In this document: positions 1 through 41,198 of the stretch, one piece after another
Position numbering within the stretch: the first letter of the stretch is position 1
Layout of the letters: each line of letters starts with the position of its first letter
Origin: Terriglobia bacterium
GTDB taxonomy: Bacteria; Acidobacteriota; Terriglobia; Terriglobales; Acidobacteriaceae
Length of the DNA stretch: 41,198 nucleotides
NCBI GenBank assembly: GCA_020073185.1
Contig: JAIQFT010000032.1
Span: 1 to 41,198, forward strand
Reading direction: 5' to 3'
Translations under genes and position numbers: made by a program
Notes under the pieces: model-generated
The model's database searches: none
What the model saw: the letters and a program-made list of their open reading frames with translations, nothing else
Told to the model about the DNA's origin: nothing

Positions 1-2
1 TA

Positions 3-104
3 CGTCGTGGCCGCGGCTACCGCGACCTGAACTACCTGCTGCTCAAGGCGCAGCGGCTGGCCGCCACCAAGACCCAATTCCTGGTTCTTCAGAAAGCCGC
101 ATAG
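3..104 (+). pseudogene. C-terminal end of a transposase, probably ISL3-type (partial at window edge)
   Basis: The open frame enters from the left edge and ends at TAG 102-104. The 33 visible residues contain RGRGYRDLNYLLLKAQR followed by a T-K-T-x-F-x-V-L-Q-K tail, which resembles my memory of the C-terminus of ISL3/IS204-type DDE transposases (the basic RRxxGYR segment that closes the catalytic domain). The catalytic DDE residues would lie outside the window, so it cannot be said whether the element is intact. No terminal inverted repeat could be recognised downstream. Family assignment is inference from a short segment; the fact of an open coding frame ending here is seen directly. Confidence 0.5.
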
Positions 105-125
105 AATGCGCAGTTCACCAGATTC

Positions 126-320
126 TTGTGCAGAACCGAAATAAGTGCGGGTGCTTTTGGCGAAAGCTTGAGGATCACTGACAAAGCAGGATTTCAGGCT
201 GTTCTGGGTAGGGCGTCGCTTGTGAGTGCGCGAAGCGGTGAAAGTATTAGCACTTCTGCGGCGACGCTGACCCTGTTAGGCAAGGACGGCCACGTAATCT
301 GGATGACTCCGAAGCGATAG
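126..320 (+). CDS. Small hypothetical protein or gene remnant next to the transposase end
   Basis: A 64-residue frame with a TTG start and no clear ribosome binding site, in the same frame as the transposase remnant upstream. Its last third (a run of S/T and hydrophobic residues, then G-K-D-G-H-V-I-W) resembles the beta-rich end of a larger secreted or lipoprotein-like domain, so it may be the 3' end of a gene whose 5' part was removed by the insertion element. I do not recognise a family. It could also be a chance open frame. Confidence 0.25.
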   Translation: MCRTEISAGAFGESLRITDKAGFQAVLGRASLVSARSGESISTSAATLTLLGKDGHVIWMTPKR

Positions 321-334
321 CGGGGCGCATAACC

Positions 335-694
335 ATGATCACATCTGTTAGCCCAGAACTTTGGACGGCCATCATCGGCGGCATGGTCGGCGGAGTCCTC
401 GGCGTAGTAGGCACAATTCTAACTTCGTACTACGGTCCGCGAAAGCTCGAAGAGTGGCGCGAAAGAAGACTGGAAGAGAGAATCAACGGTCCTCGAAAGC
501 GGCTTCTGAAAAAGCTCTTAGCAGACTCCCGATATACCGATGGTCGGAAAATCGAGACGCTCGCTCGCGTGAGTGGGACGAGCCCCGACGAGTGCCGCCG
601 ATTGCTGATTGAGCTGGATGCCAGGGGCGTACTGCTCGCAGATGGTTCAGAAGGTTGGGCGTTAATAACGCGAAAACCTTTGGACGAGCAGTAG
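335..694 (+). CDS. Small membrane-anchored protein with a winged-helix-like cytoplasmic part
   Basis: This 119-residue protein has an N-terminal hydrophobic, glycine-rich segment (residues about 9-32, IIGGMVGGVLGVVGTIL) that should form one membrane helix, followed by a strongly charged linker (about 35-60, rich in R, E and K). Residues about 60-115 look like a small helical unit: LLKKLL, then IETLARVSGTSPDECRRLLIELDARG, which reads like the helix-turn-helix plus wing of a winged-helix domain, ending in GWALITRKPL. Family unknown. Base composition is less GC-rich than the neighbouring housekeeping genes and it sits beside a transposase end, so it may be accessory. ATG start; weak SD. Confidence 0.6.
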   Translation: MITSVSPELWTAIIGGMVGGVLGVVGTILTSYYGPRKLEEWRERRLEERINGPRKRLLKKLLADSRYTDGRKIETLARVSGTSPDECRRLLIELDARGVLLADGSEGWALITRKPLDEQ

Positions 695-799
695 CCAGAC
701 AAGGTGGCGGAGCTGAGAGCTCCTGGGTCCATCTACGGCTCGGCTGAAACGAGGCGCTTCAAAGCCAGAAAGCGTTGATCATCTGCTACGCTGTTCTTC

Positions 800-1048
800 A
801 TGCCTGCCGACGAGGTAATTCTCTATTCCCGCAAAGGTTGTCATTTGTGCGAGGTGGTAAAGGAGTCGCTGGAACGGCTAGTGCACCGCGCCCAGTTCAC
901 CTGGCGCGAAGTGGACATCGATCAGGACGAGGAGCTACGAAAGAAATATAACAACGAAGTGCCGGTGGTGTTCATCAATGGGCGAAAGGCTTTCAAGTAC
1001 GCGATGGATGAAGAGGAGTTTTTGAGGAAGCTGGCGCGGATTCAGTGA
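800..1048 (+). CDS. Glutaredoxin-family thiol-disulfide protein
   Basis: An 82-residue, single-domain thioredoxin-fold protein. The N-terminal strand VILYSRKGCHLC carries a CHLC redox motif (Cys residues about 14 and 17), followed by a helix, then the second strand WREVDIDQDEEL and the conserved cis-proline segment EVPVVFINGRKAF. This is the layout of the short DUF836/glutaredoxin-like proteins. Likely role: small cytoplasmic dithiol reductant; the partner is unknown. The stop codon TGA 1046-1048 overlaps the left arm of an inverted repeat. The acyl-CoA ligase gene follows 92 bp downstream on the same strand, so they may be cotranscribed. Confidence 0.85.
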   Translation: MPADEVILYSRKGCHLCEVVKESLERLVHRAQFTWREVDIDQDEELRKKYNNEVPVVFINGRKAFKYAMDEEEFLRKLARIQ

Positions 1049-1140
1049 TTTAGTGATTATTACGTTAAGGGGCATACGCACTGCGTAGATCACTCAAGCA
1101 CAAATCGCTAAATCGCAAATCGCTAAATCACTAAATCAAA
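1046..1140. repeat. Tandem 7/8-mer AAATCGCT array with opposing arm (hairpin) before the acyl-CoA ligase gene
   Basis: From 1102 to 1140 five units follow each other: AAATCGCT, AAATCGC, AAATCGCT, AAATCACT, AAATCAAA. The left arm 1046-1058 (TGATTTAGTGATT) is an exact 13-nt reverse complement of 1126-1138. A transcript could therefore fold a 13-bp stem ending two bases before the ATG at 1141. No Shine-Dalgarno sequence is visible between the array and that ATG. Confidence 0.9.
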
Positions 1141-2751
1141 ATGTCTATCTCCGCACAGAGCATTCCGACCAATCCTCTGCGCCTGCGGACGGAGCTGTAT
1201 GCCGATCCGGCGGGCGTGTTTGTGCATGACGCGGTTCTCAGCGCGTGCCGGAAATTCGACGCCAAGACGGCGTTTGTGGACACGTCGTACGCGCCGGCGC
1301 GACGGATTTCGTACGGGAGCTACGGTGAGCTGGTGGAAAGGATCGCGCGCGGTCTGGTGGCGTCGGGAGTGCGGCCGGGCGACCGAGTGGCAATCCTCCT
1401 GCCGAATACGTGGGAGTTCGCAGCCACGTCCCACGCGGCCATGCTGGCAGGCGCGACGCCGTCACCTCTGAATCCGAGCTACAAGGAACGCGAGGTGCGG
1501 TACCAGCTCGAAAATAGCGGCGCGAGAGTGCTGGTCAGCGACGGCTCGCTCATCTCGGGAATGAACCTGGAAGGCTTGCCCGAATTGCGGCGCGTATACA
1601 CCACACGCAACGCGGGCGCTGGGGCAAGCGAATTTTCTGAACTGCTGAGAGTGAGCAGCGCAACGTTGCCGTCGCCGGAAAAGCCGCCGGAGCAAACGCT
1701 GGCGGCGCTTCCCTACTCCAGCGGCACTACCGGGCTGCCCAAGGGCGTGATGCTGACGCACTACAACCTGGTGGTAAACGTGTATCAGCTTTGCGGGCCG
1801 GGCGCGGCGCCGTTCACGGCGAGCGAGGTCGGGCTGTGTTTCCTGCCGCTGTACCACATTTATGGACTGAACGTGGTGCTGAACCCGTGCCTGATGCTGG
1901 GCTGCACGCTGGTGCTGATGCCGCGCTTCGATGCGCAGTGCGCGCTGCGGTTGATCGCCGAGGAAGGAATCACGTTCGTGCCGGTAGTGCCACCGGTACT
2001 GAACCTTTTTTGTCAGGCGGCGGAAAAAGGCGAGTTCCCTCGCGATCACCGCATCAAGTGGGTGAAATCGGGCGCGGCGCCGCTGGCGCCGGAGCTGGCA
2101 AAACGGTTCACTTCGCTGACCGGGGTCAAGATCGCGCAGGGGTACGGCATGACGGAGGCGTCGCCGGTGACGCACGTCGGATTCGAGCACGGGCCGCTGT
2201 ATAACCCGACGTCGATCGGGCAGCCGGTGGCGTTGACGGATTGCCGGCTGCTAGGCGAGTCGGAAAACGAGGTCGGAGCGGGCGAAATTGGCGAGTTGGT
2301 GATGCGCGGGCCGCAGTTCATGCTGGGCTACTGGAACGCCCCGCAGGCCACCGGCGACGTGCTGCGCGAAGGCTGGTATTACTCCGGCGACGTGGCGCGC
2401 AGGGATGAGAACGGCCTGTATTACATCGTGGACCGGCGCAAGGAGATGATCAAGTACAAGGGATTCCCGGTGGCGCCGGCGGAGGTGGAGAGCGTGCTGC
2501 TGGAACATCCCGCGGTGCGCGATTGCGGCGTGGTGGGCAAGAAGGACGACACCGCGGGCGAGATTCCGTGCGCGTTTATCGTGCTGCGGGAGGGGTTTCC
2601 GTCAATTGAAAAGACCAAGGACGAGATTTGCGGCTACGTGGGCGAGCGACTGACAGGATACAAGCAGCCGCGCGAAGTGAAATTCATAACCGCGATTCCG
2701 CGGAACCCGTCAGGGAAGATTCTGCGGAGGGAGTTGAGGAAGATACTCTAG
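1141..2751 (+). CDS. AMP-forming acyl-CoA synthetase (4-coumarate/long-chain fatty acid CoA ligase type)
   Basis: A full-length ANL-superfamily ligase of 536 residues that activates a carboxylic acid with ATP and transfers it to CoA. The P-loop motif YSSGTTGLPKGVMLTH is at about residues 191-206, the A5 motif GYGMTEASPVTH at about 333, the YSGD/RRKEMIKYKGF hinge at about 420-440, and the catalytic C-terminal lysine in NPSGKILRREL at about 523. The order and spacing match 4-coumarate-CoA ligase-like enzymes, but the natural acid cannot be read from the sequence. The start codon directly abuts the AAATCGCT repeat and has no visible SD, so translation may be weak or structure-dependent. It converges on the carboxypeptidase-regulatory-like gene 44 bp away. 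Confidence 0.92.
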   Translation: MSISAQSIPTNPLRLRTELYADPAGVFVHDAVLSACRKFDAKTAFVDTSYAPARRISYGSYGELVERIARGLVASGVRPGDRVAILLPNTWEFAATSHAAMLAGATPSPLNPSYKEREVRYQLENSGARVLVSDGSLISGMNLEGLPELRRVYTTRNAGAGASEFSELLRVSSATLPSPEKPPEQTLAALPYSSGTTGLPKGVMLTHYNLVVNVYQLCGPGAAPFTASEVGLCFLPLYHIYGLNVVLNPCLMLGCTLVLMPRFDAQCALRLIAEEGITFVPVVPPVLNLFCQAAEKGEFPRDHRIKWVKSGAAPLAPELAKRFTSLTGVKIAQGYGMTEASPVTHVGFEHGPLYNPTSIGQPVALTDCRLLGESENEVGAGEIGELVMRGPQFMLGYWNAPQATGDVLREGWYYSGDVARRDENGLYYIVDRRKEMIKYKGFPVAPAEVESVLLEHPAVRDCGVVGKKDDTAGEIPCAFIVLREGFPSIEKTKDEICGYVGERLTGYKQPREVKFITAIPRNPSGKILRRELRKIL

Positions 2752-2795
2752 GCGAGAGGCAGTAGTTATAGTCGGTAAGGCATCGCTGGTGTCGA

Positions 2796-3239
2796 CTATT
2801 TCGGCTTCTCGTCGGGCTTCTTGGCGTCCTGTTTCGGCTTGTCATCCGGCTTCTTTTCGCCGGACTTCGACTTGTCATCGTAAATCGAGTACTGGGGCTG
2901 CGGGCGCTTGAGCTTGATGGTGATGTGCTGCGTCGGCTGGTAGATGTCGAAGTCCTCGCCGTAGGTCTGGAAGCCGCGCTGCAGCACCTGCACGCGCAGC
3001 TTGCCGAAGGGGGCGCCGGCGAAGCTGGCCTTGCCCTCGAGATCGGTTTTGAGCTCGTATCCGCCGTATTCCTGTTTGCCGTCCTTTCTGACGGGGTGCA
3101 GAACGATGGCGGCGTTGCGGATGGGCTTGCCATTGTCCGCCTTCACGACGAGAAAATTCAGGGTGGCGACATTGTCCTCGGCGTGGAGGGCGAGGGCGCA
3201 GAGCAGCGCCAACGTGGGTATAAGCGCAAGCCGCTTCAT
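2796..3239 (-). CDS. Secreted protein with a carboxypeptidase-regulatory-like (beta-sandwich) domain
   Basis: A 147-residue protein with a typical signal peptide (residues 1-20, MKRLALIPTLALLCALALHA, cleavage probably before ED). Residues about 25-105 form a transthyretin-like/CarboxypepD_reg fold: V-V-K-A-D-N-G-K-P-I-R-N-A-A-I-V-L, then TDLEGKASF and G-K-L-R-V-Q-V-L-Q-R-G-F, the usual pattern of a GKPIxxAxV...D.xGxxxF domain. The last 35 residues are a low-complexity Lys/Asp/Pro tail. Such domains are common in acidobacterial exported proteins and are thought to be structural or binding modules; no enzymatic residues are seen. The gene stands alone, 36 bp upstream of the RidA-like gene's 3' end. 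Confidence 0.8.
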   Translation of the reverse strand: MKRLALIPTLALLCALALHAEDNVATLNFLVVKADNGKPIRNAAIVLHPVRKDGKQEYGGYELKTDLEGKASFAGAPFGKLRVQVLQRGFQTYGEDFDIYQPTQHITIKLKRPQPQYSIYDDKSKSGEKKPDDKPKQDAKKPDEKPK

Positions 3240-3275
3240 GGTGCGTCTATTTTAATCCGATCACTGACAGATTGC

Positions 3276-3752
3276 TTACCGCTTTACGGCAATGGCGTTG
3301 ATCTCGAAATGTCCGCCGCGCAACAGCGGCCCGGAACCGATGAAGGCGCGCGCGGGGTAATCCTTGCCGAAGTAGGTTTTGTACATGTCGTTGAACTTGG
3401 CGTAGAGGGAGAGATCGGGGCTGAAGACTTGGACGAAGACGAGGTCGTCCATGGTCATGCCGGCCTCGGCGAGCACGGACTTGATGCCGTCGAGCGCTAT
3501 GCGGATTTCTTCTTCGATCCGCTCGGGCGGCTTGCCGGTCTTGGGATCCACGCCGATGCGACCGGCGATGTAGAGCGTATTACCGACGAGGACGGCGTCG
3601 CTGAAGGGCGCTTGCACCGGCTTGGGCAGGTTGATGTAGCGGCGTGACGGCTGTGCAGCGGCCTTTTTTGCGGACTTGGGCGCGGTTTGCGCGCAGAGTA
3701 ACAGCGGGGTTAACAACATCGCCAGGACCAGCAGCAGATACCGGCTGTGCAT
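3276..3752 (-). CDS. RidA (YjgF/YER057c/UK114) family protein with an N-terminal export signal
   Basis: The C-terminal 125 residues are a complete RidA domain: F-S-D-A-V-L-V-G-N-T-L-Y-I-A-G-R-I-G, then the helix around I-A-L-D-G-I-K-S-V-L-A-E-A-G, and the end segment YPARAFIGSGPL...EINAIAVKR. The Arg in PAR corresponds to the substrate-binding Arg105 of E. coli RidA and is present, so imine/enamine deamination is chemically possible. Unlike cytosolic RidA, this protein carries a hydrophobic leader at residues 1-21 (YLLLVLAMLLTPLLLCA) and a Lys/Ala-rich spacer, which implies export to the periplasm. LLLC is not a proper lipobox because Leu precedes Cys. Divergent from the CYTH gene (75 bp gap). 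Confidence 0.88.
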   Translation of the reverse strand: MHSRYLLLVLAMLLTPLLLCAQTAPKSAKKAAAQPSRRYINLPKPVQAPFSDAVLVGNTLYIAGRIGVDPKTGKPPERIEEEIRIALDGIKSVLAEAGMTMDDLVFVQVFSPDLSLYAKFNDMYKTYFGKDYPARAFIGSGPLLRGGHFEINAIAVKR

Positions 3753-3827
3753 GTCTCATCCTCCCTATCACGGTCCGAGATTGTAAGGCAAATCGCAGGC
3801 CGGCGGCGCAATGCTATGCTTCCCGGC

Positions 3828-4412
3828 ATGGCGGGGCCGAAGGAAGTGGAAATCAAGTTCGCGCTGGAGGACCCGGGCGCGGTGGGAAGGAAGCTGCGCG
3901 CGCTGGGATTCCGCTGCGAGACGCCGCGTACGCACGAGATGAACACCCTCTACGACCTGCCGGGCGAGGTCCTGCGACAGCGGGGCGAACTTCTGCGGCT
4001 GCGCAAGTACGGCGACAAATGGAGGCTGACGCACAAGGGGCCGGGGAGCCCGGGACGGCACAAAACGCGGGTGGAAAATGAGACGGCGGTGGAGCAGGGC
4101 GAACGGATGGAAGCGATCCTGAGCGCGCTCGGGTTGGCGCCCAGCTTTCGCTACGAAAAATTCCGCAGCGAGTGGAGCGACGGCACGGGACACGTCGTGG
4201 TGGACGAGACGCCGATCGGAAATTACGGCGAGATCGAGGGACCTCCGCCGTGGATTGATACAACGGCGCACGCGCTGGGGATAGTTCCGGAGGAGTACAT
4301 CACGGAATCGTATGCGCAGCTTTTTTTCGACTGGAAGAAGCGGACCGGCAGCCCGGCGGAGGAAATGACATTCGCGGCGGTGAACAGAACGCCTGATTCT
4401 GCCGCCCGGTGA
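3828..4412 (+). CDS. CYTH-domain protein (class IV adenylate cyclase / CyaB-like)
   Basis: A 194-residue protein starting with the signature E-V-E-I-K-F at residues 5-10, the EXEXK motif of CYTH enzymes that bind triphosphate and two metal ions. Later motifs fit the same tunnel fold: LRLRKYGDKWRLTHKGP, a basic strand, then VENETAVEQG and HVVVDETPIGNYGEIEGPP. The family includes CyaB adenylate cyclases, thiamine triphosphatases and inorganic triphosphatases; this sequence resembles CyaB most, but the substrate cannot be decided. I chose ATG 3828 because it places EXEXK at the usual distance; ATG 3816 is an alternative. The last codons (S-A-A-R-stop) are supplied by a dispersed repeat. Confidence 0.85.
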   Translation: MAGPKEVEIKFALEDPGAVGRKLRALGFRCETPRTHEMNTLYDLPGEVLRQRGELLRLRKYGDKWRLTHKGPGSPGRHKTRVENETAVEQGERMEAILSALGLAPSFRYEKFRSEWSDGTGHVVVDETPIGNYGEIEGPPPWIDTTAHALGIVPEEYITESYAQLFFDWKKRTGSPAEEMTFAAVNRTPDSAAR

Positions 4413-4468
4413 AGCGGGCGCGGCTTCTTTGAAGGCGGCTAGGTGGCCCGGCTGAAGCCGTGCCCTTC
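4395..4468. repeat. REP-like palindromic element (GATTCTGCCGCCCG ... GGCTGAAGCC)
   Basis: The 14-mer GATTCTGCCGCCCG (4395-4408) recurs exactly at 9769-9782, in both cases followed by a related xTxAAGCGxGC segment. Downstream lies CCCGGCTGAAGCCGTGCCC, whose core GGCTGAAGCC matches, in reverse, GGCTTCAGCC near 38367. The element overlaps the last codons of the CYTH gene and fills the 84-bp gap to the next gene. Confidence 0.6.
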
Positions 4469-4496
4469 CACAGCTGCCTTCGTTTAAACTCCTCGC

Positions 4497-5318
4497 GTGA
4501 CTCCATCGAAGACGGAAAAACTTCGCGCGTTCTATCGCACATTGTTTGGCGCGTGGGGACGGCTGCATTGGTGGCCGGCAGAGAGCCGGTTTGAGGTGAT
4601 CGTGGGCGCATTTCTGACGCAGAACACGGCGTGGACGAACGTCGAGAAGGCGACGGCGGAACTGCGGGGGGCGCGCGTGCTGAGCCTGGCGGGGATCCGG
4701 AATACGCCGACGGCGGAACTGGAGCGGCTGATACGCTCCGCCGGATATTTCCGTCAGAAGGCGCAACGGCTGAAGAATTTTGTCGCGCACCTCGATCGGC
4801 GATACGGCGGGTCGCTGGACCGCATGTTCGCTCGCCCGACGGCCGAACTGCGCGAGGAATTGCTGGCGCTGAATGGCATCGGGCCCGAGACCGCGGATTC
4901 GATTCTGCTTTACGCCGGCAATCATCCCGTGTTCGTGGTGGACGCGTACACGCGCAGGATTCTCGACCGTCACCGGATCCTGCCCCCGAATGCTCCGTAT
5001 GAAGACATTCGCCGGCTATTCGAGGAGGCGCTGGGGGCCGCCGACTTCCTGAGCGAGTGCGAAAGCCAGGTCCCCCAGAGTGCAGGGGCGAAGCCGGAAG
5101 GGTCGTGCCATCCGCCGACGCGCATGAGCACAGCGCGGCGGACGACGGCGGCGCAGGTGTTTAACGAGATGCATGGGTTGATGGTGGGTGTGGGGAAGAA
5201 TTTTTGTTTGAAGGCGCAGGTGAGGTGTGAGCAGTGTCCGCTGCGGGAGTTGTTGCCGGCGAGAGGAGCGAGATTGGAATCCGGCACGGGGGCGCGGAGA
5301 CGCGTGCGTTCGCGTTGA
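4497..5318 (+). CDS. Endonuclease III-related HhH-GPD DNA glycosylase (COG2231-like) with an insertion
   Basis: A 273-residue base-excision-repair protein. The N-terminal part FEVIVGAFLTQNTAWTNVEKA matches the Nth helix containing the conserved Gln, and residues about 122-150 hold the helix-hairpin-helix LLALNGIGPETADSILLYAG with the catalytic Asp in VVDAYTRRIL. An Fe-S type tail C-x6-C-x2-C (CLKAQVRCEQC) is present, but the fourth cysteine is not at the usual spacing. Between LFEEALGAADF and AQVFNEMHGLMV there is an extra stretch of roughly 35-40 residues (with PQSAGAKPEG and PPTRMSTARR), not expected in this family and of repeat-like composition. Start is GTG, no SD visible. Probable function: removal of damaged bases; specificity unknown. 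Confidence 0.85.
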   Translation: MTPSKTEKLRAFYRTLFGAWGRLHWWPAESRFEVIVGAFLTQNTAWTNVEKATAELRGARVLSLAGIRNTPTAELERLIRSAGYFRQKAQRLKNFVAHLDRRYGGSLDRMFARPTAELREELLALNGIGPETADSILLYAGNHPVFVVDAYTRRILDRHRILPPNAPYEDIRRLFEEALGAADFLSECESQVPQSAGAKPEGSCHPPTRMSTARRTTAAQVFNEMHGLMVGVGKNFCLKAQVRCEQCPLRELLPARGARLESGTGARRRVRSR

Positions 5319-5344
5319 CCAGGGTTAAGGCCCCTGTTCAGTGT

Positions 5345-5381
5345 CGTCCAGTCTGTAGCTAGCGCCGTCCAGTCTTATAAT
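5345..5381 (+). promoter_or_regulatory. ntrYX promoter region: -10 box with two 10-bp direct repeats 21 bp apart
   Basis: A perfect TATAAT lies at 5376-5381, 30 bp before the ntrY ATG. Immediately upstream the 10-mer CGTCCAGTCT occurs twice, at 5345-5354 and 5366-5375, so the centres are 21 bp apart (two helical turns) and the second copy abuts the -10 box, covering the -35 to -10 spacer. This geometry fits a dimeric regulator binding one face of the DNA. The sigma70-type -35 (around 5353-5358) is poor, which would fit activator dependence or repression. Which protein binds is unknown. Confidence 0.5.
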
Positions 5382-5411
5382 GTCGGTGCCGCTCCGCAGA
5401 CAGGAAGGCCC

Positions 5412-7667
5412 ATGGCACGCGGGGCAGGATTTGGTTTGTCTGCCAACGCGCCAATTCGTCGGGAAGAAACGTCGCACCGGCGCAGGACGGCCCTGATTGT
5501 GCTCGCCGTCGCCATCTTCTTGCTGTTTTTCATCGTCTCGTCGCAGCAGGCGTTCAACCTGACATTCATGCGGCCCACCACCAGCGAGCAGACACTGATT
5601 TTCTCGGCGCTGTCGGCGCTGATTTTCCTGCTGCTCGTGGCGCTGATGGTGGTGCTGGTGCGCACGCTGCTGAAGCTGTTTGCGGAGACGCGCGGCGGCG
5701 TGCTGGGGTCGAGATTCCGCGTAAAGATGGTGCTGGGCGCGCTGGTGCTGTCGTTCGGCCCGGTGCTGTTCCTGTTCCTGTTCGCCTACGGGCTGATGAA
5801 CCGCTCGATTGACAAATGGTTTTCGCGCCCCGTGGAAGAGGTGCGTGAGGATACGGCCAAGGTAACGTCGTTGCTTTCCAATTACGCGCTGGAAAACGCG
5901 AAGGCAGAGGCGAGATCGATTGCAGAGGCGCCGCCGACGCAGCGCGATTTTGAAAAAGGCGATTTCGGGCAGGTGGTGAGTGTCTTCCGGCACCACGAGG
6001 CGCCGCTGCAGGGCGGATTCGCGGCCGCGATTGTCGATGGCGAAGCGGAGGCCGCTTATCACCTTCCGGAGCCGTGGCCGATGTTGCGGGAGCGCATCGG
6101 CGAGCACCAGGGTTCGTTGCTGCCGCTGCCGAAATCGTTCACGCTCAACGGCGCCGAATACATGCTGGGCGCGGCGATGGTGGGCGGGCGGGGCGGTTGG
6201 ATCATGGTGGGCATGCCGCTGCCAGTGGACTTTTCGCGCACCATAGCGCAGATCGAAGCCAGCCAGCGCCGCTACATGGAACTGGCGCAGCAACGCAAGC
6301 TGGTGCGGCGCACCTATATGGGCCTGCTCCTGTTGTTGACGGTGCTGGTGCTGTTCGCGGCGACGTGGCTGGCACTATTCCTTTCGAAATTCGTGACTCG
6401 GCCGGTGGCCGCTCTGGCGGAAGCGACACAGGAAATTTCGCGCGGCAGACTGGACTACCGGGTCGCGGTGCATACCGGAGATGAGCTCGGTAAGCTGGTG
6501 CAGTCGTTCAACCGGATGGCGGAGGAGCTGGAAGGATCACGGGGGCTGATTGAGGCGTCCAGCCGCGACCTAGCTGAGGCTAACGCCGCGCTGGAACAGC
6601 GCCGCCGGCACATGGAGACCATTCTGGAGAGCATTCCCACGGGGGTGCTTTCCCTCGACGCCGAGCGCCGCATCACGCACACCAATAACGCACTCAACCG
6701 CATTCTGTGGCCCGACGGCAATGGCTCGCACGAAGGCGCGCGCATTGACACCATCTTTCCGCCGGACGTCATGCAGGAGATGCGTCACCTGCTGCGCAAG
6801 GCCGACCGCATGGGCTCCACCACCAGCCAGATGGAAATCCCGTTCCAGCGCCATCACCTGATCGCGGCGGTCACCGCGGCATCGCTGCAGCACGATGGCC
6901 GGCGGCAGGGTTACGTGCTGGTGTTCGAGGATCTTTCCGATCTGCTGAAGGCGCAGAAACAGACGGCGTGGCGCGAGGTGGCGCGGCGCGTGGCGCACGA
7001 AATCAAGAACCCACTGACGCCGATCGCGTTGTCGGCGGAGCGCATCCGGCGTCACCTGGAGCGTGGAACGCCGCCCGACGCGCAGTCGCTGGAGATCATC
7101 AAAGGGTGCGCGGAAACGATCGGCGGCGCGGTGGAGACGGTGCGCACGTTGGTGGACGAGTTTTCCACCTTGGCGCGCTTCCCCCAGGCACAGCCGCAAC
7201 CGGCGGACGTGAACGCCATCGTGGAATCCGCACTCGCAATGTTCAACGGGCGTCTGGACGGCATCCGCGTGCTGACACAGCTTGCCCCCGACCTGCCCAA
7301 AGTGATGGCCGATCCGGAAGCGATCAAACGCGCCATCGCCAACCTGGTGGACAACGCCGCCGAAGCAATGCAGGAATCGCTGATGCGAGAAGTGGAAATC
7401 TCGACCGCGCTGGCGGGCACGCGCGACGCGGTGGAGATTGTGATTGCCGATACCGGACACGGCGTCACGCGCGAACTCAAGGAGAAGCTGTTCATGCCGT
7501 ATTTCTCGACCAAGAAGCGCGGCACCGGGCTGGGGCTGGCGATTGTCAGCCGCATCGTGGAGGACCACCGCGGCACGATCCGGGTGGAGGAGAACAAGCC
7601 GGTGGGCGCACGCTTCATTGTGGAGCTGCCGGTGGCGTCGGAACCGGCGCAGATCGTCCATGCATAA
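5412..7667 (+). CDS. ntrY: NtrY-like membrane sensor histidine kinase
   Basis: A 751-residue kinase with the NtrY layout. Three membrane helices lie near residues 27-47, 64-88 and 105-130, an extracytoplasmic region at about 131-300, a fourth helix at about 302-325, HAMP at about 326-380, PAS at about 395-500, and HisKA with the phospho-accepting His529 in AHEIKNPLTP. The HATPase_c part has the N box NLVDNAAEAM (about 644), DTGHGV (about 679) and GTGLGLAI (about 704). NtrY with NtrX senses redox, oxygen or nitrogen state in proteobacteria; the signal here is unknown. A good SD (AGGAAGG) precedes the ATG. Its last 8 bp overlap the ntrX start, implying translational coupling. Confidence 0.9.
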   Translation: MARGAGFGLSANAPIRREETSHRRRTALIVLAVAIFLLFFIVSSQQAFNLTFMRPTTSEQTLIFSALSALIFLLLVALMVVLVRTLLKLFAETRGGVLGSRFRVKMVLGALVLSFGPVLFLFLFAYGLMNRSIDKWFSRPVEEVREDTAKVTSLLSNYALENAKAEARSIAEAPPTQRDFEKGDFGQVVSVFRHHEAPLQGGFAAAIVDGEAEAAYHLPEPWPMLRERIGEHQGSLLPLPKSFTLNGAEYMLGAAMVGGRGGWIMVGMPLPVDFSRTIAQIEASQRRYMELAQQRKLVRRTYMGLLLLLTVLVLFAATWLALFLSKFVTRPVAALAEATQEISRGRLDYRVAVHTGDELGKLVQSFNRMAEELEGSRGLIEASSRDLAEANAALEQRRRHMETILESIPTGVLSLDAERRITHTNNALNRILWPDGNGSHEGARIDTIFPPDVMQEMRHLLRKADRMGSTTSQMEIPFQRHHLIAAVTAASLQHDGRRQGYVLVFEDLSDLLKAQKQTAWREVARRVAHEIKNPLTPIALSAERIRRHLERGTPPDAQSLEIIKGCAETIGGAVETVRTLVDEFSTLARFPQAQPQPADVNAIVESALAMFNGRLDGIRVLTQLAPDLPKVMADPEAIKRAIANLVDNAAEAMQESLMREVEISTALAGTRDAVEIVIADTGHGVTRELKEKLFMPYFSTKKRGTGLGLAIVSRIVEDHRGTIRVEENKPVGARFIVELPVASEPAQIVHA

Positions 7668-9009
7668 CGTCCTCATCGTTGACGACGAATCTGGCATTCG
7701 CGAGTCGCTGAAAGGCGTGCTCGAGGACGAAGGCTACACCGCCGCGCTGGCGAGCAGCGGCGAAGTCTGCCTGGAGATGCTCGACAAGCGGGGGTTTGAC
7801 GTGGTGCTGCTGGATATCTGGCTGCCCGGCATGGACGGCCTGGAAACGCTGGAGAAGATCAAGCAGTCCGACGACGGGCCCGAAGTGATCATGATCTCCG
7901 GGCACGGTACCATCGAAACCGCGGTGCGCGCCACCAAGCTGGGCGCATTCGACTTCCTGGAAAAGCCGCTCTCGCTGGAGAAGACCCTCATCCTGGTGAA
8001 GAACGCGGCCGAGGCGCGGCGGCTGCGGGTAGAGAACCGCGACCTCAAGCGGCAGCAGCCCAAGACGGTGATCGCCGGTGAGAGCATCCCGATGAAGGCA
8101 CTGCGGCAGCAGATCGCACTGATGGCGCCAACCAACGGGCGCGTGCTCATCTTCGGCGAGTCAGGCACGGGGAAAGAGCTGGTCGCGCGCGCCATCCACG
8201 CCGAGAGTCCGCGCGCTGAAGCCATGTTTGTCGAGGTCAACTGCGCCGCGATTCCGGAGGATCTGATCGAGAGCGAGCTGTTCGGCCATCGCAAGGGATC
8301 GTTCGCCGGGGCGAGCGCGGACAAAGAGGGAAAGTTTCAGAAGGCGCACGATGGCACGCTGTTCCTGGACGAAGTCGGGGATATGAGCCTGAAGACGCAG
8401 GCCAAGGTGCTGCGCACGCTCGACGAGCAGAGCTTCACGCCGGTCGGCGGCGACGAAGTGGTCACGGTGGACGCGCGCGTGATCGCGGCTACCAATCACG
8501 ACCTGGAAGAGGAGATTTCCAAGGGAAACTTTCGCGAAGATTTGTTTTATCGCCTCAACGTCATTCCCTTCTACGTGCCGCCGCTGCGCGAGCGCCTGGA
8601 AGACGTGCCGCTGCTGGCGCGCCATTTCCTGAAGGAATTTTCGTCGCAGTACAGCCGGCGCACGAAAGAGATGACCGACGATGCGATTGAGGCGCTGATG
8701 CGCTACTCGTGGCCGGGAAACATACGCGAATTGAAGAACGTGATCGAGCGCATCGTGATTATGAACCCGACGGTGGCGAAGCTCGACCGCAAACACCTGC
8801 CGCCGCTGGTCTATCGCGACACCCCGCGGCGCGGCGGCGACGGCTTCTCCACCCTGCACCAGGCGCGCGCGGCGTATGAGCGCGATTTCATCCTCAAGAC
8901 GCTGGATCAGAACCACGGCAACGTCAGCCGCACGGCGGAAGTGCTGGGCCTGGAGCGATCCCACCTGTATCGGAAGATGAAGACGCTGGGGATTGCGTTT
9001 AAGGAGTAG
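7660..9009 (+). CDS. ntrX: NtrX-like sigma54-type response regulator with altered GAFTGA loop
   Basis: The true start is ATG 7660, giving 449 residues and overlapping ntrY by 8 bp. Residues 1-120 are a receiver domain (VLIVDDE, phosphorylated Asp52 in VVLLDIWLPG, a late K in EKPLS). Residues about 140-370 are an AAA+ domain with Walker A GESGTGKE (166-173) and Walker B LFLDEVGDM. The C-terminal 45 residues form a Fis-type helix-turn-helix (HGNVSRTAEVLGLERSHLYRKM). The sigma54-contact loop reads GSFAGA (213-218; codons 8296-8313) in place of the canonical GAFTGA; the Thr known to be important for sigma54 contact is Ala. It may therefore act at non-sigma54 promoters or by DNA binding alone. Confidence 0.92.
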   Translation: MHNVLIVDDESGIRESLKGVLEDEGYTAALASSGEVCLEMLDKRGFDVVLLDIWLPGMDGLETLEKIKQSDDGPEVIMISGHGTIETAVRATKLGAFDFLEKPLSLEKTLILVKNAAEARRLRVENRDLKRQQPKTVIAGESIPMKALRQQIALMAPTNGRVLIFGESGTGKELVARAIHAESPRAEAMFVEVNCAAIPEDLIESELFGHRKGSFAGASADKEGKFQKAHDGTLFLDEVGDMSLKTQAKVLRTLDEQSFTPVGGDEVVTVDARVIAATNHDLEEEISKGNFREDLFYRLNVIPFYVPPLRERLEDVPLLARHFLKEFSSQYSRRTKEMTDDAIEALMRYSWPGNIRELKNVIERIVIMNPTVAKLDRKHLPPLVYRDTPRRGGDGFSTLHQARAAYERDFILKTLDQNHGNVSRTAEVLGLERSHLYRKMKTLGIAFKE

Positions 9010-9012
9010 CCC

Positions 9013-9753
9013 TCACGCCGTCAGAATGATGGGCGCGCCGCGGGTGATCACAATGGTGTGCTCGTAGTGCGCTGAGGGCTTGCCGTCGGTGGTCTTAACC
9101 GTCCAGCCGTCCGCCGCGGTATGCGATTCCCCGCTGCCCGCCGCGATGATCGGCTCGATGGTAATGACCAGGCCTTCGGTAAGTTCCTGGCGCGCCATGG
9201 GCTCGTAGAAGTTCGGGACTTCCGGCGCTTCGTGGATCTTGTGGCCGATGCCGTGACCGCAGAGGCCGCGAACCACAGAGAAACCGCTGTGACGGACTTC
9301 GTTTTCCACCGCGCGCCCGATATCGTGCACCCGCGCACCCGCCCGCGCCACCAGCAGCGCCCGCTGGAATGCGCGCTCGGCGCAGCGCGCCAGCTTGTAA
9401 TGAAGCTGGCGCACCGGCTCGACGGCAACGCTGAGCGCAGCGTCGGCCATGTAGCCGTCTTTCTCGATGGTGACGTCGAGCTTGACGAGGTCCCCGGGCT
9501 CGATGACGCGGTCGCCGGGAATGCCGTGCACGGCTTCGTCGTTGATGCTGATGCAATTCTCGCCGGGAAACTGATAGACCTTGCGCGGAGCGGAGACGGC
9601 GCCGTTTTCGCGAATGACGCGGGCGCCGATTTCGTCGAGCTCGCGGGTGGCCACGCCGGCGCGAACGCACTGCTTCATTGCCGCGAGCACGCGGGCCACG
9701 ATTGCGCCCGCCGCCTTCATGCCGCGAAGTTCTTCTTCCGAGCCGATGGACAT
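9013..9753 (-). CDS. map: Type I methionine aminopeptidase
   Basis: Removes the N-terminal Met from nascent proteins. The 246-residue sequence has all five metal ligands at the expected spacing: Asp93 (KLDVT), Asp104 (MADAA), His167 (GHGIGH), Glu200 (TIEPI) and Glu231 (YEHT), plus His76 in AVHG and His174 in IHEAPEVPNF. It is a plain type Ia enzyme without an N-terminal zinc extension. A good SD (GAGGAG, about 6 nt) precedes the ATG. It is convergent with ntrX (3-bp gap) and lies downstream of era on the same strand across a repeat-filled gap of about 130 bp. Confidence 0.97.
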   Translation of the reverse strand: MSIGSEEELRGMKAAGAIVARVLAAMKQCVRAGVATRELDEIGARVIRENGAVSAPRKVYQFPGENCISINDEAVHGIPGDRVIEPGDLVKLDVTIEKDGYMADAALSVAVEPVRQLHYKLARCAERAFQRALLVARAGARVHDIGRAVENEVRHSGFSVVRGLCGHGIGHKIHEAPEVPNFYEPMARQELTEGLVITIEPIIAAGSGESHTAADGWTVKTTDGKPSAHYEHTIVITRGAPIILTA

Positions 9754-9768
9754 GGTAGCTCCTCATGA

Positions 9769-9870
9769 GATTCTGCCGCCCGCTAAAGCGAGCTCAGCCA
9801 ACAAAACGCACTAAAACCCATGGCTTACGCCGTGGGCCAGGTCCTGTCGCCGACCTGCGTCGGCCGCTTC
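9769..9870. repeat. REP-like element with two small palindromes upstream of map
   Basis: The segment opens with the 14-mer GATTCTGCCGCCCG shared with 4395-4408. It then holds the palindromes CCCATGGC-TTAC-GCCGTGGG (9817-9836, 8-bp stem with one G-T pair) and GCCGAC-CTGC-GTCGGC (9849-9864, 6-bp stem). It fills the gap between map and era. It is probably a mosaic of dispersed intergenic palindromes; it could also stop or stabilise the era transcript. Confidence 0.6.
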
Positions 9871-9873
9871 CAT

Positions 9874-9903
9874 GATCAGCGCTCATCCGCGTTCATCCGC
9901 GGC
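9874..9903. repeat. 10-mer tandem repeat (CTCATCCGCG / TTCATCCGCG) covering the era stop codon
   Basis: Two 10-nt units, CTCATCCGCG (9882-9891) and TTCATCCGCG (9892-9901), flanked by partial units. On the minus strand they encode the last Era residues (A-D-E-R-G) and the TGA at 9883-9885. The same kind of sequence (ATCCGCG on both arms) forms the hairpin after rarA at 32300-32334. Confidence 0.7.
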
Positions 9904-10839
9904 GGAGTTCTCCCACTGCGCACGGGCGGCGATGTCTTCAAGCTGGCGGCGCCAGTCGAGGCCTTCGACGAAATCGCTGGAATCGCGCCAGCCCGGACGC
10001 ACCTTGATGAACAGGTCGAGAAAGACTTTCTTGCCGAGCGTTCGCTCGATCTGGTGACGCGCTTCGGTCCCGATCTTTTTCAGCATGGAGCCGCCCTTGC
10101 CGATCAGAATCGCCTTCTGGCCTTCGCGTTCGCAATAGATGGTAGCAGCGATGTTGTCGAGGCGCTCGCCTTCCTCGAAGCGGTCGATGAGCACGGTGGT
10201 GGCGTACGGAATTTCCTGGTGCGTCGAGATGAGCACCTGCTCGCGAACGATTTCGGCAACCAGGAAGCGCAAGGGCTGGTCGGTGAGCTGGTCAGCAGGA
10301 AAATACGGTTGACCCTCGGGGATCGCGCGCACCAAGGCGTCGAGCAGGTCGTCGAGGCCCGTCTGCTTGCGCGCGGAGATGGGAATGATCTCGCGGAAAT
10401 CGTACAACTTGGACCAGTGCTCGATCAGGGGCAGCAGGCGCGGCTTGTCCACCAAGTCAACTTTGTTGAGCAGCAGGATAACCGAGGTGTTGGCGCGTCT
10501 GGCCAGGTCAATGACCAACGGTTCGCCCGCGCCGAACTTCTGAGTGACGTCGGCGATGAGCAGCACGAGGTGGCATCCTTCGAGGGCGTCGCGGACCTCC
10601 CGCATCATCTTCTTGTCGAGGCGATTTTCCGGGCGGTGCACGCCGGGAGTGTCAATGAGGATGACCTGCGCTCTGGGTCTTCCCTTCTTCGCGGGCAGAT
10701 TGAGGATGCCGCGGATGCGATTGCGCGTGGTCTGGGGCTTGTGGGTGACGATGGCGAGCTTCTCGCCGACCAGCGCATTCAGCAGGGTGGATTTGCCTGC
10801 GTTGGGGCGGCCGAGAATGGTGACGAAACCGCTCTTCAT
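9883..10839 (-). CDS. era: GTPase Era (ribosome small-subunit assembly)
   Basis: An essential GTPase that binds the 3' end of 16S rRNA during 30S maturation. The 318-residue protein has G1 GRPNAGKS (10-17), the G2 threonines in KPQTTRNRI, G3 DTPG (63-66), G4 NKVD (125-128), G5 SARK, and a C-terminal KH domain with ILIGKGG (about 244-250) and the usual R-x-x-I-E-x-x-L-G-K-K-V-x-L-x-L-x-V-K-V end. The extreme C-terminus (about 10 residues, ENSAADERG) comes partly from a repeat. The ATG follows a heptamer array without a clear SD. Neighbours corC-like, ybeY and phoH form the classic phoH-ybeY-corC-era group. Confidence 0.97.
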   Translation of the reverse strand: MKSGFVTILGRPNAGKSTLLNALVGEKLAIVTHKPQTTRNRIRGILNLPAKKGRPRAQVILIDTPGVHRPENRLDKKMMREVRDALEGCHLVLLIADVTQKFGAGEPLVIDLARRANTSVILLLNKVDLVDKPRLLPLIEHWSKLYDFREIIPISARKQTGLDDLLDALVRAIPEGQPYFPADQLTDQPLRFLVAEIVREQVLISTHQEIPYATTVLIDRFEEGERLDNIAATIYCEREGQKAILIGKGGSMLKKIGTEARHQIERTLGKKVFLDLFIKVRPGWRDSSDFVEGLDWRRQLEDIAARAQWENSAADERG

Positions 10840-10920
10840 GGTAGCTCGTGGCTGGTAGCTGGGATTGTAGCTGCTATCAAGGCCGGTTCCCCAGCTATCA
10901 ACTACAAACTACCAGCTACC
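10840..10920. repeat. Opposed heptamer arrays (GGTAGCT and CARCTAC) between the corC-like gene and era
   Basis: The left arm starts with GGTAGCT, CGTGGCT, GGTAGCT (10840-10860). The right arm is four exact-period heptamers, CAGCTAT, CAACTAC, AAACTAC, CAGCTAC (10892-10919). The arms are roughly reverse complementary, so the 80-bp gap can fold into an imperfect hairpin. In the reading direction (minus) the left arm ends at the era ATG. Confidence 0.85.
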
Positions 10921-10923
10921 GCT

Positions 10924-12183
10924 TTACGTTCCGGTTTTGGCGCGTTGCAAGGTTGAGATGCGCAGGCGCTCGACGCGGCGGTCGGTGGACTGCAGCACTT
11001 CGAAGCGCAGACCCTCGGCGTTGATGACTTCACCGTGTTGCGGGATACGTCCGGCGATTTCGCTGGCCAACCCCGCGACGGTGGTGGCCTCGTGGCCTTC
11101 AAAGCGAACGCTGAACAGTTCATCGAGGCGGTCTACGTCCATGCTGCCGGGCACGATGTAGGAGTACTCGTTCTCGCGGACGATGTCGGTCTCGCGCTCG
11201 TCGCGAATCTCGCCAACGATCTCCTCCACCATGTCCTCGATGGTGACCAGGCCGGCGACGGCGCCGTATTCGTCGACGACGATCTCCATGCGAAGGTTGT
11301 CGCGCTGCATCTCGCGCAGCAAGTCGCTGACGCGCTTGCTCTCGGGGACGAACTTGACGTCGGTGCTCATCAACTGGGTGACGGTGCGGGTGCGCGCCTC
11401 GGTGTCGGGTACCTGGAGCAGGTCGCGGGCGTGCACGATGCCGACGATCTTGTCGATGGAGCCTTCAAACACGGGCACGCGTGAATACGGACGGGTGCGC
11501 AGCATTTCGGTGAGCTTCTCGATGGTCATATCGGCGGGCACGGCGAACATTTCGGGGCGCGGCTTCATGACCTCGCGCACCGTCTTGTCGCCGAACTCGA
11601 CGACAGACTGGATGAGGTCGCGGTCACTTTCCTCGATGATTCCTTCTTCCTGGCCGGCCTCAATGAAGGCGTCCATGGCTTCGGAGGGGCGCTCGGGCTG
11701 CGGCTCGGAGTGTTCTTTGGTGAGCGACGCGACCGAGATGCAGAAGCCGATCACCAGCGTTACAGGGAACACCAGGTACAGCAAGAGGCGGAGCGGGAGC
11801 GTGAACTTCGCCAGCCAAGCGCCGCGGGTGCGCGAGAAAAGCACGAACGGGAGCAGGCGGTTGAAGACGACGACGATCAGGACCATGGCCAACGCGGCTT
11901 GCACAATCTCCAGCGCCGACCATATGCCGTCGCGAAAGACGGTGAAGGCGACCAGCATGGCGATGGCGGCAGTTGTGATCTGCTCGAGTACGGCGACGGA
12001 GAGCGCGACGCGGTCGCGGTGCATCTTCAACCTGGGCTCGACCTGCTGCTCGAAGGCTTCGATATTTTCCTCAAATTCGCGCGAGAGAAACTTGCCGCGT
12101 TCGGTGCAAACGCGCTCGACGTAGGAGACGAGACCGAGAACGAACAGGAGAATGACGAAGACGACGGCGAGGGCGAGGGTCAT
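10924..12183 (-). CDS. CorC/HlyC-family (CNNM-like) protein with DUF21 and CBS domains
   Basis: A 419-residue inner-membrane protein of the CNNM/CorC type, linked to Mg2+/Co2+ efflux or resistance. Residues 1-170 form a DUF21-like region with four hydrophobic segments (about 2-20, 63-85, 90-112, 128-150). A linker carries EEGIIEESDRDLIQSVVEFGDKTVREVMKPR. Two CBS repeats (about 205-325, VFEGSIDKIVGIVHARDLL and VVDEYGAVAGLVTIEDMVEEIVGEI) are followed by a CorC_HlyC domain (about 335-412). Its ATG overlaps the ybeY stop by ATGA, so the two are translationally coupled, an arrangement found in many bacteria. Confidence 0.92.
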   Translation of the reverse strand: MTLALAVVFVILLFVLGLVSYVERVCTERGKFLSREFEENIEAFEQQVEPRLKMHRDRVALSVAVLEQITTAAIAMLVAFTVFRDGIWSALEIVQAALAMVLIVVVFNRLLPFVLFSRTRGAWLAKFTLPLRLLLYLVFPVTLVIGFCISVASLTKEHSEPQPERPSEAMDAFIEAGQEEGIIEESDRDLIQSVVEFGDKTVREVMKPRPEMFAVPADMTIEKLTEMLRTRPYSRVPVFEGSIDKIVGIVHARDLLQVPDTEARTRTVTQLMSTDVKFVPESKRVSDLLREMQRDNLRMEIVVDEYGAVAGLVTIEDMVEEIVGEIRDERETDIVRENEYSYIVPGSMDVDRLDELFSVRFEGHEATTVAGLASEIAGRIPQHGEVINAEGLRFEVLQSTDRRVERLRISTLQRAKTGT

Positions 12184-12692
12184 TGGACTCGCCTCCGGGG
12201 GTCGATGGTCGAGGGTCGACGGTCAACGGCTTCCGTCGCACGCGAGGGCGAGAGCGCTCCATCTTCGGTGCGGCGGATCAGGCCGTTGCTTAGGCCGAGT
12301 TCGCGGCGGAGGCGCTCTTCCTTGCGCGCCATCTGGCCGCGATCGGATTCGTGGTCGTAGCCGGCGAGATGGAGCATACCGTGGAGAATAAGGATCTTCA
12401 CCTCCTGCGCCAGTGTGTGCTGGTAGAGGCGGGCGTTGCGGGCGGCGATGTCGGCAGAGATGACGATGTCGCCAGAGAATTGGCGCGCGACGGCGGGGAT
12501 CGGCGGAAACGAGAGGACGTCGGTCGGCTTATCGATTCCGCGGAAACGGCGATTGAGGACGCGGAGGTTTCGGCTGGAGGTCAGCAGTACATTGGCTTGA
12601 CCGCGCAGACCAGCGGCCTTGCGCGCACGCTGGATGAAACGAGTCAGCGCGCTCTCGGAAACGCCCGGCGCCGCTTTCTTGATCATGACCAT
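12180..12692 (-). CDS. ybeY: Endoribonuclease YbeY
   Basis: A zinc-dependent enzyme for 16S rRNA 3' maturation and ribosome quality control. From ATG 12692 the protein has 170 residues; the zinc motif HGMLHLAGYDHE places His104, His108 and His114. The upstream strand VLLTSSRNLRVLNRRFRG and the T-D-V-L-S-F-P motif also match the family. I rejected the longer open frame because residues before M-V-M-I-K-K overlap the phoH 3' end and are unlike YbeY. The last about 18 residues (V-D-R-R-P-S-T-I-D-P-R-R-R) are encoded by a heptamer array and extend past the usual end. A strong hairpin lies directly 5' of the start codon. Confidence 0.93.
   Translation of the reverse strand: MVMIKKAAPGVSESALTRFIQRARKAAGLRGQANVLLTSSRNLRVLNRRFRGIDKPTDVLSFPPIPAVARQFSGDIVISADIAARNARLYQHTLAQEVKILILHGMLHLAGYDHESDRGQMARKEERLRRELGLSNGLIRRTEDGALSPSRATEAVDRRPSTIDPRRRVQ
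12200..12227. repeat. Four tandem heptamers GGTCGAT/GGTCGAG/GGTCGAC/GGTCAAC in the ybeY 3' end
   Basis: Positions 12200-12206, 12207-12213, 12214-12220 and 12221-12227 are GGTCGAT, GGTCGAG, GGTCGAC and GGTCAAC: strict 7-nt period, consensus GGTCGAN. The array lies inside the ybeY reading frame (minus strand) and ends about 20 bp before its stop codon. Confidence 0.95.
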
Positions 12693-12697
12693 AAAAG

Positions 12698-12727
12698 GAA
12701 ACGGGAGGGCACGTGCAGCCCTCCCGT
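12698..12727 (-). terminator. Perfect 9-bp GC hairpin with T-rich tail directly before the ybeY start
   Basis: On the minus strand, ACGGGAGGG (12727-12719), a 9-nt loop (CTGCACGTG) and CCCTCCCGT (12709-12701) form a perfect stem followed by TTCCTTTT and then the ybeY ATG at 12692. It has the form of an intrinsic terminator but lies inside the presumed phoH-ybeY operon, so it may be an attenuator, a 3'-end stabiliser for phoH mRNA, or a translational control of ybeY. Confidence 0.65.
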
Positions 12728-12741
12728 GACCACGAATCATT

Positions 12742-13803
12742 CTACTCTTCGACGTGCTCGGGAACCGTTTTCGGCTCCGGCGCGACTGCTTCCACCGGCG
12801 GTGGCGAGCCATTGCGGCCCGCCTTGCCGTTGATGGGCAGCACCATCTGGTCGCCATTCATGCGCGACTTGTAGTCGTCGTAGGCGCGGATGATGCGCTG
12901 CACCAGGTGGTGGCGGACCACGTCGCTTTCATCGAAGTGAACGAACGAAATCCCGTTGACGTTGCCCAGGATGTCCATCGCCTCCAACATGCCGCAGCGC
13001 TTGTTGGTAGGCAGGTCAATCTGAGTGATGTCGCCGGTGATGACCGCCTTGGAGTTGAAGCCGAGGCGGGTGACGAACATCTTCATCTGCTCGGAGGTGG
13101 TGTTCTGCGCCTCGTCGAGGATGATGAAGGAGTCATTGAGCGTGCGCCCGCGCATGAAGGCGATGGGCGCGATCTCGATGATGTTCTTCTCCAGGTAACG
13201 GTCGATCTTTTCGGGATCCATCATGTCGTAGAGCGCGTCATAGAGCGGGCGGAGATAGGGATCGACCTTCTCTTGCAGCGTGCCGGGGAGAAAGCCGAGG
13301 CGCTCGCCAGCCTCGACCGCGGGGCGCGCCAGGATGATGCGATTCACCTTTTTGCTGACGAGGGCGGAGATGGCCATGGCGACCGCGAGGTAGGTCTTGC
13401 CCGTGCCGGCCGGGCCGATGCCAAAAACCATGTCGTTCTTCTCGATCGCCTCCACGTAGCGGCGCTGGTTCAGGCTCTTGGGCTGGACGGTGCGCTTGCC
13501 GAAGGAGCGCTGGCGTCCGGCCTCTACCAGACCACGCAGGGTGGCGGTGGGATCGGAGGCCAGCACGCGCAGCATGGAGCCGAGGTCGCCATTATTGAAG
13601 ACGCAGCCAGTGCGCTGGAGGTGATCGAAGTCGGTGAAAACCTGCTCGGCGCGGGCGACGTCACGGGCCGCGCCTTCAATCTCGACGGATTCCGCCTTCA
13701 GGTCAATGGTGACGTTCAGGCCTGCTTCGAGGAGACGGAGATTTTCATCCCGAGTGCCGAACAGGGTTTCAATGTTCTGGGTGATCTCGATGTTTTTCTT
13801 CAT
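12742..13803 (-). CDS. phoH: PhoH-family ATPase (PhoH-like, YbeZ type)
   Basis: A 353-residue ATP-binding protein usually encoded next to ybeY and proposed to act with it in rRNA or RNA metabolism. Residues about 5-90 are an N-terminal KH-like/PhoH domain. The helicase-like ATPase core has Walker A GPAGTGKT (130-137) and Walker B IILDEAQ (227-233), with the family motifs [17 protein letters not shown] and [12 protein letters not shown]. The C-terminal 30 residues are Pro/Glu-rich and probably disordered. Gene order phoH-ybeY-corC-era is as expected. No SD is obvious; the 449-bp region upstream carries a possible promoter and palindrome. Confidence 0.94.
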
Positions 13804-13923
13804 TTAATGCTGGCGTTAACCTCCCGCCGCCGCACCGGACAAGCCGGGGCGCGCATCTGCAGACATGGACAGGTGTAGATTGGGAAGCAGGCTCGATGCT
13901 CGCCAACAGATGGAGCAACTACC

Positions 13924-13961
13924 ATTGTACTTAGAGTACGACTTGCTCTGGATGGAGTCAA
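13924..13961 (-). promoter_or_regulatory. Possible phoH promoter with 13-bp palindrome GTACT-TAG-AGTAC
   Basis: On the minus strand TTGACT (13961-13956) is followed after 17 nt by TACTCT (13938-13933); a better -10-like TACAAT lies slightly downstream (13929-13924). Overlapping both is the perfect palindrome GTACTTAGAGTAC (13927-13939), a candidate operator. The distance to the phoH ATG (about 120 nt) would give a long leader. Motif-based only. Confidence 0.3.
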
Positions 13962-14175
13962 TGCAAACAGCCTGACAGTTTTCAGCCGCCGCTTTGGCCG
14001 ACAACAAGGCGAACATCTGGAGAGCAAAATTCCCGCTTACCATCCGCTATTATTTGGATGCCGGGCTGAAAGGTAGCGAGATGGGTACTCGTATTGAGGC
14101 AGCGGGGGAAACGGAGAGCGGGCGTCAAGGGAGCGTTTCATAGAGATTTTCAGAGGAGGCTCCGGCAAAGTGCGT

Positions 14176-14205
14176 TTGACCGATGGGGCGGCAAACCCCT
14201 AAAAT
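14176..14205 (+). promoter_or_regulatory. rpsT promoter, TTGACC-N18-TAAAAT
   Basis: TTGACC at 14176-14181 and TAAAAT at 14200-14205 are separated by 18 nt and match the sigma70-type consensus at 5 of 6 positions each. Transcription would start near 14212, giving a leader of about 40 nt that includes the small palindrome AGAAAATTTCT (within 14222-14233) before the rpsT ATG. Confidence 0.6.
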
Positions 14206-14252
14206 AAAGGTTTGGCCCGTAAGAAAATTTCTCACAGGATAGTCAGTCGAAT

Positions 14253-14528
14253 ATGGCAAATCACTTCTCGGCCCTGAAACGCGCCCGGCAGACGGAAAAG
14301 CGCACCGCCGCCAATCGCGCCAACAAGTCGCGCCTGCGCAGCGCGCTGCGCAAATTCCGGACGGCGCTGAGCGCCGGCAATCGTGAACAGGCGGAAACGG
14401 GATATCGCGAGACGACATCCGTGCTGGACAAGGCGGTGCAGAAGGGCGTGCTGCACAAGAATACGGCATCACGGTATAAGTCGCGGCTGGGCAAGCGGCT
14501 GAACGCGGTGGGGAAAACAAGCTCTTAG
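14253..14528 (+). CDS. rpsT: 30S ribosomal protein S20
   Basis: A 91-residue basic helical protein, typical length for S20, which binds 16S rRNA early in 30S assembly. It begins [10 protein letters not shown] and has the conserved [18 protein letters not shown] and [22 protein letters not shown] motifs. The last two serine codons and the TAG stop are formed by a tandem AGCTCTT array. The gene has its own promoter and a clear terminator, and sits tail to tail with the NAT gene of the lptE-holA group; holA near rpsT is a common arrangement. Confidence 0.98.
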
Positions 14529-14547
14529 CTCTTAGCTTTTAGCTCTT
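14520..14547. repeat. Four tandem heptamers AGCTCTT at the rpsT 3' end
   Basis: AGCTCTT (14520-14526), AGCTCTT (14527-14533), AGCTTTT (14534-14540), AGCTCTT (14541-14547): exact 7-nt period. The junction of units 1 and 2 creates the rpsT stop codon TAG (14526-14528). Confidence 0.97.
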
Positions 14548-14549
14548 GG

Positions 14550-14582
14550 ACGGCAGGCTCGGCGGCCTGCCGTTTTGCTTTT
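14550..14582 (+). terminator. Intrinsic terminator of rpsT
   Basis: ACGGCAGGC (14550-14558), loop TCGGCG, GCCTGCCGT (14565-14573): a perfect 9-bp GC-rich stem followed by a T-rich run (TTTGCTTTT). It lies 22 bp after the rpsT stop. Confidence 0.9.
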
Positions 14583-14641
14583 GCGGGGATCTGACTCTGC
14601 CGCGAGCTGCACGCTGGGAGGTGCGTCTCCTACAGGTTGGA

Positions 14642-15469
14642 TCAGACGGCAGTGGTTTGAGCAGCGTCGAGGCGGATGCCGAAATACTGCTGCAGCGCGG
14701 TGTCGTACTGTTCTGTGCTGATGAGGGAGATTTCACGGCGGGTGGCACTTTCGGTTATCACCAGGCGCGCGTCGGTCAGGGTGACACGGCCCATAGGCGT
14801 CAGGATGCTGCAAACTCGGTTGCGCGTGAAATGCGACTGCGGCGAGGTCTGGTGATGGTGGCACATGGCGTAAAAATCCGAGATCTGCCGCGGCTGCAGC
14901 GTGAAGTCATAGAGCATTCTCCATTCGCAGGCTGAGTCGGTTTGCACCGCGACGCCGCGCTGGCTGCCGGGTTCGGGTGAGTAGCGCAGCACGCGCCAGC
15001 GGTCATCGCGAGTATCGAGGCAGTAGAAGACGTTGCGCTGATACTGTTCGGCGTTGGGCAACAGCGGGAGCGGCTCAATGAAAGACTCGCCAAATCCGAC
15101 GTCGGCGAGCCAGGGGGTTTCGAGGTCGACGCGCAGGGTGAGGTGGTCGAACTCGGGCCCGACGCGGTTCTCCTCGATGGGCACGCGGGCGGAGAACAGA
15201 GTTACCTTGAAACCGAGTTGTCCCAGGAGCGCGGCGAAGAGGCTGTTCAGCTCGTAACAGAAGCCGCCGCGGCGGTGGAGAACGATCTTGTCGTAGAGTC
15301 GCTCCTGGTCGAGGACGATGGGCACGCCGCGATGGACGTCGAGGTTTTCGAAGGGCACGGCGAGCAGGTGGGCGTAGTGAAGGGCACGGAGAGTTTCCAG
15401 CGTCGGCGCCAGCGGGCCGGAGTAGGAGATGCGGGCGAGATAGGAATCGAGCTTCAAGTTGAAGTTCAA
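14642..15469 (-). CDS. Arylamine N-acetyltransferase (NAT)
   Basis: Transfers acetyl from acetyl-CoA to arylamines or hydrazines through a cysteine intermediate. From TTG 15469 the protein has 275 residues, the normal NAT length. The catalytic triad is visible: Cys71 in RRGGFCYELN, His109 in EFDHLTLRV and Asp123 in LADVGFGES. The N-terminal L-D-S-Y-L-A-R-I-x-Y-x-G and PFENLDVHRG segments are diagnostic. The longer open frame overlaps holA and its extra residues are unlike NAT, so I chose TTG 15469, 1 nt after the holA stop. The start lies in a short repeat (AACTTGAACTTCAACTTGAAG). Confidence 0.92.
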   Translation of the reverse strand: MNFNLKLDSYLARISYSGPLAPTLETLRALHYAHLLAVPFENLDVHRGVPIVLDQERLYDKIVLHRRGGFCYELNSLFAALLGQLGFKVTLFSARVPIEENRVGPEFDHLTLRVDLETPWLADVGFGESFIEPLPLLPNAEQYQRNVFYCLDTRDDRWRVLRYSPEPGSQRGVAVQTDSACEWRMLYDFTLQPRQISDFYAMCHHHQTSPQSHFTRNRVCSILTPMGRVTLTDARLVITESATRREISLISTEQYDTALQQYFGIRLDAAQTTAV

Positions 15470-15472
15470 GTT
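15452..15472. repeat. 6/7-nt tandem repeat (AACTTGA/ACTTCA) at the holA-NAT junction
   Basis: On the minus strand AACTTGAACTTCAACTTGAAG covers the end of holA (TAA at 15473-15471) and the first NAT codons; TTG of the first unit is the proposed NAT start. The sequence is also partly self-complementary. Confidence 0.6.
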
Positions 15473-16595
15473 ATACCGGCAACTGCTGCTGTTCCCAGCC
15501 AGTTTCAGGCACTTGGGGTTCGGAACAAAGATCGAGGACGAGGCGCTCCAAGACCAGGCGCTTGCCCGGCGGGTTGGAGCGGAGGTCAAGGTCGGCGCGG
15601 GCAATCAGACGCAGGGCGCGCGTCAGTTCACGGCGCGATTTATAGCGACGCGCCTGGCGCAGGATGTCTTCGGCGGCGAACGGCGGTACGCGGAAGCCCT
15701 GCCACAGCGCCTGCCAGAGAGAGCGCGAGTCGCGAACGCGCTTTTCGAAAATCACCAGCATCTGGCGGAAAGTTTTGGCCAGCATGTAGAGGTGGCCGAT
15801 GGCGGCTTCTTCGCCTTCGCCGCTGGAGAGAATCGCCTCCAGGACGCCGAGGGCGCGCACGCGATCCTTGGCGGAGATAGCGTCGGTGAGGTCGTAGAGG
15901 GAGCGCTGCTTGGCGGCGAGCACCATGGTTTCCACGTCGCCGAGGGCGATCCGCTTTTTCGCGCCGACGTAGAGGATGAGCTTCTCCAGTTCGTTGGCGA
16001 CCAGCATCATGTCGCCGCCGAGCGCGTCAATGAGTTCGCGCGCGGCATCGTTGTCAACTTTCACGCCTTCGGCGGCGGCGGTCTCAATCGCCCAGCGCAC
16101 GGCCTCGCCTTCCTCGACACGCGCCAGCTCGACCATCCCGCAGTACTGGCCGAGAGTTTCGCGGATGCGCTCGTAGCGCTCGCGGTCGGTGAGTTCCATG
16201 CGGCGGACGTCGGCGGGAATGTTGATGTGGTCGGCGACAAAGATGAGCAGCGCATCGGGATTGGGATTGGCGAGGTAGTCTGCGATGGCCTTGAACTCGG
16301 CGTCGTGCGAGCCGCGGGTATAGAGCGCCTTGACGCCACGGATGAAAAACACCTGGAAGGGCGCCATCAGCGAGGGCGTGCGCGCGGCATCGAGGACTTC
16401 GACGAGCGGGGTTTCGGCGAGATCGAATTCGTGGAGCGAGAAGTCGCGGAGATCGGGCGGAACCAGGTGCTGGAGCACGGCTTCGCGGCATTGCTTCCGG
16501 AAAAAAGCTTCGTCGCCGACGAGCAGGTAGGCGGGCTTGAGCTTGCGCTGCTTAACCTCGGCGACAAATTTTTCCGCAGCGGCGAAGGCGCGCAT
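15471..16595 (-). CDS. holA: DNA polymerase III subunit delta
   Basis: The clamp-loader wrench subunit of the replicase. The 374-residue length is slightly above E. coli HolA (343). The opening K-P-A-Y-L-L-V-G-D-E-A-F-F-R-K-Q-C is the family's degenerate P-loop strand; later segments ADHINIPADVRRMEL, A-A-A-E-G-V-K-V-D-N-D-A-A-R-E-L-I-D-A-L-G-G-D-M-x-L and the C-terminal helical collar (AIGHLYMLAKTFRQML) fit HolA. Its ATG shares the A of the lptE stop (TGATG), so translation is coupled to lptE, the same pair as in gamma-proteobacteria. Confidence 0.92.
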   Translation of the reverse strand: MRAFAAAEKFVAEVKQRKLKPAYLLVGDEAFFRKQCREAVLQHLVPPDLRDFSLHEFDLAETPLVEVLDAARTPSLMAPFQVFFIRGVKALYTRGSHDAEFKAIADYLANPNPDALLIFVADHINIPADVRRMELTDRERYERIRETLGQYCGMVELARVEEGEAVRWAIETAAAEGVKVDNDAARELIDALGGDMMLVANELEKLILYVGAKKRIALGDVETMVLAAKQRSLYDLTDAISAKDRVRALGVLEAILSSGEGEEAAIGHLYMLAKTFRQMLVIFEKRVRDSRSLWQALWQGFRVPPFAAEDILRQARRYKSRRELTRALRLIARADLDLRSNPPGKRLVLERLVLDLCSEPQVPETGWEQQQLPV

Positions 16596-17119
16596 CAGTA
16601 GGCCTCCAAGATGTTGGAGACCAAGGTGCGGGAGAAGTCGCGCGCGAGGCGGTCCACGGCGGGCGAGTCTTCCTCGAAAAAGCTGGTGAGCTCGCGCGAG
16701 ACCTGGTATTGCTCGCGGAAAGTGTAGTTGGGGCTGTCGAAAAGCGCGGTGCCATTGCGGTCCACCAGCGAGACGCGCATGGTGACGGTGACCAGGGCGG
16801 TGGAGGCGCGGCCGGACTGCGAATCGTAGGTCAGGGGCGCGAGCTGGGCGGAAACGACGGTGCCGCGCAGGGTGGCGTCGGCGTCGTCATTGGCTTCGCT
16901 GAGAATGCGGAATTTTGTGCGGGTGACGAACTCGCGGACGACGGCGGCGGTCAGCACCTGCTCCAGGCGGTAATTCTGCGTCTGATTGGTAAAGGCTGGG
17001 ACGGCGATGGTATGGACGGAGTCGGGCAGGCGGACGGAGTGAGTGGTGGTGCGATAGCCACAGGCGGAGAGCGCGAGCGCGGCGACCAGCATAGCGGCAA
17101 TGGTGAGTTTCTGTCGCAA
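16595..17119 (-). CDS. lptE: LPS-assembly lipoprotein LptE
   Basis: A 174-residue outer-membrane lipoprotein that plugs the LptD translocon for lipopolysaccharide export. The signal peptide ends in the lipobox LSAC (Cys about 20), followed by GYRTTTHSVRLPDSVHTIAVPAFTNQT, the typical start of LptE. The rest is the two-layer alpha/beta domain (LRGTVVSAQLAPLTYD, V-T-V-T-M-R-V-S-L-V-D-R-N-G). Its presence shows a diderm cell with LPS. It is coupled to holA by TGATG. The 88-bp leader region upstream is filled by a heptamer array with an opposing arm. Confidence 0.9.
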   Translation of the reverse strand: MRQKLTIAAMLVAALALSACGYRTTTHSVRLPDSVHTIAVPAFTNQTQNYRLEQVLTAAVVREFVTRTKFRILSEANDDADATLRGTVVSAQLAPLTYDSQSGRASTALVTVTMRVSLVDRNGTALFDSPNYTFREQYQVSRELTSFFEEDSPAVDRLARDFSRTLVSNILEAY

Positions 17120-17125
17120 GTTAAT

Positions 17126-17189
17126 GTCGTTGGTCGTCAGTCGTTAGTCGTTAGCCAGCGTGGTCCGCGTGTTGGCGACGACCAACGAC
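17126..17189. repeat. Four tandem heptamers GTCGTTA-like with a 13-bp opposing arm before lptE
   Basis: GTCGTTG (17126-17132), GTCGTCA (17133-17139), GTCGTTA (17140-17146), GTCGTTA (17147-17153): exact 7-nt period. The first 13 nt (17126-17138) are the exact reverse complement of 17177-17189, so the gap can fold into a 13-bp stem with a 38-nt loop. It lies 7 bp from the lptE start, in the space between the Asd-like gene and lptE. Confidence 0.95.
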
Positions 17190-17207
17190 TGACAGGTAAC
17201 GGCGGTT

Positions 17208-18266
17208 TCACTGCAACTTCCCTTTTGGCATAGCGGCCGCCATTTGCTGCGCGACATCGATGGCGTTGAGCGCGAGCACGCGCAGATTGTCGGCGGCGGC
17301 CCAGATCCAGAAGCCGGTCTCGCGCTGGGCGTCGGCGCGCACCCACACCAGCACTTCCTCCTGGCCGGCGGCGGCGACGTTGCTGGGCGACTCCTCGGAG
17401 ACGCGGGTGAGTTCGACGTGCTCGCCGGCAATCGCCTGCGACAGATCACCGATGGAGTGTGCCTGTTCCAGCTCAATGTAAAGCGAAAAGACATGTCCAT
17501 GGAAGATAGGGGCCTGTACCAGCATCACCGAAGGCACGGGCAGGACATTGGCGGTGATGGCGCGGTAGTGACTCAGGATGCGGCGTTCGGCGCTGTCGAG
17601 CGTGGGCGAGGAGTGCTCGCCGTAGCGCGGCAGTAGGTTGAAAGCGACCTGCGCGTCGAAAACCTGCTTCGGCAGTTCCTGGAAGGAGAGCAGGTTTACG
17701 GTCTGCTCGTGGAGTTCGTCCATGCCGGCGCGGCCGTGCTCGGAGGCGGGCTCAAAGATGGTGGCGACGGCGGAGCGCAGGCTCGCGACTTTCTGCGCGC
17801 GCGCAATCAGCAGCGTCAAAGCGACAGCGGCGGGATGCGCGGCGACCACGGGCGCGGGCTCGAGTTCAGGAATCTGCGCTTGGCGGAGTTCCCGCTCGAC
17901 CCACGGCGAGCGGATGCGCGCGCCGGGCACGTCCTCGAGGCCGTAGGAGAGGTCGACGATCATGCTGCCGGCCTGCTGCGCGATGCGCCAGTGCTTGCGG
18001 GTGAATTCCGGCTGCGAGGTGAAGAAGGTGAAATCCACATTCGCGAAATTTTCCGGGCGCACGCTCTGCACGAACGTAACTTCCTCGCCGACAGCTTCAA
18101 GCTGGCCGAGAGATTCGTCATCATCGAGCAGTTTGATATCCACGGCCGGGAAGCTGGTTTCGGGCAACACCTCGGCGAGTTCCTTGCCCTTGAGTGTACC
18201 CGCGCCAACAATGGCAACGCGGTAGATGCCGTTTTCGGATCTTCCGGTTTGGTGCGCGCGGTTCAT
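17208..18266 (-). CDS. Aspartate-semialdehyde dehydrogenase-like protein without the catalytic cysteine
   Basis: The 352-residue sequence has the two-domain layout of Asd/USG-1 proteins: an N-terminal Rossmann motif V-A-I-V-G-A-G-T-L-K-G-K-E-L (about 17-30) and a C-terminal dimerisation domain with GMDELHEQTVNLLSF, the FNLLPR strand and P-I-F-H-G-H. The active-site block, normally N-P-N-C-S-T, reads V-V-A-A-H-P-A-A-V-A-L: no Cys is present. The late K-G-A-A motif is also lost (D-N-L-R-V-L-A-L-N-A). It should not reduce aspartyl phosphate. It is coupled to pssA (4-bp overlap), last of the psd-pssA set. A regulatory or NAD(P)-binding role is possible; this is inference. Confidence 0.85.
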   Translation of the reverse strand: MNRAHQTGRSENGIYRVAIVGAGTLKGKELAEVLPETSFPAVDIKLLDDDESLGQLEAVGEEVTFVQSVRPENFANVDFTFFTSQPEFTRKHWRIAQQAGSMIVDLSYGLEDVPGARIRSPWVERELRQAQIPELEPAPVVAAHPAAVALTLLIARAQKVASLRSAVATIFEPASEHGRAGMDELHEQTVNLLSFQELPKQVFDAQVAFNLLPRYGEHSSPTLDSAERRILSHYRAITANVLPVPSVMLVQAPIFHGHVFSLYIELEQAHSIGDLSQAIAGEHVELTRVSEESPSNVAAAGQEEVLVWVRADAQRETGFWIWAAADNLRVLALNAIDVAQQMAAAMPKGKLQ

Positions 18267-19132
18267 CGTACGGGCGTAGCCTCCAGCGGCGGAGGCGGCG
18301 GGCTGCCGCGTCGGCGGAGAATGTACATCAGGCGCGCGAGCACACCCGACAGCATATAGAACAGCGCCAGCAAAAACAGGAAGTACTCGGAAAAATAGCG
18401 AATGCAGGCAATGACGCCGGCGACGATTACCACCACCCAGAAGGGACGGCGGCTGCGGAAGTCAATGTCCTTAAAGCTGTAGAAGCGCCAGGTGCTGATC
18501 ATCAGGTAGCCGGTGACGAAGACCAGTGCGGCCCAGATCAGACCCATCCACCAGGTCACGACAGGAACGCCGTCCGTGAAATGGACGACGGCGGCAATGA
18601 CACCGGCGCCGGCGGGAATCGGCATTCCGACAAAATACTTTTTGCCGGGGCGGCCAGGATTCGAGGGCTGCGGGTTTACCTGGATGTTAAAGCGGGCCAG
18701 GCGGCTGGCGCCGGCGACCAGGAACAAGAAAGTCGCAATCGCACCCAGTTGCACCACGCGGGCGATGAGATCGGCGCCGTTGAGCGGCGCGAGCAGGCGG
18801 AAGCCCCACATCCAGGCCAGAAACGCGGGCGCGACCCCAAAGGTGATGACGTCGGCGAGGGAATCAAACTCGCGGCCGAAATCGCTTACTGTGTTGGTCA
18901 TGCGCGCGATGCGGCCGTCGAGACCGTCGAAGACGATGGCGAAACCGATGGCCTTGGCGGCATTGTCGTAATGCCAGGGCTCGGCCGCCGAGCCCTGGAT
19001 GGAATGGTAAAGAGCGTAGTAGCCCAGAGCCATGTTGAGCGTGGTAAACAGCGAGGGCAGTAGATGGATGCCCTTGCGGAAACGGCGCGAGCGCGGCGGA
19101 CGGTCGTCGGCACGGCGGTATTCGGCAGTCAC
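18263..19132 (-). CDS. pssA: CDP-diacylglycerol-serine O-phosphatidyltransferase
   Basis: Makes phosphatidylserine from CDP-diacylglycerol and serine at the inner membrane. The 289-residue protein has the CDP-alcohol phosphotransferase motif [26 protein letters not shown] split over about residues 69-94 (D-G-x2-A-R form with the late G-x3-D-x3-D), and about seven hydrophobic helices. The N-terminus (to about 20) is Arg-rich and cytosolic. It overlaps psd upstream and the Asd-like gene downstream by 4 bp each, so the three are made as a unit. A basic Pro-rich tail ([10 protein letters not shown]) closes the protein. Confidence 0.95.
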
Positions 19133-19806
19133 CGGAGGACTCCCTTCTTGCGCTCTGGGTTTCGCGGCTCACGCTCCGGCGGCGCCGGCACGCATACGGG
19201 AGCGAGGGCAAGGATACTTGACCCGCCGGAAACATGCTGGCCGACTGTCACCTGCACGCTGGCAGCGGCGTCGAAGATGACGTCGCAGCGCGAACCAAAC
19301 TTGATCAGGCCGATGCGCTCGCCACGCGCGACCGCGTCGCCGACGCGCTTGGTGAAGACGATGCGTCGCGCGATCAGGCCGGCAATCTGCTTGAAGACGA
19401 CCGCCTGGCGGCCATCGTCCAGGGTCACGATGTTCTGCTCGTTGCAGTCAGCGCTCGCGGCGCCCATGGCGTTCTTGAACAGCCCCTTGCGGTATTGCAC
19501 ATCGCGGATGACGCCTCCGATGGGCGAGCGGTTGACGTGCACGTCAAAGACGCTGAGAAAGATGCTGATGCGGGTGCGCGACCGGCCATCCTGCTCGACG
19601 CTGACAATGTCGGTGACACGTCCGTCGCCGGGAGAGACGATCGCATCCTCGATGGCCGGAATCTGGCGCTCGGGGTCGCGGAAGAACCAGGCGCAGAATG
19701 CGCCAAACGCCAGCGGGATCACTGCCCATGGCGGACTGGCCAACCAGGCAATGAGCCCGGCGACAACCAGCGATGCGAGCGCGTAATAGTATCCGTCACG
19801 AACCAT
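19129..19806 (-). CDS. psd: Phosphatidylserine decarboxylase proenzyme (short form)
   Basis: Decarboxylates phosphatidylserine to phosphatidylethanolamine using a pyruvoyl group made by self-cleavage. The 225-residue sequence is the short PSD-A type: a hydrophobic N-terminal pair of segments (about 8-45), [10 protein letters not shown], then [23 protein letters not shown] and Y-x-x-G-x-F-x-N-A. The [12 protein letters not shown] segment and a GGSS site (in [10 protein letters not shown], about 194-197) fit the family; the serine to be converted lies here or in FGS. It overlaps pssA by 4 bp. A TATAAT lies only 11 bp upstream of the ATG, so the mRNA may be nearly leaderless. Confidence 0.93.
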
Positions 19807-19817
19807 GGCGCAAGGGA

Positions 19818-19823
19818 ATTATA
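19818..19823 (-). promoter_or_regulatory. TATAAT -10 box 11 bp before the psd start
   Basis: On the minus strand TATAAT (19823-19818) is followed by 11 nt and then the psd ATG (19806). A start 6-7 nt after the -10 would leave a leader of only about 4-5 nt. The -35 region falls beside the CGGTCTTT repeat and is weak. Confidence 0.4.
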
Positions 19824-19841
19824 GACGGGGAGGCGGAGTCC

Positions 19842-19873
19842 GGTCTTTCGGTCTTTCGGTCTACCGAAAGACC
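19842..19873. repeat. 8-mer tandem repeat GGTCTTTC with 11-bp inverted copy upstream of psd
   Basis: GGTCTTTC occurs at 19842-19849 and 19850-19857, followed by GGT. The 11-mer GGTCTTTCGGT (19850-19860) is the reverse complement of ACCGAAAGACC (19863-19873), separated by two bases, so it extrudes as a tight hairpin. Confidence 0.85.
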
Positions 19874-19985
19874 AAGAGAGGAAGCGAGTGAAAGAAAAAA
19901 CGCGACCGAAGCCGCGTCTTCGAGACATACGAAACTTGCTTGCCGTGGTAGCGGCAATGACCCCGCGCTCGGGGCTTGTAAGTGC

Positions 19986-20216
19986 TTACGCTACGTTGCT
20001 GCCCTGTAGCCGGAACTGCCGCTCCAGGGACTCCATTTGGTCCTTGAGGCGCAGTTTCAATTTTTTCAGACGAACCTCTTCGATCTTCTCATCCTCGGAA
20101 AGATATCTTTTCTGGGTGAGGGAATCGAGCCGCTGGGAGTGTTGAGAATGTTCTGTAACAAGGCGCCGAAATTCTTCATTGCTGGCGATAAGCACATCCC
20201 TAACCTGAGCTGCCAT
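19986..20216 (-). CDS. YdcH/DUF465 family small coiled protein
   Basis: A 76-residue, highly charged helical protein. The pattern FRRLVTEHSQHSQRLDSLTQ, then S-E-D-E-K-I-E-E-V-R-L-K-K-L-K-L-R-L-K-D-Q-M is the DUF465 signature (a two-helix hairpin around an L-K-K-x-K-L-x-L-K-D-x-I core). The family is widespread in diderm bacteria; its function is unknown. No partner is obvious here: the gene stands alone, with 180 bp to psd and about 210 bp to rimI. The region 20217-20425 upstream has only runs of G/C and one short repeat. Confidence 0.85.
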   Translation of the reverse strand: MAAQVRDVLIASNEEFRRLVTEHSQHSQRLDSLTQKRYLSEDEKIEEVRLKKLKLRLKDQMESLERQFRLQGSNVA

Positions 20217-20382
20217 CCAGCAGACCTCCTACCAACAGTCTGACAGAATTAAAAGCTAGCACAGAGCCGGAGCCACTTCAATCTCTTTTGCGGCAGGTAC
20301 CCCCTTTTTAAGAACGCCCCGGGGGTGGTGCATATTTTTCCCAAATTGCGACCAGAAGGGGGGGCGCCGGCCAGGAAGGCAA

Positions 20383-20403
20383 TAGTCAGTAGTCAGTACT
20401 CGG
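20383..20403. repeat. Tandem heptamers TAGTCAG x2 plus TACTCGG after rimI
   Basis: TAGTCAG (20383-20389), TAGTCAG (20390-20396), TACTCGG (20397-20403), again with exact 7-nt period, about 22 bp after the rimI stop on the minus strand. Confidence 0.75.
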
Positions 20404-20425
20404 GGAGGCGGAGCTAAAGAGCGGC

Positions 20426-20869
20426 TTACGGACCGACTGCCTTGCGGTAGAGGACGGCGTCTTCGTCGGGGTACTGGTAGTAGCGGCGTCGGCGGCCGGT
20501 CACGACGAAACCGTACTTGGCGTAGAGAGCGCGCGCGGCGGCATTGGATGCGCGCACTTCCAGGAAAACGCTTTCGCCGCCCCGCTGCTTCGCCACATCG
20601 AGGAAATGGCCGAGCAGAGCGGAGGCCAATCCGTGCCGCCGCGCACCGGCAGCGACAACAATGTTCTCCAGTTCCCATTCAGGGCCGATTTGATTGGCGA
20701 TCAGGAAGCCCCGCACGGCGTCGTCGTGGATAACGAGCGCGAGGTGGGGCGCATCGCCGCCAAGAATGCGGTCGTATTCTCTTTCGTTCCAGTGCGCGGC
20801 GGTCGGGGCCTGTGCTTCAATCCGGCGCATGACGGGAACGTCGGCGGAGGTGGCGGTACGGATGTGCAA
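20426..20869 (-). CDS. rimI: Ribosomal-protein-alanine N-acetyltransferase RimI-like GNAT
   Basis: A 147-residue GNAT protein that probably acetylates the N-terminus of S18 or other proteins. Residues 1-30 give the IRTATSADVP...IEAQ opening, residues about 65-90 the acetyl-CoA loop (W-E-L-E-N-I-V-V-A-A-G-A-R-R-H-G-L-A-S-A-L-L), and about 100-130 LEVRASNAAARALYAKYGF, the R-x-S-N-x-x-A-x-x-L-Y-x-x-x-G-F motif characteristic of RimI. It follows tsaB on the same strand, the usual tsaB-rimI order. The only plausible start is TTG 20869, inside a degenerate AGCTGTT-type repeat, with no SD. Confidence 0.9.
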   Translation of the reverse strand: MHIRTATSADVPVMRRIEAQAPTAAHWNEREYDRILGGDAPHLALVIHDDAVRGFLIANQIGPEWELENIVVAAGARRHGLASALLGHFLDVAKQRGGESVFLEVRASNAAARALYAKYGFVVTGRRRRYYQYPDEDAVLYRKAVGP

Positions 20870-20960
20870 GCTGTTAGCTTTTAACCTATTCGCTCTTAGT
20901 TCTTCGGCTCATGGCTGCGCTCCGTGCCGCATGGGATGCGTTTGGCTAAGAGCTGACAAC
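20869..20960. repeat. Degenerate heptamer array (AGCTGTT, AGCTTTT, AACCTAT, ... AGTTCTT) between tsaB and rimI
   Basis: Starting at 20869 the units AGCTGTT, AGCTTTT, AACCTAT follow with 7-nt spacing, then TCGCTCTT and AGTTCTT. On the other side of the gap GCTAAGAGCTGACAACT (about 20945-20961) resembles the reverse arm. It resembles the AGCTCTT array after rpsT. Confidence 0.6.
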
Positions 20961-21655
20961 TATGAGCTTCCTTTCGAAAAAATTTCGGCGTCGGAGCGGC
21001 GAATGTAGTTGGCATCCAGAGCATCCGGCGAAGTGACCAGGCCGGCCGCGATTTTGAGGGCGCCGATGCGGGCGATGATGTCGCTCTGCGGACGCGGGAC
21101 CACGCGCACCTCCAGTCCGCGGGCGTGCAGCACGGAGGCGACAGATTCGTCGGGAGTGAGGATGCGCAGGGGTTCCCCGAGTTGCGCCTCGGCGGCAAAT
21201 TCCTGCACCGGCATCAGCACCTCGCGCAGCAGCTTGGGGACAACGTTGCCGTGAATGACGTACTCGCCGACGTAGACCTCGCCGCGCATGGCATCAAGTG
21301 CGGCGATGACCTGGCCATCAGAGGCGCCGGCCCAGGCCAGCGCCTCCAGCAGCGACACGGCGGCAATCGGCTTCTGCGTGACCTCCGCCAACGCTTTGAC
21401 CGTCGAGAGTCCCACGCGCAACCCGGTGAAAGAGCCCGGGCCAGAGGCGGCAGCGTAGCCATCAAGCGCACGCTTGTCGAGCTTGTGGCGCGCTAGCAAC
21501 CCAGCGATTTGCGGCATCAACTGGGCGGAGTAAGTGCGGCCGGCGAGGGGCACGAGTTCGATCAGTTGACAATCGCGGGCGAGGGCGCCCGCGCCACATT
21601 CGCACAGGGCGACGCTGCCGTTGGGGCCTGCCGTGTCTATCGCGAGAACGATCAC
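20960..21655 (-). CDS. tsaB: tRNA threonylcarbamoyladenosine biosynthesis protein TsaB
   Basis: TsaB is the non-catalytic partner of TsaD in making t6A on ANN-decoding tRNAs. From GTG 21655 the protein has 231 residues, as in E. coli. The ASKHA phosphate motif is V-L-A-I-D-T-A-G-P-N-G-S-V-A-L at the N-terminus, and GSFTGLRVGLSTVKALAE at about 70-90 is a TsaB hallmark. The longer frame from 21754 overlaps the mce gene and its extra 33 residues do not fit the family. The mce stop is 13 bp upstream, and rimI follows downstream. The tsaC/sua5 homologue lies at 29178-29822; tsaD and tsaE are not in the window. Confidence 0.93.
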   Translation of the reverse strand: MIVLAIDTAGPNGSVALCECGAGALARDCQLIELVPLAGRTYSAQLMPQIAGLLARHKLDKRALDGYAAASGPGSFTGLRVGLSTVKALAEVTQKPIAAVSLLEALAWAGASDGQVIAALDAMRGEVYVGEYVIHGNVVPKLLREVLMPVQEFAAEAQLGEPLRILTPDESVASVLHARGLEVRVVPRPQSDIIARIGALKIAAGLVTSPDALDANYIRRSDAEIFSKGSS

Positions 21656-21668
21656 CGTGTTACACGCC

Positions 21669-22067
21669 TTATGAATGCTCCTCGCACAACTCCAGCAGCA
21701 CGCCGCCGGCGCTGGAGGGATGCACGAATACGTAGAGGTGCCCGCCGGCGCCAACCTGGACTTGGTCGTTGATGAGGCGCACGCCGGATTTTTTCAGGTT
21801 CTCCAGCGTGCTCTGCAGGTTGTCCACGCGCAGCGAAACGTGGTGCAGACCCTCGCCGCGCTTGGCGATGAACTTGGCGATGGGTGAGTCTTCGGAGAGC
21901 GGCTCCAGCAACTCGATGCGGCTGTCGCCCAGCGGCACCATGGCGAGACGAACCTTTTCCTGGGGCACGGTTTCCTCGGGCATCACCTTTATCCCGAGGT
22001 TCTCGTAGAAAATCTTGGCTTGCGCGAGAGATTTGACGGCGATGCCGAGATGATCGATTTCGAACAT
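21669..22067 (-). CDS. mce: Methylmalonyl-CoA epimerase
   Basis: A 132-residue VOC-fold enzyme converting (S)- to (R)-methylmalonyl-CoA for the B12-dependent mutase. Metal ligands are visible: His6 in EIDHLGIAV, the H-H pair about residues 75-76 in EGLHHVSLRV, and Glu126 in VLLELCEE. PLGDSRIELLEP and A-K-F-I-A-K-R-G-E-G-L-H-H are typical for the family. With meaB 0.5 kb upstream on the same strand it points to propionyl-CoA/methylmalonyl-CoA catabolism; the mutase genes are not in this window. Confidence 0.95.
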   Translation of the reverse strand: MFEIDHLGIAVKSLAQAKIFYENLGIKVMPEETVPQEKVRLAMVPLGDSRIELLEPLSEDSPIAKFIAKRGEGLHHVSLRVDNLQSTLENLKKSGVRLINDQVQVGAGGHLYVFVHPSSAGGVLLELCEEHS

Positions 22068-22081
22068 GGCGGGTCCTTAAG

Positions 22082-22157
22082 GATTTGCGATTCTGTGATT
22101 TCGGGATTTAAAGGGCCACGTGCCGGTTGTGCAATCGCTCAATCACAAATCACTAAA
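22082..22157. repeat. GATTTGC/AATCACAA repeat arms between mce and the ABM gene
   Basis: Left arm GATTTGC, GATTCTGT, GATTTCGG, GATTTA (from 22082) and right arm AATCGCTC, AATCACA, AATCACT, AAAT (from 22133) are degenerate reverse complements with 7/8-nt spacing, the same composition as the arrays at 1102-1140 and 36519-36618. Confidence 0.75.
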
Positions 22158-22162
22158 TGTAC

Positions 22163-22468
22163 TCACGGGCACCAGGCCGCGTCGTAGTGCACGGACTGTT
22201 CATCATAATGCGCCAGCAGGCGGCGCGCTTCTTCGGGAACCACGGCGCTGGAGTGGCCTTCGCCGGCGAACTGGCGAACAGCGTCCATGGATTCCCACAG
22301 GGTCAAGGTAATAAATTCCACGTCAGAGCCGACCGTTCGGCGCAGCAGGTGCGCGCCCTGATAGCCCTTCACACGATGGATGCCGGGAAGGATTTTGGTG
22401 CGCAGGAGCTGCTCGTAGGCGTCGGCATTCGCGGGAGTCGTGTAGCCATGCCAGAGGCGAGCAATCAT
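22163..22468 (-). CDS. Antibiotic biosynthesis monooxygenase (ABM)-like dimeric alpha-beta barrel protein
   Basis: From ATG 22468 (SD GAGG six bases upstream) a 101-residue protein starting MIARLWHGYTTPANADAYEQLL. The pattern R-x-W-x-G-x-T-x-x-x-x-A-D-x-Y, then GYQGAHLLRR...VEFITLTLWESMDAVRQFAGEG is that of ABM-fold (ferredoxin-like dimer) proteins, which include heme-degrading enzymes, small monooxygenases and catalytically inert members. I see no heme-binding motif, so activity is unknown. The upstream extension of the frame (M-E-T-G-N-L-K-L-K-L-E-T-E-T-E-V-P) is repeat-encoded and I exclude it. It lies between meaB and mce. Confidence 0.82.
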   Translation of the reverse strand: MIARLWHGYTTPANADAYEQLLRTKILPGIHRVKGYQGAHLLRRTVGSDVEFITLTLWESMDAVRQFAGEGHSSAVVPEEARRLLAHYDEQSVHYDAAWCP

Positions 22469-22479
22469 GGGAACCTCGG

Positions 22480-22505
22480 TTTCAGTTTCAAGTTTCAGTT
22501 TCAGG
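22480..22505. repeat. TTTCAG/TTTCAAG tandem repeat before the ABM gene
   Basis: TTTCAG (22480-22485), TTTCAAG (22486-22492), TTTCAG (22493-22498), TTTCAGG (22499-22505). Closely related to the CAGTTTC array at 23499-23533, and responsible for the similar apparent N-terminal extensions (N-L-K-L-E-T) of two unrelated genes. Confidence 0.85.
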
Positions 22506-22564
22506 TTACCGGTTTCCAACTCATCGCGCGCGAGGGCGAGCGCGCTCCAGCCTGAATTCTCGGA

Positions 22565-23539
22565 TCAGGAACGTCCAAGCTTGGCAACGATTTCTTCCAC
22601 CAGCGAGTACGGGTCGCGCTTGTGCTCGGCGATCTCGGCAGCGTAGCGGGAGACCGCGCCGTCGGCCATGTGCTCGCGCAGCACGCGCTCCAGCAGCGAC
22701 TGGCGCAGCATCTCGACCAGCCGCTCCTGCCAATTCTGCACCTTTTTCTGCAGGCCGAGATTGTGCGTGCGCAGGAACTCCTCGTAGGAGCTAATCGCCT
22801 TTGCCAACTCGGCGATGCCTTGGCCGCTGGTGGCGACGGTTTTGACGATCGGCGGCGTCCAGCTATCGGAGCGCGTGGAGAGCGACTGCATGGCGCGAAT
22901 CTCGCGCTCGACGCGCTCGGCGCCTTCGCGGTCGCTCTTGTTGATGACGAAGATGTCGGCAATCTCCATGATGCCGGCCTTGATGGTCTGCACGTCGTCG
23001 CCCATGCCGGGCACCAGGATGACGACGGTGATCTCGGCGAGGCGGACGATGTCCACCTCGTCCTGGCCGACACCGACGGTTTCGATCAGCACCAGGTCGC
23101 GCCCGCTGGCGTCGAGCACAGCGGCCACGTCGGTGGTGGCGCCGGCGAGTCCGCCCAGTGAGCCGCGCGTGGCCATGCTGCGGATGTAGATGCCCGGGTC
23201 GGAGTAATGCGAGCTCATGCGGATGCGGTCGCCCAAAATCGCACCGCCAGTGTAGGGACTGGTGGGGTCAACGGCGATGATGCCGATGGTCTTGTTCTGC
23301 TGCCGGTAATGTTTCGCGAGTTGATCTACCAGGGTGCTCTTCCCTGCTCCGGGAGCGCCGGTCAGGCCGATGACGCGCGCGTGCCCGGTGTGCGGGAACA
23401 GCGCTTTGAGCAGCTCCATGGACTCGGGTGCGCGGTTCTCGACCGTAGTGATGGCACGCGCCAGGGCGCGGGAATCGCCGGAGCGAATGCGTGAAACCCA
23501 GTTTCCAGTTTCTAGTTTCAAGTTGCCAGTCCCGATCAC
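22565..23539 (-). CDS. meaB: Methylmalonyl-CoA mutase-associated GTPase MeaB (ArgK family)
   Basis: A G3E-family GTPase that gates cobalamin delivery to, and protects, methylmalonyl-CoA mutase. Walker A GAPGAGKS lies near residues 61-68; AVDPTSPYTGGAILGDRIRM, YIRSMATRGSLGG, LIETVGVGQDE and FVINKSDREGA are all MeaB hallmarks. The apparent N-terminus (GTG 23539, then I-G-T-G-N-L-K-L-E-T-G-N-W) is encoded by a heptamer array, so the native start may instead be TTG 23521 or near V-S-R-I-R-S-G-D. The DUF4870 gene lies 12 bp upstream; the ABM gene follows downstream. Role inferred from family and from mce nearby. Confidence 0.94.
   Translation of the reverse strand: MIGTGNLKLETGNWVSRIRSGDSRALARAITTVENRAPESMELLKALFPHTGHARVIGLTGAPGAGKSTLVDQLAKHYRQQNKTIGIIAVDPTSPYTGGAILGDRIRMSSHYSDPGIYIRSMATRGSLGGLAGATTDVAAVLDASGRDLVLIETVGVGQDEVDIVRLAEITVVILVPGMGDDVQTIKAGIMEIADIFVINKSDREGAERVEREIRAMQSLSTRSDSWTPPIVKTVATSGQGIAELAKAISSYEEFLRTHNLGLQKKVQNWQERLVEMLRQSLLERVLREHMADGAVSRYAAEIAEHKRDPYSLVEEIVAKLGRS
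23499..23533. repeat. Five tandem heptamers CAGTTTC-like at the meaB 5' end
   Basis: CAGTTTC (23499-23505), CAGTTTC (23506-23512), TAGTTTC (23513-23519), AAGTTGC (23520-23526), CAGTCCC (23527-23533): exact 7-nt period over 35 bp, located in the first codons of the annotated meaB frame. Confidence 0.97.
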
Positions 23540-23551
23540 GACTGGGATCGC

Positions 23552-23992
23552 CTACATTTTGAGGAAATGGCGCGCAAGGTTCCCAATTACAGGGTAGGCG
23601 GCCCATTCTCCACGACCCGCCTTAATGCCGTAAACAATAGCGAGGACCAACACCAGAACCCAGCCGCCCATTGCCAATAGCCAGAAAATCGGGAACAGGA
23701 ACATGATAGCGGGTGGCGGCGCGTTGTGAGGTGGACTTCCGGACATCGGCATGGACGCAAAGATTGCGCCGAAGAAAACAGCCATGCCACCAATCCACAG
23801 GACCATGAGACAGAGCTGCAGGATTAACGCTTGGAGCGCGTGAAATTTCACGAACAGCGAGTCACGCTTAACAAGGAAGATGATCAGCGGCGCAATCCAC
23901 CAGCCCACGACCTGCAGCACATGCGCCAAGATACCCATGGTACGGTCATCCTGGGTAATTTCCAGCTGCGGTGTAAAGCCAGCATCCGACAT
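23552..23992 (-). CDS. DUF4870/Tic20-like small membrane protein
   Basis: A 146-residue integral membrane protein. After a polar N-terminus (F-T-P-Q-L-E-I-T-Q-D-D-R-T) comes the family pattern M-G-I-L-A-H-V-L-Q-V-V-G-W-W-I-A-P-L-I-I-F-L-V-K-R-D-S, F-V-K-F-H-A-L-Q-A-L-I-L-Q, and a late segment G-I-K-A-G-R-G-E-W-A-A-Y-P-V-I-G. Four hydrophobic segments can be drawn (about 22-40, 52-78, 92-120 and a short last one). The function of DUF4870 proteins is unknown. It is 4 bp downstream of the acyl-CoA dehydrogenase and 12 bp upstream of meaB, so it is probably cotranscribed with them. Confidence 0.85.
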   Translation of the reverse strand: MSDAGFTPQLEITQDDRTMGILAHVLQVVGWWIAPLIIFLVKRDSLFVKFHALQALILQLCLMVLWIGGMAVFFGAIFASMPMSGSPPHNAPPPAIMFLFPIFWLLAMGGWVLVLVLAIVYGIKAGRGEWAAYPVIGNLARHFLKM

Positions 23993-23996
23993 CGAT

Positions 23997-25139
23997 TCAA
24001 TCCTTCAGCAGTTGTCGCGCGATCACCAGCCTCTGGATTTCGCTCGTCCCTTCGCCGATGGTACACAGCTTGACGTCGCGATAGAACTTCTCCGCCGGAT
24101 AATCCTTGATAAAGCCGTAGCCGCCGTGAATCTGCACGCCTTCGTTGGCGCAGCGCACCGCGACCTCGCTGGTATAGAGCTTAGCCATGGAGGATTCCTG
24201 GGTGGACTTCATGCCCTTGTCCTTCAGATTGGCGGCGCGCATGGTAAGCAGGCGAGCGGCGTCGATTTCGGTGGCCATATCGGCCAGCTTCCACTGGATG
24301 GCCTGGAATTCCCCGATTGCCTTGCCAAACTGCTTGCGCTCCTTGGAATATTTCAGCGCCGCCTCGAAGGCGCCCTGAGCCATGCCGAGGCCAAGGGCGG
24401 CGATGGAGATGCGCCCGCCGTCGAGAGTGCGCATGGCGTCAATGAAGCCGCCGCCTTCCTTGCCGAGCAGATTTTCGGCGGGGATGCAGCAGTCCTCGAA
24501 GATGAGTTCGGAGGTGTCGCTGGCGCGCAGGCCGAGCTTGTTCTCTTTCTTACCCGGCCGGAACCCCCTGGCGCCCTTCTCGACGATGAACGCGGAGAGG
24601 CCGTGGGTGTGCGCTGCCTTGTCGGTGACGGCGATGACGACCAGAACATCGGCGTAGTGGCCGTTGGTGATGAAGGTTTTCGTGCCGTTCAGCACCCAGC
24701 AATTGCCACGCCGCACGGCGGTCATACGGGCGCTGCCGGCGTCGGAGCCGCTGCCGGGCTCGGTCAGGCCCCAGGCGCCGATGTGCTCGCCGGTGGCAAG
24801 CTTGGGGACGTATTTGCGCTTCTGTTCCTCGGTTCCGGCGAGGAAGATGTGGTTGGTGCAGAGCGAGGTATGAGCCGCGACGATGATGCCGACGGAGCCG
24901 TCGACGCGCGAAAGTTCCTCGATGGCGAGCACGTATTCGATGTAGCCCATACCGGCGCCGCCGTATTCGGGGGGAAAGACGACGCCCATCAGGCCGAGGC
25001 GACCGAGTTCCTTGATCGTTTGCAGCGGAAATTGCGATGCCTCGTCCCACTCCATGACGTGGGGCAGGATTTCGCGCTCGGCGAACTCGCGCACGCTCTT
25101 CTGGAGCTGCAATTGCTCGTCGTTGAGTAGAAAGTCCAA
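23997..25139 (-). CDS. Acyl-CoA dehydrogenase
   Basis: An FAD-dependent enzyme oxidising acyl-CoA to 2-enoyl-CoA. From TTG 25139 (SD GGAGG 4 nt upstream) the protein has 380 residues, the standard length. It starts [26 protein letters not shown] and [13 protein letters not shown] are the FAD/acyl-binding segments, and [18 protein letters not shown] holds the catalytic Glu (in IGEGTSE). Chain-length preference cannot be read. Context (meaB, mce) favours a short- or branched-chain substrate feeding propionyl-CoA, which is inference. The longer frame to 25217 has no family support. Confidence 0.94.
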
Positions 25140-25363
25140 GAAACCTCCGGTGCGGCCGGGGGGAAATGGTCCACGAAGGAAAACAGGTACGTATAACACA
25201 GACTGTGGGCAAGGCAAAGCGCTGCTTATGGAGGAGTACCGAACCTCAGTAACTTAGCGTAGTCGCCTGTGAGTTTTTCAGCGGATCAGGTTTCAGTCCG
25301 AAAGGCATTGGCGCTTGTCGATTGCAGATTTTCGATTGCACGGATGTGGTCGGACCAAAACGG

Positions 25364-26575
25364 TTACTGGCTCATGGTTACCCAGACGGGCTGCGGAGCG
25401 CCGGAAGGGAGGGTGGCGACGACGGTGTCGTCGGAGGTGCGGATATTGGAGATGGTGTTAGAGTCGCGATTGGCGACCACGACTTTGGTAGAGCCGGGGT
25501 CCGCCGCCAGCGAGATGGGCGTCGAGCCAACGGGAATGGTCTTGCGAACTGCCAGACTCACCGCATCCACCACGGACACGGTGTTGCCGGAGCAACCGGT
25601 CAGGCTAACGGCGTCGGCGCAACCGGCGTTGGCCACGTAGATGCGCGTGCCGTCGAGCAACGGGGCAATCGAGGTGGGCCCCGCGCCTACCGTAACGTTG
25701 GCGAGCAGGGTCAGGCTGGTGTCGGCATTGAAAACCGAAATCGTGTTCGACCCGGCATTAGCCACGTATAAACGGCGCAAGCGGGGTTCGAAGATCATGA
25801 ACTTCGGCGACGGACCGGCAGGCACGGTTGCGGTCACGGAGTTGCTGGCCACATTGATTACCGAGACTGTGCCGCTACCCTGGTTGGCGACATACAACGT
25901 CTTTCCGTCGGAGTTAACCGCAGCTGCGACTGGCGACGCTCCCACAGGAATGGTAGTGACCGCGGCAAGCTGTGCCGGCGAGATGGCAGTCACCGTGCCA
26001 TCACCCTGGTTCACGCTGTAGAGCACGGTAGTGTCGGGCGTTTGGGCCAGCGCTACCGGCTGGCGTCCCACCGGGATGGCGAGCTGCTGCGTGGCTTGGA
26101 TGGTGTTGATCACGCCGACGGAATTGGTGCCGGAGTTGGCCACATATATGAACGTGGCTTGCGCGCTGGCGAGATAAACCGGCGCCGACCCGGGAGGCAA
26201 GGTTACTGTGCTGATGGTGGAACCCAAACCGAGAGGAAAGAATGTCGACAAGGTATCGTCGTTTTTGTTGGCCACAAACACCTGCCCCGAGCCGGCCACG
26301 AAAGCAGCATGCACGGGGCTCCGCCCAATCGGGAAATTGCCGACGTTGGTGTCGCCGGAAACGTCCACGACCGTGCCGATGCCGAGCGCGCCCGCATTGT
26401 TGCTGAGGACCAGTGCGACGTGTATCGCCGTGGGATCGCCGCCGGGCTTGAGAACGGGATTCGCCACCGGGCGATACACGTCGCCGCAGCCGGTCAGGAT
26501 TACCCACGCCAACGCGGCTGCCACACCGGCCAGCGGGCTTCCACGCGTTTTGCGGACGGTTGCGGATGAGTTCAT
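25364..26575 (-). CDS. YVTN/YncE-type beta-propeller lipoprotein
   Basis: The lipoprotein signal ends in W-V-I-L-T-G-C, giving a lipidated Cys. Seven propeller repeats follow at about 45-residue spacing, each with a version of Y-V-A-N-x-x-S/D-x-x-V-S-V-I: VFVANKNDDTLSTF, YVANSGTNSVGVI, LYSVNQGDGTVTAI, YVANQGSGTVSVI, YVANAGSNTISVF, then a copy enlarged by an insertion with two cysteines (AGCADAVSLTGCSG), and VVVANRDSNTISNI. Seven blades are enough to close one propeller. Function is probably binding or scaffolding at the cell surface; no enzymatic residues are seen. I chose ATG 26575 because it gives a short, normal lipoprotein signal. Confidence 0.85.
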   Translation of the reverse strand: MNSSATVRKTRGSPLAGVAAALAWVILTGCGDVYRPVANPVLKPGGDPTAIHVALVLSNNAGALGIGTVVDVSGDTNVGNFPIGRSPVHAAFVAGSGQVFVANKNDDTLSTFFPLGLGSTISTVTLPPGSAPVYLASAQATFIYVANSGTNSVGVINTIQATQQLAIPVGRQPVALAQTPDTTVLYSVNQGDGTVTAISPAQLAAVTTIPVGASPVAAAVNSDGKTLYVANQGSGTVSVINVASNSVTATVPAGPSPKFMIFEPRLRRLYVANAGSNTISVFNADTSLTLLANVTVGAGPTSIAPLLDGTRIYVANAGCADAVSLTGCSGNTVSVVDAVSLAVRKTIPVGSTPISLAADPGSTKVVVANRDSNTISNIRTSDDTVVATLPSGAPQPVWVTMSQ

Positions 26576-26742
26576 CGGCTGAGCCGAACCTAGAAAATCA
26601 TTGCTCATGAGGAATCTGTTCATTGTAATCGGCGGGACAGCGGCAGCGCCAGTGCACCGAAACGGATGGCAGCGCTGCGCGGCGCTCGTTGTTTCTGACT
26701 TTGGTACGATGCTGGGCAGCGAATCTGTCGCCAGCCGCCACT

Positions 26743-27456
26743 GTGGATACCTTGCTCACCTACGAAACCCTGGTTGCGGTGGCCGTCACAACAGCGTTTG
26801 CGGGAGGAGCATGGTTGCTGCGCGGGGTGACCAGCGGAGGAGCGCTCGCCGGGTTTGTCGTTGCGTTCGCCCTCTTCCTCACCACGGGACCGGGAAGTTT
26901 CGCGGTTCTGATTGCGGTGTTTGCGGTGGCATGGCTGACCACGCGGCTCGGCTATGACCGCAAGCAAGCGCTGGGAACGGCCGAGAACGCGCGCGGACGC
27001 TCCGGCGCGCAGGTGCTGGCGAACCTGGGCGGCGGCGCTTTATTTGCGGTAGCGGCCCATACAACCGAGCACCGCATCTTGCTGCTGGCGTCGATGGCAG
27101 CGCTGGCCGAAGCCGCGGCCGACACCGCCGCCAGCGAATGCGGCCAAGCGCTCAGCGATCGCGCCTACCTGATTACTTCGTTTCGCAGAGTTCCGGCGGG
27201 CATGAATGGCGGCGTCAGCGCGCCAGGAACGATAGCCGCCGTGGTGGCTGCGGTGATGATTGGCGGGGTGGCTGCGGCGGGGCAGGTAGTCCCATGGCCG
27301 ACGCTGCCGGTTGTGGCCGGAGCAGGGACGCTTGGGACGATGATTGACAGCCTGCTGGGCGCAACCCTGGAGAAGCGCGGCATCCTTGGCAACAATGGCG
27401 TGAATGTCGCCAGCACACTGGCAGCCGGAATGATCGCGCTGCTCATCGGACATTAG
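26743..27456 (+). CDS. DUF92 family integral membrane protein
   Basis: A multi-pass membrane protein (about 237 residues from GTG 26743) with six or seven hydrophobic helices. T-S-G-G-A-L-A-G-F-V-V-A-F, the Arg in L-G-Y-D-R-K-Q-A-L, the A-A-D-T-A-A-S-E-C-G-Q segment and G-T-I-D-S-L-L-G-A-T-L-E (here G-T-M-I-D-S) are DUF92 signatures. Plant relatives phosphorylate phytol phosphate (VTE6), suggesting an isoprenoid-phosphate kinase, but the bacterial substrate is unknown. The next gene starts 3 bp later, implying an operon with the arsenate reductase. Start uncertain; TTG 26689 is the longest option. Confidence 0.85.
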   Translation: MDTLLTYETLVAVAVTTAFAGGAWLLRGVTSGGALAGFVVAFALFLTTGPGSFAVLIAVFAVAWLTTRLGYDRKQALGTAENARGRSGAQVLANLGGGALFAVAAHTTEHRILLLASMAALAEAAADTAASECGQALSDRAYLITSFRRVPAGMNGGVSAPGTIAAVVAAVMIGGVAAAGQVVPWPTLPVVAGAGTLGTMIDSLLGATLEKRGILGNNGVNVASTLAAGMIALLIGH

Positions 27457-27459
27457 GCG

Positions 27460-27870
27460 ATGAAGAAGATCGTATTCGCGTGCGTGCACAATGCCGGGCG
27501 GTCACAGATCGCCGCCGCATGGGCCCGTCACCTGGCGGGCGGAGGGGTCGAGGTGGTCTCGGCCGGCACCGGGCCCGGACCGCAGCTCAATGTTCAGGTG
27601 GTGGAAGCGATGCGCGAGGTCGGCCTTGACCTGAGCGGCATCAGGCCGCAATTGCTGACGCCGGATCTGGCGCAGGGAGCTGACTTGTTGGTGACCATGG
27701 GTTGCGGCGAGTCGTGTCCGTTTATCGCCGGAGCAAAGCGGCTGGATTGGCCCATCACCGACACGCGCGGCCAGCCCATCGAAATGGTGCGCCGGATCCG
27801 CGACGAAATCCAAGCGCGCGTGCAAGAACTGCTCCGCGCCGAGGGCGTGCTCGTCCCTCCATCCCAGTAA
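27460..27870 (+). CDS. arsC: Arsenate reductase (thioredoxin-type, LMW phosphatase fold)
   Basis: A 136-residue protein with the phosphatase loop CVHNAGRS (Cys8 to Ser15) that binds arsenate, and the resolving cysteines Cys82 and Cys86 in TMGCGESCPF. The pattern matches thioredoxin-coupled ArsC; D-W-P-I-T-D-T-R-G-Q contains the general-acid Asp. The usual S-A-R-S-Q is here N-A-G-R-S-Q, as in many actinobacterial and acidobacterial ArsC proteins. No ArsR, ArsB or Acr3 genes are nearby. It starts 3 bp after the DUF92 gene. Confidence 0.9.
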   Translation: MKKIVFACVHNAGRSQIAAAWARHLAGGGVEVVSAGTGPGPQLNVQVVEAMREVGLDLSGIRPQLLTPDLAQGADLLVTMGCGESCPFIAGAKRLDWPITDTRGQPIEMVRRIRDEIQARVQELLRAEGVLVPPSQ

Positions 27871-27956
27871 CTCGGAAGGACCATGCCTTTCGTCCCATTT
27901 TTTTGAAGAAACATCTGCCGTACCATAGGCGTCTAAGAGGGGAGCAGTGTTCAGCT

Positions 27957-28472
27957 ATGCGGTGGCGGACCTTCATGATCGGCTGGACGATGGCGCTGGC
28001 AGTGCTGTGGATCGCCCATCCCAAGCCGCCAGCCGGCGACCGAGACGTGGGCACAGCGGTGGTGGAGTTGACCTACGCGAGTTCTCCGCGGCGAGCCGCA
28101 GCCGGGCACTCGCCGGAGAGTGTGAGCATCGCCCATCCGCAGCGCATCGTCGCGCCGCTGGTGGTGCTCGATGTCACGGAACACACGCGATCAGAACTCA
28201 ACTATCTGGTCACGCTTGATGACGTCGCGCAGTGGGAGGAAGCGCACGGCCACGTGCCCGCGAACGCGGTGATGATGGCGCGCAGTGACACGCGTACGGG
28301 ATGGCGCACACATCCCGATCCGAGCCATCGCGCCTCCAACGCGGGGCACTTCCCCGGATTCAGCGAAGACGCCATCCGCTTCCTGGTGGAAGCGCGCTAT
28401 GCGTACGGACTTGGCACCGAGACTCCGGATAGGGGACGCTCGGTGGTGCTGGTCTATCGCGGCGGGAAGTAA
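27957..28472 (+). CDS. Degenerate cyclase/kynurenine formamidase-family protein with a new N-terminus
   Basis: The 171-residue protein from ATG 27957 starts with a hydrophobic leader (M-I-G-W-T-M-A-L-A-V-L-W-I-A). Residues about 68-160 match the C-terminal half of PF04199 cyclases: VVLDVTEHT, LTLDDVAQWEEAHGHVPANAVMMARSDTRTGW, H-F-P-G-F-S-E-D-A-I-R-F-L-V-E-A-R, and G-L-G-T-E-T-P-D. The metal-binding H-x-G-T-H-x-D motif of the family is missing and the C-terminus stops about 40 residues early. It looks like a truncated or repurposed fold fused to an export signal. Catalysis is unlikely. SD-like GAGGGGAG upstream. Confidence 0.65.
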   Translation: MRWRTFMIGWTMALAVLWIAHPKPPAGDRDVGTAVVELTYASSPRRAAAGHSPESVSIAHPQRIVAPLVVLDVTEHTRSELNYLVTLDDVAQWEEAHGHVPANAVMMARSDTRTGWRTHPDPSHRASNAGHFPGFSEDAIRFLVEARYAYGLGTETPDRGRSVVLVYRGGK

Positions 28473-28509
28473 CCGCCGTCCTCTGACAACTCACGACTTA
28501 CAAACGGCC

Positions 28510-29181
28510 TTATTGCGGGAACCAGGAGGGGTAGAGCCTCCAGAAGATGTAGCTGGCTGACTCTCGCAGCATCGCCGTTATCTTCGCCGATGGCGTGTGC
28601 GGCACCGAAGCGGGCCGTGGCGACCCGTAGGCGACGATGCCATACTGCCGCATCAGGCGCTTGATGCGGAAGATGTGATAGGCATCGCTGACCGCCACCA
28701 CCGTATGCATGCCGTTGACGTGCAGGATGGCGCTGACGCGCTGCGCCGATTCCGCGGTGTCGGCGCCCTGCGTTTCGGCAATAAGGCAGCGGTCGGGAAT
28801 GCCGCGTTGCGACAAGTAATCGCGGCCGACGCCGCCTTCGCTAAACTTGGGATCGGCGCCGGCGCCGCCGGTGGTGATCACCATGGGCGCCAAACCGCGC
28901 TGGAAAAGAACGTAAGCGTGATCGAGGCGCGCGCGGTACACCGGCGAGGGTCTTCCTGCATACTCCGCCGCACCGAAGACGATGATGGCGTCGGCCGGAC
29001 GCGCTTCATCCACTTGCGCCTGGCGAACGACAAATTCTGCCGTCAAGGCGACCGACGCGGCCAGGGCAGCTATGAGGCAGAGCACCGCGACGCCCACGAT
29101 CCTGTGCGACTTGCGTTTGCGCTGGGAAACCGGCCTCGCAAGCGAGGTATTCCGTGCAGGTCCAGGAACCGGCGGTTTCAT
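28510..29181 (-). CDS. YdcF/DUF218 family membrane-anchored protein (SanA/ElyC type)
   Basis: A 223-residue protein with one N-terminal membrane helix (about 27-50) and a DUF218 domain outside: D-A-I-I-V-F-G-A-A, S-P-V-Y-R-A-R-L-D-H-A-Y-V-L-F, V-I-T-T-G-G, Q-G-A-D-T-A-E-S-A-Q-R-V and V-V-V/A-V-S-D-A-Y-H-I-F-R-I-K-R-L. Relatives affect envelope integrity and peptidoglycan precursor metabolism (ElyC, SanA in E. coli). Its start overlaps the threonylcarbamoyl-AMP synthase stop by 4 bp (ATGA), so it is translationally coupled to that gene. Confidence 0.88.
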   Translation of the reverse strand: MKPPVPGPARNTSLARPVSQRKRKSHRIVGVAVLCLIAALAASVALTAEFVVRQAQVDEARPADAIIVFGAAEYAGRPSPVYRARLDHAYVLFQRGLAPMVITTGGAGADPKFSEGGVGRDYLSQRGIPDRCLIAETQGADTAESAQRVSAILHVNGMHTVVAVSDAYHIFRIKRLMRQYGIVAYGSPRPASVPHTPSAKITAMLRESASYIFWRLYPSWFPQ

Positions 29182-29822
29182 TCTCCGCCGAGAGTGTCGG
29201 CGATCGCCTGCCGGGGAATGGCGCCCTCGCGCAGGATGCGCCAGCCGCCCTCGCTAAGATTGACGATCGTCGAAGCGACATCGCGCGGCGACGGACCGCC
29301 ATCCACGATGATAGCAATGCGGTCGGCCAACTGGTCGCGCACCGCGGTGGCGGTGGTGCATTCGCTGGCGCCGTGCAGGTTGGCCGAGGTCGCGGTGATG
29401 GGCACACCAGCGGCGCGGATGATCGACAACGGAATATTGGCCTGCGGGACGCGAATGGCGATGTTGCCGGTGTTGGCGGTCACCTTCAGGGGCAAACGTG
29501 ACGCCGCCTGCACGATGATGGTCAGCGGTCCCGGCCAGAACTTGCGTGCCAGTTCGTAGAATTCGTCGGGCATGGGATCGCGCGCCAGCATCTCGGCCTG
29601 GTCTTCGCTCTCAATCAGCAGCGACAGCGGCTTGTGCCGCGAGCGCGACTTGATTTCGTACACACGGTCCACCGCGCGCAGGTTAAAGGGGTCGGCCGCC
29701 AAGCCGTAAAAGGTATCGGTCGGCATTCCCAGAACCTGGCCGGACTTGATCTGCTCCGCGGCATAGGCGACCAGCGAGGCTTCCGGCTTTTCGAAGCTGA
29801 TCTTCAGGATTTCAGCGCGCAC
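29178..29822 (-). CDS. L-threonylcarbamoyladenylate synthase (Sua5/YciO/YrdC family)
   Basis: From GTG 29822 (SD AGGA, 6 nt) the protein has 214 residues. It makes threonylcarbamoyl-AMP from threonine, bicarbonate and ATP for t6A. Family signatures are G-Q-V-L-G-M-P-T-D-T-F-Y-G-L-A, K-S-R-S-R-H-K-P-L-S-L-L-I, F-W-P-G-P-L-T-I-I, A-I-R-V-P and P-I-T-A-T-S-A-N. The C-terminal Sua5 domain is absent (TsaC/YrdC size). A longer frame up to 30380 contains no family residues and overlaps the divergent methyltransferase gene. Equivalent to tsaC/sua5; tsaB is at 20960. Confidence 0.93.
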   Translation of the reverse strand: MRAEILKISFEKPEASLVAYAAEQIKSGQVLGMPTDTFYGLAADPFNLRAVDRVYEIKSRSRHKPLSLLIESEDQAEMLARDPMPDEFYELARKFWPGPLTIIVQAASRLPLKVTANTGNIAIRVPQANIPLSIIRAAGVPITATSANLHGASECTTATAVRDQLADRIAIIVDGGPSPRDVASTIVNLSEGGWRILREGAIPRQAIADTLGGE

Positions 29823-29993
29823 ACTCGTTCCTGCATCGAAGAAACTTCTCGGGGTGACGGCGAATACTACCCTACCATCGCCGCAAGCCGCAAGGGAAGG
29901 AGCGCGCCGTCGGTACAGCCGCGGTAGGCCGCGCAGGCCCGTTTTGGACCGCATTGCCAACGGGACAAATTGGGGCGGCGTATCATCGTGCCG

Positions 29994-30812
29994 ATGCCCA
30001 AGCTCGACCGCCTGCGCCACGTCGCCAGCCGCCAGAATGCGCTCGTCAAGGAACTCCGGCGCGCCTTCCACGACGGTGAGCCGACCCCCGGCGGTTGTAC
30101 AGCGATTGAGAGCGTGCACACGATCGAAGAAGCTATCCGCAGCGGGCTGCGCTTGCAGGCAGTGTTCTTCAGCGAATCCGCGCGCGCCCGCGCCGAGCGG
30201 TTGCTGCCGCAACTTTCCGCGCACGTCGAAACGCTGCTCCTGCCCGACGACGTGTTCCAGAGCGCTGTCGCCACCGAGACGCCACAGGGCGTGGCCGCGC
30301 TGGTTCGCCTCAAGAGTCACACGCTCGAAAATATGCTGAGTGCGCCGGACCCCCTGATGATCGCTGCCGCCGGCGTGCAAGACCCCGGTAATCTGGGTAC
30401 CATCATCCGCTCCGCCGAAGCCTTTGGCGCCGCAGGCGTGCTGGTCGGTGCGGGAAGCGTGTCTCCCTACAATCCCAAGGTCGTGCGCGCGTCCGCCGGT
30501 TCGCTGTTCCGGCTGCCTGTGGTCGCCGTCGAATTTCCGGGAGTCGTGAACACGTTGCGCAGTCGCGGCCTGAAGCTGCTGGCGACCTCATCGCACAAGG
30601 GCACGCCGATCGATGAGGCAGATTTCACCGGAGGCATGGTGATTCTGATCGGCAACGAGGGCGCCGGGGTAGCGAAAGACATCCTGCGGCATGTGGACGG
30701 GCTGATCGCGATCCCGCACACGCCGACCGTGGAATCGCTCAATGCCGGAGTGGCAGCGTCGGTTGTGCTGTATGAGGCATCGCGACAGCGGAAAACGCGC
30801 ATTCACCGCTGA
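29994..30812 (+). CDS. TrmH/SpoU-family RNA 2'-O-methyltransferase
   Basis: A 272-residue SPOUT enzyme from ATG 29994. The N-terminal substrate-binding domain starts with V-A-S-R-Q-N-A-L-V-K-E-L-R-R. The three SpoU motifs are clear: motif 1 Q-D-P-G-N-L-G-T-I-I-R-S-A-E-A-F-G (about 131-147), motif 2 V-I-L-I-G-N-E-G-A-G-V, and motif 3 I-P-H-T-P-T-V-E-S-L-N-A-G-V-A-A-S-V. It probably methylates a ribose in rRNA or tRNA; the site cannot be told. It is divergent from the threonylcarbamoyl-AMP synthase gene, with 171 bp between the chosen starts. Confidence 0.92.
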   Translation: MPKLDRLRHVASRQNALVKELRRAFHDGEPTPGGCTAIESVHTIEEAIRSGLRLQAVFFSESARARAERLLPQLSAHVETLLLPDDVFQSAVATETPQGVAALVRLKSHTLENMLSAPDPLMIAAAGVQDPGNLGTIIRSAEAFGAAGVLVGAGSVSPYNPKVVRASAGSLFRLPVVAVEFPGVVNTLRSRGLKLLATSSHKGTPIDEADFTGGMVILIGNEGAGVAKDILRHVDGLIAIPHTPTVESLNAGVAASVVLYEASRQRKTRIHR

Positions 30813-30825
30813 GCCGTTGAGTCCA

Positions 30826-30912
30826 CCGAGACACACCGAGAGGAATAAAATTACAGGTGTTCGGAGGCTTAAGTCCTCGGAGCATCTCGGTGGCCTCGGT
30901 GCCTCGGTGGTG
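30826..30912. repeat. CCTCGGTG tandem repeat with inverted CACCGAG arm before rarA
   Basis: CTCGGTGGC (30886-30894), CTCGGTGC (30895-30902), CTCGGTGG (30903-30910) form the right arm; the left arm (CCACCGAGACACACCGAGAGG, near 30820-30842) is its inverse. Period 8-9 nt, so related but not identical in spacing to the heptamer arrays. Confidence 0.75.
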
Positions 30913-30922
30913 TAAAACAAGC

Positions 30923-32290
30923 TTGAGCCTGTTCAACCCAATTCGCCGTCCCGACGAGCCGCCGGATCGCGCGACGCCGCTGGCGGGCCGCATGCGGCCG
31001 CGGTCGCTGGACGAATTCGTCGGCCAGGAGCACCTGCTCGCGGCGGGTAAGGCGCTGCGCTTGCAAATCGAACGCGACGATCCCGGCTCGATCATCTTCT
31101 GGGGGCCGCCGGGTGTCGGAAAAACCACGCTGGCGAAGATCATCGCGCGGGTCACGAAAGCGGAATTCATCGAATTTTCCGCGGTACTGTCCGGAATCAA
31201 AGAAATCAAGCAGGTGATGGCCGACGCGGAAAAGGCCCGCCAGTTCGGCACGCGCACCATCGTTTTCATCGACGAAATCCACCGCTTCAACAAGGCGCAG
31301 CAGGATGCATTCCTGCCCCATGTCGAAAAGGGCAATATCCGGCTGATCGGCGCCACCACGGAGAACCCGTCGTTCGAGATCATCGGGGCGCTGCTCTCGC
31401 GCTGCCGCGTGTACGTGCTCAACCCGCTCAGCGAGGAGCAGCTCGTCGTTCTGCTGCGGCGCGCACTGCAGGAGCGCGAGCGCGGGCTGGGCGAAATGAA
31501 CCTGCGCGCCGACGACACCGTCTTGCAGCGCATTGCGGCCTATTCCAGCGGCGACGCGCGCTCCGCTTACAACGTGCTGGAGGTGGCGGCCGGAATCGCG
31601 GGTGAAAACGGCGAGATCACCGATGCGTTGGTGCAAGACGCGCTGCAGAAGCGCGTGCTGCTCTACGACAAGACCGGCGAGGAGCACTACAACCTCATCT
31701 CGGCGCTCCACAAGTCGGTGCGCAACAGCGATCCCGACGCGGCACTCTACTGGCTCGGGCGCATGCTGGAAGCGGGCGAAGACCCGCTGTATGTCGCGCG
31801 GCGCGTGGTACGCATGGCGGTGGAGGACATCGGCCTGGCGGACCCGAACGCCCTCTCGCTGTGCATGGCCGCGCGCGACGCGGTGGACTTCATCGGCATG
31901 CCGGAAGGCAATCTCGCGCTGGCGGAGGCGGTGGTTTATCTCTCGATTGCGCCGAAATCGAACGCGCTCTATGCCGCGTACAGTTCGGTGCGGGAGGACG
32001 TGGAAAAGACCGCCGCCGAGCCGGTGCCACTGCACCTGCGCAACGCGCCGACTTCGTTGATGAAAAACCTCGGCTACGGCGCCGGCTACCAGTACGCGCA
32101 TGATCTGGCGCAGAAGGTCGCCGACATGCAGTGCCTGCCCGACAATCTGAAAAACCGCTCGTATTACTACCCGACGGCAGAAGGAATCGAGAAGCGCATC
32201 GGTGAACGGCTGGAGGAAATCAAGCGCCGGCGGGTGAGTGCGCAAAGGCAACCCGCAAAGGACGCGAAGCACGCAGAAGAAAAGGAATAG
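30923..32290 (+). CDS. rarA: Replication-associated recombination protein A (RarA/MgsA)
   Basis: An AAA+ ATPase acting at stalled replication forks. From TTG 30923 (L-S-L-F-N-P) the protein has 455 residues. The AAA+ core has L-A-G-R-M-R-P-R-S-L-D-E-F-V-G-Q, Walker A GPPGVGKTT (61-69), Walker B V-F-I-D-E-I-H-R-F-N-K (about 112-122), and G-A-T-T-E-N-P-S-F-E sensor 1. The MgsA C-terminal tetramerisation domain is present (Y-D-K-T-G-E-E-H-Y-N-L-I-S-A-L-H-K-S, Y-Y-P-T-A-E-G). The last about 15 residues (Q-P-A-K-D-A-K-H-A-E-E-K-E) are encoded by a CGCAAAGG-type repeat and look like a tail addition. Confidence 0.94.
   Translation: MSLFNPIRRPDEPPDRATPLAGRMRPRSLDEFVGQEHLLAAGKALRLQIERDDPGSIIFWGPPGVGKTTLAKIIARVTKAEFIEFSAVLSGIKEIKQVMADAEKARQFGTRTIVFIDEIHRFNKAQQDAFLPHVEKGNIRLIGATTENPSFEIIGALLSRCRVYVLNPLSEEQLVVLLRRALQERERGLGEMNLRADDTVLQRIAAYSSGDARSAYNVLEVAAGIAGENGEITDALVQDALQKRVLLYDKTGEEHYNLISALHKSVRNSDPDAALYWLGRMLEAGEDPLYVARRVVRMAVEDIGLADPNALSLCMAARDAVDFIGMPEGNLALAEAVVYLSIAPKSNALYAAYSSVREDVEKTAAEPVPLHLRNAPTSLMKNLGYGAGYQYAHDLAQKVADMQCLPDNLKNRSYYYPTAEGIEKRIGERLEEIKRRRVSAQRQPAKDAKHAEEKE
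32241..32279. repeat. CGCAAAGG/ACGCGAAG-type repeat forming the rarA C-terminus
   Basis: CGCAAAGG (32241-32248) and CGCAAAGG (32254-32261), then ACGCGAAGC and ACGCAGAAG (9-nt spacing). Encodes the Lys/Ala/Glu-rich end of RarA. Confidence 0.65.
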
Positions 32291-32299
32291 CTGAAGAGC

Positions 32300-32334
32300 A
32301 ACGCGGATTCATGTTCGTACATTCGATCCGCGTT
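32300..32334. terminator. Bidirectional hairpin between rarA and the CoA-binding gene
   Basis: AACGCGGAT (32300-32308) and ATCCGCGTT (32326-32334) are perfect 9-bp arms; an inner ATGT-TCGT-ACAT stem-loop continues the fold. It sits between convergent genes (rarA ends 32290, the next ends 32350). No T-tract follows on either strand, so termination would need to be non-canonical or Rho-assisted. Confidence 0.5.
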
Positions 32335-32349
32335 CCTCAGTGGCGAGAG

Positions 32350-32757
32350 CTACCGGAAGCGCGCGCGGTGTTCCTTCAGGATGCAGTGGTCCATGACCAC
32401 GAAAATGCCTGCGCGGCGCGCCTTTTGCGCTGCGGGCTCGTGAATCACGCCCTCCTGCATCCAGATCGCGGGAACGCCTAATTGGATCGCCTGGTCCACT
32501 ACCTCGGGCACAAATTCCGGCCGGCGAAAAATATTCACCAGGTCAATCTTCTCTTCGACGTCGAGCAGCGATGGGTACGAGGTTTCACCGAGCGCGTCGG
32601 CGATGGTGGGGTTCACGGGAATGATGTGGTAACCCTGGCTCCGCAGGTAGGCGGCGACGCCGTGGCTGGGGCGCAGCGGGCTGTTCGACAACCCGACAAC
32701 CGCAATGCTCCGGGCATGCTTGAGCAATTCCTCGATCGGATCGGCCTCAACAGGCAC
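32350..32757 (-). CDS. CoA-binding domain protein (YccU-like)
   Basis: A 135-residue protein from GTG 32757, supported by AGGAGG 6 nt upstream. It is a Rossmann-like CoA-binding domain: I-A-V-V-G-L-S-N-S-P-L-R-P-S-H-G-V-A-A-Y-L-R-S-Q-G-Y-H-I-I-P-V-N-P, then D-L-V-N-I-F-R-R-P-E-F-V-P and A-I-W-M-Q-E-G-V-I-H, ending V-V-M-D-H-C-I-L-K-E-H. Members of this family bind CoA or CoA disulfide; function is not known. It converges on rarA across the hairpin. Confidence 0.92.
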   Translation of the reverse strand: MPVEADPIEELLKHARSIAVVGLSNSPLRPSHGVAAYLRSQGYHIIPVNPTIADALGETSYPSLLDVEEKIDLVNIFRRPEFVPEVVDQAIQLGVPAIWMQEGVIHEPAAQKARRAGIFVVMDHCILKEHRARFR

Positions 32758-32841
32758 CGTGGCCCTCCTGGAGGTGTGCGCATGATGGTAGTAGATGCCG
32801 GCTCGCGGCCGCAAATTTGCCGGTCCGGCCGCGGCCTCCGC

Positions 32842-33939
32842 TCACCCTTTCTTTTCCGTCCTCTCCTTGTACAGCTTGTACGCGACCTTGCGCACCGTGT
32901 CGGAGACATTCTTGTTCATGGACAGGTTACGCAGGTCCATGTTGAGCAGGTTCTTGACGAGCGTAAGCTGCACGTCGAGCGGGGCGCGCGGGTTGTTCGC
33001 CAGCGCGCGCACCACCGCGTAGGCCTTCATGAACTTGCGCTTGCCGGCGATGCCACGCAGCACGCTCTCCTGCACGTTCTTCATGGAGGCGAACATCTCA
33101 ACCTCCTGATCGTTAACCTTGGGCGACTCCAGCACCGCCGACGACACCACCTTTGAGCCGTCGCGGATGAGGATGAAGCGCTCTTCTTTGTTGCCCCTCA
33201 TCGCGAGCTGTACGCGCTCGCCGACCGTGAGGCGCGAGATTTTCTGCAGCGGCGAAAAGCGCTCGATTTCTTTGCCCAGCTCCTTCTTCTTTGGAGGGGC
33301 CGCTGCCAGAGCTGCCGCGCTCGCAACCGGGGCGGCTTGCGCGGGCTCCCGCTCGGGCTCGTCTTCTCCGACGAGTTGGAAGCTCTTCCCTTCCTCGGCC
33401 GCGATCTCCTCCGCGTGCTCGGCGACATACTGGGCGACGAACTCGTCGTGCCCGCCTTCTTTGCCTTGTTCAGCCGGCGCGGACTCGATCTGTTCCAGCG
33501 CGGTTTTGATCTGCTGCATTTGCGAGGGCATCAGCACGGGATTGGAGTGGAGCGCGTGGAGCACGTTGCGCGAATCGCGGGCGCGCGCGCTCGCCAGCAG
33601 CAGTTGTACCGACTCGGCGGACTGTTCCTGCGCCATGTCCAGCAGCGCGGATTCCGGAACGGCCGGATTGTCGAGCAGCGCCAGCATCAGCCGCGGGCGC
33701 CGGTTGCGCAGGAAATAGTCGAGCACTTCCTTGGGACTGTTGGGATCGGAGCAGACGGAGCGGCACGCGGCCTCGTCCCAGCCTGCCAGGGTCATGCTGG
33801 CGTCCTCGCCGAAGACGTTGGTCGTGGTCAGGTAAACCAGGATCGCGATGGTCTCCGCAGGCGGCAGGGTGAGCGCTCCCTTCGACGCCGAGCGCATGAT
33901 GCTGGCCGGCACCGCCGATTGCTTGATCAAGTCGATCAT
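32842..33939 (-). CDS. Uncharacterised helical-repeat protein (HEAT-like/LRV-like), coupled to the HD hydrolase
   Basis: A 365-residue cytoplasmic protein from ATG 33939. Two helical-repeat blocks flank a disordered Glu/Ala/Pro-rich linker (about 160-220). The first has repeats such as SDPNSPKEVLDYFL, LLDNPAVPESALLDMA and LHSNPVLMPSQM; the second has G-N-K-E-E-R-F-I-L-I-R-D-G-S-K-V-V-S-S-A-V-L-E-S-P-K-V, L-A-N-N-P-R-A-P-L-D-V and M-N-K-N-V-S-D-T-V. From memory, the second block resembles uncharacterised deltaproteobacterial and acidobacterial proteins. No catalytic residues are seen. Its ATG overlaps the HD gene stop by ATGA, so a shared function or complex is likely; this is inference. Confidence 0.75.
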   Translation of the reverse strand: MIDLIKQSAVPASIMRSASKGALTLPPAETIAILVYLTTTNVFGEDASMTLAGWDEAACRSVCSDPNSPKEVLDYFLRNRRPRLMLALLDNPAVPESALLDMAQEQSAESVQLLLASARARDSRNVLHALHSNPVLMPSQMQQIKTALEQIESAPAEQGKEGGHDEFVAQYVAEHAEEIAAEEGKSFQLVGEDEPEREPAQAAPVASAAALAAAPPKKKELGKEIERFSPLQKISRLTVGERVQLAMRGNKEERFILIRDGSKVVSSAVLESPKVNDQEVEMFASMKNVQESVLRGIAGKRKFMKAYAVVRALANNPRAPLDVQLTLVKNLLNMDLRNLSMNKNVSDTVRKVAYKLYKERTEKKG

Positions 33940-34625
33940 CCGCGGCAAGGGTTCACTCCCCTGCCGCCGGCGCGGCGCTCCAGTTCGTCCACCACGCGCG
34001 ACAGTTCCTCCAGCAGGCGTTTGCGCCCGCGCGCGGCCGCATCCGCCGGATGATGGTCGCGCGCTTCGGCCGCGCCGAAGGCGTCCACCAGGGCGCGGTA
34101 ATACCACAGCGTGCCCTGCTTCTTGCCGCTGAAGCGGTCGAAGACCACGTCGCCGAGTTCGTAATGGTCGGACAAGATCGCGCGCGCGTTGTGCACCTTA
34201 TCCGCGGCCGTTACCAGGCGCACCTCCTGGTCCGCCTTATGCGCAACGTGCGCGATGTATTTCTCTTTGCGCTCGCACCACGGCGCCTTGCAGTCGGGAT
34301 CAATTTCGTGGGAATCGGTGCAGCCGTGCACGATGCGCGCCACTTTTGCGCCAAACAGCTTGCGAATCTCCTCCAGCCGCGGCTGCCCACCCTGGTCTTC
34401 GACGGCGTCGTGCAGAAGGGCGGCGATGGCCATCTCCTCGTCGCCGCCGGATTCCAGCACCAGCGAGGCAACCCCAAGCAGGTGACCGATGTAGGGAATA
34501 TCCTTGCCCTTGCGCGGCTGATCGCGGTGCAGGCGCGCGGCGTAGACCAGCGCGTCGTTGAACTTGTCGCTCAACGGACGTGTGAGGACGCGCTTCTTGT
34601 GCCTGTGGCTGTCGGGCATGGGCAT
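33936..34625 (-). CDS. HD-domain protein related to the (p)ppGpp hydrolase (MESH1/SpoT N-terminal type)
   Basis: A 229-residue protein whose first about 150 residues align in pattern with SpoT/MESH1 hydrolases: His33 in ARLHRDQPRKG, His48 in YIGHLLGVA, His72-Asp73 in ALLHDAVEDQGG with E76-D77, and a later Asp in T-A-A-D-K-V-H-N-A-R-A-I-L. These are the Mn2+ ligands and catalytic residues of (p)ppGpp hydrolysis. There is no synthetase, TGS or ACT domain, so it would be a hydrolase-only small alarmone enzyme. The C-terminal 75 residues are unlike MESH1. The gene is translationally coupled to the helical-repeat protein downstream. Confidence 0.8.
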   Translation of the reverse strand: MPMPDSHRHKKRVLTRPLSDKFNDALVYAARLHRDQPRKGKDIPYIGHLLGVASLVLESGGDEEMAIAALLHDAVEDQGGQPRLEEIRKLFGAKVARIVHGCTDSHEIDPDCKAPWCERKEKYIAHVAHKADQEVRLVTAADKVHNARAILSDHYELGDVVFDRFSGKKQGTLWYYRALVDAFGAAEARDHHPADAAARGRKRLLEELSRVVDELERRAGGRGVNPCRG

Positions 34626-34716
34626 CTTATCGTTGATTTTAGATTCGCGATTTTACCTTGTCCGGCTGGACCCTGTGTGGACTAGTTCCAACCGGTGACG
34701 GCTGGCCGCACGTAAC

Positions 34717-35334
34717 TCACAACTCGCACTTCCCGCCACCGCAAGTTTTTCCGCGCAGCGCCTGGACGCCTTCACGCCCAATGATGAGGACCATGATCAG
34801 CCCCGCGGCCGGATCGGCCCACCACCAGCGCAGCAAGGCGTTGAGCAAAAGTCCGCCAAGAAGAATGACCGACAAGTACGCACAGATATCCGTCTGCCGC
34901 GAATCGGCGCGCAGCGCTCCGCTGTTCAATTGCGACGCGACGCGGCGCTTGGCGCGCGCCAGGAAGGGCATGGCAATCAGCGAGGCGATCGCCACCGCGA
35001 CTCCGAACCAGCTCTTCTCCGGCGCCTCATGCTGTACCAGCGAACGGATCGCATCATAGGCGACATAGATGGCGAGCGCGATGAAGCTCGCTCCCACCAA
35101 CCGCAGCGCCCGCCTTTCTCGGCGCTCCCCTTCGTCACCCGCCCGCAGCCGCCACAACAGCACGCCGCCGGAGAAGCATTCGATGATGGAATCAAGCCCG
35201 AACCCGACCAGTGCGATGGAGCCGGCAACCAGGCCGGAAGCGATTGCCGCCACCGCTTCAAGCGAGTTCCAGGCGAGGGTCATGTACTCGAGACGCCGAC
35301 CACGAGATAGCGCGATAACAGATGCCGTAGACAT
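34717..35334 (-). CDS. Cation efflux-like (CDF/TMEM163-type) membrane protein
   Basis: A membrane protein of about 205 residues (ATG 35334; longer GTG/ATG options exist) with six hydrophobic segments. The pattern L-E-A-V-A-A-I-A-S-G, G-F-G-L-D-S-I-I-E-C-F-S-G-G-V-L-L-W-R-L and R-Q-T-D-I-C-A-Y-L-S-V-I-L-L is a reduced cation diffusion facilitator: D and E in the second helix and T-D in the fifth substitute for the HxxxD-type sites. The C-terminus C-G-G-G-K-C could bind a soft metal. The substrate is unknown (Zn, Cd or Co are typical). No regulator gene lies beside it. Confidence 0.8.
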   Translation of the reverse strand: MSTASVIALSRGRRLEYMTLAWNSLEAVAAIASGLVAGSIALVGFGLDSIIECFSGGVLLWRLRAGDEGERRERRALRLVGASFIALAIYVAYDAIRSLVQHEAPEKSWFGVAVAIASLIAMPFLARAKRRVASQLNSGALRADSRQTDICAYLSVILLGGLLLNALLRWWWADPAAGLIMVLIIGREGVQALRGKTCGGGKCEL

Positions 35335-35405
35335 TGGATTGGATGACTTGATGATTCGCCGATTCGCGTTAGACCGTCCAACCGCCAAATCGGCAAGTCC
35401 GCAAG
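35335..35405. repeat. Degenerate GATTGGA/AATCGGCA arms between prfB and the efflux gene
   Basis: GATTGGATGACTTGATGATT (about 35338-35357), GATTCG, and AAATCGGCAAGTCCGCAAGT on the other side form imperfect opposing arms like those at 36519-36618. Low-certainty member of the same group of intergenic repeats. Confidence 0.45.
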
Positions 35406-36516
35406 TTAGCTCTTTGCCTGCTGCTCCTGCCGCCGCATCAGCAAATACGCCCGGATGAACGGCTGCAAATCGCCGTCCAGCACGCGGTCCACGTCTCCCG
35501 CCTCCATGCGCGTGCGCAGGTCCTTGACCATGCGATACGGGGCCAGCACGTAGGAGCGGATTTGCGAGCCGAAATCGATGTCGAGCTTGGAGTCCTCGAT
35601 TTTCTTGCTTGCCGCGCGCTTCTTCTCCAGCTCGTATTCATAGAGGCGCGAGCGCAGCATGCTCATGGCGCGATCGCGGTTCTTGTGCTGCGAGCGCTCG
35701 TTCTGGCAGCTCACCACGATCCCGGTGGCCAGGTGCGTGATGCGCACCGCGGAATCGGTGGTGTTGACGTGCTGGCCGCCCTTGCCGCCGGAACGGTAGG
35801 TATCGACCCGCAAATCCTCCGGCTTAATGTCCACCTGGATGGACTCGTCGATCTCCGGCGAGACGAAGACGCTGGCAAACGAGGTGTGCCGGCGCTTGGC
35901 CTGGTCGAACGGCGACATGCGCACCAGCCGGTGCACCCCGATCTCGCTGGTCAGCAGACCATACGCGTACTCACCGTTGACCGTGAATGTGGCCGACTTG
36001 ATCCCCGCTTCTTCACCCGGCTGATAATCGTTGAGTATGGCTTGAAAGCCCTGGCGTTCCGCCCAGCGCATGTACATGCGCAGCAACATCTCCGCCCAGT
36101 CCTGCGATTCGGTTCCGCCCGCGCCCGGATGAATGGTGACAATCGCGTTGCGCGCGTCGTGGTCGCCCGAAAGCAGCGTCTCCGTCTCCAGCCTCTCCAC
36201 GCGCTCACGCAAGGAGGCGATCTCGCGCCGCAGGTCGGCGGACACGTCCTCGCCCTCGCGTCCCAGCTCGAAGTAGGCGTCAATGTCGCTGATGCGCCGG
36301 GCCATCTCGGCCTCGGTGGACAGCATGTCCTCCAGGCGCTTGCGCTCGCGCATTACGGTCTGTGATTTCTCGGGATTGGACCAGAGGTTCGGGTCGGAGG
36401 CTTCTTTTTCCACCCGCTGCATCTGCTCGCGCAGGCGGGGTGCGTCAAAGATACTCCCGCAGCTCGCGCACCTTGTCGCGCAACGGGAGGTATTCCTGTT
36501 CAAATTCTTCCTGCAT
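35406..36516 (-). CDS. prfB: Peptide chain release factor 2, with programmed +1 frameshift
   Basis: Recognises UGA and UAA stop codons. Translation starts at ATG 36516; 23 codons in frame 0 (ending R-E-L-R-E-Y-L) lead to CTT-TGA-C, where TGA is at 36447-36445. A +1 shift skips the T and continues D-A-P-R-L-R-E-Q, giving 369 residues. GGGAG upstream of CTT acts as the stimulating SD. The tripeptide SPF and the catalytic G-G-Q (in RSGGKGGQHVN) confirm RF2. Treating 36503 as the start would miss the first part and give a nonsense N-terminus. It lies downstream of lnt; an octamer hairpin stands in its leader. Confidence 0.97.
36445..36458 (-). promoter_or_regulatory. RF2 programmed frameshift site: GGGAG-TAT-CTT-TGA-C
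   Basis: The minus-strand sequence CGGGAGTATCTTTGAC places an SD-like GGGAG three nucleotides before CTT, then the in-frame TGA followed by C, the classic autoregulatory signal: low RF2 causes pausing at TGA and a +1 slip on CTT-T. Confidence 0.95.
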
Positions 36517-36518
36517 AA

Positions 36519-36618
36519 GATTTGCCGATTTAGCGATTTACCGATTTGCTGATTGGGTGATCCGCTGATGGAGCGGCGCGCTTTCCAATCACCAAATCAC
36601 CCAATCGGCAAATCACCC
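36519..36618. repeat. Six tandem octamers GATTTRCY with four opposing AATCACCC octamers before prfB
   Basis: Left: GATTTGCC, GATTTAGC, GATTTACC, GATTTGCT, GATTGGGT, GATCCGCT (36519-36566, exact 8-nt period). Right: AATCACCA, AATCACCC, AATCGGCA, AATCACCC (36587-36618). Positions 36543-36561 and 36596-36614 pair over 19 bp with one G-T. The array begins 2 bp after the prfB start codon region (ATG 36516-36514) and lies between lnt and prfB. Confidence 0.95.
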
Positions 36619-36628
36619 AACTCTCAGA

Positions 36629-38266
36629 TTACAGAATCGCGTTAGCTCGACCGGCGATTCTCACTACCAGAGCCGCTGCGGAAATTATGACACATCCCCA
36701 CACAAACCAGTTCCCGTGGCGGGTGTAGAACGTGGTGCCATCCACCAAGCTGTAGGGCACGTCAATCGCGGTGCGGACGTTCCGCGGCGCCTGCGCCACC
36801 ACGCGCCCGAAGGGATCTATGGAAACCGTGATGCCGGTGTCGGTGGCGCGCACCAGCCAACGATGGTTCTCAATGGCGCGCATCCGGGCCTGGTTCAGGT
36901 GCTGCACCGGCGCCGCGGTCTGGCCGAACCATGCGTCGTCGGAAATGTTGACGAAAACCTGGGCGCCGTTTTTCGCGAACTCGCGAATCTCCGCCGGGTA
37001 CACGGCTTCATAGCAGATGAACACGCCCATCCTGTGATTGCCCAGGGGCAGCGCCTGGCGCGACTCGCCCGGCAGGAAGTCTCCGACCTCGCGCGTCAGC
37101 TTGCCGGCAAAGCTGAGCACGCGTTGGAACGGCACGTATTCGCCGAACGGCACGAGGTGAATCTTGTCGTAGCGCGCGATCCACTTGCCGGTGGGTGCGA
37201 TGACCGCCGCCGAGTTGTAGAGTTGCGATGCCGCATGCGGGCCGTTTGGCGTGCCTAAGCTTCCCACCACCAGGGTGGCGTGCGCGTGCCGCGCCACCTC
37301 GCTTGCGGCGGCGCGGAATTCGGGATGGGTAACGAAGAACGGCGCCGGCGACTCCGGCCACACCACCAGATCGGGCGCGGGCTCGGTGGGACCGAGTTCC
37401 CCCGGACGCGGAACGCTCAGGTCGCTCAACGCGCGCAGCGTGTCGTGAAAGTACTGCGGTGTCCACTGGTCAGCGTTAAGGATGGGAATGTTCGCCTGCA
37501 CCAAGCGCGCCGTGCCGTCGGCGGCGAGCTTCGGTGGTTGTACCAGCTCGCCCGCTTGCAGCAGTCCGGCTACGACAATGGCCGCAATCAGCACCATTCT
37601 GCGCCGTTTTGGATCGACCAAGAACGCCGCCGCGAACGCCGTGTTCACCAGCACAATCTCGAACGAAAGGCCGTACACGCCGGTCGCGGTCGCGATGCGT
37701 GTCAGCGGAATGTTGTTCACCAGCACGGTGCCAAGCGGGTTCCAGGGAAAATCAAATGGGAAGCCGCGCACCATCTCCAGTGGCACCCAAACAAACGGGG
37801 CCAGGAACAGCGCCTTGTGCCGCAGCCGACCGCCGGCCAGGAACGCCATCACCAGCCCGAACACGCCCCAGATCAGGCCCAGCGCGAAACAGAACAGCAC
37901 CAGGACACCGAACGAGGTCAGGCCGTCCAGCCCGCCGTAGATGTGCATGACGTGGTAGATCCAATAGGTCGTGCCGAACGACCAGATCACGCCGCCGATG
38001 TAAGCCAGCAGGAATCCCTGCCCGACGCTGACCGGTTGCGCCTGTCCGCTCACGGGAGCGCGCCCGCGCAGGATTGCCAGCAGCAGCGGCGCCAGCGCAA
38101 TCCAACACAAAAAAGACAACGCCGGCAGTGGGTAAATCAGACTCTGCAAGACCCCCGAGACCACCGCTAACAGCCACGCGTTCCGGGTCAGGCGCAATCG
38201 CGCGCCCCCTTCGGGAGGCACAAGGCAAGGTTCGACCCGGCGCGTCTGTTCGCGGTGGTTGCGCAT
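36629..38266 (-). CDS. lnt: Apolipoprotein N-acyltransferase
   Basis: Transfers the third acyl chain to lipoproteins in the inner membrane. The 545-residue protein has an N-terminal multi-helix region (about 25-230) and a periplasmic nitrilase-like domain. The catalytic triad is Glu305 (LVVWPESPAPF), Lys368 (YDKIHLVPFGEYVPF) and Cys418 (VFICYEAVYP), with spacings close to E. coli 267/335/387. A last helix at about 520-540 returns to the membrane. The presence of Lnt fits the lipoproteins in this window (LptE, propeller lipoprotein). It is divergent from the nuclease-like gene; prfB lies downstream. Confidence 0.95.
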   Translation of the reverse strand: MRNHREQTRRVEPCLVPPEGGARLRLTRNAWLLAVVSGVLQSLIYPLPALSFLCWIALAPLLLAILRGRAPVSGQAQPVSVGQGFLLAYIGGVIWSFGTTYWIYHVMHIYGGLDGLTSFGVLVLFCFALGLIWGVFGLVMAFLAGGRLRHKALFLAPFVWVPLEMVRGFPFDFPWNPLGTVLVNNIPLTRIATATGVYGLSFEIVLVNTAFAAAFLVDPKRRRMVLIAAIVVAGLLQAGELVQPPKLAADGTARLVQANIPILNADQWTPQYFHDTLRALSDLSVPRPGELGPTEPAPDLVVWPESPAPFFVTHPEFRAAASEVARHAHATLVVGSLGTPNGPHAASQLYNSAAVIAPTGKWIARYDKIHLVPFGEYVPFQRVLSFAGKLTREVGDFLPGESRQALPLGNHRMGVFICYEAVYPAEIREFAKNGAQVFVNISDDAWFGQTAAPVQHLNQARMRAIENHRWLVRATDTGITVSIDPFGRVVAQAPRNVRTAIDVPYSLVDGTTFYTRHGNWFVWGCVIISAAALVVRIAGRANAIL

Positions 38267-38417
38267 TGCTCAGGCGATTCTATCGCGTTCAACTCATCGG
38301 GCTCTGCTACAGTATCGGGTTCCACCGCATTCAGTCCGCTTGACGCGACCGGGCAGGGCGGGGCTTCAGCCGCGCCGCCCGCTTGCTACCGGCTGCGAAA
38401 ATCTTGGAGAAACACTC
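38267..38417. other. 151-bp divergent region with a GGCTTCAGCC palindrome
   Basis: Holds GGGCGGGGCTTCAGCC followed by GCGCCGCCC (about 38361-38385), a long imperfect palindrome whose core GGCTTCAGCC matches GGCTGAAGCC at 4450-4459. It probably belongs to a dispersed palindrome family. No clear promoter was identified for either gene. Confidence 0.4.
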
Positions 38418-39365
38418 ATGCGTTCGGCTCCGCTTCGCATTACCGCCGCCCTCATCATGGTGGTTCTGGTGGTTCAGCCCGCATTTTCCTGGTGGGACAA
38501 CGGGCACATCCTGATCAACCGCACCGCCGCGCTGAAGGTGCCCCCTGACATGCCGGCGTTCATGCGCGCCGCCGCCGACCGCATCGCCTACATGGGCCCG
38601 GAGCCGGATCGCTGGCGCGAGCGCTCCGAATACTCCCTGAAGAATTCGCAAGAGCCCGACCACTACATCAACCTGGAGTCGGTGGCCGATGTTCGCGAAC
38701 TTCCACGGGGCCGTTATGACTACTATCGCCTCCTCTACGCCAAGCGCGTTGCCGCCAAGAAAAACGGCGATGACTTCCTGCCCGAGCATGTCGGCACGCA
38801 GCCCTATATTACGGCGGAAATTTATGACCGCCTGAAGGTGGCCTTCCGCGAATATCGTCGCCTGCAGGCGCAAAAATTGCCGACAGAAGGCGTCGAACAG
38901 AACATTGCTCTGTACGCCGGATGGCTGGGCCACTACGTGGGCGACGGCTCCAACCCGCTACACACCACCATCAGTTACGATGGCTGGGTCGGCAACAATC
39001 CCAGCGGATACACCACCACCAAGGGTATTCACGCCGAGTTTGAAGGCCGCTTCGTTACCCGCGTAGTCGATCAGATCGAAATCGCCAGCCTGGTGGGCGC
39101 TCCGGTCCGCCTGCAGGACCCCTGGCACGACTACCTGCAATACTTGCACGATTCCAACAAGCTTGTTGAGAAGGTGTATCAGATGGAGAAAGCCGGACAA
39201 TTCAAGAATGCAGGCACGCCGGAATCGCGTGAATTCCTGCGCCGTCGACTGGCCGCCGGCTCGCAAATGCTGCTCAACCTGTGGTACACAGCTTGGGAAG
39301 AGAGCGCGCTGCCGCTGCCGCCGCGCCACACGTCCGAGCCGGTTGCGCCGCCCGCCGCCCAATAG
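38418..39365 (+). CDS. Secreted S1/P1-nuclease-like (zinc-dependent phospholipase C/nuclease fold) protein
   Basis: From ATG 38418 (SD GGAG) a 315-residue protein with a signal peptide (1-23, ending P-A-F-S). The mature N-terminus W-W-D-N-G-H (24-29) fits the family, where the N-terminal Trp and early His bind zinc. Further candidate ligands are in PDHYINLE, L-G-H-Y-V-G-D-G-S-N-P-L-H (the H-x3-D motif typical of the fold) and K-G-I-H-A-E-F-E. A Pro-rich tail closes it. It is probably an exported nuclease or phosphoesterase; substrate unknown. Confidence 0.85.
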   Translation: MRSAPLRITAALIMVVLVVQPAFSWWDNGHILINRTAALKVPPDMPAFMRAAADRIAYMGPEPDRWRERSEYSLKNSQEPDHYINLESVADVRELPRGRYDYYRLLYAKRVAAKKNGDDFLPEHVGTQPYITAEIYDRLKVAFREYRRLQAQKLPTEGVEQNIALYAGWLGHYVGDGSNPLHTTISYDGWVGNNPSGYTTTKGIHAEFEGRFVTRVVDQIEIASLVGAPVRLQDPWHDYLQYLHDSNKLVEKVYQMEKAGQFKNAGTPESREFLRRRLAAGSQMLLNLWYTAWEESALPLPPRHTSEPVAPPAAQ

Positions 39366-39565
39366 GCGCAGTTTTTTCGATTACCAGGTCCGGTTTTTTA
39401 CTCGTCCCGCGACAAACTTTCCAATACCTGCAGCCACGAACCCTGATCTAAGCTTCCAGCCTTGCGCTTGGCGCGCATTACCGGCGTGACTCGAGCTGGT
39501 TACCCGCGCCATCTTTCATCCGCAGAGCAATGCTCGTAGAGTCAAGGGCAGTGGGGGTCAGGGTC
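39366..39565. other. 200-bp gap after the nuclease-like gene
   Basis: Contains two T-runs (TTTTTT near 39371 and 39393) but no stable GC stem before them, so no convincing terminator, and no tandem repeat of the 7/8-nt kind. Nothing else recognised. Confidence 0.4.
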
Positions 39566-39706
39566 ATGGAAACACCGATCATTATCTGCTTTGAGTGTCG
39601 CAAGCGGATGAACCCGGAAGAGATCAGGTCGGACTATCACAACCATGCCGACGTGATGGAATCGGAATCGCCGTTCGATCCCGCCGTCAACGGCGCGGAA
39701 GACTAA
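39566..39706 (+). CDS. 46-residue zinc-finger-like protein (CxxC...HxH)
   Basis: A short but well-formed gene: ATG 39566, TAA 39704-39706. The sequence contains I-I-I-C-F-E-C-R-K-R-M-N-P-E-E-I, then D-Y-H-N-H-A-D: a C-x2-C pair (Cys8, Cys11) followed by H-x-H (His25, His27), enough to bind one zinc ion. The tail is acidic. Family not recognised. A G-rich SD-like sequence (GTGGGGGTCAGG) precedes it. Its stop overlaps the stop of the convergent ankyrin-like gene by 3 bp. Confidence 0.65.
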   Translation: METPIIICFECRKRMNPEEIRSDYHNHADVMESESPFDPAVNGAED

Positions 39707-39909
39707 CCGGCCGCCCGCGACCGGCTGCCGGACTCGAACAGCCGCACCAGATCGGTGTGGCCGCGCTCGGACGCGATGTCCGCCGATGTCGCCGACACGC
39801 CATTTTCGTCGCGCGCGTTGGCCACGGAGGGATTCGCCTGCAGTACCTGTTTCGCGCGCGCCACTTCGTTGCTCTTGATCGCCGCAATCAGATCCGTGCC
39901 CGTTGTCAT
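39703..39909 (-). CDS. Small ankyrin-repeat-like protein
   Basis: A 68-residue protein from ATG 39909 (GTG 39921 also possible). T-D-L-I-A-A-I-K-S-N-E-V-A-R-A-K-Q-V-L-Q-A-N-P-S-V-A-N-A-R-D-E-N-G-V-S and I-A-S-E-R-G-H-T-D-L-V-R-L-F are two ankyrin-type helix pairs with the D-x-x-G and G-H-x-x-x-V-x-L-L signatures. It is too short for a stable stack on its own, so it may pair with a partner. Convergent with the zinc-finger-like gene, sharing overlapping stops. Confidence 0.75.
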   Translation of the reverse strand: MTTGTDLIAAIKSNEVARAKQVLQANPSVANARDENGVSATSADIASERGHTDLVRLFESGSRSRAAG

Positions 39910-39988
39910 AGGCCACCCCACTTCTTGCGCGATATGCTACTCGCATGGGACCGAGGAGGCAAAACCTTGGCGCTCCAGGTCACTTTCC

Positions 39989-40723
39989 TCAGTAAATCTG
40001 GCACGCCGGCGCCAGGGAGCGTATGTCGGGCTTGCGTCCGCTGAGCAGCAGCGCCCCAATGCGCTTGAACTCGCGCAACTCCGCAGCGTTCTTGAACCAT
40101 TTGCCGCTGTACTCGTCCGCGGTCGGCGTGTCGTCAGCAATGCGCATCGCCCACACGTCTTCGAAGGCATGAACCTGGAGAAGGTGCACGTAGTCCGCCT
40201 CCGAGCGTACGTGCACCGGGACCTTCAGCTCGTCCACCCAGCGCAGCGAATACGGATTGTCCTTGTACAGGTTGATCAAGATGAAGAACCGCCCCCGGGG
40301 CGCCAGCACGCGGAACAGCTCCGCCAAGGTGCGGGCCTGGTCCGGATAGTAATAAAACGCCTCCACCGACAGCGCTTTATCGAAGAAATTTTCTTCCCAC
40401 GGAATCTGCTGCGCCGAACCCCACACGAACATGACATTGTCGAAATCCGTGGAAGCAACGCGCGCGCGCCGAATCATCTCATCGGAAATGTCCAGGCCGA
40501 CTACCTGCCCGAAACCTTGCGGTCCTTCCCCGACCAGGCGCGCCAGTATGCGCGTCGCCCAGCCGGTGCCGCAGCTCAGGTCGAGCACGCGTTCGCCGGG
40601 CCGCAGCTCCATCCGCCGGATGGCCTTCTCGGTGATGTCGCGATGGTGCTTCTCCATCTCCTCGCCGCGGCCCGCCTCGGCCCAGCGGTTGAATTCTTCA
40701 CGCAGTTGCCGTTCGGGGGTCAT
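39989..40723 (-). CDS. Class I SAM-dependent methyltransferase (UbiE/MenG-like)
   Basis: From ATG 40723 a 244-residue protein. Motif I is V-L-D-L-S-C-G-T-G-W-A-T-R-I-L, motif II V-V-G-L-D-I-S-D-E-M-I-R-R-A, then the A-Q-Q-I-P-W-E-E-N-F-F-D-K-A-L-S-V-E-A-F-Y-Y-Y post-I segment and G-R-F-F-I-L-I-N-L-Y. The acceptor cannot be read. C-terminal residues about 180-244 are variable. It lies 65 bp downstream of the ankyrin-like gene's ATG side on the same strand and 136 bp from the zinc-ribbon gene. Confidence 0.9.
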   Translation of the reverse strand: MTPERQLREEFNRWAEAGRGEEMEKHHRDITEKAIRRMELRPGERVLDLSCGTGWATRILARLVGEGPQGFGQVVGLDISDEMIRRARVASTDFDNVMFVWGSAQQIPWEENFFDKALSVEAFYYYPDQARTLAELFRVLAPRGRFFILINLYKDNPYSLRWVDELKVPVHVRSEADYVHLLQVHAFEDVWAMRIADDTPTADEYSGKWFKNAAELREFKRIGALLLSGRKPDIRSLAPACQIY

Positions 40724-40859
40724 GATCACATTGTAATAACTTGGCCGGCTCTCGTCGCACCGGCCAGCGCCGCTGGCCCGAACACTTTGCGACCTTGCAA
40801 AGGCCATGTGACCGGATCGAGCGGCTGAGGTGTTTTGTCCAACTCGCGGATTGGTGGAA

Positions 40860-41000
40860 CTACAGGTCGGAGCACAGGATTTCCGGCGCCAGCATGTGGT
40901 GCTCGCCGCCACAGAGCGGGCAGGTGAGCGTCCACTCCTGCTCCGGCGTGCGCTGGTCATAGGTGATGGTGCGTTCGTGGCCCATCGGACATTCGGTCAC
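40860..41000 (-). CDS. 46-residue zinc-ribbon protein
   Basis: From GTG 41000 (SD-like AGAGGA, 6 nt) the protein has two Cys knuckles: C-P-M-G-H (about 4-8) and C-P-L-C-G-G-E-H-H (about 27-35). The sequence T-I-T-Y-D-Q-R-T-P-E-Q-E-W-T-L-T connects them, a compact zinc-ribbon layout. Cys near the end (I-L-C-S-D-L) may be extra. The longer upstream frame to 41144 is Pro/Arg-rich and looks non-coding. No family name is recognised. Position next to a methyltransferase may be coincidental. Confidence 0.6.
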   Translation of the reverse strand: MTECPMGHERTITYDQRTPEQEWTLTCPLCGGEHHMLAPEILCSDL

Positions 41001-41198
41001 GACCGTCCTCTTGCTGCTGTGCCACAGAAGCGCCGTAGTCGGCCACGGTTCCGGGCCGCTGCCGACTGGCAGCATTCTGGCCGCCGCGCCGCCGGCGGTC
41101 CAGCCGGCAGCGCCGGGCGGGTGCGGCCGGCGGCGGGTGCGCACCGGCGCCGGTTCGGCGGGGTAGGTACATGAAGTGGCAGCCGTGACCCAGGGCTC

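What the first reader, a model, noticed from the sequence alone, without database searches (positions are those of the whole stretch)
17208..18266. Asd-like protein without its catalytic cysteine, coupled to phosphatidylserine synthesis
The block that should read N-P-N-C-S-T reads A-A-H-P-A-A-V-A-L, and K-G-A-A is lost, yet the Rossmann N-terminus and dimerisation domain are intact and the gene is coupled by 4-bp overlap to pssA and psd. A conserved pseudoenzyme in a lipid operon suggests a cofactor-sensing or scaffolding role (inference).
Basis: partly seen in the sequence, partly recalled or inferred. Interest (0 to 1): 0.55.

Follow-up and report, generated by a model that had tools for sequence, protein, structure and literature searches.

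The report
Cysteine-less Asd relative in lipid operon
A bacterium carries a protein shaped like the amino-acid enzyme Asd but stripped of its catalytic parts, and its relatives across the same phylum sit beside membrane-lipid genes, which points to a new but untested role in building the cell envelope.

Summary
The 352-aa minus-strand gene (17208-18266) has the Asd fold but no cysteine: A-A-H-P-A-A-V-A-L stands where Asd has N-P-N-C-S-T. Of six residues tested by mutagenesis in H. influenzae Asd it keeps one. NADP-contact motifs are changed too, so "Rossmann intact" is true of the fold only. A complete archaeal-type Asd lies elsewhere in the genome.

X belongs to a clade (here HP, for the His-Pro replacing Asn-Cys) found in 31 of 79 sampled families of the phylum, sister to the Cys-less Usg proteins. 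Of 132 distinct HP loci with both flanks, 83 follow pssA and 49 precede an msbA-type exporter or its usual follower yicC; none has neither. Seven loci keep the joined order psd-pssA-X-msbA-yicC. None of eight true-Asd loci of the phylum is so placed. dN/dS is 0.10.

This is a conserved, neofunctionalised pseudo-Asd tied to envelope-lipid genes. Cofactor sensing is weakened; an Asd partner is unlikely (18 of 50 genomes show no Asd above cut-off). Regulator or adaptor is my best guess. A new enzyme or an operon bystander stay open, because X persists without Psd/PssA in six genomes and without LpxC in two.

The parts
17208..18266 (-). X: 352-aa Cys-less Asd-fold protein (HP clade)
   Evidence: AlphaFold2 pLDDT 91.4, pTM 0.91; best solved relative 2hjs, USG-1 homolog
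17817..17843 (-). Codons 142-150, AAHPAAVAL, in place of NPNCST; H144 replaces Asn135 and P145 replaces the catalytic Cys136 (H. influenzae numbering)
   Evidence: Pro in 139 of 146 HP rows, Cys in 24 of 24 true Asd
17499..17504 (-). F255-H256, Phe-His two residues before the acid-base His position; the His is specific to the clade
   Evidence: F in 146 of 146, H in 142 of 146; no H there in 24 true Asd or 4 Usg
17262..17291 (-). DNLRVLALNA, in place of D(N/Q)xxKGAALNA, one residue shorter
18186..18206 (-). Codons 21-27, altered dinucleotide loop G-A-G-T-L-K-G (second Gly of GxxGxxG is Thr)
   Evidence: S88 T54 in 146 HP rows, G in 18 of 18 Asd and 4 of 4 Usg
18263..19132 (-). pssA, CDP-diacylglycerol--serine O-phosphatidyltransferase, 4-nt overlap with X
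   Evidence: TIGR00473 107.2 bits, cut-off 107; PF01066 71 bits
19129..19806 (-). psd, phosphatidylserine decarboxylase, 4-nt overlap with pssA
   Evidence: PF02666 143.6 bits
16595..17119 (-). lptE, LPS-assembly lipoprotein, next gene downstream
   Evidence: PF04390 52.3 bits
15471..16595 (-). holA, DNA polymerase III delta, overlaps lptE by 1 nt
   Evidence: TIGR01128 203.5 bits

Best explanation
X is a neofunctionalised pseudo-Asd: a soluble Asd-fold protein that should not be able to carry out the Asd reaction and whose old active-site region has been rebuilt around a conserved His-Pro and Phe-His. It is encoded with membrane-lipid genes (psd-pssA-X, or X-msbA, or all four together) and most likely acts as a non-catalytic ligand-binding regulator or adaptor in envelope-lipid supply. 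Shown: predicted fold, loss of catalytic and substrate residues, purifying selection in one gene pair, single clade, gene linkage. Inferred: loss of activity, dimer, ligand binding, and a regulatory role in lipid supply.
For: Active site: of the six residues whose mutation cripples H. influenzae Asd (C136, R103, E243, K246, R270, H277; PMC3276109 Table 1, seen as a passage) the window protein keeps one (H277); 85 of 146 HP rows keep none, 58 keep one, 3 keep two, against six of six in 24 of 24 true Asd. New constants there: P145 139, H144 134, H256 142, P173 146, F255 146, each of 146. Selection: dN/dS 0.105 (NG86, one same-genus pair), near pssA 0.093 and holA 0.113, below tsaB 0.163, psd 0.215 and lptE 0.238. 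One clade, 100/100. Linkage: 132 distinct loci with both flanks, 83 with pssA upstream, 49 with msbA (30) or yicC (19) downstream and no pssA, none with neither; 31 of 31 further divergent members lie next to pssA, six of these also before msbA. True Asd copies of the phylum: 0 of 6 with either neighbour in the same test, and none in L104, L105. X is present in 18 of 50 genomes without any Asd above cut-off, so it does not serve as an Asd subunit there.
Against: X is kept without a Psd match and without a PssA above cut-off (best 29 bits, cut-off 107) in six genomes, and without LpxC in two others that have PssA and Psd (G122, G227); so neither partner alone explains its retention, and joint transcription could be historical. 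No physical interaction, ligand or phenotype was tested. 195 of 297 phylum genomes show no HP member at the threshold used (counting four true-Asd-only matches as absent), so the role is replaceable or the protein undetected. Among 31 divergent members the new residues are less constant (H144 18, P145 23, H256 25) and R270 is Arg in 10.
Confidence: 0.42

Rival explanations
1. X is an enzyme with new chemistry: the rebuilt pocket (H144, H256, Tyr/His258, Glu/Gln172) binds a lipid head-group precursor or another small molecule and acts without a Cys nucleophile, perhaps with NAD.
For: Polar residues at the old active site are nearly as constant as in a working one. An Asp at position 48 (130 of 146) and Glu instead of Arg at position 51 (112 of 146) would suit NAD rather than NADP (the NAD reading is inference).
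Against: The SGxG nicotinamide motif is absent in 146 of 146 and 31 of 31; the second Gly of the phosphate loop is Ser/Thr in 142 of 146; in the 31 divergent members H144 is kept in 18, H256 in 25 and the Asp at 48 in only 8.
Confidence: 0.28
2. Bystander: X does something unrelated to lipids and merely stayed in an ancestral operon psd-pssA-X-msbA-yicC-gmk-coaBC, which also holds unrelated housekeeping genes.
For: The operon also carries yicC, gmk and coaBC; X outlives psd/pssA in six genomes and the msbA neighbour in others.
Against: Where the joined order is broken X stays next to pssA or to msbA or its follower yicC; no locus of 132 lost both sides. In 82 of 132 loci X keeps pssA with no msbA or yicC next to it.
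Confidence: 0.2
3. X is a still-active aspartate-semialdehyde dehydrogenase with an unusual active site.
For: Same fold as Asd; PF02774 and PF01118 above cut-off.
Against: No Cys at all; C136S alone leaves under 0.01% activity (PMC3276109 Table 1); five of six key residues changed; a complete Asd sits elsewhere in the genome.
Confidence: 0.02
4. X is a partner subunit or regulator of the true Asd (pseudoenzyme and enzyme pair).
For: In 32 of 50 X-bearing genomes a complete Asd is present (29 asd_EA, 3 asd_B).
Against: 18 of 50 have no Asd above cut-off yet keep X (these 18 assemblies are listed as 89-100% complete). The window's Asd is of another subtype (asd_EA), so a mixed dimer is unlikely (inference).
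Confidence: 0.04

Closest known systems
Usg / USG-1 (E. coli b2319; P. aeruginosa homolog, PDB 2hjs; NCBIfam PRK05671/NF004224)
   Same: Asd-fold paralogue without the catalytic Cys (0 of 4 rows); in P. aeruginosa it lies next to a genuine asd; nearest solved structure (Foldseek TM 0.83, VIA Z 37.7); R270 replaced by Gln in 4 of 4; sister group in the tree (97/95).
   Different: Own clade (100/100); Usg keeps the GxxGxxG loop (4 of 4) and E243 and H277 in 3 of 4, X keeps of these only H277; Usg lacks the His-Pro, the His of Phe-His and P173; its neighbours are pdxB/truA/dedA in E. coli and leuB-asd/fimV/truA in P. aeruginosa, not psd-pssA or msbA; X scores 153 bits against the equivalog cut-off 284.
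Bacterial aspartate-semialdehyde dehydrogenase (asd_B, TIGR01296)
   Same: Whole-length fold and dimerisation domain.
   Different: 112 bits against cut-off 324; catalytic Cys and four further key residues changed; SGxG lost.
Archaeal/fungal-type Asd (asd_EA, TIGR00978), the Asd of this genome
   Same: Same superfamily.
   Different: 11 bits for X against cut-off 301; separate gene at G000:C18 with NPNCSA.

Membership tests
Aspartate-semialdehyde dehydrogenase (enzyme) | Cys nucleophile in NPNC(S/T) | tested here: not met
   P145 in the window; Cys absent from the whole protein; 0 of 146 HP rows and 1 of 31 divergent rows (L256) have Cys in that column
Aspartate-semialdehyde dehydrogenase (enzyme) | R103, E243, K246, R270, H277 (H. 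influenzae numbering) | tested here: not met
   Window has E, A, R, Q, H; only the His is kept
Aspartate-semialdehyde dehydrogenase (enzyme) | SGxG contact to nicotinamide | tested here: not met
   S-E-H-G in the window; 0 of 146 HP, 24 of 24 Asd
Aspartate-semialdehyde dehydrogenase (enzyme) | Model score above curated cut-off (asd_B 324.2, asd_EA 301.2) | tested here: not met
   111.7 and 11.1 bits
Asd-fold superfamily (PF01118 + PF02774) | Both domains above gathering score and the whole fold | tested here: met
   34.2 and 73.4 bits, cut-offs 26 and 26; model pLDDT 91.4; VIA Z 37.6 to S. pneumoniae Asd-NADP
Asd-fold superfamily (PF01118 + PF02774) | Homodimer | not testable with these tools
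   Only single chains can be modelled
Usg (PRK05671) | Equivalog score 284 | tested here: not met
   153.4 bits, the best NCBIfam hit all the same
Usg (PRK05671) | Falls inside the Usg clade | tested here: not met
   Separate clades, HP 100/100, Usg 97/92, together split from Asd at 97/95 on the unrooted tree (only four Usg rows, all Gammaproteobacteria)
Usg (PRK05671) | Neighbour of truA | tested here: not met
   psd-pssA upstream, lptE-holA downstream
HP clade (described here) | His-Pro for Asn-Cys, Phe-His before the acid-base position, pssA or msbA neighbour | tested here: met
   H144-P145, F255-H256, pssA 4-nt overlap

The most novel reading that the evidence does not exclude
X is an unrecognised control factor of envelope building in Acidobacteriota: an Asd fold turned into a sensor (of a head-group precursor such as serine, of a CDP-lipid, or of NAD) that balances phosphatidylethanolamine synthesis (PssA/Psd) against lipid export (MsbA, LptE), as the joined operon psd-pssA-X-msbA suggests.
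Probability: 0.25. Interest if true: 0.78.

Novelty: new variant of a known kind. Interest (0 to 1): 0.5.

Why it matters
The five best NCBIfam models for X are all named aspartate-semialdehyde dehydrogenase, though X is under every cut-off, and Usg records are named as dehydrogenases; how pipelines name HP proteins was not checked. If they are called Asd, genomes without one would be credited with lysine and threonine synthesis: in 18 of 50 X-bearing genomes no Asd reached its cut-off. If the lipid role holds, a large phylum has a control step between phospholipid synthesis and lipid export that I know of in no model organism (recalled), and the same experiment would give the Usg proteins a first hypothesis.

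Tried and rejected
Rejected: reading on the plus strand (stop in frame); a shifted Cys (none in the protein; 10 of 146 HP rows have some Cys within six columns of the site, none at it); X as a true Asd or as an Asd partner (see rivals); decay of a pseudogene (dN/dS, length and fold kept).

Led nowhere: I found no paper on this protein. Searches (listings only; open-licence PubMed Central, so subscription journals are not covered) gave one relevant Usg paper (PMC6358828: start of the abstract and one passage, which only repeats the annotation) and one on Asd catalysis (PMC3276109: abstract, outline and twelve passages). The clear out-of-phylum ones (L191, L193, L196-L199, L204) are true Asd with NPNC, SPNC or CPNC; two HP loci with labels of other groups (L150 Clostridiales, L187 Acidimicrobiia) I take for mislabelled bins, untested. 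So restriction to the phylum is likely, not proved. The VIA table is a second look at Foldseek's own matches, not a search.

Weak points in my counts: start-codon choice favours short gaps, so the common 4-nt overlap there is only suggestive (the window's own overlap is exact). Removal of duplicate loci (159 to 147) rests on identical X stretches. Neighbours were found by tblastn with queries from this phylum at E <= 1e-4, so distant pssA or msbA genes beside true Asd could be missed; no msbA query was used. Rows dropped: L104, L105 (true Asd), L033, L052, L054, L087, L106 (odd length, internal stop or ambiguity) and repeats L062-L081; also L127, L145, L177, L179, L180, L182, L188 (repeats or fragments), identical rows and rows with X. 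The tree used 37 HP rows of 146. dN/dS is one pair. The asd absence in 18 genomes rests on two models (TIGR00978, TIGR01296); the separate E. coli-type model was not run.

Full report
What is there. The interval 17208-18266 is one ORF on the minus strand, 352 aa from ATG. It follows psd (19129-19806) and pssA (18263-19132) with 4-nt overlaps at both joints and is followed by lptE and holA. Pfam finds both Asd domains, the dimerisation domain well above cut-off (73 bits) and the NAD domain nearer to it (34 bits; both cut-offs 26). The best NCBIfam model is PRK05671 at 153 bits, far under its cut-off of 284; asd_B gives 112 against 324. The nearest solved chain by sequence is 2hjs, the P. aeruginosa USG-1 homolog.

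Active site. The protein holds no cysteine. In an alignment of 146 HP-clade rows, 4 Usg and 18 true Asd, the catalytic Cys column is Pro 139, Ala 4, Ser 3 in HP and Cys in all true Asd; the Asn before it is His in 134. Published mutagenesis (PMC3276109, Table 1, seen as a passage) gives C136S under 0.01% activity, H277N 1%, R270K 0.1%, E243D 1.2%, K246R 3.3%, R103L 0.07%. At C136, H277, R270, E243, K246 and R103 the window protein has Pro, His, Gln, Ala, Arg and Glu. Of the 146 HP rows 85 keep none of the six, 58 keep one (mostly the His), 3 keep two; 31 more divergent rows keep 0 (8), 1 (14), 2 (6) or 3 (3); 24 of 24 true Asd keep all. Against a clean picture: one divergent row (L256) has a Cys in the column, and R270 is Arg in 10 of the 31.

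Cofactor site. The same review says that SGxG contacts the nicotinamide and that Arg, Ser and Thr bind the 2'-phosphate in V. cholerae Asd. SGxG is present in 24 of 24 Asd, 1 of 4 Usg, 0 of 146 and 0 of 31 HP rows. The second Gly of GxxGxxG is Ser or Thr in 142 of 146 HP rows; position 48 is Asp in 130 (Ala in 14 of 18 Asd) and position 51 Glu in 112 (Arg in 14 of 18 Asd). In the 31 divergent rows the loop position is Ser or Thr in 24, but Asp48 stands in only 8. So the fold is intact but NADP binding is unlikely; NAD or no dinucleotide remains possible (inference).

What replaced it. P173 and F255 are invariant (146 of 146), H256 142, P145 139, H144 134 of 146; H256 and P173 are found in none of 24 true Asd or 4 Usg rows, while F255 also occurs in some Asd. 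In the divergent set F255 is 31 of 31, P173 30, H256 25, P145 23, H144 18 of 31. By alignment these changes fall at or next to the old active-site positions and are shared by the clade, which fits rebuilding, not decay. The AlphaFold2 model is confident (pLDDT 91.4, pTM 0.91, 59 rows) and matches Asd structures over the full length (2hjs TM 0.83, Z 37.7; S. pneumoniae Asd-NADP Z 37.6). I had no coordinates, so side-chain distances were not measured.

Second Asd. The genome has three PF02774 genes: X, an argC-like gene and an archaeal-type Asd (asd_EA, 427 bits, cut-off 301; NPNCSA). Among 50 X-bearing genomes 29 have asd_EA and 3 others asd_B above cut-off; 18 have neither. X is therefore kept where no Asd is found.

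Spread. Same family: 58 of 60 genomes, 48 of 48 near-complete ones. Phylum: 106 of 297 at E <= 1e-20 with the clade profile; four of these (G080, G102, G289, G305) matched only through a true Asd, leaving 102 genomes in 31 of the 79 numbered families. I read the X sequence of all but three of the 102 (G031, G257, G339), and at least one in every family of the 31. Tree: HP 100/100, Usg 97/92, Asd 97/95, with HP plus Usg split from Asd at 97/95, unrooted.

Gene context. Of 147 distinct HP loci, 132 had 900 bases on both sides: pssA upstream in 83 (32 with lptE downstream, 50 with another follower or none, 1 with msbA), msbA downstream without pssA in 30, yicC downstream without msbA or pssA in 19, neither in 0. 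The msbA-type gene of L127 scores 551 bits on MsbA_lipidA (cut-off 602, best of 166 families), so it is MsbA-like rather than proven MsbA. All 31 divergent members lie next to pssA and six (L239, L240, L247, L250, L253, L254) have psd-pssA-X-msbA-yicC, as does L098. Six true Asd in the same test have neither neighbour; nor have L104 and L105. Eight further true Asd loci, seven from other phyla, showed no psd, pssA, lptE or holA (no msbA query). The simplest history (inference) is an ancestral psd-pssA-X-msbA-yicC-gmk operon that lost its right half in Terriglobia-type lineages and its left half in Aminicenantes.

Against a simple partner model. Six X-bearing genomes give no Psd match (G139, G188, G196, G235, G332, G338) and no PssA above cut-off (best 29 bits), but have LpxC. 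G122 and G227 have PssA, Psd and X but no LpxC match. X thus survives the loss of either side. This is the main result against a dedicated PssA or MsbA subunit, and it keeps the bystander reading alive.

Selection. Against the same-genus genome (L062), dN/dS is 0.105 for X, 0.093 pssA, 0.215 psd, 0.238 lptE, 0.113 holA, 0.163 tsaB (NG86).

Verdict. Observation confirmed; interpretation partly supported. A conserved pseudo-Asd clade bound to envelope-lipid genes, sister to Usg. Mechanism: regulator or adaptor 0.42, new enzyme 0.28, bystander 0.20, others small.

Noticed in passing
L239, L240, L247, L250, L253, L254, L098: A joined operon psd-pssA-X-msbA-yicC (with gmk and coaBC where the stretch reaches) in three families of the phylum (f6, f51, f56), linking phospholipid synthesis, lipid export and nucleotide/CoA genes.
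   Followed up: partly
L122 4637-5650; L123 3983-4993: Usg lacks the catalytic Cys in both E. coli and P. aeruginosa (AVPDSLTS; SSPCAVAA) and keeps GxxGxxG; the records name it a (putative) dehydrogenase and I found no tested function.
   Followed up: partly
G227, G264, G219, G164, G272, G122, G139, G332, G256, G156, G295, G188, G338 and others: 18 of 50 genomes show no Asd above cut-off; whether they make lysine, threonine or DAP by another way was not checked.
   Followed up: no
window 10924-13803, minus: PhoH-like, YbeY and CorC/HlyC-type genes in a row (PF02562, PF02130, PF03471).
   Followed up: no
window 14642-15604, minus: Arylamine N-acetyltransferase-type gene (PF00797, 230 bits) between a short plus-strand ORF 14253-14528 that looks like ribosomal protein S20 (recalled, not searched) and holA.
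   Followed up: no
L093, L095-L097, L099, L100, L109, L114, L117: Aminicenantes-type loci where no msbA lies between X and yicC; two genomes of this type (G122, G227) also give no LpxC match, which suggests loss of LPS together with msbA.
   Followed up: partly
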